DNA of 64,000 nucleotides from Clostridia bacterium (GTDB lineage Bacteria; Bacillota; Peptococcia; DRI-13; SM3-B62), in the NCBI GenBank assembly GCA_018433675.1, contig JAHDQS010000014.1, positions 62,001-126,000 on the forward strand, in the 5' to 3' direction. A program made the position numbers and the translations under genes. The notes below the pieces were generated by a model, which was not told the origin of the DNA, made no database searches, and was given only the letters and a program-made list of their open reading frames with translations. Position 1 is the stretch's first letter. Each line of letters begins with the position of its first letter. Positions 1 through 64,000 of the stretch are shown one piece after another.

Positions 1-472
1 AAAACACCAACAGCACCAAACAAAAAAGGAAGAGCGCAAAATCAAAAAACGATTTCATACTATTCCTGCCCATGTTTAAACCCACACCAAGAATCAACGC
101 CACGACAGTGGGACGAACGCCAAAGAAAAACTTATCTACAGTTTCCATACCCTGTCCGGAGCTTATCAGTGCGGCAAGAAGAATCATAATGAAAACCGAG
201 GGCATACTCAGTCCCAACAATGCGGAAAATACGCCACCCAACCCCGCGACCCGGTAACCTAAATACACCGCAAACTTTATCGCTATAACTCCCGGCGCAG
301 ATTGAGTTACCACCATCATCTCAATGAATTCCTCTTCACACAACCATTTGTGGTTCTCCACTGCCTCACACTTTAATACCGGAACCATTGCCATTCCACC
401 GCCGAAAGTAGATATCGCCAGCTTCAAAAAGATAAAAAAAAGAGAAGACATTGTCTTTATTCCGTATGCCAC
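1..472 (-). CDS. chrA: Chromate transporter (CHR family), partial
   Basis: The gene runs off the left edge of the window, so about 157 N-terminal residues are visible. CHR-family membrane proteins export chromate or related oxyanions by exchange; many bacteria carry short paired CHR proteins. The diagnostic N-terminal segment is readable: a hydrophobic start, then TFGGGMAMVP, an acidic residue before the next helix, and later QSAPGVIAIK and GVRPTVVALI, all typical of a CHR domain. The GTG at 472 lies just inside an in-frame TAG; an ATG at 451 (MSSLFFIFLK) matches the usual family start and may be the true one. It is the last visible gene of the minus-strand series that begins at porC, but the 120-bp gap upstream leaves operon membership open. 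Substrate is inferred from family only. Confidence 0.8.
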   Translation of the reverse strand, partial: MAYGIKTMSSLFFIFLKLAISTFGGGMAMVPVLKCEAVENHKWLCEEEFIEMMVVTQSAPGVIAIKFAVYLGYRVAGLGGVFSALLGLSMPSVFIMILLAALISSGQGMETVDKFFFGVRPTVVALILGVGLNMGRNSMKSFFDFALFLFCLVLLVF

Positions 473-596
473 AATTATTGCCTACCTTTCAAGAATAATC
501 TACTCTCTTCTCTCATTCTCTCCACTTGCCATTATACTACCATTAGAATAAAGCCACAAGACAGGCACCATCATTATGTCTTTATCATTTTGCCCA

Positions 597-1205
597 TCAT
601 TGACCCTCAGTATAATTTTCTTGTACTCGCTCATAAGTTTCTTGATTATCAATGTCTAAGTGGATACCGTAATCATCTACTTCAATCCATTCGATTTCAT
701 CCCAGTGGTTTTGCAAAACACCCCTCGCTCCCGTATCGCCTTTTACAGTCAACAACTCAAAGAACAATTTGCTGTCGATTAAAACAGGATGTCCTCTTCT
801 TCCCTTGTACCTCGGAACAACAATACGTGCGTCTGTTTTGTTGTATCCGGCTATAACCCTATTAATCGTTTCCTCTCTAATAAATGGCATATCGCCCGTA
901 AATATCAATAAAGCACCAACATCTTTTCTCTTTTCCAAACATTCAACAGCGGTTTTCAAAGAAGTACTCATACCTTGTTGATAATCAAGGTTGTCCAATA
1001 TTGTTACTCCGCATCCACTTGTTTCCCTGCGGATCTTTTCCTTCTCGTGTCCAACAACGACGATAATCTCATCCACCTTTGATTTCCCGATGCATTCCAA
1101 AACCAGCCGGATAATTGATTTATCCCCCAGCTTCATAAGCAGTTTATTCTGTTTCATCCTACTCGAAAGCCCTGCCGCTAGGACCACAGCAACAACTCTT
1201 TTCAT
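597..1205 (-). CDS. MobA/MocA-like nucleotidyltransferase
   Basis: This 202-residue protein has the NTP-transferase signature VLAAGLSSRM..NKLL at residues 5-22, followed by GDKSII and later FTGDMPFI, the metal-binding Asp region. The family transfers CMP or GMP onto molybdopterin, or forms other nucleotide-activated small molecules. I chose the ATG at 1205 because AAGGAGG sits five bases upstream; an in-frame extension to 1244 has no such site. It lies directly downstream of yqeC, a pairing commonly seen around molybdenum hydroxylases, so a role in molybdopterin cytosine dinucleotide formation is likely. No hydroxylase structural gene lies in the window. The exact nucleotide and acceptor cannot be read from the sequence. 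Confidence 0.85.
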   Translation of the reverse strand: MKRVVAVVLAAGLSSRMKQNKLLMKLGDKSIIRLVLECIGKSKVDEIIVVVGHEKEKIRRETSGCGVTILDNLDYQQGMSTSLKTAVECLEKRKDVGALLIFTGDMPFIREETINRVIAGYNKTDARIVVPRYKGRRGHPVLIDSKLFFELLTVKGDTGARGVLQNHWDEIEWIEVDDYGIHLDIDNQETYERVQENYTEGQ

Positions 1206-1243
1206 AGTTGCCTCCTTGATATATTGACGCATAACTATCCGCA

Positions 1244-1993
1244 CTAAGAAACCACTTTTACAGGCTTCATATCCTTTCCATACCCTGAAGTTACCACAAA
1301 CGAAGATATTTCGTTCCCTCTTCTCTTTATATCCTCTATCACCTCGTCCGCAAGTTCAACATCTTCATTTGTCCCTGCAGCCAGAAGCACGATTTTCCTG
1401 CCCTGATAGTTCTTAAATATACCTCTCTCATCTACTGCCAGAACAGCCAAATCCTCCGCCTTAATCGGCTCCCCGACCTTTTTATTCAATAGACCGGCAA
1501 CTGTCTCGAGCCGATGCACGATAGAAGCATCAAAGGCCTGACCAATTGATTTCAATGCTAATACGCCAATTACCGTACGGCATTTTGACGGTATAACCGG
1601 TTCGTAATCCTTAGGAGCTTTGAGAATCTTGCGATTTGCTCCATCCCCTTCAACGATTATCCTGTTCACAAGCCCGCTGTCGTAAATTTCATCTACCCAT
1701 TCCGGGGGTATACCCCCCACCTTCTCATTTTGAAGATTCTTAAACAAACCTGCATACCCGCACTCTCGCAGGTACTTGTTTATATAACCAATTCCCTGAT
1801 CGTATTGGTCACAAATGACGGGCGCAAAATCAACTACTTCATGTAAAAACATCTTTGTGGTGGTGGTCAGGAGAAAAGGTAGCTTCCTTTCCTGCCATTC
1901 AACACCCAGTGATTTTACTAATGAGGTCTTTCCTCCTGCCCCAACACAAGTAATGATACCCCCATCTACTCCAATTGCTTCACAAAACCGCAC
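1244..1993 (-). CDS. yqeC: YqeC, selenium-dependent hydroxylase accessory protein
   Basis: The 249-residue product carries the glycine-rich VGAGGKTSLV loop near its N-terminus and a TTTTKMF segment shortly after, the typical layout of YqeC. The family is named for its co-occurrence with selenium-dependent molybdenum hydroxylases; its biochemical step is not settled. The reading frame is open to a TTG at 2032, but a CAGGAG box nine bases before the GTG at 1993 gives the start VRFCEAIG, which matches the usual family N-terminus. It overlaps nothing and is followed after about 40 bp by the MobA-like gene, supporting a joint role in Mo-cofactor maturation. Confidence 0.82.
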   Translation of the reverse strand: MRFCEAIGVDGGIITCVGAGGKTSLVKSLGVEWQERKLPFLLTTTTKMFLHEVVDFAPVICDQYDQGIGYINKYLRECGYAGLFKNLQNEKVGGIPPEWVDEIYDSGLVNRIIVEGDGANRKILKAPKDYEPVIPSKCRTVIGVLALKSIGQAFDASIVHRLETVAGLLNKKVGEPIKAEDLAVLAVDERGIFKNYQGRKIVLLAAGTNEDVELADEVIEDIKRRGNEISSFVVTSGYGKDMKPVKVVS

Positions 1994-2052
1994 AACAATC
2001 AACTCCTGAACAAAGCCCACCAATCCCACCAATCTCAGTATATCATTAATAC

Positions 2053-2604
2053 CTATTTGAATCTGTTTTCATATTCCTCCAACAGCACCTGTGCTATCAT
2101 ACGACAGGCTTTGCCTACTACATCGGGACATTTTGTGGTATGGGCTCCCTGGGCAATAAATTCCGGATAATCCTTTTCTCTATCGGTAATATCAAATGAT
2201 CTTCCGAAAACTTTACACTGAACATTTCTGCAATTTATCGAACCAAACTCATCAATGAATTTTTCTCTCAGTCTACGGGCTATCTCACAATTGTATCTAA
2301 ACTTTTCAACCGCCTCATCATGATCGCCCTGTAAATCCTGAAATGTTCTGCCAAATAAATACCCTATAATCATTACACCGCCTACATAAGCACCGCAGGC
2401 ATCCCCTTTTTGTGCTATACCCGCCGCTAATGCCGAAGAAGCCGAAAACAAGTCTTCACTGACACCTAACACTTCCACAAAAGGTCCTATCGTACATTGA
2501 GCACATCCGTAATGGGTTCTTTCATAACTATGACCCAAATCATACAGTTTTTGATAATTATCTCTTTTTAACCCCTTAAGTATATCATAATTTTTTCGAT
2601 GCAT
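2053..2604 (-). CDS. C_GCAxxG_C_C family redox protein
   Basis: The 183-residue protein has the family hallmark HYGCAQC near residue 33, then GDACGAYVGG, CRNVQC and a final CPDVVGKAC, giving the spaced cysteines for which the family is named. Members are small, probably metal- or disulfide-active proteins of anaerobes, often beside oxidoreductases; no reaction is firmly assigned. The ATG at 2604 starts MHRKNYD, with no strong Shine-Dalgarno in front. It sits 60 bp downstream of crt in the same direction and before yqeC, so it is probably cotranscribed with the crotonyl-CoA genes. A redox-partner or metal-handling role is inference. Confidence 0.8.
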   Translation of the reverse strand: MHRKNYDILKGLKRDNYQKLYDLGHSYERTHYGCAQCTIGPFVEVLGVSEDLFSASSALAAGIAQKGDACGAYVGGVMIIGYLFGRTFQDLQGDHDEAVEKFRYNCEIARRLREKFIDEFGSINCRNVQCKVFGRSFDITDREKDYPEFIAQGAHTTKCPDVVGKACRMIAQVLLEEYENRFK

Positions 2605-2663
2605 GAACTTACGCCTCCACTATCATATTGTCAAAAAAGCCGACTCTATGATACTTTATCAAT

Positions 2664-3434
2664 TCAAATTCCTTTAAACTGTGCCTTTCTCTTCTCCAAA
2701 AAAGCCTGCATCCCCTCTTTTTGGTCTTCTGAAGCAAAACATAGCCCCAATAAACTTGCTTCGCTGGCAATAGCAGCATTCTTTTCAACTTCCAAGCCAT
2801 ATTGGACAACAGATTTAATATAGCGTATTGCCAAGGGACCTTTTTTTAGAATCTCTTTTGCCAGTTCCTTTGCAGAATCTAAAACATCACCCTCCACAAC
2901 TTTTTCAACTAATCCGATACGCTCGGCTTCTTCAGCATTGATCGGTCTCCCACTCATCAGAAGTTCAAGGGCTTTACCTTTACCAACAAGACGTGGAAGC
3001 CTTTGAGTTCCTCCAAACCCGGGAATTATTCCTAAAGATACCTCAGGCATGCCAAACTTCGCTTTTACTGAGGCCAGTCTGATATCACACGCCATTGCCA
3101 TTTCACAGCCGCCGCCAAGGGCATAGCCATTCACTGCCGCGATAACAGGCTGTGGCAGCTTCTCAAACTTAGCATATACCTCCTGTCCCCTGCACCCAAA
3201 TTGATAACCTTCGCTACTATTCATCGACTGCATGGCAGCAATGTCTCCCCCCGCTACAAAAGCCTTTCCTTTCCCTGTAACGATAACGACCCTGGTTTCT
3301 TCTTGAACCTTTATTTCGTCAAGCAAGGCAGACAGTTCATCAAGCAACTGAGAATCTATAGAATTAAGGGTTTCCGGTCTGTTAATAGTAATTATACCTA
3401 TACCTTCCTCTTTAGTGTACTCAATCAACCCCAT
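2664..3434 (-). CDS. crt: Enoyl-CoA hydratase / crotonase
   Basis: Crotonase-fold enzyme of 256 residues that hydrates crotonyl-CoA to 3-hydroxybutyryl-CoA. The oxyanion-hole segment GKAFVAGGDI lies at 56-65. The two catalytic glutamates are present as E111 (in GGGCE) and E131 (in GMPE), 20 residues apart as in rat enoyl-CoA hydratase (E144/E164). GFGGTQRLPR follows. The start is the ATG at 3434 (MGLIEYT), preceded by GGAAGGGTGAG; the upstream in-frame extension to 3464 lacks support. It is the downstream partner of hbd, thlA and abfD and would take the crotonyl-CoA made by AbfD. A strong hairpin lies in the gap to hbd. Confidence 0.93.
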   Translation of the reverse strand: MGLIEYTKEEGIGIITINRPETLNSIDSQLLDELSALLDEIKVQEETRVVIVTGKGKAFVAGGDIAAMQSMNSSEGYQFGCRGQEVYAKFEKLPQPVIAAVNGYALGGGCEMAMACDIRLASVKAKFGMPEVSLGIIPGFGGTQRLPRLVGKGKALELLMSGRPINAEEAERIGLVEKVVEGDVLDSAKELAKEILKKGPLAIRYIKSVVQYGLEVEKNAAIASEASLLGLCFASEDQKEGMQAFLEKRKAQFKGI

Positions 3435-3480
3435 TTTTCTCACCCTTCCAAAATGTTTTCTCAATCTATTTGACTAAAGC

Positions 3481-3523
3481 CGGCGTAATATTACCACATA
3501 ATTAAGATGGTAGTATTACGCCG
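3481..3523. repeat. Intercistronic hairpin between hbd and crt
   Basis: The arm CGGCGTAATATTACCA pairs with TGGTAGTATTACGCCG (one mismatch in 16) around an 11-base loop. There is no T-run after it on either strand, so it does not look like an intrinsic terminator. In the minus-strand transcript it sits in the hbd-crt gap and could act as an RNA stabilizer, a processing site or a partial attenuator separating crt expression from the upstream genes. Confidence 0.75.
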
Positions 3524-3561
3524 ACTGATACCGTTGCTACTGGTTAAAATGTTTAATAACT

Positions 3562-4398
3562 CTAATACCTGAAAAATCCTCTTTTTGTTTTCCTTCCAAG
3601 ATAACCTGCTCTAACCATTTTTGTCATCAGAGGGCATGGCCTGTACTTACTATCGCCATATTCTCTGTACAGTACTTCCATCACCGCTAGACAAACATCA
3701 ACCCCGATCATATCCGCAAGCGCCAAAGGCCCAATGGGATGGCTTGCCCCAAGCTTCATCGCAGTATCGATATCTTCCGGGCCAACCACACCTTCCATCA
3801 AAAGGAAGGCTGCCTCATTGATCATCGGAACCAGCATTCTGTTTACAGCAAACCCCGGTGCTTCTTCAACCTTTATCGGGGTTTTTCCCAGCTTCTCGGT
3901 AAGGGCATAGGATGCATTGTACGTCTCATCCGAAGTACGGGCTCCCTTGATGACTTCCACAAGCTTCATGATAGGAACCGGATTGAAAAAGTGCATCCCA
4001 ATGACCTTCTCCGGTCTATTTGTAACAGCCGCCATCCCGGTTATACTGAGGCTCGATGTGTTTGAAATAAAAATAGCTTCAGGCTTCATAATTTTATCTA
4101 GCTCTTTGAATAATTTCTTTTTTACTTCCATGTCTTCAATCGTTGTTTCAATAACAAAATCTGCCTCTTTGCCATCTGCATAATCCGTCGTTCCTTGGAT
4201 TCTTTTTAAGACAGATTCGGCCTCTTCTTGTGTCATCTTACCTTTTTCCACAAGGCGAGCAAGGTTTTTTCCCACCGCATCCCGACCTTTATTCGCAGAA
4301 CTGCCAGAACGAAATACCACTTCATATCCGGACTGGGCTGCTACCTGGGCTATTCCTGTCCCCATTGTTCCAGCCCCAACAACCATCACCTTTTTCAT
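3562..4398 (-). CDS. hbd: 3-hydroxybutyryl-CoA dehydrogenase
   Basis: The 278-residue protein has the Rossmann GAGTMGTG motif at residues 8-15, SNTSSLSIT near 112-120, the catalytic His at about 136 in GMHFFNPVP and the C-terminal helical domain GPLALADMIG. It oxidizes 3-hydroxybutyryl-CoA to acetoacetyl-CoA, or works in reverse in butyrate synthesis. At the end of the second beta strand, where NAD-dependent members usually have VVLRD, this one reads VVFRSGSS. The acidic ribose-binding residue is replaced by serine, which may shift preference towards NADP(H). The gene is followed by crt and preceded by thlA with a 20-bp gap, so the three form one pathway block. Confidence 0.93.
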   Translation of the reverse strand: MKKVMVVGAGTMGTGIAQVAAQSGYEVVFRSGSSANKGRDAVGKNLARLVEKGKMTQEEAESVLKRIQGTTDYADGKEADFVIETTIEDMEVKKKLFKELDKIMKPEAIFISNTSSLSITGMAAVTNRPEKVIGMHFFNPVPIMKLVEVIKGARTSDETYNASYALTEKLGKTPIKVEEAPGFAVNRMLVPMINEAAFLLMEGVVGPEDIDTAMKLGASHPIGPLALADMIGVDVCLAVMEVLYREYGDSKYRPCPLMTKMVRAGYLGRKTKRGFFRY

Positions 4399-4418
4399 TC
4401 AGTATTCCTCCTCCAAGT

Positions 4419-5618
4419 CTATCTCTTCCATAACGAGGCCATAGCAGGTCCTCCACCAACACATAATGAAGCACCTCCTAAACTCAGACCAAGTCTTTCC
4501 ATTTCATAATATAAAGTAACTATAATCCTTAATCCTGTGCACCCCACGGGGTGCCCCAATGCTATCCCTGAACCGTTGTGATTAATCTTTTCCATGTCTA
4601 TTTCATAACCGTAATCCTCTTTCAACTTTCGACCTACCCCTAACCATTGAGCAGCAAAAGCTTCATTTATTTCCCAGTATTCTACATCTTCATACTTTAT
4701 ACCAGCCCTATCCAAACACTTGGGAATCGCCTCGGCCGGTCCCAGTCCCATATACTTTGGATCTACACCTGCAGTACAAATCTCAATTAACCTCATAAGA
4801 GGTTTTATCCCCAGCTCTTTTGCCTTGTCCGCAGACATTACAACAACTGCGGCTGCACCGTCGTTTATACCTGAAGCGTTGGCAGCTGTTACTACACCAT
4901 CCTTTTTAAAAGCAGAACGCAGCTTACTCATGGATTCCTTGTCCGCTCCCCTTATCGGGTGTTCGTCAGTATCAAAAATAACTGTTTCCTTTCTTGATGC
5001 TATTTCGACAGGCACAATCTCCCTTTTAAATCTACCCTCATCAATGGCTTGCACCGCTCTGTTGTGACTTATCAAGGCCAGTGCGTCACACTCTTCCCTC
5101 GTTATGGAATACTTTTCAGCGACGTTCTCAGCCGTCAACCCCATATGTCCCGGTACTAACTCATCATTAAGGCCATCATGTATCATGGAGTCCTCTATCG
5201 TACCCTGATTCATTCTGTAACCCATACGGCCATTCGGCAAAAGATAGGGCGCATTAGTCATGCTCTCCACACCAATTACCAGACCAATATCGGTTTTCCC
5301 CAGCATAATATTTTGGCAAGCGATTTCCAAAGCCCTCATACCAGACGCGCAATTCTGGTTCACGCTGACCGCACCACTCCTATGGGGCAACCCAATCCTC
5401 ATCCCCACCTGTCTTGCAGGAAGCGAACCTTGCATAGCGGTATACAACTGTCCCATCACAACTTCATCAACCATATCCGGCGTAATCCCGGCTCTGTTTA
5501 TTGCTTCCTTACCGGCAGTGATAGCCAATTCACGTGCTTGCACATTTTTTAAACCACCCATGAATTTTCCAATGGCAGTACGACACGCTCCCACCAGAAC
5601 TACTTCATTATTGCTCAC
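4419..5618 (-). CDS. thlA: Acetyl-CoA C-acetyltransferase (thiolase)
   Basis: Thiolase of 399 residues that cleaves acetoacetyl-CoA with CoA to two acetyl-CoA, or condenses them. The nucleophilic cysteine is C90 in NQNCASGMRAL. NEAFAAQ, the GHPVGCTG histidine loop and the C-terminal CVGGGPAMA, with the second catalytic cysteine, are all present. The start is the GTG at 5618, with a GGGGGG purine run six bases upstream; the open frame up to 5648 would overlap the preceding small gene. Its position between abfD and hbd/crt completes the chain from 4-hydroxybutyryl-CoA to acetyl-CoA. Confidence 0.93.
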   Translation of the reverse strand: MSNNEVVLVGACRTAIGKFMGGLKNVQARELAITAGKEAINRAGITPDMVDEVVMGQLYTAMQGSLPARQVGMRIGLPHRSGAVSVNQNCASGMRALEIACQNIMLGKTDIGLVIGVESMTNAPYLLPNGRMGYRMNQGTIEDSMIHDGLNDELVPGHMGLTAENVAEKYSITREECDALALISHNRAVQAIDEGRFKREIVPVEIASRKETVIFDTDEHPIRGADKESMSKLRSAFKKDGVVTAANASGINDGAAAVVVMSADKAKELGIKPLMRLIEICTAGVDPKYMGLGPAEAIPKCLDRAGIKYEDVEYWEINEAFAAQWLGVGRKLKEDYGYEIDMEKINHNGSGIALGHPVGCTGLRIIVTLYYEMERLGLSLGGASLCVGGGPAMASLWKR

Positions 5619-5644
5619 TTCTATCCCCCCTGTTTTTCTCATAA

Positions 5645-5941
5645 TCACGCTTTTGAATCGTGCTTTTGTAGTTTTTCCGCAACAACCTCTGCTATTTTCG
5701 CAGCCTCACAAGGCATACGATCAACAGTTTTTCCGGCAATTACAACTAAAGGTCCTATGAATTTAGGTCGTGTAGCACAATCTACAGGACACCCGCTTAC
5801 AATAAGCAAAACATCAATATCCGGAACTTCTGCCGAAAGAAACAGGCTATCAGGCAGAAGTTTCTTAACCTTTTTTACCAACTTCGGCCCATTTATCTGT
5901 GGATTACAATTACCACAATATTTCACACCTATCTTCAACAT
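5645..5941 (-). CDS. Small cysteine-rich protein between abfD and thlA
   Basis: A 98-residue protein I do not recognise by name. It starts MLKIGVKYCGNCNPQ, and a second cysteine group occurs as SGCPVDCATRP near residue 50; another single Cys follows in MPCEAAKIAE. The CGNC plus CPVDC arrangement could bind one metal ion or an Fe-S cluster. The ATG overlaps no other gene and lies two bases after the abfD stop, so it is translated from the same mRNA as abfD and thlA. Such tight placement suggests an accessory role for the radical dehydratase or the ferredoxin-linked enzymes, but this is inference. Length, start and frame are well supported; function is unknown. Confidence 0.8.
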   Translation of the reverse strand: MLKIGVKYCGNCNPQINGPKLVKKVKKLLPDSLFLSAEVPDIDVLLIVSGCPVDCATRPKFIGPLVVIAGKTVDRMPCEAAKIAEVVAEKLQKHDSKA

Positions 5942-5943
5942 TT

Positions 5944-7377
5944 TTAATCACTGATATCAACCAGTTTTTTCGCTAATTCCTTTTTATGTTCCAAATTCGC
6001 CTGTCTTGCCAGCATTACCCGCTGGGCCTGCGGAGAACCTGCCCCATGCATACTCTCAACCAGCGCCGTACCACCGGTCATATTTTCAATGAGCCGCAGT
6101 ATTTTAAACCGGTTTTCTACAGGGACCGAAGCCACACCCATCATGTACTTCTGGACATATTTCCCTAACTCAGGATGTTTGAGGTCTACTTCTGAAGGCA
6201 AGGTAGCCATGATGCCACCGGCTATATCGTGAGAGATCCTACAAATCTCATAGATGTAGCGTGTTATATTTTGCTTAACCACATTGGCCAGCAAAGGGTC
6301 AACATAGCACGCACCTGAAGGCAACTTCCTTCCTTCTCCCGAACAAGCCAATGAACAACAATACATCGTCTCACTCAAATGAATCATTTCAACAATCTTA
6401 TCCTTGATATGATTGGCTTTCGCCGTTCCATTATACTCGGCGATTAAAGCGCAGGCACCGATGATAATATCCGTTAAACCGATTTTGCACGCACCATAGT
6501 TTTGACGGTGAAAGGAGGCAAATCTTTCTACCAGAGTACCGGCAAATTCATATTCACCACACATGAACACCTTATCCCAAGGAACAAACACATCTTCTAA
6601 AATAGTTAGGGTCTCTCCACCCACAACTCCAAATTTGAAATTGCCCTGGTCAATTTCATTGTATTTTCTGCCGTCATTAGTCTGACGTCCAAAAATATGA
6701 AGGACTCCCGGCGCATCCACCGGAATCACGCAACACACGGCATAATCCGCGTCTTCTTCCTTCAATGCCGTGGTTGGCATGATAAGCATTTCATGAGAGT
6801 TTGCCATACCGGTCATATGCGCTTTCGCACCCCTAACGACGATCCCTTCCTCATTCTTACTTACAAAATGCACATACATATCCGGATCCGCTTGTTGACT
6901 TGGCTTTAATCCTCTATCCCCTTTAGGATCCGTCATCGCACCGGTAATCATGGTATCCCTTTTCTCAACGTCCTTTAAATACTCCACAAATCTGCTATGA
7001 TAACTTGTCCCAAGTTTTTGGTCCATGTCATAAGTGGTTGAGTATACAGCATTTAGGGCGTCAAATCCTACGCATCTTTGGAAACAGGAACCGGTCCGCT
7101 GTCCAATCATACGCAGCATCTTTACTTTTTTGACCAGATCTTCAGGAGTCTGGTGTATATAAGTAAATCTATTGATTTTTTCTCCTGTCAGATGAGAGAC
7201 CGCAGTACCGAGATCCTCAAAAGCCGGATCGAAGGCAATATCGTACGTTGCCGCCGCTGAATTGATATGGGGCTGGATGAGAGGATGCCCTACCACAGAC
7301 TCAATTTTTTTGCCCTCGTAGTAAACAACCGGCTTAAGTTTCTTTAAGCTTTCAATGTATTCCTGTCCTGTAAGCAT
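5944..7377 (-). CDS. abfD: 4-hydroxybutyryl-CoA dehydratase / vinylacetyl-CoA isomerase
   Basis: The 477-residue flavin and [4Fe-4S] enzyme dehydrates 4-hydroxybutyryl-CoA to crotonyl-CoA by a ketyl-radical mechanism and isomerizes vinylacetyl-CoA. The four ligands of the Clostridium aminobutyricum cluster (C99, C103, H292, C299) are matched here by C98 and C102 (GSCFQRCVG) and by H290 and C297 (FHRQNYGACKIG). This separates it from ordinary 4-hydroxyphenylacetate hydroxylases of the same superfamily. The start is the ATG at 7377 after GGAGGAAGATTA. Upstream lies porA, downstream the Cys protein and thlA-hbd-crt, so the product enters the crotonyl-CoA branch. No 4-hydroxybutyrate CoA-transferase or dehydrogenase is in view. 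Confidence 0.92.
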   Translation of the reverse strand: MLTGQEYIESLKKLKPVVYYEGKKIESVVGHPLIQPHINSAAATYDIAFDPAFEDLGTAVSHLTGEKINRFTYIHQTPEDLVKKVKMLRMIGQRTGSCFQRCVGFDALNAVYSTTYDMDQKLGTSYHSRFVEYLKDVEKRDTMITGAMTDPKGDRGLKPSQQADPDMYVHFVSKNEEGIVVRGAKAHMTGMANSHEMLIMPTTALKEEDADYAVCCVIPVDAPGVLHIFGRQTNDGRKYNEIDQGNFKFGVVGGETLTILEDVFVPWDKVFMCGEYEFAGTLVERFASFHRQNYGACKIGLTDIIIGACALIAEYNGTAKANHIKDKIVEMIHLSETMYCCSLACSGEGRKLPSGACYVDPLLANVVKQNITRYIYEICRISHDIAGGIMATLPSEVDLKHPELGKYVQKYMMGVASVPVENRFKILRLIENMTGGTALVESMHGAGSPQAQRVMLARQANLEHKKELAKKLVDISD

Positions 7378-7416
7378 TAATCTTCCTCCTCTTTTTAGCT
7401 CAAACATCGAGCTGCC

Positions 7417-8598
7417 CTATTCTAAATATTGGCGTTTAAGAGCGATATACTCGGTGTCAGGTGTTTCCCCGGTTGCTATAGCTTTTTGGCTTTTTTCGAT
7501 GATTTCTCTGATTAAAGTCATGCTCATATCTCTCCCCCCCATGCCCGCAATACAGCCTAAAACCGGAGGTGCTTGTTTACTTGCAAAAGCCGCCTTCACA
7601 TCTGTTGCCAAAGGACCGCCCTGTCCCACGGAGAGACTCTTATCTAAAACTGCCACCATTTTTGCTCCCTTAACTGCAGATAATATTTCTTCCCCGGGAA
7701 ATGGCCTATAGCTTCTAACCTTCAACACGCCAACCTTAATATTCTCTTTTCTGAGCTTATCAACAGCATCTTTCAGTGTTCCAATTACCGAGCCCATAGC
7801 TACCATGATGATTTCCGCGTCATCGCAGCGATACGTGTCAATCAATCCTCCGAAATAATCACCAAATTTAGCTTCGTATTCTCTGGCTATCTTCTTGATC
7901 TTTTCTTTGGCCCTATCCTGAGCAAAATGCATCATCAGCCTGAACTCAGGAACCTCATCATCCGCATAAGCCCCATACGTTAAGGGGTTTTTCGTATCCA
8001 AGCGATATTTCGGTACAAAAGGTGGTAAGAACTCATCAACCTTCTCTTGGTCCTCAAGCTTCACTGGTTCAAAGGAATGCGTCAGTATCCAACCATCCAT
8101 GCAAACCATGACCGGTAGTAAAATATCGTGATCCTCTGCCAATTTAAAAGCTTGAACATGAGTTGCATAGGCCTCTTGGCTGCTCTCTACATGCAATTGA
8201 ATAAGCCCAGTATCCCTTAAAGCCATTGTATCCTGATGATCAGGCTGAATCGTAATGGGAGCAGACACAGTCCTGTTTACACCTGTCAAAACAACAGGCA
8301 GCCGTGTTCCTGCCATAGCATAAAGAACCTCGGACATAAGCAGCAAACCCTGAGAAGAGGAAGCAGTATATGAACGTACTCCGGTGGCACTTGAACCATA
8401 AACAGCTGAAGCAGCAGAAAACTCAGCATCAACCCTAACGTATTTTGTATCCATTTCATTATCAGCCACAAACTGTGATAAAAACTCAACAATATGCGTC
8501 TGAGGACTGATAGGATAAGCCGCAATAACTCCCGGCCGGCAAACCTTAACTGCTTGGGCGACAGCCATTGAACCCTCAATAACAGATATCGTACTCAT
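7417..8598 (-). CDS. porA: 2-oxoacid:ferredoxin oxidoreductase alpha subunit (pyruvate type)
   Basis: A 393-residue alpha subunit of the four-subunit pyruvate/2-oxoacid:ferredoxin oxidoreductase, which decarboxylates a 2-oxoacid to acyl-CoA and reduces ferredoxin. The pyrimidine-binding half shows AAYPISPQT at about 25-33, VDAEFSAASAVYGSSATG, and the C-terminal half has the GSVIGTLKDAVDKLR and RPFPGEE segments typical of PorA. The start is the ATG at 8598 with GGAGGAGAGG upstream; the extension to 8643 runs into porD. It is the fourth subunit gene in the transcribed order C-B-D-A and is followed by abfD. Pyruvate is the likely substrate by overall resemblance, but branched-chain or other 2-oxoacids cannot be excluded. 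Confidence 0.9.
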   Translation of the reverse strand: MSTISVIEGSMAVAQAVKVCRPGVIAAYPISPQTHIVEFLSQFVADNEMDTKYVRVDAEFSAASAVYGSSATGVRSYTASSSQGLLLMSEVLYAMAGTRLPVVLTGVNRTVSAPITIQPDHQDTMALRDTGLIQLHVESSQEAYATHVQAFKLAEDHDILLPVMVCMDGWILTHSFEPVKLEDQEKVDEFLPPFVPKYRLDTKNPLTYGAYADDEVPEFRLMMHFAQDRAKEKIKKIAREYEAKFGDYFGGLIDTYRCDDAEIIMVAMGSVIGTLKDAVDKLRKENIKVGVLKVRSYRPFPGEEILSAVKGAKMVAVLDKSLSVGQGGPLATDVKAAFASKQAPPVLGCIAGMGGRDMSMTLIREIIEKSQKAIATGETPDTEYIALKRQYLE

Positions 8599-8600
8599 GT

Positions 8601-8846
8601 TTATTTCCTCTCCTCCCTCATAACAATAGCCTTTCGTACACACTCATTTGCGCAAATCCCGCACCCTTTGCAATAATCATAGTCAATTATGCACTTCTTA
8701 TTTTCTATCGTAATACAACTATCGGGACAGAATGTTTCACATATCCCACAACCATTACAGTTATCGTTCACCTCCGGTCTGTTATCCCGCCACGTTCCTG
8801 TTTTATACTGGAGTGAACCTGCCGCTTTACATACAGCACCAATCAT
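8601..8846 (-). CDS. porD: 2-oxoacid:ferredoxin oxidoreductase delta subunit (2[4Fe-4S] ferredoxin)
   Basis: An 81-residue ferredoxin-like subunit with two CxxCxxCxxxC groups: CNGCGICETFC, then a downstream CKGCGICANEC. It passes electrons from the TPP centre of the beta subunit to soluble ferredoxin. A short leader (MIGAVCKAAG, GTWRDNRPEV) typical of PorD comes first. It lies two bases upstream of porA and about 20 bp downstream of porB, so it is translationally close to both. Confidence 0.92.
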   Translation of the reverse strand: MIGAVCKAAGSLQYKTGTWRDNRPEVNDNCNGCGICETFCPDSCITIENKKCIIDYDYCKGCGICANECVRKAIVMREERK

Positions 8847-8866
8847 TAACGTAACACCTCCTTACT

Positions 8867-9745
8867 TTAGATACCGAATCGTTCTATGTTTTTATCACAG
8901 ATAGCTTGTATTTGATCAGCAATATCCTTTTGTTCTCCTTTTAACAAATGACGATACCTATTTTGAAATTTTAGGTACTCCATGACCGGTTTCTTGTTTT
9001 TTACCTTTTTAACAACCATTGGTTTCCCTTTTTCCACTTCATAGATTGGTACCAGTCCTGTTTCAACCGCAAGCTTACCAATCTCTATGGTTTTGCTGGA
9101 GTCAAATCCCCAACCAATGGTGCAAGGAGTGTGCACCTGAATGTATTTTGGCCCGTAAATCTCTTTTGTTTTTGCAACTTTTTTCATCAAATCCTGCGGG
9201 TAAGCAATTGAGGCCGTTGCCACATAATCGACATCATGTGCCAGGGCTATTGCCGGCATATCCTTTTTGTGTTGAATTTTCCCAAACGAAGCCCTCCCTG
9301 CAGGAGTTGTGGTAGTACTTGAACCGTAAGGCGTTGCACTGCTTCCCTGTACTCCTGTATTCATGTAAGCCTCATTATCGTAGCAAATATAGGTGATGTT
9401 CTGTTTTCTTTCAAACATCCCTGACATAGCTCCCATCCCTATATCAAATGTTCCTCCGTCTCCGCTTATTACCACAACAGAACTTTTTTCTTGCAGAAAT
9501 TCTAGGGCAGCTTGCACACCGGAAGCCACCGAGGCAGAGTTTTCAAAAAGCGAATGAATCCAGGGCACTTCCCAGGCGGACATCCCATAGGGAGACGTAA
9601 ATGTTTCCACGCATCCGGTTGCAGATACCACTATGGTGTCCCTTCCCAAAGCTCTTAATATTTGCCTTAATGCTATCGCCGCCCCACAACCTGGACAAGC
9701 CCGGTGACCGGCAGCCAACAAGTTTTCTCTTTCAGCTAGTACCAT
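8867..9745 (-). CDS. porB: 2-oxoacid:ferredoxin oxidoreductase beta subunit (TPP-binding)
   Basis: The 292-residue beta subunit binds thiamine diphosphate and a proximal Fe-S cluster. HRACPGCGAAIALRQ near residue 15 gives the first cluster cysteines. SGDGGTFDIGMGA and the following YDNEAYMNTGVQGS form the TPP/Mg motif (GDG...N) expected of the family. TPYGSSTTTTPAG is the usual substrate-loop region in pyruvate-type enzymes. It is followed by porD and preceded by porC with a 12-bp gap, so the four subunits share one message. Confidence 0.92.
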   Translation of the reverse strand: MVLAERENLLAAGHRACPGCGAAIALRQILRALGRDTIVVSATGCVETFTSPYGMSAWEVPWIHSLFENSASVASGVQAALEFLQEKSSVVVISGDGGTFDIGMGAMSGMFERKQNITYICYDNEAYMNTGVQGSSATPYGSSTTTTPAGRASFGKIQHKKDMPAIALAHDVDYVATASIAYPQDLMKKVAKTKEIYGPKYIQVHTPCTIGWGFDSSKTIEIGKLAVETGLVPIYEVEKGKPMVVKKVKNKKPVMEYLKFQNRYRHLLKGEQKDIADQIQAICDKNIERFGI

Positions 9746-9757
9746 TTTTTCCCCTCC

Positions 9758-10306
9758 CTACCGACTTTTTACCTGCTCATAGGCAGCAACAGCGGCAACA
9801 ACGTTCTTATCAACAATAGCTCCGCTAAATTTCTGAGATATTGCAGCCTTGATTGATTCAATATCAAATTCACCCGTAAACGCGGCAAATGCTCCCATCA
9901 GTGCTGTGTTCATAATAGGCCTTCCTATCTTCTCTACAGCTATTTGAGTTGCGTTTATGGTTCTGATATCAAGTTCTTTCGGCAACCCCAACGCTATAGG
10001 ATCCTTCTCGGTGTTTACAATAACTATTCCTCCCGGTTTTACCCCGGCTGTTACATCAACCAACTTAATCAAGGTTGTATCACTAACGATTACATAATCC
10101 GGCTCATAAATCTTACTTCTTATTCTGATCGGTTTATCATCAATTCTTGTGAAAGCTTGGACAGGAGCCCCTCTCCTTTCGCCACCTCCCCCAAGATAAG
10201 GAAAGGCCTGACTGTATCTTCCGCTCTGGTGAGCCGCAATAGCGAACAATTCTGCGGTAACAACCGACCCTTGTCCACCTCTTCCATGAATCCTTATTTC
10301 CTTCAA
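9758..10306 (-). CDS. porC: 2-oxoacid:ferredoxin oxidoreductase gamma subunit
   Basis: A 182-residue gamma subunit with the family start KEIRIHGRGGQGSVV and the middle motif FPYLGGGGERRGAPV. The gamma domain completes the CoA-side architecture of the enzyme. An ATG at 10339 opens the frame, but a perfect AGGAGG lies eight bases before a TTG at 10306 whose product (LKEIRIHGRGG) matches the normal gamma N-terminus, so I use the TTG. It is the first gene of the long minus-strand operon and faces the IclR regulator across 550 bp. Confidence 0.9.
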   Translation of the reverse strand: MKEIRIHGRGGQGSVVTAELFAIAAHQSGRYSQAFPYLGGGGERRGAPVQAFTRIDDKPIRIRSKIYEPDYVIVSDTTLIKLVDVTAGVKPGGIVIVNTEKDPIALGLPKELDIRTINATQIAVEKIGRPIMNTALMGAFAAFTGEFDIESIKAAISQKFSGAIVDKNVVAAVAAYEQVKSR

Positions 10307-10856
10307 GAACCTTACCTCCTGCCTCACATTTTTAATCATAATACCTGTCTTCGGTATATCTTATAAACATTAAAACTATTTTTATCTTAATATTGATTTT
10401 TTTAAAGCAAATTTTCCCCGCTATACGATTTTCTTTTTTCCATTATCACTCCTTTCTAATAGTAGTTTTATAACTACTTCTTATAATATTTCATGCGTTT
10501 TTGTTATTATATTTTTATATATACAATTGTCCTGTCTTTAATTTTTCATTTCTCATTCACACTCCAATCACTTGTTATTTGCGGGTTTTCGAGCCACAAT
10601 ACTTATTAGATGGTTTCCTTATTTGCAATGGCAAAGATATAATACCATCTAATCATGTTCCGTATTGCGGTTTTGCATATTCCATTCTTCAATGATTTAT
10701 ATTCTATATCTTTTTGCGTTTTCCTTTTTTTCTTGATTATTTTTTAGATATTTATCCATGTTAACATATTTTTATTTTCCTTTTAGCCTAGATATTTATC
10801 TCAAAATAATTTATACTATATTCCATATATCGAAACGTTCCTAAGGAGGAATCTTT
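10307..10856. promoter_or_regulatory. Divergent control region between porC operon and iclR-type gene
   Basis: A very AT-rich gap of about 550 bp with no supported gene. A perfect 10-bp inverted repeat, ATTAGATGGT (10605-10614) and ACCATCTAAT (10644-10653), encloses 29 bases. A 12-bp direct repeat, TAGATATTTATC, occurs at 10745-10756 and 10789-10800, 44 bp apart, so both copies face the same side of the helix just upstream of the regulator gene. A TATACT box at 10812 could be its -10. These are candidate binding sites for the IclR-type protein encoded next door; no -35/-10 pair for porC is convincing enough to name. Confidence 0.55.
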
Positions 10857-11618
10857 TTGCAAAAGTTTGAATATGTTAGGTCAGTATTAAAAGCCTTGTC
10901 GGTTCTTGAACAGTTTATAAACTCCAACAACGAAAAAGGAGTTCACGAATTAAGCGCCAGCACTAATCTACCTGTCAGCACAATACAAAGACTCGTTAAT
11001 ACATTGCAGGTTAAAGGGTATTTAATACAAAATCCTATAACAAAAAAGTATCGTCTCGGTTATGCCCTTTATAATTTGGGAAGAAGCTTTTCTAACAACT
11101 TAAACTGGATAGATGAAGCTAAGTGTTATATGACTGAGTTGGTCAACCAACACCAAGAAACCGTCAATCTGGCTATTCTTGAAGGACATCAAATCGTTTA
11201 CTTAACTAAGGTGGATTCCCCTCAAATTCTGCGGCCTAATTTTAATATCGGAACAAAGTATCCCGCACATTGCACTTCGTTAGGTAAATGCCTGTTAGCC
11301 CACCTGCCTCCAAAAGTACTTGAAAGTCTACTTAAGGAGCCCCTTGACTATTACACAGAAAAAACTGTTATAGATGTAGAAAAACTAACAAATGAACTCA
11401 TTAAAATAAGGAATCAAGGTTATGCAATAGATGACGAGGAATTCCAGGAAGGCCTGCGTTGCACATCTGTCCCCATTAAAAACAACAACATGGATGGTGT
11501 TGTTGTTGCAGCATTGGGTCTAACAGCACCCAAAAACAGGATGACAATAGAAAAATTGTTAGAGATAACAGATGACCTTGTAAAAGCTTCTAATAAAATA
11601 TCACAGCACATTATGTAA
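10857..11618 (+). CDS. IclR-family transcriptional regulator
   Basis: The 253-residue protein begins with a winged helix-turn-helix (about residues 5-65: SVLKALSVLEQF, LPVSTIQRLVNTL, GYLIQNPITKKYRLG) and continues with the IclR effector domain, including AHCTSLGKCLLAHL and the C-terminal YAIDDEEFQEGLRC. IclR proteins sense small carboxylic or aromatic acids and act as repressors or activators, often on divergent catabolic operons. A TTG start is preceded by AAGGAGGA at seven bases. It faces the por-abfD-thl-hbd-crt operon and is the obvious candidate regulator; the ligand may be a pathway acid such as 4-hydroxybutyrate, which is inference. Confidence 0.92.
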   Translation: MQKFEYVRSVLKALSVLEQFINSNNEKGVHELSASTNLPVSTIQRLVNTLQVKGYLIQNPITKKYRLGYALYNLGRSFSNNLNWIDEAKCYMTELVNQHQETVNLAILEGHQIVYLTKVDSPQILRPNFNIGTKYPAHCTSLGKCLLAHLPPKVLESLLKEPLDYYTEKTVIDVEKLTNELIKIRNQGYAIDDEEFQEGLRCTSVPIKNNNMDGVVVAALGLTAPKNRMTIEKLLEITDDLVKASNKISQHIM

Positions 11619-11649
11619 CCAATCTATTGTTGCTGTTCACAAGAAACAA

Positions 11650-11687
11650 AAAGGGCACCCCGCGATTTTTCTGCGAGGTGCTCTTTT
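11650..11687. terminator. Intrinsic terminator between iclR-type gene and DUF364 gene
   Basis: GGGCACCCCGCG pairs with CGAGGTGCTC-type sequence across a short T-rich loop and is followed by TTTTA on the plus strand; an A-run precedes it, so it can also serve the converging minus-strand genes. Confidence 0.8.
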
Positions 11688-11769
11688 ATGATTCAAATCC
11701 ATATTCCTTATTTCCAGTGACCTGTCAGTTTATACTCCAAGGCCTTAAACATTTTCTCAAATGTGAAAA

Positions 11770-12501
11770 TCACTTCGAACAGCAGCAAAACCTTTCAAAA
11801 CCGAAGATCCGGGCGGCACCGGCAATAGTCGTACCGAAGAAAATCACGGGTATATCAAGATTCAAAAAATCAGTTATCGTTCCGTTGGCGACCGTACTCC
11901 CTGTCGCCAGCAAAACATCGGCCCATTTTAGCAAATCCTCTGTCTTTTCTTTTGCATCCTCAATTCTCACCCCAAATTTTTCTTTGCCAATATTATCCGG
12001 GTCTAAATCCACGAGCCGCATATTGAATTCTTTGCTCAAGCCTTCCAGAAAAGCCGGCTGAAACCCAATCATACCAATCCTGATTTCAGTCCCATACCTG
12101 TTTTTAAGATCTTCCGCTAACTTTTCCGCACATTCCTCCGGCTCTTCATCCTTGCAATGGATCGTTCCTTCCGCTAAGCCTAAGTATCTCATAACAGCGT
12201 TCAAAACCGCTACAAAAGCAGCCTTTTCAAAATTCGTACCGCAGGGCATTTCCAGCATTTCTTCCAGTCTGCCGTAAAAGCTATAGGGACTGTCTGTAAA
12301 AGCCTGCCCCATAGCCCCCCTGAATTCAGCCTGCAAAAGCTTTTCTTTTCCTTTTAACAAAGGATAATCTGTCCTCTGTGGCCTTCCGATGGCTTCTTCT
12401 GTCGAGAGTGCCCTTCCTTTGACCATTACTTTCTCATCCAGCAACCGGTGCTTTTGAGCCAGTTCATATAAATGCTTTTTCATCTCTTCATAAATATCCA
12501 T
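11770..12501 (-). CDS. DUF364/DUF4213 protein (putative heavy-metal chelation)
   Basis: The 243-residue protein has the N-terminal GRPQRTDYPLLKGKE and GQAFTDSPYSFYG segments and a C-terminal Rossmann-like half with GMIGFQP, DVLLATGSTVANGT and VIFFGTTIAGAA, the pattern of the DUF4213-DUF364 family. Members are proposed to bind metal or metal-cofactor ligands and are common in anaerobes near molybdate/tungstate and molybdopterin genes. Two adjacent cysteines close the protein (FCCCSK). It lies 23 bp downstream of the molybdopterin-binding gene in the same direction, which supports a joint role in Mo/W cofactor handling. The actual reaction is unknown. Confidence 0.8.
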   Translation of the reverse strand: MDIYEEMKKHLYELAQKHRLLDEKVMVKGRALSTEEAIGRPQRTDYPLLKGKEKLLQAEFRGAMGQAFTDSPYSFYGRLEEMLEMPCGTNFEKAAFVAVLNAVMRYLGLAEGTIHCKDEEPEECAEKLAEDLKNRYGTEIRIGMIGFQPAFLEGLSKEFNMRLVDLDPDNIGKEKFGVRIEDAKEKTEDLLKWADVLLATGSTVANGTITDFLNLDIPVIFFGTTIAGAARIFGFERFCCCSK

Positions 12502-12524
12502 TTTCGCCCTCCTCTAACAATACC

Positions 12525-13544
12525 TCAACGGCAGAAATAACAACGCGGATAAGTACATTCCTGGCAAAACGAACAAAACCCGCCCTCACCCATCATGACA
12601 AAATCCCTCTTTTCCATAACCTCTCCCGCCAAAACGCGAGGTAAGACCACATCCAGACTGGTTGTCGGATAATACATGGCCGCACCGGGAACACCCATCA
12701 TCACCGTATCTTTGTAATATGCCAGCATGAACATATTGCCCGGCTGGATAGGAACGCCATATGTAATTACCTTAGCCCCAGTCCTTCTGATTGCTGTCGG
12801 TGTTAGATCATCCGGGTCCACCGACATCCCGCCGGTTAAAATTATGACTTCCGCTCCTTTGGAAAGAAAACGATCAATTGCCTCCTTTATCATCTCCAGA
12901 TCGTCGGGGCAAATGATTTGTCCCAAGTTTTTTGCACCATAATATTCCAGTTTTTCATTCAACACCGGGGCGAACTTATCCTCGACAAGACCCTTGAATA
13001 CCTCATTACCTGTAGTGACTATCCCCACCTTTTTAGACAGATAAGGCTTAACCTCCAATACCTGTTCTTCCCCCGCACATATTGCTTCAAGCCTTTCAAT
13101 CACAGATTCTTCAATGGTCAACGGAATAATCCTAACCCCGGCTAAACCCTGACCCTTTTCTACTGTGTAATTATTAGGCAAACAGGCAACCGAAATATTA
13201 TCAAGAGAATTGACTTCATATAATACGGAACTGTTGATTTTTAGCAATCCCCTTTGGGTAGACTTAAGAATTGATTTGCCCTCTTTGGGCTTTTCATATT
13301 CAATGTTCGTCCCTTTTACCGCTTCAGCTATCCTTACAGCAGCCTCGTCTTCATGAATTTCACCTTCATGTTCTTCCCACACAAAAACGTGTTCTTTGCC
13401 GATTTTTAATAATTCTGCTACATCCTCTTGCCTAATTACGTGGTTTCTTTGAAAAGCCCGGCCTTTAAACTTTCCGGGAATAACCTTTGTAATATCATGG
13501 CACAAAGTCATCCCAACAGCTTCTTCTACAGATATCTTTTTCAC
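12525..13544 (-). CDS. Molybdopterin-binding protein (MoeA/MogA-type domain) with Cys-rich tail
   Basis: The 339-residue protein has a MoeA-like N-terminal part (SVEEAVGMTLCHDIT) and a MoCF_biosynth domain whose hallmark ILTGGMSVDPDD and VPIQPGNM are readable near residues 240-290, followed by GVPGAAMYYP. The fold binds molybdopterin or inserts metal into it. The last 20 residues contain five cysteines (CSFCQEC, then CYFC), an extra zinc- or Fe-S-type module absent from housekeeping MoeA. I use the GTG at 13544, preceded by GGAGGAAGAATCG, rather than the upstream codon at 13565. It is probably cotranscribed with the DUF364 gene. Confidence 0.85.
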   Translation of the reverse strand: MKKISVEEAVGMTLCHDITKVIPGKFKGRAFQRNHVIRQEDVAELLKIGKEHVFVWEEHEGEIHEDEAAVRIAEAVKGTNIEYEKPKEGKSILKSTQRGLLKINSSVLYEVNSLDNISVACLPNNYTVEKGQGLAGVRIIPLTIEESVIERLEAICAGEEQVLEVKPYLSKKVGIVTTGNEVFKGLVEDKFAPVLNEKLEYYGAKNLGQIICPDDLEMIKEAIDRFLSKGAEVIILTGGMSVDPDDLTPTAIRRTGAKVITYGVPIQPGNMFMLAYYKDTVMMGVPGAAMYYPTTSLDVVLPRVLAGEVMEKRDFVMMGEGGFCSFCQECTYPRCYFCR

Positions 13545-13772
13545 CGATTCTTCCTCCAGTTCCAACGCGCGTTATTCTCGTTCGTGCATAATGGTCCGCA
13601 AAAAAAACATTCATCGACAAATGCTGACAGTTTAAGGATACTGCATAATTCATAATTATTCAAGATAGTAATACTATATTTAAGCTGTTGCCTCCTATTT
13701 TGATACCTTTGCATGTCTAGATTTGATTAAATATTTGCTATTTATTCTATTTTTATATTCTTCATAATATGG

Positions 13773-13806
13773 TATAATATGTTGCAAAAAGGAGGTTGAT
13801 GAAAGC
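13773..13806 (+). promoter_or_regulatory. Promoter -10 and ribosome site of the epimerase gene
   Basis: A perfect TATAAT at 13773-13778 lies just upstream of AAAAAGGAGG (13786-13795), which is placed well for the ATG at 13807. The matching -35 is weak. The 260 bp between the two divergent genes hold nothing else I can name. Confidence 0.6.
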
Positions 13807-14214
13807 ATGAAGGTATTACAAATTGATCACATTGGAATTGCCGTGAAAAATCTTGAGGAATCGCTTCAACTATATACAGAAGCATTAGGACTTGAAGTGG
13901 AAAAACAATTTGAGTTGCCCGAACGCCATGTCAAGATTTCTTTTATCCCCTGCGGAGAATCTGCCCTTGAATTGGTTTCAGCCACAACACCACAAAGCCC
14001 TTTTAATAACTTGCTAGAAAGCGAAGGAGAAGGGCTCTACCATATCGCTCTCAGTATAGACAACATCAACGACACCATTTCCTTTTTAAAAGAAAAGGGT
14101 ATCCGTTTCCAAAGCAACGAAGCTCAAAAGATACCTGGCGTAGGCAAGGTCATCTTCACCGATCCGTCCACGACGGGAAATATTTCCTTTGAGTTCATTG
14201 AGAGAGAAAAGTAG
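13807..14214 (+). CDS. mce: Methylmalonyl-CoA epimerase
   Basis: A 135-residue vicinal-oxygen-chelate protein with two beta-alpha-beta repeats. The first metal His is in IDHIGIAVKNLEE, the second in GEGLYHIALSID, and the acidic ligand in the terminal FEFIE. GESALELV and TTPQSPF are characteristic of methylmalonyl-CoA epimerases, which interconvert the R and S forms of methylmalonyl-CoA in propionate metabolism. Methylmalonyl-CoA mutase and decarboxylase genes are not in the window, so the assignment rests on motif resemblance; another VOC function is possible. The gene converges on recD2 with a 4-bp gap. Confidence 0.82.
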   Translation: MKVLQIDHIGIAVKNLEESLQLYTEALGLEVEKQFELPERHVKISFIPCGESALELVSATTPQSPFNNLLESEGEGLYHIALSIDNINDTISFLKEKGIRFQSNEAQKIPGVGKVIFTDPSTTGNISFEFIEREK

Positions 14215-14218
14215 CAAA

Positions 14219-16381
14219 TTATTCTTTCAACCTTTCCACAAGCCTGCTGTTGCGATTCTTAACCTTATTATTCTTGACTGCAATAGCCAAGGCTTTTTTT
14301 GTACCCACTATCACTATAGCCTTCTTCGCCCTGGTCACACAAGTATATAACAAATTCCGCTGCAACATCATAAAATGCTGGGTCACTAGAGGCACTACTA
14401 CAACCCCGTACTCACTCCCCTGACTTTTATGAATAGTCGTTGCATAAGCCAACACCACCTCGTCCAGTTCGCTGACGTCATATCCTACATCGTTCTCATC
14501 GAACCTAATCACTACCTGCCTATCCTCCAGGTCAATGCTTTTGATTCTGCCAATATCGCCGTTAAAAACGTTTTTCTCGTAATTGTTTTTAATCTGCATC
14601 ACCTTATCGTTAAGCTTAAACATCACACCACTGTGGTAAAGGCACTTTTTTTCAGGGTTTAAAGCCTCCTGCAATACGACATTAAGATTGCGCGTACCTA
14701 CCTCACCTCTGGTCATGGGAGCAAGCACCTGTATATCGGCGATAGGATCCACTCCATAGTATGACGGCAACCTTTTCATACAAAGGTTTTTTATTGTCTC
14801 CAAAACCTGTTCAGGCTCTTCTTGGTCAATAAAGAAAAAGTCGCTTTCCTTTCTTCCTTTCAACACCGGAAACATACCCTCATTTATCCGGTGGGCATTG
14901 GTAACGATCATACTCCCCATAGCCTGACGAAATATTCTGGTCAGCTTCACCACATTAACGGAATGCGACTCAATGATATCACGTAAGACATTACCGGCGC
15001 CGACAGAGGGTAGTTGATCCACATCTCCTACCAGGATGACGATGGCTCGATCAGGTACTGCCTTGAGCAAGTTGTACATTAAAATGATGTCGACCATTGA
15101 GGTTTCATCAACAATAAGGACGTCACACTTCAACTGATTCTCAGCGTTTATCAGGTATCCTTCCGGCGGCTTAAATTCCAAAAGGCGATGAATCGTTTTC
15201 GCCTCCATCCCGGTAACCTCCGAAAACCTTTTGGCTGCTCTTCCGGTCGGTGCTGCCAGCAATATACGGGCTGACATTTTTTCAAAGGATTTGATAATAG
15301 CGAGGGTCGTTGTTGTCTTCCCCGTTCCCGGACCTCCGGTCAATACCATGAATTTGGACTCTGCTGCGGTCTTGATTGCTTCTATCTGTACTTCATCATA
15401 TTTTATCTCATTCTCTTTTTGCACACGTTCGATAACACCGTTGACCCCTTCAATACGGAACCCTCTTTCGGCTCGACAGATATCGGTTATCCTCCGCGCC
15501 ACCCCAACCTCACTGTGATATAAGGCAGGTAAATAGAGGACTTCTTCCATCTCACTGACAATCGATTTTTCTTCAATCATCCTGTCTATTGCACTATTAA
15601 TAATCGCTTCTTCAACACCCAACAATTCAAGCGCAGCCTGTAAGAGTTGTTCCCGCCGAGCATAGCAATGACCCTCACCGGAAAGCTGATTAAGAGCAAA
15701 CAGTATTCCCGACCTGCAACGAACATAAGAATCGGGGTCATAACCCATCTTTTCGGCGATACCATCCGCCGTCTTAAAGCCGATTCCCCAAATATCATCC
15801 GCCAGCCGGTAAGGGTTTTCTTTCACAAGCCTGATACTGTCATCGCCATATGTTCTATATATCTTGACAGCGTAAGATGTAGAAACATCGTAGCTCTGCA
15901 AAAACATCATCACATTCTTGATCTCTTTATGCTCCTGCCAAGCCTGCTTAACCATCTCTAATCTTTTTTCTCCAATACCCTCGGTCTCTAACAGCTTCTC
16001 CGGCTCTTCCTCAATTACCCGCAGGGTATCCTCTTTAAATCTTTTTACTATTCGTTTGGCATAAACAGGCCCGATGCCTTTTATTAAACCGCTGCCAAGG
16101 TACTTTTCTATCCCGACAATAGTTGCAGGTATACTTTCGGAACAGGAATGCACCTTAAACTGCATCCCAAACTTGGCAGTATTAATCCACTCACCCTTCA
16201 TTTTAACAACAGAACCAACGTTCACGAAGGACAAGCTTCCTACTGCTGTAATAAGCTCCCCAAAGCCTCTTGCCCTCACTTTTATGACACTGAATCCGTT
16301 TTCTTCGTTAACAAAGGTGATCCTTTCAACTAAACCTGATAACATTTCGAACTTTTTCTCCATAACTACCAACCTATCCAC
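14219..16381 (-). CDS. recD2: RecD2 ATP-dependent DNA helicase
   Basis: A 720-residue RecD-like 5'-3' helicase of the RecD2 type, that is, with a long N-terminal region and no RecBC partner. An N-terminal OB-like part is followed by helix-hairpin-helix repeats (GIGPVYAKRIVKRF, GIGFKTADGIAEKMG). The Walker A box is GGPGTGKTTTT, the Walker B region DVLIVDETSMVD, and late helicase motifs AYATTIHKSQGSEY and YTCVTRAKK are present. It acts in DNA repair and mismatch tolerance. The GTG at 16381 lies just after the stop of the DUF296 gene, so translation is probably coupled. Confidence 0.93.
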   Translation of the reverse strand: MDRLVVMEKKFEMLSGLVERITFVNEENGFSVIKVRARGFGELITAVGSLSFVNVGSVVKMKGEWINTAKFGMQFKVHSCSESIPATIVGIEKYLGSGLIKGIGPVYAKRIVKRFKEDTLRVIEEEPEKLLETEGIGEKRLEMVKQAWQEHKEIKNVMMFLQSYDVSTSYAVKIYRTYGDDSIRLVKENPYRLADDIWGIGFKTADGIAEKMGYDPDSYVRCRSGILFALNQLSGEGHCYARREQLLQAALELLGVEEAIINSAIDRMIEEKSIVSEMEEVLYLPALYHSEVGVARRITDICRAERGFRIEGVNGVIERVQKENEIKYDEVQIEAIKTAAESKFMVLTGGPGTGKTTTTLAIIKSFEKMSARILLAAPTGRAAKRFSEVTGMEAKTIHRLLEFKPPEGYLINAENQLKCDVLIVDETSMVDIILMYNLLKAVPDRAIVILVGDVDQLPSVGAGNVLRDIIESHSVNVVKLTRIFRQAMGSMIVTNAHRINEGMFPVLKGRKESDFFFIDQEEPEQVLETIKNLCMKRLPSYYGVDPIADIQVLAPMTRGEVGTRNLNVVLQEALNPEKKCLYHSGVMFKLNDKVMQIKNNYEKNVFNGDIGRIKSIDLEDRQVVIRFDENDVGYDVSELDEVVLAYATTIHKSQGSEYGVVVVPLVTQHFMMLQRNLLYTCVTRAKKAIVIVGTKKALAIAVKNNKVKNRNSRLVERLKE

Positions 16382-16386
16382 GGTTA

Positions 16387-16809
16387 TTACCAGAGGTAAA
16401 GCCCTGTCTTCTCATCAAAAACCCTCTTCATCTCTTCCCCCACAAACTCCCTGACGATGTATTCCCCGGCAAATACTCTCGTACCTTCCATTAAGTGTCC
16501 CCCGTAACAAATTCCTTTGGCGTCTCCCAAGACAACATGTGCATGAATAAAGGGCTCCTCGTCCTTTAATGATATGTTGCCGGTCAAGCACAACACCTCA
16601 TAATGGCCTTCAAGCCTCAGGGTTTTATACACCATGTTATCCTGATCATAATAACCTACTACCGCGCATTGGACAGCACCAATCAACTGAATTTGGCCTG
16701 ACTTAATGCCGTTTTTTTTGGCGATTTCACCAAGCGAAACCAAAACATCGCTGCCTTGTGGCAATCTTCCCATATAGATTTTTTCCTTTTCATACACATT
16801 CTCTTTCAT
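16387..16809 (-). CDS. PCC/DUF296 domain protein
   Basis: A single-domain protein of 140 residues. The plants-and-prokaryotes-conserved (PCC, DUF296) fold is shown by the metal-type histidine cluster FIHAHVVLGD...YGGHL and by the start YMGRLPQGSDVLVSL. In bacteria, free-standing members are thought to bind nucleic acid or a small ligand; no function is established. GTG and ATG lie in tandem at the start; the ATG at 16809 is nine bases after GGAG and is preferred. It is cotranscribed with recD2, which starts six bases later, so a DNA-related role is plausible but unproven. Confidence 0.85.
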   Translation of the reverse strand: MKENVYEKEKIYMGRLPQGSDVLVSLGEIAKKNGIKSGQIQLIGAVQCAVVGYYDQDNMVYKTLRLEGHYEVLCLTGNISLKDEEPFIHAHVVLGDAKGICYGGHLMEGTRVFAGEYIVREFVGEEMKRVFDEKTGLYLW

Positions 16810-16943
16810 CACACTTCACTCCTGTCTCATATTCTCCATATCAATCAATTCTTCTGCCCACAAAAAACGTTCTAAGTATACAAATCCCTCATTTTGAAAA
16901 GATATAAAGGAAACAGGACTATAAATACAAGGAGAATATCTTG

Positions 16944-17885
16944 GTGAGCACACGAATTTCAATCATTGGAACTGGTTTTGTCGGAGCCAGTATCGCTTTC
17001 GCCCTCGTGGGGGCAGGAATGGTCTCCGACCTGGTTCTGGTGGATAAAGACAGAAAAAAAGCTGAGGGTGAGGCGATGGATCTTAATGATGGCGCCTCCT
17101 TTATCCATCCCGTCCGCATCATTCCCGGCGAGTTGGAAGACTGCAAAGAATCAAAAATCATTATTATCACCGCCGGGGCTAATCAGAATCCCAGTGAAAC
17201 TCGCTTAGACCTGGCAGAGAGAAATATTGTCATTATCAAGGATTTAATAACAAGGCTGGCGTCAATTTGTCCAGAAGCCATTTTTCTGATTGTCACCAAC
17301 CCCGTTGATGTTTTAACATACGTAGCCTTAAAATATTCCCATCTTTCACCCCGTCAGGTGATTGGTTCCGGCACTGTCTTGGATAGTTCCCGTTTTCGGC
17401 AGGAAATCAGCACCCACTATGGCATTGACGCACGCAACGTTCATGCCTATATCGTAGGCGAACATGGCGACAGTGAGGTTCCCTTATGGAGCTTGGCAAA
17501 CATCGGTGGAGTAGGGCTCTCTCACTTTGAATCACCCCAAAATACCTCCTTTAAAAATGCCTCCCTTAACCACACCGAGGTTTTTAACAACGTAAAAAAT
17601 GCAGCCTACCAAATCATTGAACGCAAAGGCGCAACATACTACGCAATTGCCCTCGCCGTACGCCGCATTGTTAAAGCAATTCTCAGAGATGAGAACTCAA
17701 TTTTGACCATTTCCTCGCTCCTTGAAGGGCAATACGACATTGACGATGTTTGTCTCAGTTTACCGTGCCTTGTGAATTCCGGAGGCCGCCACAAGGTTTT
17801 TGAATTGCCCATATCAAACGAAGAAAAAGCGGCATTACAGGAAAGTGCACGACTAATCAAGGGCATCACCAACGCTGAAAGCTAA
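16944..17885 (+). CDS. ldh: L-lactate dehydrogenase
   Basis: A 313-residue NAD-dependent enzyme interconverting pyruvate and L-lactate. The GTGFVGASIA dinucleotide loop, LVDKD acidic residue, GANQNPSETRLDL active-site loop, DSSRFR and the catalytic His in GEHGDSEVP are all visible. The Gln in GANQ rather than Arg indicates lactate over malate dehydrogenase. The usual PGE in the loop is PSE here. The GTG at 16944 is nine bases after AAGGAG; a TTG immediately before it is an alternative. The gene stands alone and its stop overlaps the stop region of the converging minus-strand gene by four bases. Confidence 0.93.
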   Translation: MSTRISIIGTGFVGASIAFALVGAGMVSDLVLVDKDRKKAEGEAMDLNDGASFIHPVRIIPGELEDCKESKIIIITAGANQNPSETRLDLAERNIVIIKDLITRLASICPEAIFLIVTNPVDVLTYVALKYSHLSPRQVIGSGTVLDSSRFRQEISTHYGIDARNVHAYIVGEHGDSEVPLWSLANIGGVGLSHFESPQNTSFKNASLNHTEVFNNVKNAAYQIIERKGATYYAIALAVRRIVKAILRDENSILTISSLLEGQYDIDDVCLSLPCLVNSGGRHKVFELPISNEEKAALQESARLIKGITNAES

Positions 17886-18313
17886 TGAACCCTTTCCCAA
17901 CTCTCCACTATCCCTTCTTTAACAGAAAACATGGGATGCACATCAACTTCTTTAATAGAAAAAAGCTCCCCATATTTTCCCTTATCTCTTGTTTTTAATT
18001 TTTCAAGCAGCAAGATGAACTCATAAAAGACCTGCCCCCTGGTAACTTCCAGCTTTATATCCTCCCCATAAAAAAGAATCTTTTCCCGGGAAAAGTTATA
18101 GTTCCTTCTCGTTCCTTCCTGCCAGACATAATGCAAATAAGTCCCAATAGCCCCTTGACAATCGGGACATTCCTTAAACCGCAGCAACTGCGGGTGATTA
18201 CGGTAACCTTTTGTCTCTCCCTGCAATACTTTTTGCGCCAGCAATCCTTCACGCCACAAAGCTGTCAATCCTTTTGCGTCTAGATACTTAGGATGGAGCG
18301 ACCATAACCTCAT
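17882..18313 (-). CDS. Pyrimidine-dimer DNA glycosylase family protein
   Basis: The 143-residue protein starts MRLWSLHPKYLD and has ALWREGLLAQKVLQGETKGYRNHPQL, split here over the typical Pyr_excise (T4 endonuclease V-like) N-terminal domain; YLHYVWQEGTRRNYNF follows. The family removes UV-induced pyrimidine dimers, although many bacterial homologs are only annotated by similarity. A CPDC pair sits in the middle. The start is the third codon of the frame, because GAAGGAA is eight bases before the ATG at 18313. It converges on ldh and overlaps it by four bases. Confidence 0.8.
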   Translation of the reverse strand: MRLWSLHPKYLDAKGLTALWREGLLAQKVLQGETKGYRNHPQLLRFKECPDCQGAIGTYLHYVWQEGTRRNYNFSREKILFYGEDIKLEVTRGQVFYEFILLLEKLKTRDKGKYGELFSIKEVDVHPMFSVKEGIVESWERVH

Positions 18314-18417
18314 AATCATTTCCTTCCCGTACCGATTTTTTGGAACCCTTTAACCATACTACCATATTTTCGGTTATACATAAACAAGTTTCCTTTGATT
18401 TGGGCGCACAAAAGCAT

Positions 18418-18446
18418 ATAATATACTTGCATGACAAGTATATTAT
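18418..18446. repeat. Perfect 12-bp palindrome upstream of the glycosylase gene
   Basis: ATAATATACTTG and CAAGTATATTAT form a perfect inverted repeat around the five bases CATGA. It lies about 105 bp upstream of the glycosylase start and 60 bp beyond the citrate synthase stop, with no T-run. It could be an operator, since TATATTAT resembles a -10, or a hairpin ending the citrate synthase message. Confidence 0.65.
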
Positions 18447-18506
18447 GAGGATTAAACCATTTATTAAAATTAAGGTAGGTAACCACATGATAAAAAAGTA
18501 CTTATT

Positions 18507-19880
18507 TTACCTTTCTGCTAAAGAAACATACTCTTTCCAACCAAGTATATTCCTATAGGCGGGACGAATAATCCTTCCTCCGCTCACTATTTCTTCTATC
18601 CTGTGGGCACACCAACTGGCAATCCTCGCAGTGGCGAACAGGGGGGTAAACAACTCACGAGGTATACCCAGCGCCCTATAAACAAGCCCTGAATAAAGAT
18701 CAACATTCGCGCAAAGCAGCTTTTCCTTCCCGCTTATCTCCCCAAAGACGGCGGGACTTAATTTTTCAACGGCATTAAACAGCCGATATTCCTTCTCTAA
18801 CCCTTTGGCTTTTGCTAACTCTTCAGCCTTTTTCTTTAATTGAACCGCCCTGGGATCAGACAAGGTATAAACAGCGTGCCCCATCCCGTAAATAAGCCCT
18901 GATTTGTCATAGGCTTTCTTCTCAAGGATCATTCTCAGATAAGCCTTGATCTCTTCATCATCTTCCCAATCGCGAACGTTTTCCTTGACGTTTTCCATCA
19001 TCTCATAGACCTTGATATTAGCCCCACCGTGCTTACTTCCCTTCAACGAACCTATAGCGGCCGCAATAGCAGAATAGGTGTCCGTATCTGCGGAAGTAAC
19101 TACGCGTGTGGTGAATGTTGAATTGTTTCCCCCGCCGTGTTCGGCGTGCAAAACCAGAACCAAATCCAAAAGCTCCGCTTCTAACCTCGTGTACTCGTTT
19201 GTCGGTCTAAGCATGTATAGGAGGTTTTCTGCTGTGCTTAAATTTGGCTGCGGGCTATGTATGAAAAGACTCTTGCTGTCATAATATCTTGATTTAGCCT
19301 GATAAGCATAAGCCACCATGGCAGGAAAATACGCAAGCAATTCAAGTGACTGTCTGACAATATTGGCAACGCTATTATCCTCAGGAGACCTATCGTAACA
19401 GTAAAGAGCCAATACACTTCTGGCCAGCTTATTCATGATATTTGGGCTGGGCACCTTCAGCACCATGTCTTCCACAAAACCGTCCGGGAGAACTCTATTG
19501 TCGCCAAGATATGCCTGAAAATCCCGCAACTCATCCTTATCCGGCAACTGACCAAAAATCAGAAGATAGCAAACTTCCTCAAAGCCAAACCTTTTTTCTT
19601 TTTGAAAACCGGATACTATACGGTCTATTCCATAACCTCTGTAGTAAAGCTCACCGTCTACCGGAATTTTGTTTCCATCTTCCATCCGGTAACCAACAAC
19701 ATCTCCAATACCCGTCAGCCCAACCAATACGCCTGTTCCGTTTTTATTTCTCAAACCCTTCTTAACATTGTATTCGTTATATAGTTCCGTATCGAAGGCG
19801 TTGTTTCTCTTGGCCAGTTCTGCCAGTTCTTTAAGGTATGAAGTACTGTATTTTGCATAATTATCATAAGCTAATAACAT
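18507..19880 (-). CDS. gltA: Citrate synthase
   Basis: A 457-residue citrate synthase of the (Si) fold that condenses oxaloacetate and acetyl-CoA. The catalytic residues are in place: His in LHAEHGGGNNSTF, His in YGMGHAVYTLSDPR and Asp in CANVDLYSGLVY. GSLKGSKHGGAN precedes the second. It is a little longer at the N-terminus than the common 370-430 residue forms, with a 50-residue leader before TGIGDVVGY. The ATG at 19880 is preceded by GGGGG. A good promoter with a palindromic site lies just upstream. No aconitase or isocitrate dehydrogenase is adjacent, so it probably serves glutamate synthesis. Confidence 0.94.
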   Translation of the reverse strand: MLLAYDNYAKYSTSYLKELAELAKRNNAFDTELYNEYNVKKGLRNKNGTGVLVGLTGIGDVVGYRMEDGNKIPVDGELYYRGYGIDRIVSGFQKEKRFGFEEVCYLLIFGQLPDKDELRDFQAYLGDNRVLPDGFVEDMVLKVPSPNIMNKLARSVLALYCYDRSPEDNSVANIVRQSLELLAYFPAMVAYAYQAKSRYYDSKSLFIHSPQPNLSTAENLLYMLRPTNEYTRLEAELLDLVLVLHAEHGGGNNSTFTTRVVTSADTDTYSAIAAAIGSLKGSKHGGANIKVYEMMENVKENVRDWEDDEEIKAYLRMILEKKAYDKSGLIYGMGHAVYTLSDPRAVQLKKKAEELAKAKGLEKEYRLFNAVEKLSPAVFGEISGKEKLLCANVDLYSGLVYRALGIPRELFTPLFATARIASWCAHRIEEIVSGGRIIRPAYRNILGWKEYVSLAER

Positions 19881-19916
19881 CTATAATCCCCCTGCAATAT
19901 ATTAAAATGTTCTATC

Positions 19917-19959
19917 CGTATACGTGTTCTATTGTATACAATAATGCATGTATGGTCAA
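19917..19959 (-). promoter_or_regulatory. Citrate synthase promoter with GTATAC palindromes
   Basis: On the minus strand TTGACC (19954-19959) and TACAAT (19931-19936) are 17 bp apart, a near-consensus sigma-A promoter. A perfect palindrome ATTGTATACAAT (19931-19942) overlaps the -10, and a second, CGTATACG (19917-19924), lies just downstream. The repeated GTATAC core resembles GntR-type operators; repressor control of citrate synthase is inferred. Confidence 0.72.
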
Positions 19960-20047
19960 TGGCTTTTTAGTAATTTTATTAAAATTTTCCTTCAGACTGG
20001 CCCCAAGAAGAATGTCCCCAAACTGTCCCCCAAATGTCCATAAACAG

Positions 20048-20076
20048 AAAAAAGCACCCCTTAAGAGGTGCTTTTA
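20048..20076. terminator. Terminator downstream of the tRNA group
   Basis: AAAAAGCACC and GGTGCTTTT flank CCTTAAGA, giving a symmetric hairpin with T-runs on both strands; it lies just 3' of the minus-strand tRNA-Leu. Confidence 0.75.
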
Positions 20077-20101
20077 AATTTCCCATATCCCTTGTTATAA
20101 G

Positions 20102-20190
20102 TGGTGCCCGAGGCCGGGGTCGAACCGGCACGAGATTTAAGTCTCGCAGGATTTTAAGTCCTGTGCGTCTGCCAATTCCGCCACTCGGGC
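20102..20190 (-). tRNA. tRNA-Leu (TAA)
   Basis: An 89-base cloverleaf including an encoded CCA. The acceptor GCCCGAG pairs with CTCGGGC, there is a long variable arm as expected for class II tRNAs, and the anticodon loop reads ACTTAAAAT, giving TAA. It is the most 3' member of a four-tRNA group. Confidence 0.95.
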
Positions 20191-20211
20191 ACAATCACGG
20201 GTTTATCATGT

Positions 20212-20287
20212 TGGAGGTGCGGGTCGGATTTGAACCGACGGATGGCGGATTTGCAGTCCGCAGCGTTAGCCTCTTCGCCACCGCACC
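20212..20287 (-). tRNA. tRNA-Cys (GCA)
   Basis: A 76-base cloverleaf with acceptor GGTGCGG/CCGCACC, anticodon loop ACTGCAAAT (GCA), discriminator T typical of tRNA-Cys, and encoded CCA. Confidence 0.95.
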
Positions 20288-20426
20288 ATGTCAATAACCT
20301 TACCGAAGCAAACAACATTTTATCAGAGAAAGAACATTTCTGTCAAGGTTGTTGTTAGACCAAAAACACATTAAAAACCCTGTTAATGTATAAAGAACCT
20401 GGCAGAGCCAGGTTTTCTTTCTTAAA

Positions 20427-20501
20427 TGGAGCGGAAGACGAGATTCGAACTCGCGACCCTCGCCTTGGCAAGGCGATGCTCTACCACTGAGCCACTTCCG
20501 C
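20427..20501 (-). tRNA. tRNA-Gly (GCC)
   Basis: A 75-base cloverleaf, acceptor GCGGAAG, anticodon stem-loop CGCCTTGCCAAGGCG with GCC, encoded CCA. A short hairpin (20396-20420, CCTGGCAGAGCCAGG) lies between it and tRNA-Cys. Confidence 0.95.
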
Positions 20502-20523
20502 ATATCAATATACAAACATATAA

Positions 20524-20599
<76 letters not shown>

Positions 20600-20639
20600 A
20601 GGTGATTAACGAATTGACAATAGCTATTTTATCACGGCC

Positions 20640-21569
20640 TTACCCCTGTGTCAACTTCTTTTCCCCGTTTTGTTTTTCCCGTTTTGCCTCCCTATTTTCG
20701 TGGCCTATTTTTGTGACAAATGCCAAAAGTGCTTCTCTTACCAGCTTAGCTCCCAATACCGCTGTTATCTGAGCTTCGTCATACGCAGGCAGAATCTCAA
20801 CTATATCCATGCCTACGACATCCAATGAACTCATAACCTTTATCGCTGCCACTATCTCCTTAGCACTGCATCCTCCCGGCTCGGGCGTGCCTGTACCAGG
20901 GGCAAAAGCCGGGTCCACTGCATCGATATCCAAGGATACATAAACCGGTGTTCCACTGAGACTCTCAACAACCCCCTCAAGAGCAGGAAATATTTCATCG
21001 GGATACATCTTGGTGTGTTGCTCGGCGTATGCAAATTCTTCACTCGTACCTGACCTGATCCCAAATTGGTACAGCCTATCCCTTCCCAGCATTTCTGCTA
21101 CCTTGTACATTACAGTGGCATGGGAATTACCTTCGCCTTCGTAAGAACAACGTAAATCTGCATGAGCATCAAAGTGCACAACCACCAAATCCGGATACTT
21201 CTTATAGCACGCCTTGATGATAGGGAAAGATATTAAATGCTCTCCTCCCAAAAAGAGCGGAAATATTCCACTACCGAAGAAACCAGTCGCAGCCCTTTCA
21301 ATCAAATCCAAGCTTTCTGCCACATTGCCATAGGGAAGTACGAGGTCTCCGGCATCGTAATACCTTAAATCCGTTAAGCTCTTTTTCTGGTAAAAACTGT
21401 ATTCCTCCAGAACATAAGAAACATTGCGCACCTCTTGCGGTGCCGTTCTGGATCCCGGCCTGAAACTTGCTGTAAAGTCCATCGGCACCCCCGCAAGCAC
21501 AGCATCGACCGCTTCATGTTCCTCACATGCCCCCATAAATTGTGCCGTACGTAAAAACATCTCCTTCAA
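20640..21569 (-). CDS. speB: Agmatinase (arginase family)
   Basis: A 309-residue binuclear Mn enzyme that hydrolyses agmatine to putrescine and urea. The metal ligands are visible in order: GGEH, VHFDAHADLR, GNSHAT and SLDIDAVDPAFAPGTG. The C-terminal 25 residues are lysine-rich and probably disordered (KREKQNGEKK). It follows speE by 57 bp in the same operon, so the pair makes putrescine and then spermidine. An aminotransferase likely acting on putrescine is coded at 36-37.4 kb. Guanidinobutyrase or another ureohydrolase activity is the main alternative. Confidence 0.9.
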   Translation of the reverse strand: MKEMFLRTAQFMGACEEHEAVDAVLAGVPMDFTASFRPGSRTAPQEVRNVSYVLEEYSFYQKKSLTDLRYYDAGDLVLPYGNVAESLDLIERAATGFFGSGIFPLFLGGEHLISFPIIKACYKKYPDLVVVHFDAHADLRCSYEGEGNSHATVMYKVAEMLGRDRLYQFGIRSGTSEEFAYAEQHTKMYPDEIFPALEGVVESLSGTPVYVSLDIDAVDPAFAPGTGTPEPGGCSAKEIVAAIKVMSSLDVVGMDIVEILPAYDEAQITAVLGAKLVREALLAFVTKIGHENREAKREKQNGEKKLTQG

Positions 21570-21625
21570 AACACGCCCTCCATCTATACCTGTCTCTATA
21601 TTTTAATTAAACCCCAAGGTAAAAT

Positions 21626-22468
21626 TCAATCTTTTTTAAGAAAAATCTCCGCCACAAAATTTGGCAGGACAAAACTCGTAAAATGAATGTCCTTGTTGTA
21701 ATACCTTGTACCCTCAGCGTATATTTTCCCTCGCTCAACCTCTGTAGGGTCATACTTCTTAGAAGCCAAAGAAAAGCTCCATAAGCCGGTAGGATAAGTC
21801 GGTATTGAAGCCAGATACAGCTTAACGATAGGATAGACAGACCTCAGATTATCATGTATCTCCGCAATCAAATCCTTACCCAAAAAAGGCGACTCCGTTT
21901 GGGCAACCATAATACCGTCTTCCTTTAGCGAGCGATGGACATCCTGATAAAACTCCCGAGAGAATAATCCGACAGCCGGTCCGACAGGATCTGTGGAATC
22001 AATCAAAACAATATCGTAAGTCTCTTTATTTTCCTTAATGTGCTTAATACCATCGTCAACAATAACTTCCAGCTTAGAGCTGTCAAAAGCCGCAGCAATT
22101 TCCGGCATATATTCCTTTGCTGTTTCAATGACCCTGCCGTCAATCTCGACCAAGGTCACTTTCTCCACCCCGGGATGCTTGACCGCTTCCCTGACTGTTC
22201 CTCCATCGCCTCCCCCGACAATTAAAACATTGGCCGGCTTTGGATGAGTATTAAGCGGAACAAGAGTAAGCATCTCATGGTAGACATACTCGTCCCGAAT
22301 GCTGGTCATGACACAATTGTCAAGAAACAACATGCGCCCATAAGTATAAGTGTCAACAATAGATAAATGCTGATATTCGGTTTTTTCTTCGTGCACGGTA
22401 TTCCTAACGCGGAAAGAAACCTTCATATCCTGAGTCTGCTTTTCTGTAATCCATAAATCACTTTTCAT
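21626..22468 (-). CDS. speE: Spermidine synthase
   Basis: A 280-residue aminopropyltransferase that joins decarboxylated SAM and putrescine. An N-terminal beta domain (DLWITEKQT, then YQHLSIVDT) precedes the methyltransferase-like fold with NVLIVGGGDGGTVREA, VEIDGRVIE and the key acidic loop LIDSTDPVGPA. The ATG at 22468 is preceded by GGGAGG at eight bases; the open frame to 22567 is an unsupported extension. It leads the speE-speB operon. Confidence 0.93.
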   Translation of the reverse strand: MKSDLWITEKQTQDMKVSFRVRNTVHEEKTEYQHLSIVDTYTYGRMLFLDNCVMTSIRDEYVYHEMLTLVPLNTHPKPANVLIVGGGDGGTVREAVKHPGVEKVTLVEIDGRVIETAKEYMPEIAAAFDSSKLEVIVDDGIKHIKENKETYDIVLIDSTDPVGPAVGLFSREFYQDVHRSLKEDGIMVAQTESPFLGKDLIAEIHDNLRSVYPIVKLYLASIPTYPTGLWSFSLASKKYDPTEVERGKIYAEGTRYYNKDIHFTSFVLPNFVAEIFLKKD

Positions 22469-22619
22469 CAAACGACCTCCCGAAACAGAATTCCGAGTAC
22501 CATTATACCAAAACAAAATCCAGAATAAAGAACTTTTATATACAATAAAAAACGGCCTTCGGCTCACCCATAATATAAGCCAACCAGCCGCCCATCCTGC
22601 AAAAAAGGCTTTAAACCCC

Positions 22620-23060
22620 TCAACCTACAGAAGCTGTAGTTTCCTCATGACGCAAATTGCAGTATTTGCGATATGCAAGACGAACCAACGATTTATCCTG
22701 ACTATAAGTAATCTTCTGTAATGCTTCCTCAATCGGGAAAAAACCCCCATCACTAAATCCTTCCCCTGAATAAACCGCAACTTTTGTGCTATCCGATTCC
22801 ATGATAAACCAATCTATCTTGTTGCAAACAGGCCTTCTCCTTGAATAAGAATAAAATTCGTAACTTGTCTCGCCAGCCGGGGAAATCACCCTCGCCTCGA
22901 CACCCCCCTCAAGCTTAACACGCTGTAATGCCACGTCAATGGCAATATCACCACCGCGCATTACCCCTTTAGGCAGTACCCATTCATTCTTTTCACTTTT
23001 TAAAATCATTACCCTGTCGTCTTGAAATACAACACCACCTGCACATTTCCTTGTCAACAA
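22620..23060 (-). CDS. Nudix-fold protein with degenerate Nudix box
   Basis: The 146-residue protein has the Nudix start CAGGVVFQDD and WVLPKGVMRGGD, and overall length and order fit a Nudix hydrolase. The catalytic box is not intact: the canonical GX5EX7REUXEEXGU becomes G-5-D, then QRVKLEGGV. The REU glutamate is Arg, one of the paired glutamates is Leu, and only one Glu remains. A non-catalytic or altered role, for example ligand sensing, is therefore likely. It is a single gene; the upstream neighbour is a small Cys protein and the downstream neighbour speE, with no obvious functional link. Confidence 0.82.
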   Translation of the reverse strand: MLTRKCAGGVVFQDDRVMILKSEKNEWVLPKGVMRGGDIAIDVALQRVKLEGGVEARVISPAGETSYEFYSYSRRRPVCNKIDWFIMESDSTKVAVYSGEGFSDGGFFPIEEALQKITYSQDKSLVRLAYRKYCNLRHEETTASVG

Positions 23061-23185
23061 AGATAAAACCCCCTATTTGCTTATTGAGGAAACTCTATGG
23101 TATATCTTCGACAGAATCAAGATGTTCTCCTGCCTCAATATATATTATTTATATACCCACTAACCTGACAATATGTTGACTGTAT

Positions 23186-23371
23186 TCAGGATAAGGAATG
23201 CCTTCCTTTGGCCCCGAAAAACTGGCAAGTACCGCCTAGCCAATAAAGACAATATTCACAACGCGGCAACAATTCCCTGGTAACGACCGGGCCCATTTCA
23301 ATACCTCTGGGAGCCCTTATCGATTCATATTGCGGACATTTACCGGCAATACGAGAATTAATGTTTTTCAT
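23186..23371 (-). CDS. Small cysteine-containing protein, unknown
   Basis: A 61-residue protein not recognised by name. It has a lone Cys in AGKCPQYES and a C-terminal CEYCLYWLGGTC group, suggesting a small zinc- or redox-binding module. The ATG at 23371 is seven bases after AGGTGG; GTG at 23377 is an alternative. It lies between the Nudix gene and the YchF-type GTPase, all on the minus strand, with gaps of about 90-125 bp. Short length and lack of clear homologs known to me keep confidence moderate. Confidence 0.6.
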   Translation of the reverse strand: MKNINSRIAGKCPQYESIRAPRGIEMGPVVTRELLPRCEYCLYWLGGTCQFFGAKGRHSLS

Positions 23372-23462
23372 AAACACCCCACCTAACCGGAAACATTTCT
23401 CTTATTCTATTATTATTGTTCCCGGTTACAATATGGGTAAACCGATTTTTATTCAAATATCC

Positions 23463-24548
23463 TTAAACATTAAAACGAAAATGGACAATATCTCCGTCCT
23501 GCACCGTATATTCTTTCCCTTCCAAGCGGAACAGCCCTTTTTCCTTCACTTTTGTCATACTGCCCAACTCGGCTATATCCTGATACTTAACTACCTCCGC
23601 TCTGATAAATCCCCTTTCGATATCGGAATGGATTTTTCCGGCTGCCTCCTTAGCATTTAATCCCTTGTCAATTGTCCAGGCCTTAACTTCATCCTCTCCA
23701 ACCGTAAAAAAGGATAGCAAACCCAGATGGGCGTAAACATTGCGGGCCAATAGTTCTATCCCTGTTTCGACCAGCCCTAAATCCTCCATAAAAGCCATCC
23801 TGTCCTCATCGTCCAACTCACTGATTTCCAGCTCCATTTGAGCGCACAATTCCAAAAGGGCAATATTCTTTTCCCGGCAAAGAGCGGTCAGTTTTTCTTT
23901 ATAGGGATAGCTCTTTTCTCTAAACTGTTGTTCGTCCATATTCACTGCCGCCAGACGCGGTTTTTCTGTCAAAAAAGCAAAATTCTTCAGCGAAAACCGT
24001 TCCTCCTCCGTTAAATCTGCTTCCAGTATGGATGCACCGTTTTCCAATGCACTATAGCATTTCTCCAAAAGATTCATTTCCGCTGCGTTTTCCTTCGTGA
24101 TCTTCTTCCCCGCTTTAATTCGTTCAATGCGTTTTTCAATCAACTCCAAATCCGTAAACAAAAGCTCCATATCCACGGCGTCCAAATCCTTCGCCGGATT
24201 TAAGTCAGCTGTGACATGAACAACATCATCATTTTCAAAAGCACGCAAAACGTGCACTAAGGCATCGCAACCTCTGACATCGTTTAAAAATTTCCCCGCC
24301 CCTGACTTATGTCCTTCCCCGCCGGCAAGAAAACCTGCAATATCTACAAATTCTATCTGGGCATAAGTCGTTTTCTTTGGGTTATACATTTCACTCAAAA
24401 AGTCTATCCTTTTATCCGGTACCTGAGCACTGCCAATATTAGCCCCGGTGCCGGCGGAAAAACTACCCATCGCCGCTTTAGACTTTGTCAATAAATTGAA
24501 TAGCGTTGTTTTGCCGGTAAGCGGTAACCCTATCAACCCAATTTTCAA
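23463..24548 (-). CDS. YchF/Obg-type GTPase-fold ATPase with TGS domain
   Basis: A 361-residue Obg-superfamily protein. The P-loop reads GLPLTGKTT, G3 is DIAGF, and the central coiled-coil and C-terminal TGS domain (FFTVGEDEVKAW, IHSDIERGFIRAEVV) match YchF. YchF proteins bind ATP rather than GTP and are linked to ribosomes and the oxidative-stress response. The loop here has PLTGKT instead of the usual PNVGKS, which marks it as a diverged paralog common in clostridia. The ATG at 24548 has no strong Shine-Dalgarno in view. It is transcribed divergently from the MtnX-like gene. Confidence 0.88.
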   Translation of the reverse strand: MKIGLIGLPLTGKTTLFNLLTKSKAAMGSFSAGTGANIGSAQVPDKRIDFLSEMYNPKKTTYAQIEFVDIAGFLAGGEGHKSGAGKFLNDVRGCDALVHVLRAFENDDVVHVTADLNPAKDLDAVDMELLFTDLELIEKRIERIKAGKKITKENAAEMNLLEKCYSALENGASILEADLTEEERFSLKNFAFLTEKPRLAAVNMDEQQFREKSYPYKEKLTALCREKNIALLELCAQMELEISELDDEDRMAFMEDLGLVETGIELLARNVYAHLGLLSFFTVGEDEVKAWTIDKGLNAKEAAGKIHSDIERGFIRAEVVKYQDIAELGSMTKVKEKGLFRLEGKEYTVQDGDIVHFRFNV

Positions 24549-24719
24549 CTGTTTCTCCCCCTATCTCAACCCATGATGTGTCAACTATCATTATAGTGTT
24601 TAACATACCGCCGGTCAAAGCAGAAAAAACTCTCAACCATTTTCCCTGTCTTGTTAATCCTCCCATTGTTTTATATAATCAATAGCAAACACCACATGCC
24701 ATGATGGGAGGTTATTCAT

Positions 24720-25382
24720 TTGAAACGCTTGTATATTACCGACTTTGACGGAACAATAACAAAAACCGATACCTGTGACATCATGGTCGAGAAATTTGCT
24801 TCCCCCGGTTGGGAAGAAAGCATCAGACGCTGGGAAAAGGGTGAGCTCACGACAATGGAAAGTGCTCTTGAAATATTCAAAGGCTTTCAAGTAAGCCCTG
24901 ATGATTTAAGTCGTTTTCTCAGCTTTATTCCCATAGACGAGACTTTCCCCGATTTTGTCGATTACGGCAGGCAAAACGACGACCCGCTCTATGTGGTCAG
25001 CGACGGCTTTGATCTCAATATTCGTACCATCTTGGAAAAGAACGGGCTGCAGGACCTGCCTGTTTACTGCAACACGCTGCTGTGGGATAAAAACGGCTGG
25101 AAGATAGAAACGCCCTATTACTCCCCTGTCTGTGGCAAGTGCGGCACCTGTAAAAAGAACATCGTCAAACAACTAAGACAAGAAACCGGTGCCAACCAGG
25201 TCATTTACATCGGTGACGGTGTTTCCGACACTTGCGGTTGTCAGGAAGCCGATTTGGTATTTGCTAAAAAACACCTGCTGTCATACTGCAGAAAACACCA
25301 CATCCCGGTCATTGCCTTTGAACGTTTTGCCGATATCAAAAACCACCTCCTGCATAACTCACAGCATGATAACATCCGCTAG
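24720..25382 (+). CDS. HAD-IB phosphatase, MtnX-like
   Basis: A 220-residue HAD phosphatase. Motif I is TDFDGTITKTD at residues 7-17, motif II lies in VVSDGFD, and motif IV is YIGDGVSDTCG. A CGKCGTCKK insert near residue 140 is typical of the MtnX-like subgroup. MtnX proper dephosphorylates an intermediate of methionine salvage; no other salvage gene is nearby, so the substrate is uncertain. The TTG start at 24720 is eight bases after GGGAGG. The 3' end overlaps the convergent addA gene by 24 bp. Confidence 0.85.
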   Translation: MKRLYITDFDGTITKTDTCDIMVEKFASPGWEESIRRWEKGELTTMESALEIFKGFQVSPDDLSRFLSFIPIDETFPDFVDYGRQNDDPLYVVSDGFDLNIRTILEKNGLQDLPVYCNTLLWDKNGWKIETPYYSPVCGKCGTCKKNIVKQLRQETGANQVIYIGDGVSDTCGCQEADLVFAKKHLLSYCRKHHIPVIAFERFADIKNHLLHNSQHDNIR

Positions 25383-28300
25383 GGAAAAGGAATAAATCAC
25401 CTTTTCGGTTACGGGTTTTTTCAGGATCATCTCTACCGCCTTTTTGTATAGCTCCATTTGCAGCTGATAACGTGCTAAAAAAAAGCTCTCGTAATCGGCT
25501 TTTTCTTTTTCGCTAACCGTATCCGTCTTGTAATCCAGCAGAACATAGCCTTCGCCTTCGGCAAAAAGACAATCTACAGTACCCTGCACAATAACGGTTT
25601 CATCTGTATCCTTCCCTTGCCATTCACCAGGCAATTCGCCTACCGCTACCTCCATAACAAACGGTAACTCTCTCAAAACCTCGGGGCTGGCAAGAAGCCT
25701 TTTCCCCAACGGCGAATTAAAAAACACCTCTATCTCCTCGGCATTGATACTTTCAGTCTCCTCAAGGGTAGTCAACTCCTTGGCAACCATCCCAGCAATT
25801 TCTTCTTCGATTCTTTCTTTCGTCAACTCGCCGGCTATGGCAATATGCCGCATAATAAGGTGTAAAGCGGAACCCTTCTCAGCAGCCGACAGTCCCCCTT
25901 TTTCCTGCAAAAAGCCGGGTCTCTCCTCCATCCAGGAATGGTTATCATACAAAACCGCTTCCGTATTATCCTGGGTTGACTGATAGTAGCGGTTTTTTAG
26001 CTCCGTTACCGATAGCTTCGCCGGCACACCGGCCAGCCAACTGTCCGGATAATCCCAGTTTAAGCGTTTTTCAACCGCCCCCTCAACGCTATCATCAATT
26101 GCAACCGGTTCAAGTCTTTTCAGCCTTATCAACTCTTCGTGGTATTCTGCCGCTGTTTCTTTTTCCTCCACAAACAGTTCCCCGCCTTCATAATTAAAAA
26201 AACTCCACATGGATGGATTACAGGCTATAAGCCAATCCCAGAAACTCGCAGCCCCCTCCATCAAGGGTGCTTTTGCTTTTTCTCTGACAGAGCCTACAAA
26301 GATCAAGGCCTCCCTTGCTCTGGTCATCGCCACATACAAGATACGCATCTCCTCTGCCAGCATTCTCGCCTTCAACCTGTTCTTGATAGCTATTGCAGCC
26401 AAAGTCGGATATTTTATACGCTTTTCACTGTCAACCAAAAGCGGCCCGATTCCTAAATCCTTATCCAAAAGCACATCATGATATAAATCTTTAAAATTGA
26501 ATTTCTTTGCTATTCCCGCCACAAAGACCACCGGGAACTCCAACCCCTTACTCTTGTGGATACTCATGATACGTACTACGTTCTCTTTCTCCCCCAGTGT
26601 ATGGGCCGTCTCAAAGTCACCGCCTCTTTCCTCAAGCTTCTCCAAAAAACGCAGGAATTTAAACAATCCCTTCATGGCAGTCCTTTCGTACTGGACGGCA
26701 CGATCATACAACATCCGTAGATTGGCTTGTCTCTGCTGCCCATCCGGCATTGCTCCGGCGTAATTGTAAAAATTCGTCTCCCTGTATAAGAGCCAGATCA
26801 ATTCCTGTAAGGAATTCCGCCGGGCAAAAGTACGCCAACTCCGCAAGTCACGCAAAAAAGCTCTCAGCTTTTTTTGCAGCTGTCCCCGCTCCTTTCTGGC
26901 CGCCAAACGCACCGCATCATAATAATCGCCTTGTTTCCTCCATAACCTAATGGCAGCCAGTTCAGACGAGTTCAAGCCAATTACCGGCGAACGCAAAACT
27001 GCCGCCAGAGGTATGTCCTGGCGAGGATTATCGATTATCCTAAGCAGTGATATCATTACTTGTATTTCCTGAGCTCGTAGATATCCTTCTCCGGCCTCGG
27101 TATAGGCAGGTATACCCTGCCGTTGCAACTCCTCAACAAACACCGTAGCCGCCGTTTTAGCCGTTCTGAGCAGTACCGCAATGTCACGATACTCAATCAG
27201 TCTATACGCCTCAAGTTCTTTATCCCAAACCGTCTTTTCTTTTAACTCCCGTATCCTGCGGGCAATGATTCTTGCTTCCAGCTGCGTTGTATCCAAAGCC
27301 TCTTGTTCTCTCATATCCTCATCCTCGTAAGCCTGTCCTTTTTCTACGAGGTGTACTTCTATCTCCCCTTTAAAACCGACCTTCACGTCCTTTGCATCTT
27401 GCTCACCGTCTATTAAGCCGTACACAAGTTCCGCATCCTTGTCATACTTAACACCGAAACGACTCTCCTGCATGAGCTTTCGAAAAATGAAATTAACTCC
27501 GTCGATGATTCCTTTTTTACTGCGGAAATTCTTCGACAAGACGATTTTTTGCTCTGCCGCATCCCCTCTATCGGAATAATTTCTATACTTCTCCATAAAC
27601 AATCCCGGCTCGGCAAGCCGAAAACCGTATATGCTTTGCTTAACGTCCCCCACCATAAAGGTGTTGACATATCCCCCATCACTACCGGAAATGAGCCGCA
27701 AGATGCTCTCCTGCACATTATTGATGTCCTGATACTCATCGATCAGCACCTCGGCGAAACTCTCCCTAATCTTCAAAGCTAAGGCCGAAGGCTTCTTGTC
27801 TTCGTCACAAAGCAAAGCAAGTGTCAAATGCTCTATATCTGAAAAGTCAATGATGTTTTTCTCCAGCTTAGCCAACAGATAATAGTGAGCAAATTCCACA
27901 ACAAGCCCGCAGAGGGTTTCCATCAACGGGGCGATTCTATGCAAATCCTCCACATACTCCTCGGGAGAACGTGCCAAAAGCGTATCTTGGGCTTCCTTAA
28001 CCATTTTTTTTGCCCCGTCCCGCTGATTTTTGGCTTCATCCCGCAATGTCTCGTCAATACCCTCGTCCTTAACCGCCGGCAACCGTTGGAATTCCACTGC
28101 GGCCAGGGCACCAAAAGCCTCCCTCCACCGGATTGTTTTCCCTTCGTAGCCGCAACAATCAAGCACACGCTCTAACATGCCTGCTTCTTCTGACAAATTA
28201 GACAGGTATTGATGCGGACCCCCAGGGGCTGCGGCACACGCAACCGCTTCCTTTAAATATGACAACGCCGTCTCCAGCGGGGCAAGCAAGCCCTCGACAG

Positions 28301-28958
28301 CCTGTTCAAACAGCCCTTCAATTACATCATCTTCCGAACCTGCATGAAAAGATGCCACTACATTTGTCAGCCAATCTTCAGGCGAAGGATGGCTGCGAGA
28401 AAAATCGTACAGTCTCATCACTAAATCCTGTAAAGCCTTATCATCCCTTTCTCCACCGTAGGCCTCTACCAACTCTAAAAAAACAGCATCATCATCTGTA
28501 TACCTTTTTTCAAAAACATCCTCCAATACCTCCAGTTTCAAAAGCAAGGCCTCTGTTTCCTCAGCCACCCTAAAAGCGGGATCCAGCGCGGCCTTTTCCG
28601 GAAGCTTTAACCGGTAATAATATTTTCGCAGCATCTCCACACAAAAGGAGTGTAAAGTGGAAATGTGAGCCCGTTCCAACAAAAGGAGCTGCTTTTGCAG
28701 CCTGTAATCTCCCGGATTGTTTCTTCCTCGTTCCCAAAGAGCCGCACCGACCCTTTCCTTCATCTCCCGGGCAGCTGCATTGGTATATGTAACGACAAGC
28801 AGCCTGTCAATATCGACTGGGCTAAAGGAATCTAAAACTCGTCTGGTAATCCTCTCAACCAGTACGGCGGTCTTACCGGCCCCGGCTGCGGCAGATACCA
28901 ACAAGCTGCATTCTCTTGTCTTGATGGCCCTTTTTTGCTCATCGGTCCATTTACTCAT
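25359..28958 (-). CDS. addA: AddA, ATP-dependent helicase/nuclease subunit A
   Basis: A 1199-residue UvrD/Rep-type helicase fused to a C-terminal RecB-family nuclease. Walker A reads SAAAGAGKTAVL near residue 30. IDFSDIEHLTL, LIDEYQDINNVQ and VRIMSIHKSKGLEFPVV are helicase motifs II and V; the nuclease motif is VLLDYKTDTV close to the end. With AddB it forms the Chi-regulated double-strand-break resection enzyme of Firmicutes. The ATG at 28958 follows GGAGG at nine bases and overlaps the end of addB by eight bases, so the subunits are translationally coupled. Confidence 0.95.
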   Translation of the reverse strand: MSKWTDEQKRAIKTRECSLLVSAAAGAGKTAVLVERITRRVLDSFSPVDIDRLLVVTYTNAAAREMKERVGAALWERGRNNPGDYRLQKQLLLLERAHISTLHSFCVEMLRKYYYRLKLPEKAALDPAFRVAEETEALLLKLEVLEDVFEKRYTDDDAVFLELVEAYGGERDDKALQDLVMRLYDFSRSHPSPEDWLTNVVASFHAGSEDDVIEGLFEQAVEGLLAPLETALSYLKEAVACAAAPGGPHQYLSNLSEEAGMLERVLDCCGYEGKTIRWREAFGALAAVEFQRLPAVKDEGIDETLRDEAKNQRDGAKKMVKEAQDTLLARSPEEYVEDLHRIAPLMETLCGLVVEFAHYYLLAKLEKNIIDFSDIEHLTLALLCDEDKKPSALALKIRESFAEVLIDEYQDINNVQESILRLISGSDGGYVNTFMVGDVKQSIYGFRLAEPGLFMEKYRNYSDRGDAAEQKIVLSKNFRSKKGIIDGVNFIFRKLMQESRFGVKYDKDAELVYGLIDGEQDAKDVKVGFKGEIEVHLVEKGQAYEDEDMREQEALDTTQLEARIIARRIRELKEKTVWDKELEAYRLIEYRDIAVLLRTAKTAATVFVEELQRQGIPAYTEAGEGYLRAQEIQVMISLLRIIDNPRQDIPLAAVLRSPVIGLNSSELAAIRLWRKQGDYYDAVRLAARKERGQLQKKLRAFLRDLRSWRTFARRNSLQELIWLLYRETNFYNYAGAMPDGQQRQANLRMLYDRAVQYERTAMKGLFKFLRFLEKLEERGGDFETAHTLGEKENVVRIMSIHKSKGLEFPVVFVAGIAKKFNFKDLYHDVLLDKDLGIGPLLVDSEKRIKYPTLAAIAIKNRLKARMLAEEMRILYVAMTRAREALIFVGSVREKAKAPLMEGAASFWDWLIACNPSMWSFFNYEGGELFVEEKETAAEYHEELIRLKRLEPVAIDDSVEGAVEKRLNWDYPDSWLAGVPAKLSVTELKNRYYQSTQDNTEAVLYDNHSWMEERPGFLQEKGGLSAAEKGSALHLIMRHIAIAGELTKERIEEEIAGMVAKELTTLEETESINAEEIEVFFNSPLGKRLLASPEVLRELPFVMEVAVGELPGEWQGKDTDETVIVQGTVDCLFAEGEGYVLLDYKTDTVSEKEKADYESFFLARYQLQMELYKKAVEMILKKPVTEKVIYSFSLADVIML

Positions 28959-31900
28959 CGCTCGTTCCCTCCCCCAGGCCAAGTTCCTTTTTCACCTCAA
29001 AAACCGTCTTTTTGCTTAAATAGCGATAACTTTGATGAGGCATGGTGCTGTCGAAACGGCAAATAGCCCTATAGTCACAATACTCACAGGGTTTTCTATT
29101 GGAAAAATGATACGGTTTAACCTCTATATTACCGGCGTATATATTTTCCGCCGCCTGCTTGACAATGTCTTTAACATGTTCGCTTATTATCTGAAAATCC
29201 TTACTGCTCAACATGGTATCGAGGTTTTTGTAAAACTTCCCTTGACGATTGATTGCTGCCGGAATCAACTCGGAATATCCACTGATTTCTCTGTCCATTA
29301 ATCTGATAACCCTCTCATCACGCAACACAAAACCCTTCATTTTCGCCTTCCGTCTCCGTTCCTTTTCCAGCTCCTCTACCGTTGGCGGTCTTTGTGATAA
29401 AACCAGCGGATTCGAAATCTTGAAATACAGCATACCCGCAGGCACTGCCTGTCCCTGGACAAGACGGGGAGCATTGGCCAGAACAACATCTAAGTAGATG
29501 GGAAGCTGCAGTTTTAGCCCATGATACAACTCCAATAGATTGAGTGATATAGCCCCCGATTTGTAATCGATGACTCGGAGTAAGCAAGAATTGCCGTCAC
29601 GAGCAAAATCCACCCGGTCTATTCTCCCTTCCAATACGAGTTCAGCACCATTGGTTAGGATGTGTTTCAATCCCGGCAGTTTTTTCCCCTTCCCGAACTC
29701 CAGTTCAACCCCCAACGTGCGAAACTCGCCTCTTTTCTCGTGTTCTTGCAATACCTGAAGAGAATTGGCAACCGTTCCCTTCAGTTTTCTCGTTAAATGG
29801 CGATACCTGGCGGTGCTTAACAAAATCTCATTTTGCAGTTTGGGTGCCAAGCCGTCGACAGTCTCTTCGGCGATCTCTTGCGCCTGTTCAAAGGCCAAAT
29901 CTGCCAGGCTTAACTCTTTTTCTTCTAACGAAGTATAGATGTTTTCCAGCGCATCATGAAAGAATTGACCCAAATCCGGAGCAGTCAGCTTATATTCCGG
30001 TCGCTTTTTCAACTGCAAGCCATAGCTAAGGAAATGAGCAAAAGGACAGGCTTGAAACCGTTCCAGCCTTGAAACCCCAGTCTTTAATACCCTGCCATAC
30101 AATCCTGTCACTATTTCTGACGGGAGGTTTTCTTCACTATCGGCAGAAAACAATCCCGCAATAATCCCGACAAGCTTTTCTCTCCACTCTTCTTTTTCCA
30201 ATAGGAGATTGTACACCTGCCACCAGAAAGGTTCGATCTCCTCTCCGTCAACAACCTTCCTTAATTGTAGGGCTAAAGACCCCAAGACAGGATCAAAACC
30301 CACCAGAGAATCGAAAATGCCTTGGCCCTTTTCTTCTTCCTCTTGTCTGCCAAATAACGCGCAGACCCTTCGTACAACCGAGGACGGGCTCAAAGCTCTG
30401 CCTTCGTCATCTGCCTTGGGATAGCTAAGCCATAAAAATTCACTGGCTCTGGTAAGAGCTAAATACACCAAATGTTGTTCGGCAAACAATTGCTTGTCAC
30501 CGGTCGGTGCCAGTTCAAGCTGCATTTCGGCCAGTATCCGCCTTTCGTCATCACTGATCAGACCTTCCTTAGTTTTACGTGCCGGAAAGACCCCCTCATT
30601 AACTCCTAAAATGAATGCAGCTTTAATCTCAGGATTACGTGAACGCTCCAACGACCCCACCAGTACCTGGTCAAGACCGGGAGGAATTAGGGCAAGTTCA
30701 ACATTCTCCATACCGGCATTGAAAAGTCGGCTGTATTCCTTTAAGGTCAGTTTCTGTTCACCCAACACGACCGCAAGTTGATCTAACAAGCCCATCATAC
30801 TGTTCCAGACCTGGCGGTGCAGCCTGGCCTCCTCCAACCGACCCTCCTTTTCAGCTTCATCACTCCACAGTGCCAACTTCTTGGCCACGGCTAACTTCTC
30901 CATCATTTCAAAAATAGCGGCTCCATAATCAGAAGCCGTTTTTGCTTCTTTACAAGCTGTTTCCAATTCCCGCAAATCTTTGACAGCCTTTTCCCGGGCC
31001 CTGTTAACACGCTTAAGAACCCTTGCGATTTCCGTATTGAGTTTTTCCTCTCTTTCCTCCTCATCGAAAGTATAAGCTCGCACAAAAGTCCATGATGCCT
31101 CATCAGTCCAACGACTGCCGCGGATGCCATGAGCCAGACAATAGTTTTCCAGCACATCAACTTCTTGCCGGGAAATGGAAACAAGATCTGTTTTCAAAAA
31201 GCGAAACAATGGTTCGTAATTCCAACCACGTTCAATGACTTCCAGTCCGCCCTGGACAAGATCCAAAAGCGGATGATGACGCATTGGCCTTTTTTTATCC
31301 ATAAAAAAAGGAATTTCATAATCATCAAAAATCACAGGCAGCAATTCTTCATAATGAGCAAAATCCCTGATAAACAACGCAATTTCGCGAAAACGGTATT
31401 TTTTTTCCCTGCAAAGATCAATGATCTCATGTGCCGCCCTTTCAACCTCTTCCCTACGGTTTACAGCTGCAATCACTTGAATACCTTCTGCCTTGCCTGA
31501 GTAAATCTCATCATTACCCGAACAGTAGTTTTTTTCTAAAAACAGAAGCTCACTCCTACTGCTGAAACGATGACTGTTCCCATGTGCTTCCTTGACGACC
31601 TCCTCCACCGGAACGCAAACCTTTGCAGCCAGAGAACATAGCTTCATATATGTCTCCCAGGGAGGGAAAAAAGCATCAGTTTCCGGGACTCTCCTTCCCA
31701 GATGATCCCCGTCGATACATAAGGTAACGTTAACCCTGCGGCAGCAAAGCAATAGCTTTTCCAAGACAGCGTATTCCATAGGCGTAAAACCTGTAAAACC
31801 GTCCAGCCATATCTCCGCATCATCAAAAAAACGGACTTTATGCAGATTGTCGGCTAAAAGCTTCAAAAAATCGTCGGTATCCAGGTACTCTTTATCAAGG

Positions 31901-32412
31901 TATCCCCTATACTCTTCGTATAACAAGAGCAGTTCGCTCAATTTTCCGTTCAAATCCTCGTTATTCGCAGCTCCCAACTTCCCTAAGCACTCCCTCAACT
32001 TCTCCGGAGCAACATCATATACCTTGAATTCAGCAACGATCTCCACCAGTTCCTTGAGAAAGCCCGGCCTTTCCAACACTCTCGCAAAGGTCGTAATATC
32101 TTTTCTCTGCTCTTCCAATAATCGACGCATAATTATGGCCTTGCCCGTTTCATCCAAAACCGGATAGATTCCGCCGCCCGACTCCTGTAAAACCTGCCAA
32201 GCCAAACGTTGAAAGCTTTGAACCTGAGCAAACATCGCTCCGCCTGTTTTACAAAAAGAAAGCAGTTTCTTTTCCATCTGGTAGGAAGCCTGTTCCGGAA
32301 CAAGGTATATCAAGGCCTTCTTCTCATTATTTTTTTCCTTGGCGGCAATTTCGGTTAAGCAACGGTATGTTTTACCTGTACCGGCACGTCCGATAATAAA
32401 CCTCAATGGCAT
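28951..32412 (-). CDS. addB: AddB, ATP-dependent nuclease subunit B
   Basis: The 1153-residue partner of AddA. It has an intact P-loop GRAGTGKTYR at residues 8-17 and a diverged helicase core. A C-terminal nuclease has LLRVIDYKSGA, and the four Fe-S cysteines are arranged as in AddB: one in RFQACPFAHF and three at the end in CEYCDYRAIC. AAGGTGATCGA precedes the ATG at 32412. AddAB resects DNA ends for RecA loading. A hairpin terminator of cstA lies just upstream, so addBA form their own transcription unit. Confidence 0.95.
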   Translation of the reverse strand: MPLRFIIGRAGTGKTYRCLTEIAAKEKNNEKKALIYLVPEQASYQMEKKLLSFCKTGGAMFAQVQSFQRLAWQVLQESGGGIYPVLDETGKAIIMRRLLEEQRKDITTFARVLERPGFLKELVEIVAEFKVYDVAPEKLRECLGKLGAANNEDLNGKLSELLLLYEEYRGYLDKEYLDTDDFLKLLADNLHKVRFFDDAEIWLDGFTGFTPMEYAVLEKLLLCCRRVNVTLCIDGDHLGRRVPETDAFFPPWETYMKLCSLAAKVCVPVEEVVKEAHGNSHRFSSRSELLFLEKNYCSGNDEIYSGKAEGIQVIAAVNRREEVERAAHEIIDLCREKKYRFREIALFIRDFAHYEELLPVIFDDYEIPFFMDKKRPMRHHPLLDLVQGGLEVIERGWNYEPLFRFLKTDLVSISRQEVDVLENYCLAHGIRGSRWTDEASWTFVRAYTFDEEEREEKLNTEIARVLKRVNRAREKAVKDLRELETACKEAKTASDYGAAIFEMMEKLAVAKKLALWSDEAEKEGRLEEARLHRQVWNSMMGLLDQLAVVLGEQKLTLKEYSRLFNAGMENVELALIPPGLDQVLVGSLERSRNPEIKAAFILGVNEGVFPARKTKEGLISDDERRILAEMQLELAPTGDKQLFAEQHLVYLALTRASEFLWLSYPKADDEGRALSPSSVVRRVCALFGRQEEEEKGQGIFDSLVGFDPVLGSLALQLRKVVDGEEIEPFWWQVYNLLLEKEEWREKLVGIIAGLFSADSEENLPSEIVTGLYGRVLKTGVSRLERFQACPFAHFLSYGLQLKKRPEYKLTAPDLGQFFHDALENIYTSLEEKELSLADLAFEQAQEIAEETVDGLAPKLQNEILLSTARYRHLTRKLKGTVANSLQVLQEHEKRGEFRTLGVELEFGKGKKLPGLKHILTNGAELVLEGRIDRVDFARDGNSCLLRVIDYKSGAISLNLLELYHGLKLQLPIYLDVVLANAPRLVQGQAVPAGMLYFKISNPLVLSQRPPTVEELEKERRRKAKMKGFVLRDERVIRLMDREISGYSELIPAAINRQGKFYKNLDTMLSSKDFQIISEHVKDIVKQAAENIYAGNIEVKPYHFSNRKPCEYCDYRAICRFDSTMPHQSYRYLSKKTVFEVKKELGLGEGTSDE

Positions 32413-32452
32413 TCGATCACCTTCTTATAAATATAATATAACATTAATAAAT

Positions 32453-32507
32453 GGAAATAAGCACCCCTTTTCTTGTGTTCACAAGATGCCAAAGGGTGCT
32501 TATTTCC
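32453..32507. terminator. Terminator downstream of cstA
   Basis: GGAAATAAGCACCC (32453-32466) pairs perfectly with GGGTGCTTATTTCC (32494-32507), with further pairing (CTTG/CAAG) near the loop; T-rich sequence follows on the minus strand. It ends the cstA message before addB. Confidence 0.78.
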
Positions 32508-32544
32508 TCTTTCTTACGAAGCCATGAAATTATTATCCGGCCAA

Positions 32545-34206
32545 TTAAGCCGCAACATTCTTTTTCTTCCCGGCAGCTGCCGACAAGATCTTCCAGGCTT
32601 CACCTGCCACGACTATAGCCAGTACAAACAGCACGGCGGAAGTTGTTCCCAACACGTAATTCGGGCTAGAACCGAAGAAATGCCCATAACCCTGGTAAAT
32701 TAAAGCGGCAAGAGTCGTTAGGATCATAAATATCGCAGGATAAAGGGTATATTTCGTAGGCTTTTTGACCCCTACCAAATACGCCGTTACGACCAAGAGA
32801 GCTAGTGCCGCAACAAGCTGGTTAGCAGCACCGAACATAGGCCAAATGACATTGTATGTTCCGGTGTAACCTAAGTAAAAAGCAGGTATGATTATCAGCA
32901 GCGAACCTGCTAACCTATTCTTCATAAAAGGCAACTTCGCACCGATAAGCTCCGCACTGACAAACCTGCCAAGGCGGACCGTGGTATCAAGCGTCGTCAT
33001 TACAAAGGTCTTCAGCATCGTAATACCAAAAAGCATGCCGAAAACACCCAGCAACGGTTCGGTTACTTTGCCATACCCCATACCGAATGCCGTGATGGCT
33101 CCGCCTTCGCCAAGCACATCCAAGAAGGAAAAGGCTTCCTGTCCTGCAGGAGCGACCCAGTAAAGACCGGCTGCAACACAAATGACCGCCAACACAGCCA
33201 GGACTCCTTCTAAGAGCATGCCCCCGAAACCGACCAGCTTCCCATCACTTTCCTTCGCCAACTGTTTGGATGTCGTACCACTGGCAACCAACGAGTGGAA
33301 GCCGGAAATAGCACCACAGGCTACGGTAATAAACAACATCGGCCAAAGCGGACCGCCGCTGCCGGTAAACCCTGTAAAAGCAGGTGCATTAATAACAGGG
33401 CGTGTCACAAATGTTCCGATCAATCCAAGTCCCAGTCCTATCATCAGTACCCAGTTGGAGATATAATCCCTGGGCTGCAGTAACACCCATACCGGCAGTA
33501 TAGAGGCAAAAAGTCCGTACGCCATTAATAGAATAAACCAAAACGCATATGCATTCGAGCCTTCCAAGGGCGCTGCCACCGGATATCTGAAACCTAAGTA
33601 GATCAACAGTGCCAAAATGACAAGCGAAACCACCGTTCCAATCGTTAAGGAAATATTCTTCCTATACACCATAAAGCCAAAGAGCATTGCTAATGGTATC
33701 ACGCCAAAAGTAGGTATTACTACCTCCGGCGTACTTACTAATGTATTCGCTGCAACAGAACCGAAAACGGCTACTATTAATATTAAAGTTATAAGTACGA
33801 AAATCGAAAAAAGATTTCTTGCCCTTTTCCCAATAACCTGCTGAGCAATCTCCGGAATGCTGTTTCCCTTGCTTCGTGTAGAAATCATCAATGACAGATA
33901 GTCATGCACTGCCCCAATGAAAACCGCTCCAATCATGATCCAAAGGATCGTCCCTCCCCAGCCAAAGGCGGCTACGGCCGCAACCGGACCGAGGATTGGC
34001 CCCGCACCGGCAATAGATGAAAAATGATGTCCGAATAAAACAAAAGGCTTAGCGGGGTAATAGTCTACACCGTCGTTTTGTTCAATCGCCGGTGTTTTGT
34101 TCTCGTCGTTTGGGGCGACAGTCTTCTTCTCGATCTTAGTGCCATACCATTTATAAGCGAAATAGAACCAAACGACAGCAATGACAACCAGTAACGCCGA
34201 ATTCAC
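32545..34206 (-). CDS. cstA: Carbon starvation protein CstA (pyruvate/peptide transporter family)
   Basis: A 553-residue polytopic membrane protein with roughly 14-16 hydrophobic helices. Diagnostic segments are FGHHFSSIAGAGPILGP near residue 60, DYLSLMISTRSKGNSI, FHSLVASGTTSKQLAKE and TTLDTTVRLGR. The CstA family imports peptides or pyruvate under carbon limitation. The GTG at 34206 has GGAGGTG upstream; the frame extends to 34239 without support. The gene is monocistronic, with a terminator behind it. No two-component LytS/LytT-type regulator is beside it. Confidence 0.93.
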   Translation of the reverse strand: MNSALLVVIAVVWFYFAYKWYGTKIEKKTVAPNDENKTPAIEQNDGVDYYPAKPFVLFGHHFSSIAGAGPILGPVAAVAAFGWGGTILWIMIGAVFIGAVHDYLSLMISTRSKGNSIPEIAQQVIGKRARNLFSIFVLITLILIVAVFGSVAANTLVSTPEVVIPTFGVIPLAMLFGFMVYRKNISLTIGTVVSLVILALLIYLGFRYPVAAPLEGSNAYAFWFILLMAYGLFASILPVWVLLQPRDYISNWVLMIGLGLGLIGTFVTRPVINAPAFTGFTGSGGPLWPMLFITVACGAISGFHSLVASGTTSKQLAKESDGKLVGFGGMLLEGVLAVLAVICVAAGLYWVAPAGQEAFSFLDVLGEGGAITAFGMGYGKVTEPLLGVFGMLFGITMLKTFVMTTLDTTVRLGRFVSAELIGAKLPFMKNRLAGSLLIIIPAFYLGYTGTYNVIWPMFGAANQLVAALALLVVTAYLVGVKKPTKYTLYPAIFMILTTLAALIYQGYGHFFGSSPNYVLGTTSAVLFVLAIVVAGEAWKILSAAAGKKKNVAA

Positions 34207-34344
34207 AAAATCACCTCCAAATTTGATAATTATAAACAAATAGCTATTTCCTTCTTTCCCCCTTTCTTCAATAATCTACCTTGCTACATTTTCATAATAC
34301 CATATTACTTTCGGAATAGTAAACTATTTTTTAAGCAAAGAATA

Positions 34345-34392
34345 ACCCCACCCGAAATCGCAATCAAAGATCACTGTTGGGTAGGGTTCATA
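34345..34392. terminator. Terminator downstream of ilvN
   Basis: AACCCCACCC and GGGTAGGGTT form the base of a hairpin with a large internal loop; on the minus strand it is followed by a T-containing stretch and lies about 20 bp after the ilvN stop. Confidence 0.6.
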
Positions 34393-34408
34393 TTAAAATT
34401 TTTACAAA

Positions 34409-34903
34409 TTATAACTCCTTAGCCGGTAAAGGCCCCCTTGAAATTACCGTCTTACCCGTCCTTACAATCTCTACAATACCGTGATCTCTCATTACTTCAC
34501 ACAATGCATCAATCTTCTCTTGAGAACCGCTCAACTCAATAACCATCGTTTCCCGATTAACATCCACGATACGAGCACGGAAAATATCGACTATGTCTAC
34601 GATATCCGAACGTTTCTCCGGCATGGCACATACCTTTATTAAGGCTAATTCCCGGTCAAGATAATCCGTACTGGTTAAATCAATTATTTTAATAACATCA
34701 ACCAGCTTGGCTAATTGATTAACGACCTGTTCGATCTCCCTGTCATCGCCTTTAACAACAATGGTAATCCTGGTAACATCCTCTTCTTCCGTGTAACCTG
34801 CCACAATACTCTCGATATTGAATGCCCTTCGGCTGATTAAGCCCGAAACACGCGTTAAGACTCCCGGTCTGTTTTCTACCAAAACCGCTAATGTATGAGG
34901 CAT
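34409..34903 (-). CDS. ilvN: Acetolactate synthase small subunit
   Basis: A 164-residue regulatory subunit with an N-terminal ACT domain (HTLAVLVENRPGVLTRV, AGYTEEEDVTRITIVV) and the usual ACT-like C-terminal half. It confers valine feedback on acetohydroxyacid synthase, the first common enzyme of branched-chain amino acid synthesis. The ATG at 34903 is eight bases after AGGAG. It is unusual in that no ilvB catalytic gene adjoins it; the neighbours are cstA and rnpB. The catalytic subunit must be encoded elsewhere. Confidence 0.92.
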   Translation of the reverse strand: MPHTLAVLVENRPGVLTRVSGLISRRAFNIESIVAGYTEEEDVTRITIVVKGDDREIEQVVNQLAKLVDVIKIIDLTSTDYLDRELALIKVCAMPEKRSDIVDIVDIFRARIVDVNRETMVIELSGSQEKIDALCEVMRDHGIVEIVRTGKTVISRGPLPAKEL

Positions 34904-35094
34904 TTTCAACACTCCTCTCTATTTCAAATCATGTACTATCCTGCCGGTTGCCTCAATGCAGGTATTATATTTGACTTCTCTTCTTTTTGTCAATACAAAC
35001 TGTATCTTGATGTGCCTTGATGTACATCTTGAAAAAGCATAACTTGCACCAAAGACAATGATTGTGTTAAACTATAGTTCCTAATAACAAGCGT

Positions 35095-35465
35095 CATGAG
35101 TATGCTGGATGACCGCGGGTACAAATGCCGAAAGGCTGTATCTGAGGAAAGTCCGAGCTCCTTAGGGCAGGGTGCTGGGTAACACCCAGTGGAGGCGACT
35201 CCAAGGAAAGTGCCACAGAAACATACCGCCGATGGCCGGATTCCGGCACAGGCAAGGATGGAAAGGCGAGGTAAGAGCTCACCAGCAGCCAGGTGACTGG
35301 CTGGCTCGGTAAACCCCACCCGGAGCAAGACCGAATAGAGGAGCAACGGAACGGCCCGTTCCGCTCCCGGGTAAGGTCGCTTGAGGTGTCAGGCAACTGA
35401 CATCCCAGATAAATGGTCATCACCCCTCAGGGGGAGACAGAACTCGGCTTACAGGCATACTCATG
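35095..35465 (+). ncRNA. rnpB: RNase P RNA
   Basis: The catalytic RNA that matures tRNA 5' ends. P1 is formed by CATGAGTATGC at the 5' end and GCATACTCATG at the 3' end. The universal core is visible as GAGGAAAGTCCGAGCTCC (35140s) and ACAGAACTCGGCTTACAG (35435-35455), and the AGATAAATGG segment near 35408 is typical. About 371 bases, a normal size. The layout suggests the ancestral A-type class rather than the Bacillus B type. A -35-like TTGCAC (35044) and TAAACT (35068) may be the promoter. It is the only sizeable plus-strand transcript between 25 and 64 kb. Confidence 0.95.
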
Positions 35466-35478
35466 TCATCTTGCTTTT

Positions 35479-35512
35479 CCCTGCAACATCTTGCGGGGCA
35501 TTTTTTATTTAT
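35479..35512 (+). terminator. rnpB intrinsic terminator
   Basis: CCCTGCAA and TTGCGGGG pair around CATC, followed by CATTTTTTATTT, 14 bases beyond the RNase P RNA 3' end. Confidence 0.88.
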
Positions 35513-35525
35513 GCACAAATTACCG

Positions 35526-35990
35526 TTAATCAACTCTAGAGATAACCTGGGCTGAATCACCGGTTTTTACTAGTCCTCCTTTGACAACCTTGCCAAAACG
35601 CCCTTCTCGACTAACAATATACGGTCTCCCTTCCTCTTTAAATATCTCTTTTCCGATATGACATATCTCTACCTCCGCCTCACCGAGCCTGATTACAGCT
35701 CCTACGCTCAGCTTCTCTAAAGGCACACCGCTTATCGTAAAGTTCTCCGTATACCCTGTGCTATTTACTATATCCATCTTTTCCGGGGGTACCTTTTTCA
35801 TAGCTTCGATGGGAAAAATACTGACCTGCCTGTCCCAATTCCCGCCATGGGCGTCATTCTCCACTCCCCAACCTTCAATCACATTTACCGCTTCTACACT
35901 ATCTTTTTCTATCCCCTTTATTTCACTGATATTGATTGATAATATCCTGCCTGCTGCCTCCAATATTTTCACCCCGTTTATATTCTTCAC
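35526..35990 (-). CDS. MOSC-domain protein
   Basis: A 154-residue stand-alone MOSC domain, related to the C-terminal domain of Mo-cofactor sulfurase. VIEGWGVENDAHGGNW and the late FGKVVKGGLVKTGDSAQV are typical. The usual conserved Cys region reads EICHIGKEIFKEEGRPY, so one Cys is retained in CHIGKE. Stand-alone members are thought to handle molybdenum cofactors or deliver sulfur to them. It begins inside the last codons of the aminotransferase gene with a 4-base overlap. Substrate unknown. Confidence 0.85.
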   Translation of the reverse strand: MKNINGVKILEAAGRILSINISEIKGIEKDSVEAVNVIEGWGVENDAHGGNWDRQVSIFPIEAMKKVPPEKMDIVNSTGYTENFTISGVPLEKLSVGAVIRLGEAEVEICHIGKEIFKEEGRPYIVSREGRFGKVVKGGLVKTGDSAQVISRVD

Positions 35991-37402
35991 GCATTGCTTT
36001 TCTTAAACAACGAACGCAAAGCTTTACCTGCACTGCCCAAAACAATCTTTGTAAACCCGCTCTTTTTAAAAATATCCTCCATGGCATAAACCAATGTCTC
36101 CAACGAATCCTCACTGACCGTTAAGGGCGGTTCAAGACGTATTACATTAGGATTATTTAGCGTGTATGCCGTAATAATCTGATGCTTATTCATCAACTCT
36201 CCGGCAAACAAGGCACCAAAATACTCCTCGGCAAGGGCACCTACCCTACCCCCAGTTATTCCATTCATGACTTTGCCCACAGGCTGTTTGAATTCGACTC
36301 CGATCAAAAGCCCCTTGCCCCGCACATCTTGAATCAAATCGTATGTTGCTTGTAACTCCTTCATTTTTTCTAATAAGTACTTGCCTTTTTCCTCTGCTTG
36401 TCGCGGCAAATCGTTTGCCAGAATTGACTGCAACGCAGCTATACCAACTGCCATCGCTAACGTGTTCCCGCCAAAAGTAGAGGTATGAAGAGCATACTTG
36501 TCCATACCGCCGTAAACGTTGTCCCAAAGCTGCGGGCGAGCAATATATGCGCCTAAAGGCATCACTCCACCCCCCAACGATTTTGCCAGACAAATAATAT
36601 CGGGGATAACACCGTCATGCTCGCAGGCAAACAACTTGCCGGTTCTGCCCAACCCGGTCTGTATTTCATCAACGATAAGTATAGTACCATACCTATCGCA
36701 CAGTTCACGCACACCGGTCAAATAGCCTTCAGGAGGCACATTGACCCCGCCCTCACCCTGGATTGGTTCGACAATAAAGGCTGCCACATCTTGAAAAGAC
36801 AGCTTGGCCTCCAGGGCCTTCAAATCTCCGAAGGGAACAGCTTCACAGTCTGGCAATAAGGGTTTAAACGGTTGACGGTATTTTTCACGCCCTGTTACCG
36901 ACAACGACCCGAAGCTCTTGCCATGAAACGAGTTCTCGCAAAAAACAATCTTGCTGCGACCGGGATTTGCTGCACGTCCAAGCTTTAATGCTCCCTCCAC
37001 CGCTTCTGTTCCGCTATTGCAAAAAAACACCCTTTGTAAATCACCGGGCGCTACAAGGGCCAGATTATGTGCCAGAACGGAAGCCAAAGGGTTTAATGCT
37101 GCCTGCATAATATTAGGTCTTGTAGCGACTTTTTCAATTGCCGCCAGAACCTCGCGGGGGTTATGCCCTAAATTTAAAGCTCCGTATCCCCCCAGAAAAT
37201 CAAGATACCTTTTGCCATCCGCATCCCAAACATATTCTCCCTCTGCTTTAACAAACTCCTTGTCAAAATCAATCAGCTTCATCACTGCCACCAGCGAAGG
37301 ATTGACATAATCCTGATAATATGCTCTCATCGTTTGCCTGTTGATTAGCAGTGCTTCCTCGAGAGTCAAAAGAACCTTATCGCCTTTTTTTACTGTATCC
37401 AT
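35987..37402 (-). CDS. Class III aminotransferase, putrescine/ornithine type
   Basis: A 471-residue PLP enzyme. FFCNSGTEAVEGALKLGR, the ENSFHGKSFGSLSVTGR loop, IVDEIQTGLGRTG and the PLP-lysine segment CLAKSLGGGVMPLGA are all present. It most resembles putrescine aminotransferase (YgjG) and related 4-aminobutyrate/ornithine enzymes. With agmatinase in the window, a putrescine-to-4-aminobutyrate route that would feed 4-hydroxybutyryl-CoA chemistry is conceivable, but this is inference. The ATG at 37402 is preceded by AAGGGGAG. It overlaps the MOSC gene by four bases and shares its divergent promoter with the 85-residue protein. Confidence 0.85.
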   Translation of the reverse strand: MDTVKKGDKVLLTLEEALLINRQTMRAYYQDYVNPSLVAVMKLIDFDKEFVKAEGEYVWDADGKRYLDFLGGYGALNLGHNPREVLAAIEKVATRPNIMQAALNPLASVLAHNLALVAPGDLQRVFFCNSGTEAVEGALKLGRAANPGRSKIVFCENSFHGKSFGSLSVTGREKYRQPFKPLLPDCEAVPFGDLKALEAKLSFQDVAAFIVEPIQGEGGVNVPPEGYLTGVRELCDRYGTILIVDEIQTGLGRTGKLFACEHDGVIPDIICLAKSLGGGVMPLGAYIARPQLWDNVYGGMDKYALHTSTFGGNTLAMAVGIAALQSILANDLPRQAEEKGKYLLEKMKELQATYDLIQDVRGKGLLIGVEFKQPVGKVMNGITGGRVGALAEEYFGALFAGELMNKHQIITAYTLNNPNVIRLEPPLTVSEDSLETLVYAMEDIFKKSGFTKIVLGSAGKALRSLFKKSNA

Positions 37403-37431
37403 GATGATCTCCCCTTAATTATTCATCATCT

Positions 37432-37459
37432 CCAATAATATATATTATAATATTATTGG
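37432..37459. promoter_or_regulatory. Palindromic divergent promoter region
   Basis: CCAATAATAT (37432-37441) is inverted as ATATTATTGG (37450-37459) around an 8-base AT core that contains TATAAT on both strands. It lies between the divergent aminotransferase and the 85-residue protein, so it is both a likely shared -10 and a candidate operator. The right arm runs into the GGAGG ribosome site, so an RNA hairpin could also mask it. Confidence 0.6.
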
Positions 37460-37470
37460 AGGTGGTTAAT

Positions 37471-37728
37471 ATGTCAATAAACCAACTTAAAGTGACCCTG
37501 GAACAAGACGTTCCCGCGAACAAGAAGGATCAATATATTGAAATCGGTAATGACAGTGATAATGGCAACACCGGAATTCAGAGTATTCACGTCCGTTTCA
37601 ACAAGAATTTCCGAATCGAGATCGTACAAAAGAATGAAAAAGAGGTGCTGGTTACACTAGCTGCCGGCGGCATAAGTAAAGAAATAGACAGCCAGACTTT
37701 TAAGCAGCTTATCACCATGAACTATTGA
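37471..37728 (+). CDS. Small acidic protein, unknown
   Basis: An 85-residue protein I do not recognise. It has no membrane segment or cysteine. It alternates short beta-like stretches (IQSIHVRFNKNFRIEIV, EVLVTLAAGG) with acidic/Asn-rich loops (DSDNGNTG), suggesting a compact beta protein. The ATG at 37471 has GGAGGTGGTTAAT upstream. It is divergent from the aminotransferase and convergent with the zinc-ribbon gene. The isolated plus-strand position and palindromic promoter make regulation by a dedicated factor plausible. Confidence 0.7.
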   Translation: MSINQLKVTLEQDVPANKKDQYIEIGNDSDNGNTGIQSIHVRFNKNFRIEIVQKNEKEVLVTLAAGGISKEIDSQTFKQLITMNY

Positions 37729-37762
37729 CGAACATGCAGCAACTACCGACACAATAACAAAC

Positions 37763-38476
37763 CTACTGTTTATTAATAATAATGCGCCCGCAGTTATCGC
37801 AACGGCATAACTGGGTCCTCTCCTTGATTCGCTTCTCTAAAACAGCAGGTAAACTGATGTGGCACTCCGAACAAGAACCATTCTGCAGATAAGAAATGGG
37901 GTTTTGCGGAAAATGCCTCTCTGTTTCGTGTACCAGGCGAATAACAGCAGGGCTTAATTGTTCCCTGACGGCTTCCTGTCTAGACCTTAATTCCGACAAC
38001 AGAGACTCAACTTCTTTGGCTTTTTCCTTATACACTTTCACCCTATTATTATACTCAACTTTCAGTTTCCTTACCGCCTTCTTCCTTTCATTGCTTTCTA
38101 TTTTTAGCTCTTCTGCTCGTTTTGTATCCTCTAAGTATTGCGTTTCCGCCTTTTCTATTTCAGCCTCATTATTCATAACCGCCTGTTGCAGGGCCATTAA
38201 TTCCTTCATGGATTTACCCTTGGCCCCGTAAAGGTTTTCTTTGGCTTTCTCCACCTGCATATTGAGCTTCCCGAGTATTCCATCAATCTCACGGGAAGCT
38301 TTTTCTGCTTTTTTTATCTCTTCTGTAGTCACCGCAAGTTCCTTATCCTTACCCTCTATCTCCGACCGCATACCCTTCAGTTCTTCGATTAGGGTTTGCA
38401 ATTCCCCCTTATTCTTGAGAGCATATTCCTTTTTCTTCAGAACCTGCAGCTTCCAAATAAGCTTTTCCTGCTCCAT
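37763..38476 (-). CDS. Coiled-coil protein with C4-type zinc ribbon
   Basis: The 237-residue protein has about 170 residues of antiparallel coiled coil (KKKEYALKNKGELQTL to EVESLLSELRSRQEAV) followed by a C-terminal zinc ribbon: GSCSECH and CRCDNCGR. This is the CT398-like zinc-ribbon family, often encoded after nif3 and trmK in Firmicutes; a nucleic-acid or translation-linked role is proposed. It follows the Nif3 gene by 96 bp in the same direction. Confidence 0.88.
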   Translation of the reverse strand: MEQEKLIWKLQVLKKKEYALKNKGELQTLIEELKGMRSEIEGKDKELAVTTEEIKKAEKASREIDGILGKLNMQVEKAKENLYGAKGKSMKELMALQQAVMNNEAEIEKAETQYLEDTKRAEELKIESNERKKAVRKLKVEYNNRVKVYKEKAKEVESLLSELRSRQEAVREQLSPAVIRLVHETERHFPQNPISYLQNGSCSECHISLPAVLEKRIKERTQLCRCDNCGRIIINKQ

Positions 38477-38572
38477 TTCTCTACCGCCTTTCCGCTTGCC
38501 GTTTTATGTTCTTGTTGCCAAGACAGCCATTTTCTTTATGAGAAAGCAATAGGATAGGAAACAATTCCTACC

Positions 38573-39460
38573 CTACAAAAAACAAAAGGGGTCTGTATTG
38601 ATCTGTGATGCATGAACCCTGACTCCTTCATTTGTCAATTTATCCGTTAAATAACCCGCAAGGCTATCCATCGCCGGCCTTTCTGTTGCAAAGTGTCCGG
38701 CATCGATTAGCACCATTTTGCATTCCAGTACCTCCTGAGCCTCGTGATATTTTACATCAGCGGTTATGATGACTTGCGCGCCGCAAGCAGCAGCCCGACG
38801 ATATAGTGAAATACCACTTCCTCCACACACCGCCACCTTCTCGATTAACAATTCCTTATCCCCACAATACCTGAGATTATCAATATGTAATCTCTTCTTA
38901 ACAAGACAGGCCAAATCCAATAAAGACATGGGAGCAGGCAACCTGCCCACCCTACCTAATCCCGCCTTTTCACCCCTATTGACCAGCGGATAAAGGTCAT
39001 AAGCAACCTCCTCATAGGGATGGGCTTCAAGCATGGCCTGAATAACCTCCGCCCTTCTTTCTTCAGGAACAATAGTTTCCAGTACAGATATGTCCTTAAG
39101 CCCTAACGCCTCGGCCAGCACATCATTAACTCCGCCACAAACAACATCCAGATTTGTGTGAGCCGCATACATTGCCATGTCTCTTTTCACCAAACCTGCT
39201 AATAACCGCCCAATAGGCCTGTCTGCCCTTAAATCCTTCTGTGCCTTGAAAAACGGTGTATGATGGACAACAACCATTTCAACACCTAACGATACGGCTT
39301 CCTTGAGTACGGCGTCGTTAAAATCCAGCGCCGTCAAAATACCACTTATCGTTTGATTCGGGTCACCAACCTGCAACCCAATATTGTCGCCTTCCTCAGC
39401 CAGAAATGAAGGAGCATACTTTTCCAGCAATTCTATTATTCTCCAACAGTATACAGCCAT
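38573..39460 (-). CDS. Nif3-like dinuclear metal protein
   Basis: A 295-residue Nif3/YbgI family protein. EEGDNIGLQVGDP near residue 22, VVHHTPFF and MYAAHTNLD with the metal His residues, and CGGSGISLYRRAAACGAQVIITADVKYHEA are diagnostic. The dinuclear site is conserved; activity (GTP cyclohydrolase-like hydrolase) is not firmly known. This is the short form without the central 60-80 residue insertion of Bacillus YqfO. The start overlaps the trmK end by 25 bp. Despite its name it has nothing to do with the nitrogenase-like genes nearby. Confidence 0.9.
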   Translation of the reverse strand: MAVYCWRIIELLEKYAPSFLAEEGDNIGLQVGDPNQTISGILTALDFNDAVLKEAVSLGVEMVVVHHTPFFKAQKDLRADRPIGRLLAGLVKRDMAMYAAHTNLDVVCGGVNDVLAEALGLKDISVLETIVPEERRAEVIQAMLEAHPYEEVAYDLYPLVNRGEKAGLGRVGRLPAPMSLLDLACLVKKRLHIDNLRYCGDKELLIEKVAVCGGSGISLYRRAAACGAQVIITADVKYHEAQEVLECKMVLIDAGHFATERPAMDSLAGYLTDKLTNEGVRVHASQINTDPFCFL

Positions 39461-40143
39461 TCCTTTAACCCCTTTGCCAGAACAAGTTTCTCATATAATT
39501 CCACCGCTTTTTTTCGTGTCCCTTCTCCTGTAGATTTCTCTAATTCCTCGATAATTTCCTGCATTGAGTTTATACTTTTTTCCAAAATCTTAATCAAGAG
39601 AGGGTGTCTGTCTTTTATCAGACACGGACCATACTCGGCTTCCAGCTCATTCAACTCCATGCTTTTCCCTTGCTTTGCCGCCATTACAACATAAAAGCGT
39701 TCTGCTTCGGCAACAATACTTTCACTGTAAATACTCCATCCATGAGAGGTTAACCATCTTCTGAGACTTTTTTCTCCGCTCATCGGCTGAAGAACAAGCT
39801 GTCCTATACCAGCTGTCACAACAGGGTTCTCCTCGAGGATGCCGATTATCGTACTACCCCCCATGCCGGCGATAACAGCAGCACCAACCTCGCCCGGCAA
39901 TAGCGCCTTAAACCCGCTGCCTTTCCTGATTTCGATTTTTTCGCTAAGTTCAAGCTCATTCACTGCCCTACAAGCACTCCTATAAGGCCCTTCGCTTACC
40001 TCAACACCAATCACATAAAGTGCAATCTCCTCTTTTACCAAGTAAGCCGCCAATAAAGCGTGGTCACATCCGATATCAGCTACTCTTGTCCCGGGTGAAA
40101 CCATACCGGCTATCTCAGTCAAACGTCTCGATATCTTCATCAT
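39436..40143 (-). CDS. trmK: tRNA (adenine(22)-N1)-methyltransferase TrmK
   Basis: The 235-residue SAM-dependent enzyme methylates A22 of tRNA. ADIGCDHALLAAYLV is the SAM loop; VIAGMGGSTIIGIL and LQPMSGEKSLRRWL are family signatures. The C-terminal helical extension (residues 160-230) is of the expected length. Its start codon lies just after the gamma-glutamyltransferase stop, and it overlaps nif3, the normal clostridial trmK-nif3 pairing. No strong ribosome site precedes it, consistent with coupled translation. Confidence 0.92.
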   Translation of the reverse strand: MMKISRRLTEIAGMVSPGTRVADIGCDHALLAAYLVKEEIALYVIGVEVSEGPYRSACRAVNELELSEKIEIRKGSGFKALLPGEVGAAVIAGMGGSTIIGILEENPVVTAGIGQLVLQPMSGEKSLRRWLTSHGWSIYSESIVAEAERFYVVMAAKQGKSMELNELEAEYGPCLIKDRHPLLIKILEKSINSMQEIIEELEKSTGEGTRKKAVELYEKLVLAKGLKEWLYTVGE

Positions 40144-40144
40144 T

Positions 40145-41752
40145 TTACCAAGCCACCGCGTAGCCTTCAGCGCGCGGATCTGCCCCTCCCATTAATACCC
40201 TAGTATCATTATCAATAACCATTCCCTGGGCTAGACCTACTTCAGAAGACCATTCATCAACCAATCGAATATTATGTCCCCATGACTCCAAGGTCCCCAC
40301 TACCTCAGCAGAAAACCTTCCTTCCACGTTAAGGTACAACGTACTGTCTGCCGGGTAAATAGATCCTAGCATCCAGCGCGGCGCCTCAATGGCTTCTTGG
40401 ATATTCACTCCTGAATGGATTAGACGCAGCAGTACCTGAAGATGCGTTTGCGGCTGCCCATCCGAACCTGATGCACCGAATACAATCACCGGGAATCCGT
40501 CCTGCAACACCAGCGAAGCTGTCAAGGTATGACAGGAACGCTTGCATGGTTCAAGTCTGTTAATATGGCAGGGATCCAGGGAGAAAGAGGCTCCTCTGTT
40601 TTGTAATATTATGCCCGTTTCCTCTATCATGCACCCTGCACCAAAAGGCGAATAAAGGCTTTGAATTCCGGAAGCCACATTCCCATCAGCATCGGCTATG
40701 GCGTAATATGACCCACAATCACGCATCTCTTCCTTATAAACACCTTCATAAACGCTTTCTCTTACCGTAAAAGGACTAATCATCTTCCTTAAGCGTACTG
40801 CATACTGCTTGTCCAGGAATTCCTCGTACAGGGTCGGAACAAAATCAGGATCGGCTATATATTGGTCCCTGTGACGACAGGCTTTTTTTATACCCTCAAC
40901 CATGTAATGTATGGATTGAGCGATGCCACACTCCCCCATTTCTATCTCCAAACCATCCATAATGTTAAATGCCAATAATGTTGCCAAACCCTGAGTGTTG
41001 GGGGGCGTTTGATAAATCATCATCTTCCCGTAGCTTGAAGCAATCGGCTCAGCCCAGGTGGAGGTGTGCAAAGACAGGTCTCTTTTCGTTAAAAGGCCAT
41101 TTTTATCAACCATGTAGTTATGTATAGCCGTTGCCGTTTCACCTTCATAAAAGGCTTGGGGACCTTCATGCCCGAGGGTTTTTAACGTTTCCGCCAAATT
41201 TTCCTGTTTAAGCACACTTCCGGCTTTTACCGGATTACCCGTCGGCATAAATATCTTACACAAGGAGCTGTCATATCGCAATACCTCTTTGTATTTCTCC
41301 AAATCTTTCGCCAAATAATGGCTTACCGGAAATCCTCTTGCCGCATAGTTCACCGCCGGTTGCAGTAAACGCTTAAAGGTTATACTCCCAAATCTTTTCC
41401 ATATTTCACCCCAGGCGTCAACACAACCGGGAACCGTCACCGACAAAACACCTCTGGCGGGTATTCTTTCATAGCCATAAGCTTGCATACTGTCAATACC
41501 TGAATTAAACGGAGAACGTCCGCTGCCGTTAAGAAAATATACTTCTTTATCTGCTGCGCAGTAAAGCAAAAAGAGAGCATCCCCGCCTATCCCGCTGACA
41601 TGGGGCTGCACCACTCCCAGTACGGCGCTCACTGCAACCGCAGCATCAAAAGCATTTCCACCTTCCTTCAGCACGGCAAGACCCGCCATTGACGCCAGAG
41701 GATTGGCGGATGTCACCAATCCGTTTTTACCCATAATAACAGGACGATACAT
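40145..41752 (-). CDS. Gamma-glutamyltransferase-family protein, possibly without the Thr nucleophile
   Basis: A 535-residue Ntn-hydrolase-fold protein of the GGT/YwrD type, without a signal peptide. GLAVLKEGGNAFDAAVA, PHVSGIGGDALFLL, TPPNTQGLATLLAFNI and FGASGSDGQPQTHLQV are well conserved. Active members cut themselves before a Thr that becomes the nucleophile, in a D-T-x-Y or T-T-x-Y context. Here the segment reads DCGSYYAIADADG; by position Gly stands at the Thr site, with Cys and Ser beside it. Either Ser or Cys acts instead or the enzyme is inactive. It precedes trmK with a 2-base gap. Confidence 0.85.
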   Translation of the reverse strand: MYRPVIMGKNGLVTSANPLASMAGLAVLKEGGNAFDAAVAVSAVLGVVQPHVSGIGGDALFLLYCAADKEVYFLNGSGRSPFNSGIDSMQAYGYERIPARGVLSVTVPGCVDAWGEIWKRFGSITFKRLLQPAVNYAARGFPVSHYLAKDLEKYKEVLRYDSSLCKIFMPTGNPVKAGSVLKQENLAETLKTLGHEGPQAFYEGETATAIHNYMVDKNGLLTKRDLSLHTSTWAEPIASSYGKMMIYQTPPNTQGLATLLAFNIMDGLEIEMGECGIAQSIHYMVEGIKKACRHRDQYIADPDFVPTLYEEFLDKQYAVRLRKMISPFTVRESVYEGVYKEEMRDCGSYYAIADADGNVASGIQSLYSPFGAGCMIEETGIILQNRGASFSLDPCHINRLEPCKRSCHTLTASLVLQDGFPVIVFGASGSDGQPQTHLQVLLRLIHSGVNIQEAIEAPRWMLGSIYPADSTLYLNVEGRFSAEVVGTLESWGHNIRLVDEWSSEVGLAQGMVIDNDTRVLMGGADPRAEGYAVAW

Positions 41753-41903
41753 TGATGACCCCTCCTATTCATTTCAAATGCAAGTAACTGTTTTCTCTAT
41801 CATAACATACATTTACATTTTTTTCCTTCATAATAGCAAAAATTTTCTCTCATATCACAATTGCTTTCGCCGGTTAGACAATACATGCTTAGCTGGGCAC
41901 GCC

Positions 41904-41945
41904 GCACCAAAAAAAGAACCCGCCCTTTTTTTGGACAGGTCCTTT
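41904..41945 (-). terminator. tRNA operon terminator
   Basis: On the minus strand AAGGACCTGTCC pairs (with wobbles) to GGGCGGGTTCTT around seven A, and a T7 run follows. It lies 12 bases 3' of tRNA-Val. Confidence 0.75.
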
Positions 41946-41956
41946 ATATTTAATTA

Positions 41957-42032
<76 letters not shown>

Positions 42033-42035
42033 GAT

Positions 42036-42110
42036 TGGTGGGCCCACCTGGGATCGAACCAGGGACCAACCGGTTATGAGCCGGTTGCTCTACCGCTGAG
42101 CTATAGGCCC
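42036..42110 (-). tRNA. tRNA with CAT anticodon (Met or Ile2)
   Basis: A 75-base cloverleaf with acceptor GGGCCTA-type stem ending CCA, anticodon loop CTCATAA. A CAT anticodon can be elongator Met or, after lysidine modification, Ile2; I cannot separate the two by eye. It lacks the unpaired first base typical of initiator tRNA. A short hairpin (42114-42136, TCGCC/GGCGA) precedes it. Confidence 0.9.
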
Positions 42111-42226
42111 TTTATATCGCCAAGTGGCGACATAAAATATTTTATAACAATCCCGGCAGGAGGTCAATACCTAATTTAAAGCTTTCCAATATCTGTGTCT
42201 TTAGGAATGAACAAAAATTACCCTCT

Positions 42227-42973
42227 TCATTTTGCAATGATCCTATCTGCTAAAACTCGGTAAACTCCGGCCAATGAAGAATCAGGCATACCCTCTATCA
42301 CTGTCTGATTCCTTTCTTCACAATACTGCACGGTCGAATCTCGCGGGATTTGGATTACCACTTCTGTTCCCAACTCATCTGCCATTCTCTCAACTATGGC
42401 TAATTCATTAGGCACACCTCTGGAATTTAAAATTATTCCCATCAAACGTGCATATTCTCTGCCTTTGAATTGCTCTATTGCCTTGGCAATGTTTCTTGCA
42501 GCAAAAAGAGACATTTTTTCTCCCGACGTAACAATGTATACTTCTTTGGCATACCCCTTCCTAAGAGGCATCGCAAAGCCACCACATACCACATCACCCA
42601 AAACATCATACAATACGACATCGGGCTGTTCCCGTTCGAATACCTGCAGCTTCTCCAATATTTCAAATGCGGAAATAATTCCTCTTCCCGCACATCCTAC
42701 TCCGGGGGTAGGTCCTCCGCATTCAGCACAGAGTATGTTTGAATATCCGCTAAATACTATATCTTCAAAACCGATATTATTCTTCTTTTCTTTCAATACA
42801 TCCAGTATTGTAGGAAGCTCCTTGCCATTGACCAAACTGCATGTGGAATCCGCCTTGGGATCACATCCTATCTGCATTACTTTCTTGCCTTTTTCCGCAA
42901 GTGCCGCCGCTAGATTAGACGTTGTGGTAGATTTCCCTATTCCGCCTTTTCCGTAAATAGCTATTTTTCTCAT
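42227..42973 (-). CDS. NifH/BchL-like ATP-dependent reductase component
   Basis: The 248-residue protein is a nitrogenase-superfamily iron protein: an ATP-driven electron donor with a [4Fe-4S] cluster bridging a dimer. The P-loop is [20 protein letters not shown] is switch I, and the two cluster cysteines occur in [12 protein letters not shown] and [15 protein letters not shown]. All residues needed for ATP-driven transfer are present. The ATG at 42973 (MRKIAIYG) is used; an ATG three codons earlier is possible. It is the last gene of a riboswitch-controlled operon and overlaps the K-like gene. Canonical NifH is excluded by context: no nifB, nifEN or true nifDK is present. It should reduce the D/K-like partner encoded just upstream. 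Confidence 0.93.
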
Positions 42974-44241
42974 ATCCTCCATACCTCCGGGTGCTGGTTC
43001 ACACTGTTAACCAGTGTTTGAATGATATACCCATCTCCTTTAAATCCCAAAAAAGGCGTGCCGTCATGAAAATTGTAATAATCAAAAGAAGGAAAAGCAG
43101 CATGGATTTTGATAGGAACTTTGGCAGCAATCTTTAACTCATAGGTGTTTCCAAAGAAGATATGCAAATTATTATTCTCAATACTATCCTTTAAAGCATT
43201 AACATCCGGCTCTATCAATATTTTGCCGATACCCAACTGTTGAAGTTCTCGCGCTGTTCTTTCCTGTAATTTGGACGCCTGGATAACGGCTAATCTTACA
43301 TCCATTTCGCATTCATTGATTAGGAAATCCGCCAATCCTTTCACGTATTCATTTGAACCTGATACTCCAATACGCAGCCTGTTGAAAGGTTTCATAAATG
43401 AAGTAAATGCACCCATTGTTTGTCCATATTTTTTTATTTCATCAGCTATCACTGCTCTGTTAATTTTTACTCCGGTCAATTCGGCAATGTTTTCCAGCCA
43501 TTTCACGGTCCCCTTGATACCAAAAGGCATCCCATATAACCATGGTGTACCAAAACGCTTTTCAAGAAGCCTGGCTGTTTCTATGGCTGTATCATACACC
43601 ACAAGATTAAGCTCTGCTTCACTCATCTTCTTGATGGCTCTTAATTCCGTATTCTGCGTAAAAACCGTATTGACACTTATCCCCAATAAGCCAAGCAACC
43701 TCTTGATTTCCTGTAAATCAGATACATGATTAAAACTATCGACTGAAACTCCCAGCAAGTTTACAATCCCGTTGTGTTTTTCCCTGGGTTCTTGAACTAC
43801 TTCACCGGCAAGGCTTAAGAACACCTCCTCTATTCCATCCCTGTAACTCCCTCGAAAACCCCCGCCGGGAAAGGTCAGCAGCTTTGCCTTTATATCCTTT
43901 CTCAACTCATCCGCAATCCCATTTATATCAAGCCCTATTACCGAGGTAACCCCTGTTGCTACAATAGATAGCAATTTGGGCTGATAAAGCCTATCCACCT
44001 CTTTGACAGCAGTAATAAGCTTTTCTTCTCGGCCCATTACAACGTCGTCTTCATCAAGACCGGAAGAAAATAGCTTTCCTTTGGGCTTGAGGCGGTTTAG
44101 TATCCCAAAATTCACAGTATTATAGGCAACTGTTCCCGTTGAACCATGTTCTACCACTTTAGCATCCTTTATTCCCGCTAATGCCCATAATACTCCAAAA
44201 TAGTCCGACGGAACGGGAAAGCTGTTTTCTAAATAATCCAT
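42970..44241 (-). CDS. Nitrogenase-like component 1 subunit, NifK/BchB-like, cluster cysteines absent
   Basis: A 423-residue oxidoreductase/nitrogenase component 1 protein. [11 protein letters not shown] at 31-41 lines up with the NifK HGSQGC motif and with the BchB segment that carries the Asp ligand; here the position is T37. [10 protein letters not shown] (66-75) and [11 protein letters not shown] (96-106) match the following superfamily motifs, with Gly where NifK has a P-cluster Cys. The only Cys in the protein is in INECEMD, far from the cluster sites. [12 protein letters not shown] sits where NifD has its FGP/active-site region, but no FeMo-co Cys or His is recognisable. It is encoded directly after the D-like subunit and overlaps the H-like gene. 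Confidence 0.9.
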
Positions 44242-45576
44242 TTAGACCGCCCCCCATTTTTTTACGATTTGTTCTTTGTACAACAGTGTTTTATAACCTG
44301 GCGGAGTTTTGCCTAAAAGCTCGAGAACCTCTTTTAAGGCCGAAAAGCCTGTTTTTCTGAATACCAGCATGAGATTTTTAGGTTCAATCCCCATTTTCGC
44401 AAAATGTTCTATATCACCATTTCCTATATAAAAATCGGGCTGCAATCCTGTGAGGAATATTTCATTTTGCAATGTATTACCGGCATCGATTATCGGAAAA
44501 TCATACCCGGCTGCTTTAAGCCTTTTGATATCCTCCCAATCATCTCTTAAGACCTCTCTGAGAATCATCCCTTTTATCTCCATCCCCAATAATAAAAGTA
44601 ATTCTGCTAAATCAAAGTACCTTCCGCTCTGTACGCCCTGAAGCATCCCTATCACACAAGATTTCCCTGCAAAGTTGGTTTTCAGCCTTCTCATTTTTTC
44701 TTGCACTTCATTTTTCATCTCTTGTATTTCATCCTTGAGGTTTATTTTGAGGGCTTCTGCGATCCTGTTATACATTCTTGCTATTTCATCCGGCGTATAC
44801 GGTCTTTCACAATATACATATTTGCATCCAAAACGGGCCTGCATCTCTTCAGCAAGTGCCAGGGAAGACTGTTCCATAACCAGGTTAAGCTCTGCAGCCG
44901 GTGCTTTTTCAAGCTCCTGCGGAGTACAAAATGAGGGAAATACATTTTTAACAATAATCCCTTTTTCGTGCAAAAGCTTTACCAGTTCCGTCTTTTGAGG
45001 CTTTTGAATCCGCAAGCCTAAAATGTTTATGGCGTTTTTCTCGGTTTTCTGCGGTTTCATAAGATTTATTAAGGCAAGAGAAGTATTTTCCAGACCCGGA
45101 GCCGCACTGTCACAAGTGAAATTTTCCGTATGTATCCCCAGCAAAGGCACAGCAACCTCTTTTGCCGTCTCTTCAAGCAATGAATCAAAATCTTCACCAA
45201 TGATTTCTTGAAGACAGGTTGTTACAATAAACAATACTTCCGGTTTATAACGGGTACATATATCTTTGATAGCCGTTTTTATTTTATCGGAGACGCCAAA
45301 GATTATATCTTGGTTTGAAAAAACCAAGAATAAAAGATTATTAGGTAGAGGCTCATCTGTTAAAGACCTAATACTCATTGTAAGCTTGGCATTATAAAGG
45401 CATATCTCGGGGCCGAGCAAAAGAGCATAACTGTTCTTAATAAGCGGCAATGTACCTGCGACTGCCCTGAAAGCACATGGCGAACCGGGGAACTGTGCTT
45501 GTGCGGTTTTTTCAAATACCCTATCCATATTCAAATCTCTTAACCATACTGCCTTTTTCATCAACTCACCGATCAT
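44242..45576 (-). CDS. Nitrogenase-like component 1 subunit, NifD/BchN-like, with Cys triad
   Basis: A 444-residue component 1 protein. Three cysteines occur at C34 (PGSPCAF), C59 (GPEICLYN) and C121 (VTTCLQEIIGED). The spacing 25 and 62 almost equals BchN of protochlorophyllide reductase (C26, C51, C112). This predicts a [4Fe-4S] cluster held mainly by this subunit, as in DPOR, rather than a P-cluster. Residues 275-305 are strongly charged and helical. No NifD-type C275/H442 cofactor ligands are seen. The ATG at 45576 follows GAGG; a TTG at 45582 is less likely. It follows the ABC ATPase by about 30 bp. Confidence 0.9.
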   Translation of the reverse strand: MIGELMKKAVWLRDLNMDRVFEKTAQAQFPGSPCAFRAVAGTLPLIKNSYALLLGPEICLYNAKLTMSIRSLTDEPLPNNLLFLVFSNQDIIFGVSDKIKTAIKDICTRYKPEVLFIVTTCLQEIIGEDFDSLLEETAKEVAVPLLGIHTENFTCDSAAPGLENTSLALINLMKPQKTEKNAINILGLRIQKPQKTELVKLLHEKGIIVKNVFPSFCTPQELEKAPAAELNLVMEQSSLALAEEMQARFGCKYVYCERPYTPDEIARMYNRIAEALKINLKDEIQEMKNEVQEKMRRLKTNFAGKSCVIGMLQGVQSGRYFDLAELLLLLGMEIKGMILREVLRDDWEDIKRLKAAGYDFPIIDAGNTLQNEIFLTGLQPDFYIGNGDIEHFAKMGIEPKNLMLVFRKTGFSALKEVLELLGKTPPGYKTLLYKEQIVKKWGAV

Positions 45577-45608
45577 TCTCAATTCCTCATTTCTGCAATA
45601 ATCGAAGT

Positions 45609-46382
45609 CTACGCATATCGTGCTTTCAGCGGTACAATATATGGTCTTTCTTGAACATTACCTATTTCAACTTCTACATCATATACCTTTAGAATATTAT
45701 CCTTGGTTAAAACCTGCTCCGGTGTTCCATATGCAACGATCTGTCCCTTATCCATCATCGCAATTTTGTCGGAATAACGGGCTGCGATATTCAAATCATG
45801 AACAACCATAATAGAAGTGATCCGATACTTTTCCGAAAGCTTTTTTATTAATTCCATTACTTCCAATTGGTGCTTGATATCCAAATTGCTTATAGGTTCA
45901 TCCAGCAAAAGGATTTTGGTTTCCTGAGCAAGAGCCCTCGCTATAATGACCTTTTGCTGCTGTCCGCCACTGATTTCATTAAAGTTTTTCATTGCCAGAT
46001 CTTCAATCCTTAACACTTTTAATGCATCTAAAGCTTTATTCAGATCATTTTCACTGCTTCTCCATGACAGGTGGGGGCGCCTGCCAAGCAAGACCATATC
46101 AAAAACCTTCAGCGGAAAAAGACTCATTTGGGACTGTGGCACATAGCCGACCTTCCTGGCAATTTCTACCCTCTTCATATCTGCTATGTTTTTGCCATCG
46201 ATCTCAATCCCGCCTTTTTGGGGAGACAACAATCCAATGATGCATTTTACTAATGTTGATTTACCCGCACCGTTAGGCCCTATGATTGATATGCATTCAC
46301 CTGAGGCAACATCCAACATTACCTTATTTAAGATTCTTATGTCTGCATAATTGAATTCCAAATGATCAACTTTGACCACCAT
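45609..46382 (-). CDS. ABC transporter ATPase (FecE/BtuD type)
   Basis: A 257-residue ATPase of the siderophore/cobalamin class. Walker A is GPNGAGKST, the Q-loop region YVPQSQMS, the signature SGGQQQK and Walker B ILLLDEP, followed by VVHDLN. It drives the FecCD-type permease encoded upstream; start and stop overlap (TAATG). The downstream genes are the nitrogenase-like subunits, so the transporter and reductase are made together. Cobalamin/corrinoid is favoured by the riboswitch, with heme, other tetrapyrroles or a siderophore as alternatives. Confidence 0.92.
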   Translation of the reverse strand: MVVKVDHLEFNYADIRILNKVMLDVASGECISIIGPNGAGKSTLVKCIIGLLSPQKGGIEIDGKNIADMKRVEIARKVGYVPQSQMSLFPLKVFDMVLLGRRPHLSWRSSENDLNKALDALKVLRIEDLAMKNFNEISGGQQQKVIIARALAQETKILLLDEPISNLDIKHQLEVMELIKKLSEKYRITSIMVVHDLNIAARYSDKIAMMDKGQIVAYGTPEQVLTKDNILKVYDVEVEIGNVQERPYIVPLKARYA

Positions 46383-47479
46383 TAAAAGCCCCCCCTTTTC
46401 ATCTTTAGGATGAGATAGATAAACAGTGGGACTCCCATGAATGCTGTCATAACGCCTATCGGTATTATTACCGGCGCAATAATATTCATGGCCACAATAT
46501 CGGAACCTGCCAGCAGAAAAGCTCCTAATAATCCTGACACGGGAACAACATACCTGTTATCTCCCCCAATAAGCATCCGTGTAATATGAGGTGCTACCAA
46601 GCCGACAAAACCAATAGCTCCTGTAAAGCAAATGGTTGCAGCTGTTACAAAAGAAGCCACGATCATCAGGCTCATCCTTGTTTTCACAACATTTACTCCC
46701 AGGCTTTTGGCGGCATCGTCTCCTGCTCCAATTGAATTTAAATCCCACGATTTGTATATCAAATAAGGCACACAAATCAAAAATGCGGGAAATATGTATT
46801 TCAAGGTATCCCATGTACCCTTGGAAAGACTCCCTACCATCCAAAACACCACTTGATTGACGGCCCATGAGTCAGCAAAATATTCCATAAGTGTTGTCGC
46901 CGCACTAAAAAAATAGGAAAGAGCTATTCCGGTAAGGATCATCATTTCCGGAGTCGCTCCCTTCCTTTTTGCCAGCATCATGATTACAAAAGATGTTAAT
47001 AACGCGAAAAGGAAAGCATTTGCCACAACAAAGTATGTGCCGCTCCCTATGCTCTTACCCAGAATAATTGCCAGTGCCGCTCCGAAACCCGCGCCCGAGG
47101 AAATACCCAACGTAAACGGACTTGCCATAGGATTCCTTAACACCGGTTGCATAACCGCCCCGGCTATTGCCAAACAACACCCAACAAGCAGTCCTGTCAA
47201 AAGTCTGGGTATGCGAACAAACCATACCGCCCCTTCTATAAGTTCTACGGGAGAAGCAAAAAAGGAAGGGAAAACCTTATGTGCAATTACCTGATACGCA
47301 TCTTTTGCTGTCATATCCAAAGGCCCGATGACAACTGCAAACGTGCTCAGTGCAATAATTGCAGCTATCATTAATAGTATCAAAAACATTTTTTTTGCAT
47401 TTGACTTTTTGTAGGCCTCCAAAGCCGCCGTATTCGACGGCTTTGGTTCTATGTATAAATTTCCATCAGAATTATTCAT
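46382..47479 (-). CDS. FecCD/BtuC-type ABC transporter permease
   Basis: A 365-residue membrane protein with about nine to ten hydrophobic helices. RIPRLLTGLLVGCCLAIAG and QPVLRNPMASPFTLGISSG are the FecCD signature, as are GFVGLVAPHITRMLIG and the terminal GVPLFIYLI. A cytosolic N-terminal tail of about 25 residues precedes the first helix. It pairs with the ATPase (1-base overlap) and the lipoprotein (9-bp gap). Substrate class: corrinoid, heme or iron-siderophore. Confidence 0.92.
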   Translation of the reverse strand: MNNSDGNLYIEPKPSNTAALEAYKKSNAKKMFLILLMIAAIIALSTFAVVIGPLDMTAKDAYQVIAHKVFPSFFASPVELIEGAVWFVRIPRLLTGLLVGCCLAIAGAVMQPVLRNPMASPFTLGISSGAGFGAALAIILGKSIGSGTYFVVANAFLFALLTSFVIMMLAKRKGATPEMMILTGIALSYFFSAATTLMEYFADSWAVNQVVFWMVGSLSKGTWDTLKYIFPAFLICVPYLIYKSWDLNSIGAGDDAAKSLGVNVVKTRMSLMIVASFVTAATICFTGAIGFVGLVAPHITRMLIGGDNRYVVPVSGLLGAFLLAGSDIVAMNIIAPVIIPIGVMTAFMGVPLFIYLILKMKRGGF

Positions 47480-47488
47480 ATCATCATA

Positions 47489-48628
47489 CTACTCCCACTT
47501 ATATAAATTAAGAAAATCGACCATTTCCGTATATACCCCATCCACTCCATAAAATTTCTTGAGGGTTTCGTTGCCCTCCTTTTCTACATTTAACGAAGCA
47601 AATTTGTCCGGATACATTATTTTGGCAAGATACAATACTTCCGTGACACCTGTTGCAGGGTCCCATCCTCTCATAAAACCCTTGGTAGGATAAACCTTTT
47701 TTTCTTTAATTGCCTGTACACCTTGAATAACAGGGTCGTTCAGAATACTTTCTATGGTATGCCAGCCTTCACTGTCCTTCATCCCTGTATGTTTAAATAT
47801 TATCTCCGGATTCCAGGCTGCAATCTGTTCTTTGGTGATCTTATACGATTCATGCGGTTTAATGGCGGCATCAGCTGCCACATTCTTTGCCCCTGCCATT
47901 TCAAGCGGTTCATAATCAGCATTGGTTCTTGGGTCGCCAATAAAAGGCCGTGCCCAGAAAAAAACCCGGTGTTTTTCTTCTTCCGGAATATTATCCGTAA
48001 TATCCGTTACCTTTTTTATTTTTTTCTGACAGAAAGCTATCAGCTCTTCCGCCCTTTCTTCTTTACCCACAATTTTCCCGGCAAGCCTCAAAATCTCAAA
48101 ATCTAAAGATCCATCGCCTCCTATACATACTACCGGGATATTTGTTTGTTTTTGCAAGGTATCGGCTAATTCTTTCATATCCTTTTGCATAAAAATAACA
48201 TCGGGTTGTAAAGACATCACCAACTGCGCATTAGGCTCTTTATAGCTTCCAACATTAGTCACATTTTTTAATTCAGGTGCAGCTTTCGGCACTATCACAT
48301 AGCTATTGCCACCGTTTTCCCATTCAAATATATCGTGATCCATATCACTCATTCCAACTAAGGTGTCCTGCGCTCCCAATTCAACTAAGGTGCGAACACC
48401 GTCCAAATACGTTAAATCAACGATCCTTTCGGCATACTGTTTTATCTCTACTTCTCTGCCTGCATAGTCCTTTATTTTTATGACTTTTTCATCAATTGTT
48501 CCCGTTGACTCGGAATATCCTTCTGAGCCTTGGGGATCATTTCCTGCATTTTCTCCACACCCTGTCAGACTTAGACAAAAGGCCACGACCAATAAAATAA
48601 CTATAAAGCTTTTCATTTTTTTATTCAT
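47489..48628 (-). CDS. Lipoprotein substrate-binding protein (BtuF/FecB type)
   Basis: The 379-residue protein starts with a lipoprotein signal peptide (MNKKMKSF, a hydrophobic stretch and lipobox LTGC at about residue 24), then an acidic Ser/Gly linker and a periplasmic-binding-protein type 2 fold: VKIKDYAGREVEIK, ERIVDLTYLDGVRTLVELG, QPDVIFMQKD and DPVIQGVQAIKEKKVYP. It would capture the substrate outside the cell for the permease/ATPase pair. The ATG at 48628 is seven bases after AAAGGAG, so I prefer it to the ATG at 48646. It is the first gene after the cobalamin riboswitch. Confidence 0.9.
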   Translation of the reverse strand: MNKKMKSFIVILLVVAFCLSLTGCGENAGNDPQGSEGYSESTGTIDEKVIKIKDYAGREVEIKQYAERIVDLTYLDGVRTLVELGAQDTLVGMSDMDHDIFEWENGGNSYVIVPKAAPELKNVTNVGSYKEPNAQLVMSLQPDVIFMQKDMKELADTLQKQTNIPVVCIGGDGSLDFEILRLAGKIVGKEERAEELIAFCQKKIKKVTDITDNIPEEEKHRVFFWARPFIGDPRTNADYEPLEMAGAKNVAADAAIKPHESYKITKEQIAAWNPEIIFKHTGMKDSEGWHTIESILNDPVIQGVQAIKEKKVYPTKGFMRGWDPATGVTEVLYLAKIMYPDKFASLNVEKEGNETLKKFYGVDGVYTEMVDFLNLYKWE

Positions 48629-48663
48629 AACGATTCTCCTTTTCATTGCTATTAAATCTCAAC

Positions 48664-48690
48664 AAAAAAACCTTCTCCGTTAGAGAAGGC
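48664..48690 (-). terminator. Riboswitch expression-platform terminator
   Basis: On the minus strand CCTTCTC and GAGAAGG form a hairpin followed by T7, about 35 bases before the first gene and 80 bases after the cobalamin aptamer. This indicates transcription termination when cobalamin is bound. Confidence 0.88.
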
Positions 48691-48771
48691 AAAGCGCAGA
48701 CAACTAATAAAACTGTCATTGCAAATATAACCACCCCCCATCCTCGCGAGCGAATTGATTAAGTCTTTTAC

Positions 48772-48925
48772 GGCAGGTCTCCTGGCTTGGTCTCATCTTG
48801 ATATTGCGCCTTCCCGTTATATAAACAGTGGCATCAGCAATTCAATCAACCTCACAGTGGCGGGACCGCAACGGATTTTAACCGTTTTCCCTTTTCAGCA
48901 TAATTTATATGCACCGTAATGATTG
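48772..48925 (-). promoter_or_regulatory. Cobalamin riboswitch aptamer
   Basis: Read on the minus strand, the conserved elements appear in order: CGGTGCAT, GAAAAGGGAA, AATCCGTTGCGGTCCCGCC followed by ACTGTGAGG, then TGATGCCACTG, GGGAAGGCG, GATGAGACCAAG and finally the B12 box CCAGGAGACCTGCC (around 48772-48786). This is the full class of cobalamin (AdoCbl-type) element. A terminator follows, so high cobalamin should switch off the transporter and the nitrogenase-like genes together. The riboswitch region fills most of the 490-bp gap between rpoD and the lipoprotein gene. Confidence 0.95.
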
Positions 48926-49032
48926 CACTATTAACTTTTTCTCGATACTCATCATACACTATTTTTATAAAATTTAAAACCTTTTTTTACAATATTTATC
49001 AAGTTTGAGCCTTCTTAAATCAGTCTCTTTAT

Positions 49033-49070
49033 AAATTAAAACGCCAATTCATTTATTGGCGTTTTAATTT
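49033..49070. terminator. Bidirectional terminator after rpoD
   Basis: AAATTAAAACGCCAAT pairs perfectly with ATTGGCGTTTTAATTT around a 6-base loop, with T-runs on both strands. It ends the dnaG-rpoD message and insulates it from the riboswitch operon. Confidence 0.9.
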
Positions 49071-49118
49071 AAGTTTCGCTCTTATTAACTATACGGATTT
49101 ATATAGCAATTTACTTCT

Positions 49119-50255
49119 TTAATCCAGGTAGTCCTTTAATTTACGGCTACGGCTCGGATGCCTCAGTTTTCTGAGAGCTTTTGCTTCAATTTGCCGTATT
49201 CTTTCCCGGGTAACACCAAACTCCTGACCAACTTCCTCTAAGGTCCTTGCCCGCCCATCATCCAGTCCAAAACGAAGCCTTAAGACCTTTTCTTCTCTTT
49301 GTGTAAGAGTTTCCAATACCTCTTCCAATTGCTCCTTAAGCAAGATAAAAGAAGCTGCCTCCGCCGGGGCCGGCGCATCCTCATCCTCAATGAAATCACC
49401 AAGGTGACTATCTTCCTCTTCTCCAATAGGCGTTTCCAAGGATACCGGTTCTTGAGCTATTTTCAATATTTCCCTGACCCGTTCCACGGGTATATCCATT
49501 TCCTGAGCAATCTCTTCCGGTGTCGGATCCCGTCCCAACTCCTGCAGTAATTGTCGAGAAACCCTAATTAGTTTGTTTATCGTCTCAACCATGTGTACGG
49601 GAATACGAATTGTCCTAGCCTGGTCGGCTATAGCACGTGTTATCGCCTGGCGTATCCACCATGTTGCATAGGTGCTGAATTTATAACCCTTGTGGTAATC
49701 AAATTTCTCAACAGCCTTGATAAGACCTAGATTCCCTTCCTGTATCAAATCAAGAAACAGCATTCCGCGTCCGACATAACGTTTGGCTATACTTACTACT
49801 AGTCTGAGGTTCGCCTCAGCCAACCGCCTTTTGGCTTCTTCATCACCCATTTCCATCCTTTGAGCAAGGGAAACCTCCTCCTCTGCGGATAAAAGCGGCA
49901 CCCTCCCTATCTCTTTCAAATACATGCGTACCGGATCATCTATCCCTACGCCTTCGGGAACACTAAGATCTATTTCCACTTCAACTTCTTCTTCTTCTTC
50001 GTTGACCACAGGTTCAATTACTTCTGCATCCTTTTCTTTGGCATCATCTTCATCACCGCCAAAATCAGGAACCACATCAATACCCATCGAACTAAAGTGC
50101 TCATACACTTCATCTATCTGTTCAGGTGTCATTTCAACCCCTTGAAGGGCCAGCATTATCTCACGGTATGTTAAGGCACCTTTTTTCTTGCCTTGTTCAA
50201 CAAGCTCCTTAATTCCGCTGATTTTGATTTCTTCAACATCCTTTTCCGTTTTCAA
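49119..50255 (-). CDS. rpoD: RNA polymerase primary sigma factor SigA
   Basis: A 378-residue sigma-70. Region 1.1 fills the first 85 residues and ends in an acidic run; region 1.2 is [17 protein letters not shown]. Region 2 carries [17 protein letters not shown], region 3 [16 protein letters not shown] and region 4 [20 protein letters not shown]. The start is TTG at 50255 (LKTEKDVEE), eight bases after AAAGGGGGG. It overlaps the end of dnaG by four bases, the classical dnaG-rpoD order of the macromolecular-synthesis operon without rpsU. Confidence 0.96.
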
Positions 50256-52087
50256 TTTGACTGCCCCCCTTTCGTAGGGTTTTGCACCAAAATTTGTTTA
50301 TCCTTCACAAGCTGTTGTATTTTTTGCATCATTTCCAGCGATTTACTTGCCTCCCCACTTTTTTCATATTGCGACATCAAATCACTGTATTCCATAATTT
50401 GTTTATTAATATGTTCAATCTTTAACAATGTCAAACAATCAACAAATATTTTTTTCCAGTCTTTAGGCACTTCATCCTCTAATAGTATTTCCGTCAAAAG
50501 TTCTTGGCTTTTTCTGTCTTCTAACAGAGATACCAAATCATTTGCCTTTATATTATGACCAGACTGGCGAATTAAATAATGGGCCCGGTAAATTTCTTTA
50601 AGCAATTTGCTGCCAAAAAGGGTCTCGCCTCCCCAGCTTTCTATTTTATCGACTGTTTCGGTATAGGTTATCGCTAAACGAATGAGTAACCTTTGCGCCT
50701 TCTCCGCCGCGTTTTTTGGTGCCCCGGTCGTTCCCTTTTCTTCAGACACCGTTTTCTCATACTTTCTCTCCCCGGACCTGGTTAAAGCACCCTTTCTTAC
50801 CTCAGCATAAATCGCCGGTTCCGGCAAGTTTAACCTCTCGGCAATCATTTGAATGAAAACCTGGCGGGTAACAGGACTCTGTATTCTTTGAATGTCCGGC
50901 ACTAGGCTTTGTACAATCTTAATTTTGCCGGCTACAGTATCAATACTGTGGGATTCCAGAGCCTTTATCAGTTTATATTCCAGAAGGCTTTGAGCCTTGC
51001 CGACAAGACCGGTAAATCTCTCCTTGCCCTTTTCTTTAATATACTCATCAGGATCCTTCCCTTCAGGTATCGTAATCACCGCAACCTGGCATCCCTGCTG
51101 CTGCAGTAAATCCATGCCTCGCAGAGCAGCCTTCTGCCCTGCCGCATCAGCATCAAAGCATACTAAAATATTATACGTGTAACGCATCAGCAAAAGTGCC
51201 TGTTGAAGGGCCAGAGCGGTACCTAAAGCTCCGACCGCGTTATCGATACCGTTTTGATGGGCCGTGATAACATCCATATAGCCTTCCATAATAATAGCCT
51301 GATCATTTGTTCTGATGCTTCCTTTAGCGTGATTTAACGCATATAGATGTTTGCTTTTATTATATAAAGGAGTATCGGGGGAATTTAAATACTTTGGCTG
51401 GGTGTCATCCATTACCCTGCCCCCGAATCCCACCACTCGTCCCCTGTCATCTGCAATAGGAAATATAATGCGGTTACGAAAACGGTCTATGATGTTCCCT
51501 TTTTTTGTTTTGACGGCCAAGCCGAGCAAAATCAGCTCTTTTTCCTTGACCCCCTTTTTTAACAAAAAACGGCTGAGATGGTCCCACCCCGGCGGGGTAT
51601 ATCCCAGCAAAAATTTTTCTAACTCATCCTGCCTTAATCCCCTTTTCTTGAGGTACTCCAAGGGTTCTCGCGCTTCAGGCTTATGTAATTGCTGTTGATA
51701 ATATCCGCTTGCTAATTCATTGATATGATAATAATGTTTTCTTAATGATTCCTGCTTGGCCTTCGCCGGAGATACCTCCTGTTTTGGAAGAATCACCCCG
51801 TACCTTTCGGCCAACAACGAAACCACCTCGGGGAACGCCAGTCCATCCTTCTCCATGAGAAAAGAAAAGATATTACCGCCCTTGCCACATCCAAAACAGT
51901 GATAAATCTGTTTCTGCGGTGAAACGACAAATGACGGCGTCTTTTCGGAATGGAAGGGACACAACCCTACGTAATTCTGCCCCCTCTTTTTTAGATTAAC
52001 ATGTTCGCCAATTACCTCCACTATATCAACCCGGTGGCGCAGGTCGTCAATTAACTCTTCGGGTATTTGTCCGGACAAGACCGACAC
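50252..52087 (-). CDS. dnaG: DNA primase
   Basis: The 611-residue primase has a CHC2-type zinc finger ([11 protein letters not shown]...HCFGCGKGG) at about 43-70. The Toprim core carries [14 protein letters not shown] and [13 protein letters not shown]-terminal helicase-binding domain is at residues 470-600. It synthesizes replication primers. The GTG at 52087 follows AAGGTGGT closely; a TTG three codons later is an alternative start. It is translationally coupled to rpoD. Confidence 0.95.
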
Positions 52088-52266
52088 ACCACCTTATATC
52101 TTATATTAGTACTAATACTCCAATTCTCCACATAAATACATTTTTCCTGCTTTTTCGCAAAGAATTAAGCCTCCTGTTTCAGTACCAATTAAACCAAAAT
52201 GTGAACATTTATGACCTATTCGTTAAAAAACGATAATTTCCTTCTTTTTTCCCCCATCTAATCTTT

Positions 52267-53313
52267 CTATTCCTTGTCTAGTTTTATATAAAACTGAGGT
52301 ATCGTTAATTCTTTAAAAGCTGCAATGCAATAATTGTCTGTCATTCCTGATATATAGTCGGCCACACCTCTTTCGACACCTTCTTCCTCGACGATTTCTT
52401 TGTAGTATTGCGGCATTTTTTCCGGTTTCTTTTTGTAATACTCGTACAGAAATTCTACCACGTACGCGGCCCGCTGTCTCGGCGCATAACAACACGGCCC
52501 TTTGTAGACTTTTTCGAACATAAAATTCCTTAAGCCTTGTAAAGCCTGCTCGTATTCCGGGCTGAGGCTTATTCTTATCTCTTCTTTCTTGAAATTATCA
52601 AGGCTGTTTCTCACCAAATCAAAAACCAAGGAACCTATCCTGGCGCTGTGAGAATACCCAAGAACCTCCAGATATTCTGCAGGAATCTCCTCCTCCTTGA
52701 GCACCCCTGCCCTGAGGCTATCATCAATATCATGCTGCACATACGCTATTTTATCTGCATGACGAACAACCTGTCCCTCCAAGGTAGACGCTTTGCCAGC
52801 CCCTTCACCGTACCCACTATGATGCAGGATACCGTCTAAAACCTCCCAAGTTAGGTTTAATCCCTTACCCTTCGCCCCTTTTTCAATACGCGTTAAAACC
52901 CTGACACTATTTTCATTATGTCTAAATCCCCCTGGCAGCATCCTGTCTAAAACCTCTTCTCCGGTATGAGAAAAAGGCGTATGCCCCACATCATGTCCTA
53001 AAGCAATGGCTTCAATTAAATCAAGGTTTAAACGCAAGGCCTTTCCGACAGTTTGGGAAATTTGATTAACCTCTAACGTGTGAGTCAGTCGGGTCCGGTA
53101 ATGATCGTTCTCCGGTGATATATAAACTTGAGTTTTATGCTTCAAGCGCCGGAATGATTTGGAATGGATAATGCGATCCCTGTCCCGCATATAACAAGTC
53201 CTTAGAATATCGGGGTCTTCTTTTTCTTCCCGACCCTTGGACATAGAAGCCTGCATGGCATAAGGACTTAGCGTCACTTTTTCCAGAGCCTCTAATTCCT
53301 TACGAATCGACAT
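52267..53313 (-). CDS. dgt: Deoxyguanosinetriphosphate triphosphohydrolase
   Basis: A 348-residue HD-domain dNTPase that hydrolyses dGTP to deoxyguanosine and triphosphate. SKSFRRLKHKTQV, THTLEVNQISQTVG, the HD pair in GHDVGHTPFSHTGE and HADKIAYVQHDIDD are conserved. The ATG at 53313 follows GAGGAGGAAAAGG; the upstream open frame to 53445 has low-quality coding. In this lineage dgt normally sits next to ppdK upstream of dnaG; here a 7-kb accessory block intervenes. Confidence 0.93.
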   Translation of the reverse strand: MSIRKELEALEKVTLSPYAMQASMSKGREEKEDPDILRTCYMRDRDRIIHSKSFRRLKHKTQVYISPENDHYRTRLTHTLEVNQISQTVGKALRLNLDLIEAIALGHDVGHTPFSHTGEEVLDRMLPGGFRHNENSVRVLTRIEKGAKGKGLNLTWEVLDGILHHSGYGEGAGKASTLEGQVVRHADKIAYVQHDIDDSLRAGVLKEEEIPAEYLEVLGYSHSARIGSLVFDLVRNSLDNFKKEEIRISLSPEYEQALQGLRNFMFEKVYKGPCCYAPRQRAAYVVEFLYEYYKKKPEKMPQYYKEIVEEEGVERGVADYISGMTDNYCIAAFKELTIPQFYIKLDKE

Positions 53314-53402
53314 CCTTTTCCTCCTCGTCCTTGAAAAATTGTTACTAGATACATTACTACTCGAAAACAAAAATTCCTCTTTTTTATTTTTATCCAAATA
53401 CA

Positions 53403-53446
53403 AATGCCGCTGACTCCCCACTTTAAAGCAGGAAATCAGCGGCATT
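53403..53446. terminator. Hairpin upstream of dgt
   Basis: AATGCCGCTGA and TCAGCGGCATT form a perfect 11-bp stem around a 22-base loop, between the frameshifted gene and dgt. It probably ends minus-strand transcription from the accessory block; T-rich sequence follows only weakly. Confidence 0.6.
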
Positions 53447-53467
53447 ATGTCCGTCGGGAATTTTTAC

Positions 53468-53846
53468 TTACACCCTCTGTATGGCTTTTAGATCAAAGTA
53501 AACATTTCTTGCCTTCAGTGGTGCAGGATTGGTAAATAATAGCTTGACCTTTTCAAGATCACTTATTCTTTTAGAATGATAATAAGGCTTTTCAAACTCT
53601 AGTCTTTCGTCTCTAATCCAATTAGGAATATCAATGCCGTATAGCTGCAAACAATAATCTATTAAAGCTGATGCTAAGGTTAAATATCTTATTTCTTCAG
53701 CATCGCATGCATCTATATTTACCGGGTTATACAGACTATCTAAAAAACAACTTGTCCTTTGATTTTAATAGTTCTAACAATTGATTTAAACTTGTATCTT
53801 CATCCGGATATTCATAGAGGGATTGCAAATAATCATTTCCAATCAT
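53468..53846 (-). pseudogene. Frameshifted partner of the DUF6036-like gene
   Basis: The ATG at 53846, after GGGAGGATTTAGG, starts MIGNDYLQSLYEYPDED, but this frame stops after 36 codons just past a run of six T on the minus strand (53742-53747). Removing one T restores an open frame through DSLYNPVNIDACD to the TAA at 53468 (final residues FDLKAIQRV), about 126 residues in all. The gene overlaps the upstream DUF6036-like gene by 14 bases, so the two were a coupled pair, perhaps a toxin-antitoxin-like unit. It may be a real decay, a phase-variable T-run or a base-call error. Confidence 0.75.
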
Positions 53847-54372
53847 ATCCTAAATCCTCCCCTAAGTATTTAATAAATCTTATTTGTCTCTCCCCCAATA
53901 AAGACAGCGGTATATAGGTTGAGATTGTATCCATAAGCTTATTCTTAGAGGTTATTTTTAAATCTTTACACAATATGTAGGCATCAACAAAATCTTTTGA
54001 TGGTTCCGGCCTTGCTGCAAGTATCTTCATGGCGAGTAACTGCTCAGCTTTAGGCTTTAATATCTTCAGATTAGAATAGACACTGTATGTTTCTTTATCT
54101 TCTTTTATCAGTGATTTAAGCGGCTCTTTTATTTCCTCATTTATCCATCCATCAGTAAGATTAAAGGCAAATTTTGTGAGTTCTAATATGTTTTCCAATA
54201 ATTTATAGTTAGTTTCACTAAAAATACAATCTATATCTTTGGTGGCGGGCCTGTTGTCATAAACCATAGTCATAATAGAACCATCATAAATTGTTATTTC
54301 AAGCTGTAATTGGTTTTCCTTCAACCTCTCATTCAGATAATCGAATATCTTTAAGAGTTTGTCCTTGTCCAT
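53833..54372 (-). CDS. DUF6036-like nucleotidyltransferase-fold protein
   Basis: A 179-residue protein starting MDKDKLLKIFDYLN. YDGSIMTMVYDNRPATKDIDCIF resembles the G-S...DxD strand of minimal nucleotidyltransferases of the DUF6036 type, with the DID acidic pair. KAEQLLAMKILAARPEPSKDFVDAYIL, split by helices, is the second conserved block. Such proteins often have a small partner gene, here the frameshifted ORF immediately downstream. I use the ATG at 54372; the extension to 54441 is probably not translated. The ribosome site is weak. Function uncertain; antitoxin or toxin-like NTase is the best guess. Confidence 0.7.
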   Translation of the reverse strand: MDKDKLLKIFDYLNERLKENQLQLEITIYDGSIMTMVYDNRPATKDIDCIFSETNYKLLENILELTKFAFNLTDGWINEEIKEPLKSLIKEDKETYSVYSNLKILKPKAEQLLAMKILAARPEPSKDFVDAYILCKDLKITSKNKLMDTISTYIPLSLLGERQIRFIKYLGEDLGYDWK

Positions 54373-54437
54373 TAAATCAACATTATACCCCCCATCCGCA
54401 CAAATCCTACATTTATATTGTATCATATTGGGGTGCA

Positions 54438-55334
54438 TCATATGGTCGTTTTCATCAGAATTTTCCCATAAGGATGTGAAGGGTCTTTATCCGCAACCAC
54501 TTTCAGCCTATTATCTTCAATCATTTTTTTAATTCGCAGAGCATACCAACCGTCACCCACGCCCAATTGATATTTACCTAAAATATTCCCGATTAGCCTA
54601 GCCATGATAATTTCTCCCTCGGGAATACTTTTTATTAGAAGATGATCATAGAAATCTTCAGGAACAGAAAGCAATTTGCCGTTGACAAGCGCCCTCAAAG
54701 GTGCGTTTTCTGCTTTTAAGTCCTCCCACAGATTGGCTTGTACACACTTTTCCGTATTACTCAAGTCCCGCTCCCAGGACAAAAAAGTATATAATTGCCC
54801 GGGAGATATTTCTCCCCAATTACTATACGATACAACCGTACCATCGGACATCTCACGACACTCCGGCAATGAAACGACACTGACTTTACAGTCAATATTT
54901 TTTAATATACCGCAAACAAAAGAGAACCCACAGATAGAATACGGCGCATTGCTTTTCCAAATACGTATGGGGACTCCTTGATTCGCAGCAGTTAATAACC
55001 TTGTTAAATCCTCACGCTGCTTTTGGAAAAACCGTTCTGTTTCCTTCCCGTCAAAACCTACAGAACCCCATATATTATTAAATACTTCTTGACGTTCAGC
55101 ACCATCAATCTCACCTGTAATACCCCCGACATCAAGAGAAAATCCTATACAAACTACATCTTGTGAACTTCCGCCAATAGGTTTACCCTCATATTTCACT
55201 TTTAGTTCTTGTTTTGAGGGCTTCTTGCCGATATAACCGATAGCAACAGCCCCCTTGCTCCGGCTTTCCTCATTGTAGTTTTTCGCACACTTCATGGCAC
55301 CTTTCGTGCTGTCACTAAATACCACTTCAAGCAT
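54438..55334 (-). CDS. DUF1835/DUF3658 domain protein
   Basis: A 298-residue soluble protein starting MLEVVFSDSTKGAMK, the usual beginning of DUF1835. The middle has IRIWKSNAPYSICGF and the C-terminal half the DUF3658-like LIKSIPEGEIIMARLIG and RIKKMIEDNRLKVV. Members occur singly in Firmicutes genomes, often in accessory regions; the function is not known. The gene is free-standing, with 80-bp gaps on both sides. Confidence 0.75.
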   Translation of the reverse strand: MLEVVFSDSTKGAMKCAKNYNEESRSKGAVAIGYIGKKPSKQELKVKYEGKPIGGSSQDVVCIGFSLDVGGITGEIDGAERQEVFNNIWGSVGFDGKETERFFQKQREDLTRLLTAANQGVPIRIWKSNAPYSICGFSFVCGILKNIDCKVSVVSLPECREMSDGTVVSYSNWGEISPGQLYTFLSWERDLSNTEKCVQANLWEDLKAENAPLRALVNGKLLSVPEDFYDHLLIKSIPEGEIIMARLIGNILGKYQLGVGDGWYALRIKKMIEDNRLKVVADKDPSHPYGKILMKTTI

Positions 55335-55416
55335 CTATCTGCCATCCCTCATATATAATCTCTTTTACACACCTGCACAACTTACTATGAAACAAAGCAG
55401 GTGATATTCTTAAGTA

Positions 55417-55620
55417 TTATCCATCCTTAAATTCAAATAATTCCTCTACAGTTGTATCAAATACCTTAGCTATATCAAAAGCCAGTTTTAATGATGGGTT
55501 ATACTTTCCTTTTTCCAAATGACCTATAGTCTCCCGTCTTACTCCGACCAGTTCAGCTAATGTTTCCTGTTTCATATCAAATTTTGCACGGTATTCTTTT
55601 ACCCTTGTAAGCAAAGCCAT
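55417..55620 (-). CDS. XRE-family helix-turn-helix regulator
   Basis: A 67-residue Cro/CI-type DNA-binding protein. The helix-turn-helix is [28 protein letters not shown], typical of the small YozG-like regulators. It follows the DUF3796 membrane gene with a 2-base gap, a very common pair in Firmicutes. A perfect 17-bp inverted repeat upstream of the pair is its probable operator, suggesting autoregulation. Confidence 0.9.
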
Positions 55621-55622
55621 TA

Positions 55623-55982
55623 TTATTCACCACTGCTTTCGTGGATTTCAAGGTACACCAAAATACCTGTAAACACAAAAACGGAAAGTGCAAAATTTAT
55701 GGTCAGACCTATTGCTAAGCCGGTTGCTACATCTTGTGCAGAGACATTTTTAAGTAATGCGATATATACGCTGACAAGCGCAGTCACAGTGATACTGACA
55801 AAAAACCCCGGCGTCGCCGCTCTTCGGATATTTTCTTTAAACAATTCGTCAGGAATTACCTTAAAATATCTGAAGTAGACCATAAAACCAAAAAAACCGA
55901 AAAACTCAATACTTCCGGTAAACCCTAACAGTCCAAGCAAACTCAAAAAACCTAAATACCCCAACTTATTATTCATATACAT
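55623..55982 (-). CDS. DUF3796-type membrane protein
   Basis: A 119-residue protein with four hydrophobic helices (residues 6-33, 28-45, 62-82, 88-110). The N-terminal [17 protein letters not shown] matches the DUF3796 family, usually paired with a small XRE regulator as here. No enzyme activity is known; members may sense membrane state or bind the regulator. The ATG at 55982 is seven bases after GGAGG. Confidence 0.82.
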
Positions 55983-55997
55983 GCCCTTGCCTCCTCA

Positions 55998-56035
55998 TGT
56001 TATATATTTATAACTTGCGTTATAAATATATAACA
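55998..56035. promoter_or_regulatory. Perfect inverted repeat, probable XRE operator
   Basis: TGTTATATATTTATAAC is repeated in inverted order as GTTATAAATATATAACA around TTGC. This 17-bp perfect arm lies 16 bp upstream of the DUF3796/XRE pair and contains AT-rich -10-like sequence. The symmetry and position suggest that the XRE protein binds here as a dimer and represses its own operon. Confidence 0.75.
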
Positions 56036-56113
56036 TTTTAGGATGAATGTCAAACGAAACTTTTTCTGCGACAAATAAAATGGTTATATTTACAAATACT
56101 AAAACAAAGTTCT

Positions 56114-56347
56114 TTAAACACTAATTATTAAGTCTATATCATAAAATGTCGGAAGGATTTTTGAAATGGGCAATAAAATGGTTGAAGGAATGTCGGCAAT
56201 GAATGCATCTGCAAGCATAATTAGATGTTTGCGGTTGTACCTATCTGCCCAAACACCGCCCCATAGGGAAATTACTACCTGCGGAAGCATGGAGCAAATG
56301 GTGGACAGCAACACATCTCCTATCATGGCACTCTTTTTAATAGCCGA
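56114..56347 (-). pseudogene. MFS efflux transporter fragment
   Basis: About 78 codons encode SAMIGDVLLSTICSML, then the MFS motif-A loop GGVWADRYNRKHLIML and DAFIADIP, after which the frame loses similarity and stops. This matches the region after helix 2 of macrolide-type MFS exporters (normally about 400 residues). The start and most of the protein are missing, so it is a remnant. It lies next to the ppdK relic. Confidence 0.75.
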
Positions 56348-56380
56348 CTAATTATAATTTAAGAAGTAACAAAAAAGGGG

Positions 56381-56422
56381 TTCCGCACCTAATTTGTTAA
56401 GTAACAGCCCCTTTTTTTAGTT
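56381..56422. terminator. Terminator behind the ppdK relic
   Basis: AAAAAAGGGG and CCCCTTTTTTT flank a 27-base loop; T-runs exist on both strands. On the minus strand it follows the relic stop directly. Confidence 0.6.
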
Positions 56423-56435
56423 ATTATTGTAAGCC

Positions 56436-56483
56436 TTACTTCGCTTGGCCCTTCTCGTTCACAGCGGCCTGAGCTGCAGCTAT
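56436..56483 (-). pseudogene. Relic of a second ppdK 3' end
   Basis: The minus strand reads IAAAQAAVNEKGQAK and then TAA. The segment AAAQAAV is the C-terminal sequence of pyruvate phosphate dikinase (the intact ppdK at 60742 ends [12 protein letters not shown]), and 14 bases (GCCTGAGCTGCAGC on the plus strand) are identical between them. Upstream the similarity stops after about one codon. A broken duplicate or a recombination scar is likely. Confidence 0.55.
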
Positions 56484-56565
56484 CAAAATAGACCTATCAC
56501 CATTTTTACGTATTATGGAACACTTTTATAAACCATAATTTATATTCATTCTTTAGCTGTAAGAA

Positions 56566-56913
56566 TTAATTTCTTAGTATTTTTACGCAATAAGCTTTCA
56601 AAACTGGTATGTCGTTCTTGATTGTATCCCAAACATCAGGAATACTAATACTCCCATAGGCGTGAGCAGCAATATTACGCATGGCTTTAATGCTTCGCCA
56701 TGGGATTTCGGAATTCACGGCTATAAACTCTTTTGTAAGACGACCGGCTAATTCACCTATTTGAAGAATGCACATTGTGGCCGCATTTTGAAAAATTTTA
56801 TCCGATTTAAAGCGTTCAAAGGTATCTCCAAAGAGATTAACAGTATCTTCAATCTCGACGCAGTATTCTAAGATACGTGAAATAATGTTGAAATCCTTAT
56901 TGCTCTTGTTCAT
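56566..56913 (-). CDS. hepT: HepT-type toxin (DUF86, HEPN RNase)
   Basis: A 115-residue HEPN protein. The RX4HXY active-site motif is present as RNIAAHAY near residue 80, so RNase activity is probably intact. HepT toxins cleave RNA and are neutralised by the MntA nucleotidyltransferase, which adenylylates the motif Tyr. It overlaps the mntA gene by 17 bases and is translated from the same mRNA. Confidence 0.9.
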   Translation of the reverse strand: MNKSNKDFNIISRILEYCVEIEDTVNLFGDTFERFKSDKIFQNAATMCILQIGELAGRLTKEFIAVNSEIPWRSIKAMRNIAAHAYGSISIPDVWDTIKNDIPVLKAYCVKILRN

Positions 56914-57202
56914 AAATCAACACCTCTTCATCCGAAATTTCCTTTATGAATTCGTCATTAAGGCTTTCAGAAGTTAGAAGATCTATTGGTAATCCAAATG
57001 CCTCTTCTAAATCAGCGTATAAACCCCCCAAAGCAAATAACCCTCTTATTTTACCTTTATCTATACGAAAATCCAAATCACTGTCACTCTTTGCATCCCC
57101 CCGGGCATGAGAACCAAATAAGAACATCCGTTTTACACCATGACGTTTCGCTATTTCATTTGCAATATTTCTGATTTCCTCAATTGTGTATACTTGTTTC
57201 AT
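56897..57202 (-). CDS. mntA: MntA-type nucleotidyltransferase antitoxin
   Basis: A 101-residue minimal nucleotidyltransferase: FLFGSHARGDAKSDSDLDF carries GSX10DXD intact at residues 28-46. It adenylylates and silences HepT. The ATG at 57202 has no strong ribosome site in view. The promoter (TTGATT, 18 bp, TATTAT) lies about 75-105 bp upstream. Typical antitoxin-first order. Confidence 0.9.
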   Translation of the reverse strand: MKQVYTIEEIRNIANEIAKRHGVKRMFLFGSHARGDAKSDSDLDFRIDKGKIRGLFALGGLYADLEEAFGLPIDLLTSESLNDEFIKEISDEEVLIYEQEQ

Positions 57203-57278
57203 GGACGATTACCCTCCACTTCGTTATTGCCTGGCCTTAGGTTAATGGCTTTTTGCTAACATCTTCCCTTTTTCCAGT

Positions 57279-57308
57279 ATAATACATGTTATTTTATTTA
57301 TCAATCAA
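57279..57308 (-). promoter_or_regulatory. mntA-hepT promoter
   Basis: On the minus strand TTGATT (57303-57308) and TATTAT (57279-57284) are separated by 18 bp, upstream of the antitoxin start. Confidence 0.6.
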
Positions 57309-57321
57309 CTTGCTGTTATTA

Positions 57322-57366
57322 AACAGGGGACTGACCCGAAAAATATTATGTGTCAGTACCCCTGTT
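57322..57366. repeat. Hairpin of a local repeat family, copy 1
   Basis: AACAGGGG-ACTGAC pairs with GTCAGT-ACCCCTGTT. Related arms recur at 59867-59904 and 60671-60716. It lies just 3' of the truncated toxin gene. Confidence 0.65.
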
Positions 57367-57465
57367 CTATTTTTTATAGAAGTTCTTCAAAGCCTTAGCA
57401 GAAAGGTATGAAACAATCTTATCTAAATCTTGATGCGCTAGCTCAGAAACATTTAACTTATACAT
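57367..57465 (-). pseudogene. Truncated RelE/ParE-type toxin
   Basis: An ATG at 57465 inside the antitoxin stop region opens MYKLNVSELAHQDLDKIVSYL, split here at 20 residues, the usual N-terminus of a RelE/ParE toxin of about 100 residues. After residue 22 it diverges and stops at TAG after 32 codons, against the hairpin of a local repeat. The toxin core and catalytic part are missing, so only the antitoxin is functional. The length is below common gene-caller limits. Confidence 0.7.
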
Positions 57466-57718
57466 TGTATTTCTCTCTTATTTTCTTTAAAGAAGTATTC
57501 CCGTCAATCACTTTACCTTCCGCTAGTTGTTCCTCCGCCGCAATAAGCTTACTGTATACGTCAAGCATAAACATTTTTTCTTCATATAACTTCATACTCA
57601 TAATAACCATATCCCCATAACCGTTTTTTGTAATAAAAACCGGCTCATCGGACGCTTGACACATTTGAGAAATTTCGCTTGTGTTTTTTAAATCCCGAAT
57701 TGGAATTATTTGAGGCAT
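57458..57718 (-). CDS. Phd/YefM-type antitoxin
   Basis: An 86-residue protein starting MPQIIPIRDLKNTSEIS, the Phd/YefM DNA-binding fold, with PVFITKNGYGDMVIMS as the conserved strand pair and a C-terminal helix for toxin binding (KLIAAEEQLAEGKVI). It would repress its operon and neutralise a RelE/ParE toxin, but the toxin gene behind it is truncated. The ATG at 57718 follows GGAG at nine bases. An orphan antitoxin can act as an anti-addiction module; that is inference. Confidence 0.87.
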   Translation of the reverse strand: MPQIIPIRDLKNTSEISQMCQASDEPVFITKNGYGDMVIMSMKLYEEKMFMLDVYSKLIAAEEQLAEGKVIDGNTSLKKIREKYNV

Positions 57719-57777
57719 AACCTTCAACTCCGTTCCTATAAAACGTGCTGCAACAAAGGAAGAATCTTGCTTTTAGC

Positions 57778-59256
57778 TTACCAGTTCCTTTTACTTAATG
57801 CCAAAGACTCGTAATTTGTAAAATGCTGCTGCAACTCATCCTCAAAGGTATAAGAACCACTTAAAATCAAATCCTCGGTCCTTGTATATGGAATATGTAA
57901 TGGGCTTAAAAGGTGTACGTAACTGAGAGTAGCATGAGTAACATAAATATCACTGTCAACTCTGACCGTATAACGGTAAAGTACATATCCACCTTGATCC
58001 TCAGAGCCAAATGGATAACTTAGAGCACCCGTTATTAGCACGGGATAGTAGGTGCCAAACATCGTGCTTCGTGTTATTTGATCACATACAAGACGAGGAA
58101 AATCCGCAGTATACTCTGTACCTCTTTTGCTGTAGAATAAGCCGCTGCTGATTATCTGCTTGTCATCCGCTTCCGTTTCTCCTGAAATTAGAATGCCGTC
58201 CTGCCAGACTGGCCGCCCTCCTTTCCATGTGAAATATTGCATGACATATACCACATTTCCCGGCACCTCGATGTAAACCGTAGTGGCCTCAATATTTTTT
58301 TTACCCGGTTTATACGTATGGGTGATTTGTTTGTAGCTTCCAAAGCCTTCCTGGTGTTCAACTCTCTTTGCATCAAACATCAGCAACTTACTAAATGATT
58401 CCACATTCACAGCATCACTTAGCATTGTCACGTCTTCATTGCTGAGATATCGCAGTGTTTCAGCCGGAAAATCCATGTCAAGCAAATGTTGTCTTGCTTC
58501 AGTGATTTCCGGTAGAGAATACTCTTGTGGTTCCAGTTGCAAATGGTTGTAAAAGGTACTGCATATTATCACAGTTATCAGTGCAACAAGAAAATACGTC
58601 CATCCGAATGTTCGATTGTTGATCCTGACCGGTGCGTTTGTCAGAACGTATCCCGTATCGTCCAATTGGCCCCCTATGCGGAACAATGATCGTACAATAA
58701 AAATATAGCATATCATCATAGGGATAAAGATCAACCAACTATTGGAAAGTGGAGATAGCGCAATAAGGAATGTCGCCACTGTCCACAACGATGCCCAAAG
58801 CAATTGATTGGCTTCCATTAATTTCCCCGCTTTTTTAGAAGCATCTTTCAGGGCTGCTCGGAAAACGAGAAGCATAACTATTTGGTAGAAACCAACCATT
58901 ACCGAGCCGATAGTAAACTCCGGATAGCCCAGAATGTTTAGAGGCGTTGAGACCGAAACCAGGTCTACCAGTTGTAAAAACAGCTTCAATATGGAAAGCA
59001 TCCATGCAATTTTAAAATATTTATTCTCGTTTCTTAGGCTGCGAAAACCGAGAAAAATCAGTATAACACCTATAGTAGGTAGAATATACCGCAGGTGCAG
59101 AAAATCCAGATGCCATGTTGTCAGGATAAAGCCCCAAGTGATAAAACCAATGGGTTTGCTCCAGGGATTTGTCTTGCGGATTTCCTCTTCCGGTGGGGTC
59201 ACATCGCTGAGCTGGTCAATCATCTGTTGATCAAAATTGAAATCTTTTTCGCTCAT
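57778..59256 (-). CDS. Seven-helix membrane protein coupled to a sigma factor
   Basis: A 492-residue protein I do not recognise by family. A 30-residue cytosolic acidic N-terminus (DQQMIDQLSDVTPPEEEI) is followed by about seven hydrophobic helices between residues 33 and 236, then about 255 residues that are probably outside the membrane and rich in beta structure (TTVYIEVPGNVVYVMQYF). Its ATG overlaps the sigma-factor stop by four bases after GGAGGTGATTTCTG, so the two are made in fixed ratio. Such pairing suggests an anti-sigma or sensor role in which the extracytoplasmic part responds to envelope state. Confidence 0.8.
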   Translation of the reverse strand: MSEKDFNFDQQMIDQLSDVTPPEEEIRKTNPWSKPIGFITWGFILTTWHLDFLHLRYILPTIGVILIFLGFRSLRNENKYFKIAWMLSILKLFLQLVDLVSVSTPLNILGYPEFTIGSVMVGFYQIVMLLVFRAALKDASKKAGKLMEANQLLWASLWTVATFLIALSPLSNSWLIFIPMMICYIFIVRSLFRIGGQLDDTGYVLTNAPVRINNRTFGWTYFLVALITVIICSTFYNHLQLEPQEYSLPEITEARQHLLDMDFPAETLRYLSNEDVTMLSDAVNVESFSKLLMFDAKRVEHQEGFGSYKQITHTYKPGKKNIEATTVYIEVPGNVVYVMQYFTWKGGRPVWQDGILISGETEADDKQIISSGLFYSKRGTEYTADFPRLVCDQITRSTMFGTYYPVLITGALSYPFGSEDQGGYVLYRYTVRVDSDIYVTHATLSYVHLLSPLHIPYTRTEDLILSGSYTFEDELQQHFTNYESLALSKRNW

Positions 59257-59780
59257 CAGAAATCACCTCCCAATTCATTCTGCAGCTTTTTTCGCAGGCG
59301 ATATAGTTTTCCCTCCACAGAGCGGACTGTCATTCCAAGCTCTGCAGCAATTTGGGATGTCTGTTGCAGATAATAATATTTACGGTAGAAAATATGCTGT
59401 TCTTCAAGGGAAAGTGTACGTATTGCACACTTTAACTCCTCTGCCCGTTCCCGACGAAGAATGTCATCTTCTACAGAGGATGTATCCGCTGTCTCCTCTT
59501 TTAGTTCGTCATGCTCCGTATACTTGCCTTTCAGATAATTGAGCGCTGTATTTCGCGATATGACGGTGAGCCATGTGGAGAATTTGCCCTTATCCGGGGA
59601 GTAGCTCTCAATGGAATGCCAAACTTTTACGCAAATATCGCTGATACATTCTTCTATATCGCTCTCATTTTGTAAAATGCCTCGAACTATATAATGTATC
59701 AGCCCTGAATATTGTTGTTGCATGAGCATTAGCCCTTTGTCCTTTTGGGATTTTATTAGTTCAATAATCTTTTCATCCAC
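59256..59780 (-). CDS. Sigma-70 family (ECF-type) RNA polymerase sigma factor
   Basis: A 174-residue alternative sigma factor. Region 2 is YIVRGILQNESDIEECISDICVKVW, split over the usual helices, with FSTWLTVISRNTALNYLKG; region 4 is LEEQHIFYRKYYYLQQTSQIAAELGMT and then RSVEGKLYRLRKKL. There is no region 1 or 3. The GTG at 59780 lies seven bases after GGAGGTGAACCT-type sequence (the GGAGG is 12 bases upstream), better than the ATG at 59816. The downstream membrane protein is the likely anti-sigma factor. Confidence 0.88.
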   Translation of the reverse strand: MDEKIIELIKSQKDKGLMLMQQQYSGLIHYIVRGILQNESDIEECISDICVKVWHSIESYSPDKGKFSTWLTVISRNTALNYLKGKYTEHDELKEETADTSSVEDDILRRERAEELKCAIRTLSLEEQHIFYRKYYYLQQTSQIAAELGMTVRSVEGKLYRLRKKLQNELGGDF

Positions 59781-59866
59781 AGGTTCACCTCCTCCATCAT
59801 CTAACCTATTATACAAGTGAATTTGTAGAATCCCACGGAATATTTTACTTTAAGTTAAATAAAAAA

Positions 59867-59904
59867 GGGTACTGTCTCTTAAAATCATTCAAAGACAATA
59901 CCCC
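59867..59904. terminator. Hairpin/terminator behind relE, repeat copy 2
   Basis: GGGTACTGTCT pairs with AGACAATACCC across a 13-base loop. An A-run precedes it, so on the minus strand it acts as a terminator (ending TTTTTT) for the relBE unit. Confidence 0.7.
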
Positions 59905-59937
59905 TGCTTCAGCCTTGATACACAAATCTTTAAATCA

Positions 59938-60285
59938 TTAACCAATAGTTTTTGCCTTACTTTGATTGATATTTGTTGATAACATCCACCTGAAGCCTTT
60001 AGGAATCACGTAAACGTTTGTAACTATTACCCGCTCTTCTCTGATATGGAAGAATACAGAAAAGTTATCCACTGGCATTTGCCTGAGCCCCAGTACACGT
60101 TCTTCTTCTGTCTCTATTAATTTTACACGTTCCGGGAACGTATCAAGAGTTTCGATTGCGTCAGCTATTCTGTTATACTGTCCCATGGTGGCTTCAGGTG
60201 CCTGTAGTTGCACTGCTATATAATTATAGATCTCCTCCATATCGGAAAGTGCCTTGTCCGTGATCTGAATCTTATACTGCTTCAT
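59938..60285 (-). CDS. RelE/ParE-family toxin
   Basis: A 115-residue toxin. KQYKIQITDKALSDMEEIYNYIAVQL and GLRQMPVDNFSVFFHI, split here, are typical of RelE/ParE proteins partnered with DinJ-like antitoxins. The C-terminal 20 residues (PKGFRWMLSTNINQSKAK) do not match the usual LYSASDI ending, so the gene may have a late frameshift or a divergent tail. Its start overlaps the antitoxin stop by four bases. Confidence 0.83.
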   Translation of the reverse strand: MKQYKIQITDKALSDMEEIYNYIAVQLQAPEATMGQYNRIADAIETLDTFPERVKLIETEEERVLGLRQMPVDNFSVFFHIREERVIVTNVYVIPKGFRWMLSTNINQSKAKTIG

Positions 60286-60587
60286 GCGTGTGTCTCCCGA
60301 AATCTCTGAAAGACAGTAGATGCATCCTGCACATTACCTTTTTCGATATCGTTATATCTTTCCTTTAACTTCGCGTGAATTTCGTCCCTTGTCATCAGAT
60401 CAGTGTTTACGGAAACCGGTACTTTCGGCAGCATTATGGCAAAAGGTATTCCGTTGGTCATTGAAATCTGCTTCAGATAAATATCTATCGCTGTGGACAT
60501 AGGTATGCCGAGTTGTGAAAGGACTTCCTCAGCTCTTCTTTTTACGTCAGGATTAACCCTTATATTTAAAGTCGCAGTTTTTTCCAT
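60282..60587 (-). CDS. RelB/DinJ-family antitoxin
   Basis: A 101-residue ribbon-helix-helix protein: ATLNIRVNPDVKRRAEEVLSQLGI, split over the RHH fold, and ISMTNGIPFAIMLP. It binds its own promoter and neutralises the RelE-type toxin downstream. The ATG at 60587 follows GGAG at nine bases; the ATG at 60596 would lie inside the ribosome site. Confidence 0.88.
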   Translation of the reverse strand: MEKTATLNIRVNPDVKRRAEEVLSQLGIPMSTAIDIYLKQISMTNGIPFAIMLPKVPVSVNTDLMTRDEIHAKLKERYNDIEKGNVQDASTVFQRFRETHA

Positions 60588-60670
60588 GCTAACCATCTCC
60601 TTCTGATAATATTGTAACGCTTTTGTCGTTACCTTTCGATAGGGATTTTAACTTTTGTAAGATTTCCAAC

Positions 60671-60716
60671 AAAACAGGGTATTGCCATTTAAATTTATAT
60701 GACAATACCCTGTTTT
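60671..60716. terminator. ppdK terminator, repeat copy 3
   Basis: AAAACAGGGTATTGCCAT and ATGACAATACCCTGTTTT form an 18-bp stem with one mismatch; T-runs follow on both strands. It lies 26 bases after the ppdK stop. Confidence 0.85.
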
Positions 60717-60741
60717 ACATATGTTTTGATCCTTATTTTGA

Positions 60742-63393
60742 TTAGTTTTTGTTGCTTACGGCAGCCTGAGCTGCAGCCAACCTGGCAATAGGTACCCTAA
60801 AGGGTGAGCAGCTGACATAGTTCAAACCAATCATGTGGCAAAATTCCACTGAATTAGGTTCTCCGCCGTGTTCACCGCAAATACCGATTTCAAGTTTAGG
60901 TTTAACTCCCCGGCCTTTTTCCACTGTGTATTCCATCAATTTTCCCACACCATCGCGGTCCAAAACAATAAAGGGATCATTCTTGAGTATCTTCTTATCA
61001 ACGTACTCCGTCATGAACTTGCCCTCCGCATCATCGCGGCTGAAACCGAAGGTGGTTTGAGTCAAATCATTAGTACCGAAGGAAAAGAAGTCGGCATGTG
61101 CGGCAATTTGATCGGCGGTCAGACAGGCTCGCGGCATCTCAATCATAGTACCTACCGAATATTTGAAATCTACTTTTGTTTCTGTCATTACCTCCTGAGC
61201 TGCTTTTTCTACCACATCCCGCAGCAATATCAGTTCGTTCTGATCAACAACCAGCGGTACCTCTACCTCCGGTATAGGCTTATATCCCTCTTTAACCAAA
61301 CGAGCTGTCGCCTGGAAAATCGCCCGTGCCTGCATTTTGGATATCTCCGGGAAGGTAATGGCCAAACGGCAGCCACGATGTCCCAGCATGGGATTGAACT
61401 CATGTAGGTTTCTGGCCTTGCTCAGTACCGTCTCCAACTCAGCCAGTTTTTCCGGGTCGGCCTGAGTCCTCCTCAGCTCATGCACCTCCAGCACCAACTC
61501 TTCAATGTTGGGTAAAAACTCATGCAGGGGGGGATCAAGCAATCTAATCGTAACGGGATAACCGTCCATGGTCTTAAGAATACCGTAGAAATCCTCTTCT
61601 TGAATCGGCAAAAGCTTCGCCAAAGCCTTTTCCCTGTCCTCAATATTGTCGGCAAGAATCATCTCCTGCACAATAGGCACACGGTCGGGAGCCATAAACA
61701 TATGCTCGGTACGGCATAATCCGATTCCCTCCGCCCCGAATTCCCTGGCTTTTTTTGCATCCTGAGGGGTATCAGCATTGGCTCTTACAACTAATCTCTT
61801 AATCTCATCAGCCCAAACCAATATTTCCTGAAATTCGGCACTTAGCTCCGGGGGGATCATTTTTACCTCACCCAGGATAACTCTGCCGGTGCTTCCATCT
61901 ATAGATATCACATCATTTTTCTTGATAACGAGACTACCAACCTTCATCGTTTCGGTCTCATAATCAATTTTAATACTTTCACAGCCGCAAACACAGCACT
62001 TACCCATGCCGCGGGCAACGACGGCAGCATGACTGGTCATGCCACCCCTGCTGGTCAGAACACCTTGAGCAGCAACAATACCATGAATATCGTCCGGAGT
62101 TGTTTCCGTACGAACCAAAACAACCTTTTTCCCTTTTTTATTCTGCTCCTCAGCCTCATCAGCATTGAAAACCACTTGTCCGGAAGCGGCACCCGGCGAA
62201 GCCGGCAATCCCGTAGCTATGACCTTGGCTTCGGAATTGACGTCTATCCTCTTATGCAACAACTGGTCAAGGGAGCTGGGATCCACACGCAATAATGCTT
62301 CCTCTTTAGATATAATACCTTCTTGCACCATATCGACGGCAATCCTAACGGCAGCACTGGCTGTTCTCTTGCCTGTTCTCGTTTGCAAAAGGTATAGTTT
62401 GCCCTTTTCAATGGTAAATTCTATATCCTGAACATCACGATAATGGTTTTCAAGTTTTTTGCAAATATTCACGAACTGCTCATATATCTCATTGTTTTCC
62501 TCGCTGAGTTGCTGTATCGACTGGGGTGTACGTATTCCGGCCACAACGTCCTCTCCCTGAGCATTCATCAAGAATTCACCATAAAGCTTGCTTTCGCCAG
62601 TGGATGGGTTTCTTGTAAAAGCCACACCGGTACCGGAGTCATCTCCCATATTGCCGAAAACCATAGACTGAATGTTCACCGCAGTACCGAGGTCCCGCGA
62701 AATCTTATTGATTTTACGGTAGACATCAGCCCGGGGATTAAACCAGGAACTAAAAACAGCGCGAACCGCCATTAACAACTGTTCCTTAGGATTCTGGGGG
62801 AAGTCCTTCCCGGCTGAACGCCTGACAACCGCTTTATATCCGTTGATTACCTTTTCTAAGGCTTGTGCATTAAGGTCTTTGTCCTGCTGCGCTCCGCTTT
62901 CTGTCTTGATCCTTTCCAACACATTTTCAAACTCAAAGTGATCGACACCCATCACAACATTCCCAAACATTTGAATAAAACGCCGATAACTGTCCAACGC
63001 AAAACGCCTGTTTTGAGTTGCCTCTACCAAGCCCTCCACTGTCTCATCGTTTAAACCCAGGTTTAAGATGGTGTCCATCATGCCCGGCATAGAGATAGGG
63101 GCCCCGGAACGGACAGAAACTAAAAGCGGATTATTGTTATCTCCAAATTTTTTACCGGCCTGCTTCTCTACTTCCTTAAGCTTAGCCCACATCTCTTCCT
63201 CCAAGCCCTCCGGGAAGTTCTTGTTATTGTCAAAATACTCAATGCACGCCTTGGTTGTGATCGTCATGCCCGGTGGAACAGGCAAACCTATGTTGGTCAT
63301 TTCCGCAAGGTTAGCCCCTTTCCCACCTAACAACGCTTTCATTTCGGCATTCCCTTCTCTAAAAAGGTAAACACGACTATTTTTTTGCACCAT
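60742..63393 (-). CDS. ppdK: Pyruvate, phosphate dikinase
   Basis: The 883-residue enzyme interconverts pyruvate, ATP and Pi with PEP, AMP and PPi. The N-terminal nucleotide domain begins at [14 protein letters not shown]; the phosphohistidine loop is [15 protein letters not shown] with the regulatory Thr two residues before the His; the PEP/pyruvate domain ends with CGEHGGEP and [18 protein letters not shown]. The ATG at 63393 follows GAGGTGAGT; the frame to 63462 overlaps ppsR and is unsupported. It overlaps ppsR by 17 bases, so the kinase/phosphorylase regulator and its target are cotranscribed. The last residues resemble the relic at 56.4 kb. Confidence 0.95.
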
Positions 63394-64000
63394 ACTCACC
63401 TCGATAATATATTTGTAATATCCTACCCGCATTTTCTTCAATGGCCCTATTAGTAACATCAATGACCGGACATCTTAACTTGGTCATTACCTCTTCCGCG
63501 TATTCTATTTCCTTGAGGATCCTCTCATTACTGGCATAATCCGCATCCGGGGCGAGCCCCAATGAAAGCAAGCGTTCTTTACGAATAGGATTCAATACCT
63601 CCGGTTTAACTGTCAGTCCTATCACCTTGCCCGGTGAAAGTTGAAACAACTCTTCCGGCGGAGCGACCTCCGGCACAAGAGGAATATTGGCGGCTCTTAT
63701 TCTTTTATGAGCAAGATACATACAAAGCGGCGTCTTTGACGTGCGAGAAACCCCTATCAAAACAATATCCGCATTCACAATGCCTCTTGGGTCTTTCCCG
63801 TCATCATATTTAACGGCAAATTCAATAGCATCTACTTTTTTGAAATATTCTTCGTCCATTTTATGAATCAATCCGGGCTCATATCTGGGTGACGAATGTG
63901 AAAACTTTGAAATAGCATCCATCATCGGTCCGAGCAGATCCACCGTAACAACCCCTACTTCCGCAGCCTTTTTCACCAGACAATCACGCAGCTGTGGAAC
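63377..64000 (-). CDS. ppsR: Pyruvate phosphate dikinase regulatory protein, partial
   Basis: The 5' part lies beyond the right edge; about 207 residues are visible, in frame to the last base of the window. It is a bifunctional ADP-dependent kinase/Pi-dependent pyrophosphorylase that controls PPDK by phosphorylating its active-site Thr. The P-loop [14 protein letters not shown] and the conserved [17 protein letters not shown] and [13 protein letters not shown] are present. An apparent ATG at 63976 is internal, because coding continues upstream ([10 protein letters not shown]). Confidence 0.92.

Follow-up and report, generated by a model that had tools for sequence, protein, structure and literature searches.

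A nitrogenase-like operon behind a cobalamin riboswitch: a possible reductase for imported metallotetrapyrroles

Background

Nitrogenase-like proteins of unknown function are widespread in anaerobic bacteria and archaea. One such set is encoded in the window, the whole stretch of 64,000 nucleotides from a Clostridia bacterium that was analysed here, in which genes for two nitrogenase-like catalytic subunits (D and K) and a NifH-like reductase (H) follow the genes of an importer. Which cluster does this enzyme (HDK) carry, and what would a nitrogenase-like machine do beside an importer? A preliminary description, made from the DNA alone, had compared the cysteine spacing of D with that of BchN, the corresponding subunit of DPOR, and had concluded that D holds a simple [4Fe-4S] cluster and a tetrapyrrole-type active site instead of a P-cluster and FeMo-co.

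Results

Operon structure and leader

Six genes on the minus strand form a compact operon. They encode the substrate-binding lipoprotein (SBP) of the importer (47489..48646; Peripla_BP_2, Pfam PF01497, 81 bits), a FecCD-type permease (46382..47479; PF01032, 293 bits), the importer ABC ATPase (45609..46382; PF00005), D (44242..45576; PF00148, 198 bits), K (42970..44241; PF00148, 273 bits) and H, a NifH/CfbC-like ATP-dependent reductase or Fe protein (42227..42982; Fer4_NifH, 317 bits). The fourth gene, D, starts at ATG 45576 (alternative TTG 45582), and its TAA stop codon (44244-44242) directly abuts the ATG of K in the junction sequence. The P-loop of H and its cysteine motifs GCAGRG and DVVCGGF align to NifH. 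The best NCBIfam neighbours of the permease are BtuC models and that of the ATPase is the haem ABC ATPase NF010068, all below their cut-offs (NF003001, 222 bits vs 334; NF010068, 240.7 bits vs 261). No biosynthetic, bch, nifB-like or target-enzyme gene was seen among the operon genes.

The operon leader contains a cobalamin (B12) riboswitch aptamer (48755..48933, minus strand), which matches Rfam RF00174 over its full length (model positions 1-189; 120.9 bits, E 1.6e-29, gathering score 31.5) and places the operon in a corrinoid regulon. Reading along the strand, the riboswitch (48933-48755) is followed by a terminator-like hairpin with a T-run, detected by a consensus scan (48690-48670, minus strand), and then by the SBP start at 48646; the hairpin is likely the expression platform. 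This evidence covers the whole operon and says as much about the importer as about HDK, if not more. The genome has six cobalamin riboswitches including this leader, and no cobalamin riboswitch above threshold was found at the locus of the closest bacterial relative (L039) or at the f29 loci. A consensus search of the window for a Fur-box gave no match. Elsewhere in the window, positions 35097-35467 hold a complete bacterial class A RNase P RNA (314 bits).

On the same contig, outside the window, a further cobalamin riboswitch precedes genes for an SBP, a permease, an ATPase and a CobN-type chelatase (G000:C44:30507-37367, L123). The genome also encodes a second nitrogenase-like H-D-K set (G000:C56:3218-6497, L048), whose D has two cysteines and whose K has a single one, as in the "2+1" type described by Dos Santos et al. 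2012; it is followed by an SBP, a permease and an ATPase of its own. On the opposite strand to this second set, a cobalamin riboswitch leads an SBP-permease-ATPase operon (G000:C56:13775-17903, L048 and L122), which ends, a few kb from the second set, in a CbiF/CobM-like tetrapyrrole methylase gene (below cut-off).

The cysteine triad of the D-like subunit

Counted from ATG 45576, the cysteines of D lie at positions 34 (PGSPC; codon 45475..45477, minus strand), 59 (LGPEIC; codon 45400..45402, minus strand) and 121 (VTTCLQEIIGED; codon 45214..45216, minus strand), with gaps of 25 and 62, just as first described. Because all three are invariant among 14 D homologues with identity down to 29%, the triad is, by conservation, more than chance. 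In the AF2 model of D (pLDDT 85.9), every triad cysteine is predicted at or beside a helix start, as would be expected for the cluster-binding site of a nitrogenase-type fold.

The values with which this spacing had been compared were also right: BchN has 25/61 (two BchN sequences and 3aek) and NifD has 26/65-66. The spacing argument for DPOR collapses nevertheless, because the comparison took BchN and NifD and left out NifE. The NifE of A. vinelandii (C37/C62/C124) has gaps of 25/62, the very values of the window's D; 25/63 is found in 9i0g and 25/61 in two more organisms. D has cysteine in all columns of the BchN triad (25/62 vs 25/61), which is not diagnostic, since NifE has it likewise. 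Cysteine spacing was accordingly rejected as a discriminator between DPOR and NifEN, the NifE values of 25/61-25/62 overlapping the 25/61 of BchN.

In one superfamily alignment, a first gap of 25 occurs in BchN, NifE, NifK, NifN, CfbD (measured between aligned columns) and all D-like rows, a gap of 26 in NifD only, and a gap of 24 in three K-like rows. NifK and NifN carry P-cluster-type cysteines, and NifE is the scaffold for the FeMo-co precursor. Since this metallocluster scaffold has the same spacing, the spacing of D is no pointer to a tetrapyrrole. A first gap of 25 is also present in MarD (C66, C91), a real P-cluster holder (PMC12552129).

The K-like partner and the cluster type

A better guide to the cluster is the partner subunit. 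At the three P-cluster cysteine columns of NifK and NifN, the alignment places Ser12, Thr37 and Gly97 of K, with no cysteine at all; K homologues have Ser, Thr and Gly/Ala/Ser/Thr there, and S12, D13 and T37 are kept in all 14 of them (alignment A3). The [8Fe-7S] P-cluster of nitrogenase (NifDK, VnfDK and AnfDK) takes six cysteines, three per subunit. D has three and K none, which argues against a P-cluster of the usual type because the two subunits together offer three cysteines. A single [4Fe-4S] cluster on the three D cysteines would be the natural reading of these sequences. The earlier view of a simple [4Fe-4S] cluster in place of a P-cluster is therefore probably right, for the reason that K lacks the three P-cluster cysteines and not for the spacing of D.

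A similar shift of reason applies to FeMo-co. D has Glu in the Cys275 column of FeMo-co, the cysteine at the cofactor position common to NifD and NifE, and no His in the His442 region. The absence of FeMo-co, once deduced from the spacing, is supported by the loss of these two ligands instead, and it too probably holds.

The fourth ligand of the putative cluster is a separate matter. In the column of BchB Asp36, which supplies the fourth ligand in DPOR and is also that of NifK Cys95, the alignment gives Thr37 of K (codon 44131..44133, minus strand), invariant in the 14 homologues; judged by these residues, the DPOR ligand set is incomplete in D-K. A candidate for the role is Asp13 of K (codon 44203..44205, minus strand), which lies one residue away from the column of NifK Cys70. 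In the K sequences of Sporomusa and of genome G016, position 37 is His and Asp13 is replaced by Gly, an exchange that is suggestive but probably reflects one evolutionary event. A D-K fusion model, read through the TAA (868 aa), reached a pTM of 0.67, with very low confidence in the last 59 residues of K; its halves are not oriented as in NifEN (rmsd 27.8 A to 9i0g). Distant K sequences were left out of the fusion alignment, since they aligned to the D half when included.

Family scores, fold search and tree

D, K and H score below every curated cut-off of the Bch, Nif and Cfb families. The best NCBIfam match of D is NifE (93 bits, cut-off 505), with BchN at 52 bits (cut-off 420); that of K is BchB (149 bits vs 490), and that of H is CfbC (356.8 bits vs 402), with BchL at 208 bits (vs 345). 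The CfbD model gave 35 bits (cut-off 268), and the catalytic component, a single gene in CfbCD, takes two genes here. A fold search with D only ranked chains of NifD, NifE and MarD highest, and its top 50 contained no BchN chain, fold scores being poor guides at such distance.

In the trees, D groups with its homologues from Bacillota and Methanosarcinia, and K likewise with its own, both clades being supported (97/91 and 97/95). A clade of D with BchN is neither joined nor rejected (AU p 0.49); BchN and CfbD are long branches. The DPOR-like spacing had been taken as a sign of kinship, which these results do not bear out: the BchN and BchB scores are far below cut-off, Thr stands at the BchB Asp36 position, BchN chains are missing from the top 50 fold matches and the tree leaves the D-BchN grouping undecided. 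The nearest relatives come from a Methanosarcinales MAG (49%, with importer, D, K and H in the same order) and from a member of the window's own phylum (50%), and this pairing of archaeal and same-phylum bacterial sequences indicates gene transfer between the domains.

Gene neighbourhoods of relatives

The neighbourhoods come from a partial sampling of genomes and are examples, not a census. Importer or SBP genes stand beside HDK in almost every adequately flanked locus (the exception, L099, is a short contig end), and nearly all loci have importers of the FecCD/Peripla_BP_2 class. In three Bacillota relatives HDK is linked to NEAT proteins, in two of them together with sortase and flavodoxin, an Isd-like context. 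The operon of G341 encodes two NEAT proteins, a sortase, H, SBP, permease, ATPase, D, K and a flavodoxin; in G733 a NEAT protein, a sortase and a flavodoxin lie beside HDK, and in G750 a NEAT protein does. NEAT proteins bind haem (PMC5026354).

In Methanosarcinia, a CobN-type chelatase gene follows directly after H in one locus (L101) and after two SBP genes in another (L100). Other HDK paralogues of the archaeal genome G428 also precede CobN, in L094 by Pfam match and in L093 by resemblance to L101. HmuS, a relative of CobN, has been shown experimentally to be a reductive haem de-chelatase that releases iron (PMC12583661). For HutW, the radical-SAM haem enzyme, no genome had a match above cut-off, and only generic radical-SAM matches were obtained, a result that speaks neither for nor against that route.

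Several other features of these loci may be recorded. G428 (L092-L096) has four nitrogenase-like D-K pairs, most of them beside SBP or CobN, in addition to NifDKEN and a CfbD-like gene, so that at least three cysteine patterns coexist in one cell. In the archaeal genome G657, D and K are each frame-split while H is intact (L102:8295-10587), which is either a pseudogene or an assembly error. Small DUF2325 (PF10087) proteins recur near H-D-K genes of two different cysteine types (L041:17918-18202, L118:13853-14158, L119:5530-5805 and L048:1722-2027).

Discussion

A probable reductase for imported metallotetrapyrroles

The operon is best explained as encoding a two-component reductase, driven by ATP and carrying one [4Fe-4S] cluster, that acts on imported metallotetrapyrroles, here probably corrinoids; a probability of roughly 0.58 is given to this reading. 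We infer the type of the cluster, the class of the substrate and the direction of the reaction from what the locus and its relatives contain: the gene content, the cysteine pattern, the missing P-cluster and FeMo-co ligands, the riboswitch, and the importer, NEAT and CobN neighbourhoods. The tetrapyrrole-type active site proposed at the outset thus keeps its place, with other support: the spacing is uninformative, and the cobalamin riboswitch and the relatives beside NEAT proteins and CobN chelatases speak for it.

The operon would combine an importer (SBP, permease and ATPase) with a reductase (D, K and H), both switched on through the riboswitch when corrinoids are scarce. H, an ATPase of the NifH/CfbC type with its own [4Fe-4S] cluster, would spend ATP to pass low-potential electrons to a D-K heterotetramer. 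There, a single [4Fe-4S] cluster between D and K may be held by the three D cysteines together with a non-cysteine ligand from K or water. The imported metallotetrapyrrole would bind in the space that nitrogenase uses for FeMo-co, where the D-K cluster would hand over the electron to the macrocycle or the metal ion. Electron delivery might activate the molecule, whether by taking Co(II) to Co(I) or by stripping an axial ligand reductively, or it might start metal release or remodelling. The substrate would most likely be a corrinoid in the window organism, for which the riboswitch makes it the first candidate, and haem in the NEAT-linked relatives.

Some observations tell against the metallotetrapyrrole reading. 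The NCBIfam scores of the importer are all below cut-off, the Asp of BchB is absent, the fused D-K model departs from the NifEN arrangement, the L039 and f29 loci yielded no cobalamin riboswitch above threshold, and a Sporomusa locus suggests siderophores rather than tetrapyrroles.

A broader proposal can be offered tentatively, as possible but doubtful. In anaerobes, HDK may be the O2-independent counterpart of haem oxygenase and of corrinoid reductases, reducing imported haem or corrinoid for metal release or for remaking the cofactor, with CobN-like chelatases as partners in archaea. If so, a superfamily known for biosynthesis and for nitrogen or sulfur reduction would gain a catabolic or salvage branch, a scavenging role with named substrates for direct biochemical testing. 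A branch that handles imported haem or B12 would also answer in part how anaerobes use these compounds without O2-dependent enzymes. With the riboswitch found here, and with relatives whose operons carry NEAT, sortase and flavodoxin genes, the question can already be tested.

Alternative functions

The strongest rival, which is unlikely, is a reductase of ferric metallophores: the same ATP-driven machine would free iron from an imported ferric siderophore, especially a catecholate, whose potential lies beyond the reach of NADPH, and the riboswitch would be a local rewiring. The FecCD/Peripla_BP_2 importers of nearly all loci are consistent with this. The Sporomusa relative mentioned above (L104, Sporomusa termitida plasmid pSPTER; 24% identity, within the same D and K clades) points the same way, its HDK genes standing in a locus annotated for siderophore uptake, beside a gene annotated as a TonB-dependent siderophore receptor and an AraC regulator; an esterase-family gene comes immediately after K. 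Two proteins of the G016 locus, judged by eye, resemble AraC-type regulators. However, these two loci branch off as a subclade of their own, with His in place of Thr37 in the K motif, and none of the genes neighbouring HDK was recognised as one for siderophore biosynthesis. The cobalamin riboswitch of the window, the NEAT proteins of three relatives and the archaeal CobN neighbours also argue against siderophores. Reduction of an imported metal chelate would be a common denominator covering the tetrapyrrole and siderophore readings alike.

Two further roles fit the context less well than siderophore reduction. In de novo tetrapyrrole biosynthesis, the enzyme would reduce an intermediate with a corrin or F430-like ring, in the manner of DPOR, COR and CfbCD. 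DPOR and CfbCD, the closest characterised [4Fe-4S]-only reductases, do use tetrapyrroles (PMC12552129), H is CfbC-like and a CbiF/CobM-like gene lies near the second HDK pair of the genome. This role is nonetheless improbable: the window operon pairs the enzyme with an importer and lacks biosynthetic genes, and the partner conserved across relatives is the importer, not cbi/cob or bch genes.

Still less probable is a scaffold or maturase like NifEN, in which D-K would build or insert a metallocofactor with metal brought by the importer. It would account for NifE being the best match of D and for the shared 25/62 spacing, and metal transport coupled to cofactor assembly was proposed by Dos Santos et al. 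2012 (PMC3464626). Against it, D has Glu at the cysteine position common to NifD and NifE and scores far under the NifE cut-off, the operon has no nifB-like or target-enzyme gene, and the NEAT, CobN and riboswitch contexts point elsewhere.

Membership of the BchNB family proper with a 3Cys/1Asp cluster, as the title of the preliminary description implied, is highly improbable, for the three cysteines with BchN-like spacing, the BchB match of K and the permissive AU test are set against Bch scores far below cut-off, Thr37 in place of Asp36, the same spacing in NifE and the lack of a BchN chain in the top 50 of the D-only fold search.

Comparison with known systems

The nearest described group is the uncharacterised "light blue" clade of Dos Santos et al. 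2012 (Clos_0313/0314 and CLM_0808/0809; PMC3464626). As far as the available part of that paper describes it, this clade and the window are alike in a NifE-like subunit with three cysteines, a NifN-like subunit with none, and a NifH and an ABC-transporter ATPase nearby. From this shared pattern we infer that the window's clade is the same one. The same part of the paper raises, for these groups, the possibility of a DPOR-like Asp ligand; it reports neither a function nor a substrate for the clade and mentions no riboswitch, NEAT or CobN context. The 3+0 cysteine pattern as such was therefore already described in 2012, and the new evidence lies in the genomic context of riboswitch, NEAT and CobN; a search of the open literature found no report tying nitrogenase-like proteins to a cobalamin riboswitch, NEAT, siderophores or DUF2325.

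DPOR (BchL-BchN-BchB), which reduces the C17=C18 bond of protochlorophyllide, resembles the window enzyme in the architecture of H plus two catalytic subunits, in the three cysteines of one subunit and, likely, in one [4Fe-4S] cluster at the interface; a tetrapyrrole substrate is plausible for the window enzyme too. It differs in the Asp of BchB, which is Thr in K, in the sub-cut-off scores and in bch neighbours where the window has an importer. NifEN shares the 25/62 spacing with D (in the NifE of A. vinelandii), supplies in NifE the best NCBIfam match of D, and holds a [4Fe-4S] cluster at the P-cluster site (PMC12552129). Unlike NifEN, the window's D lacks the cysteine at the cofactor position, a nif context is absent, and K has no cysteine ligand where NifN has one or more. 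MarDK, the methylthio-alkane reductase, is set apart by P-cluster cysteines in both subunits (MarK C32/C56/C121; PMC12552129), of which K has none.

CfbCD of F430 biosynthesis is a [4Fe-4S]-only metallotetrapyrrole reductase, and H is closest to CfbC. CfbD, however, is a single-subunit catalytic component, whereas D and K are separate genes in an importer context and score below the cut-off. HmuS needs NADH and no ATP (PMC12583661), it is unrelated to HDK, and the window operon has no CobN. The HmuS/CobN-like de-chelatases and the Isd haem-uptake operons nevertheless share with the window's clade the same setting, in which metallotetrapyrroles are scavenged without O2 by means of importers, NEAT proteins and CobN-like proteins.
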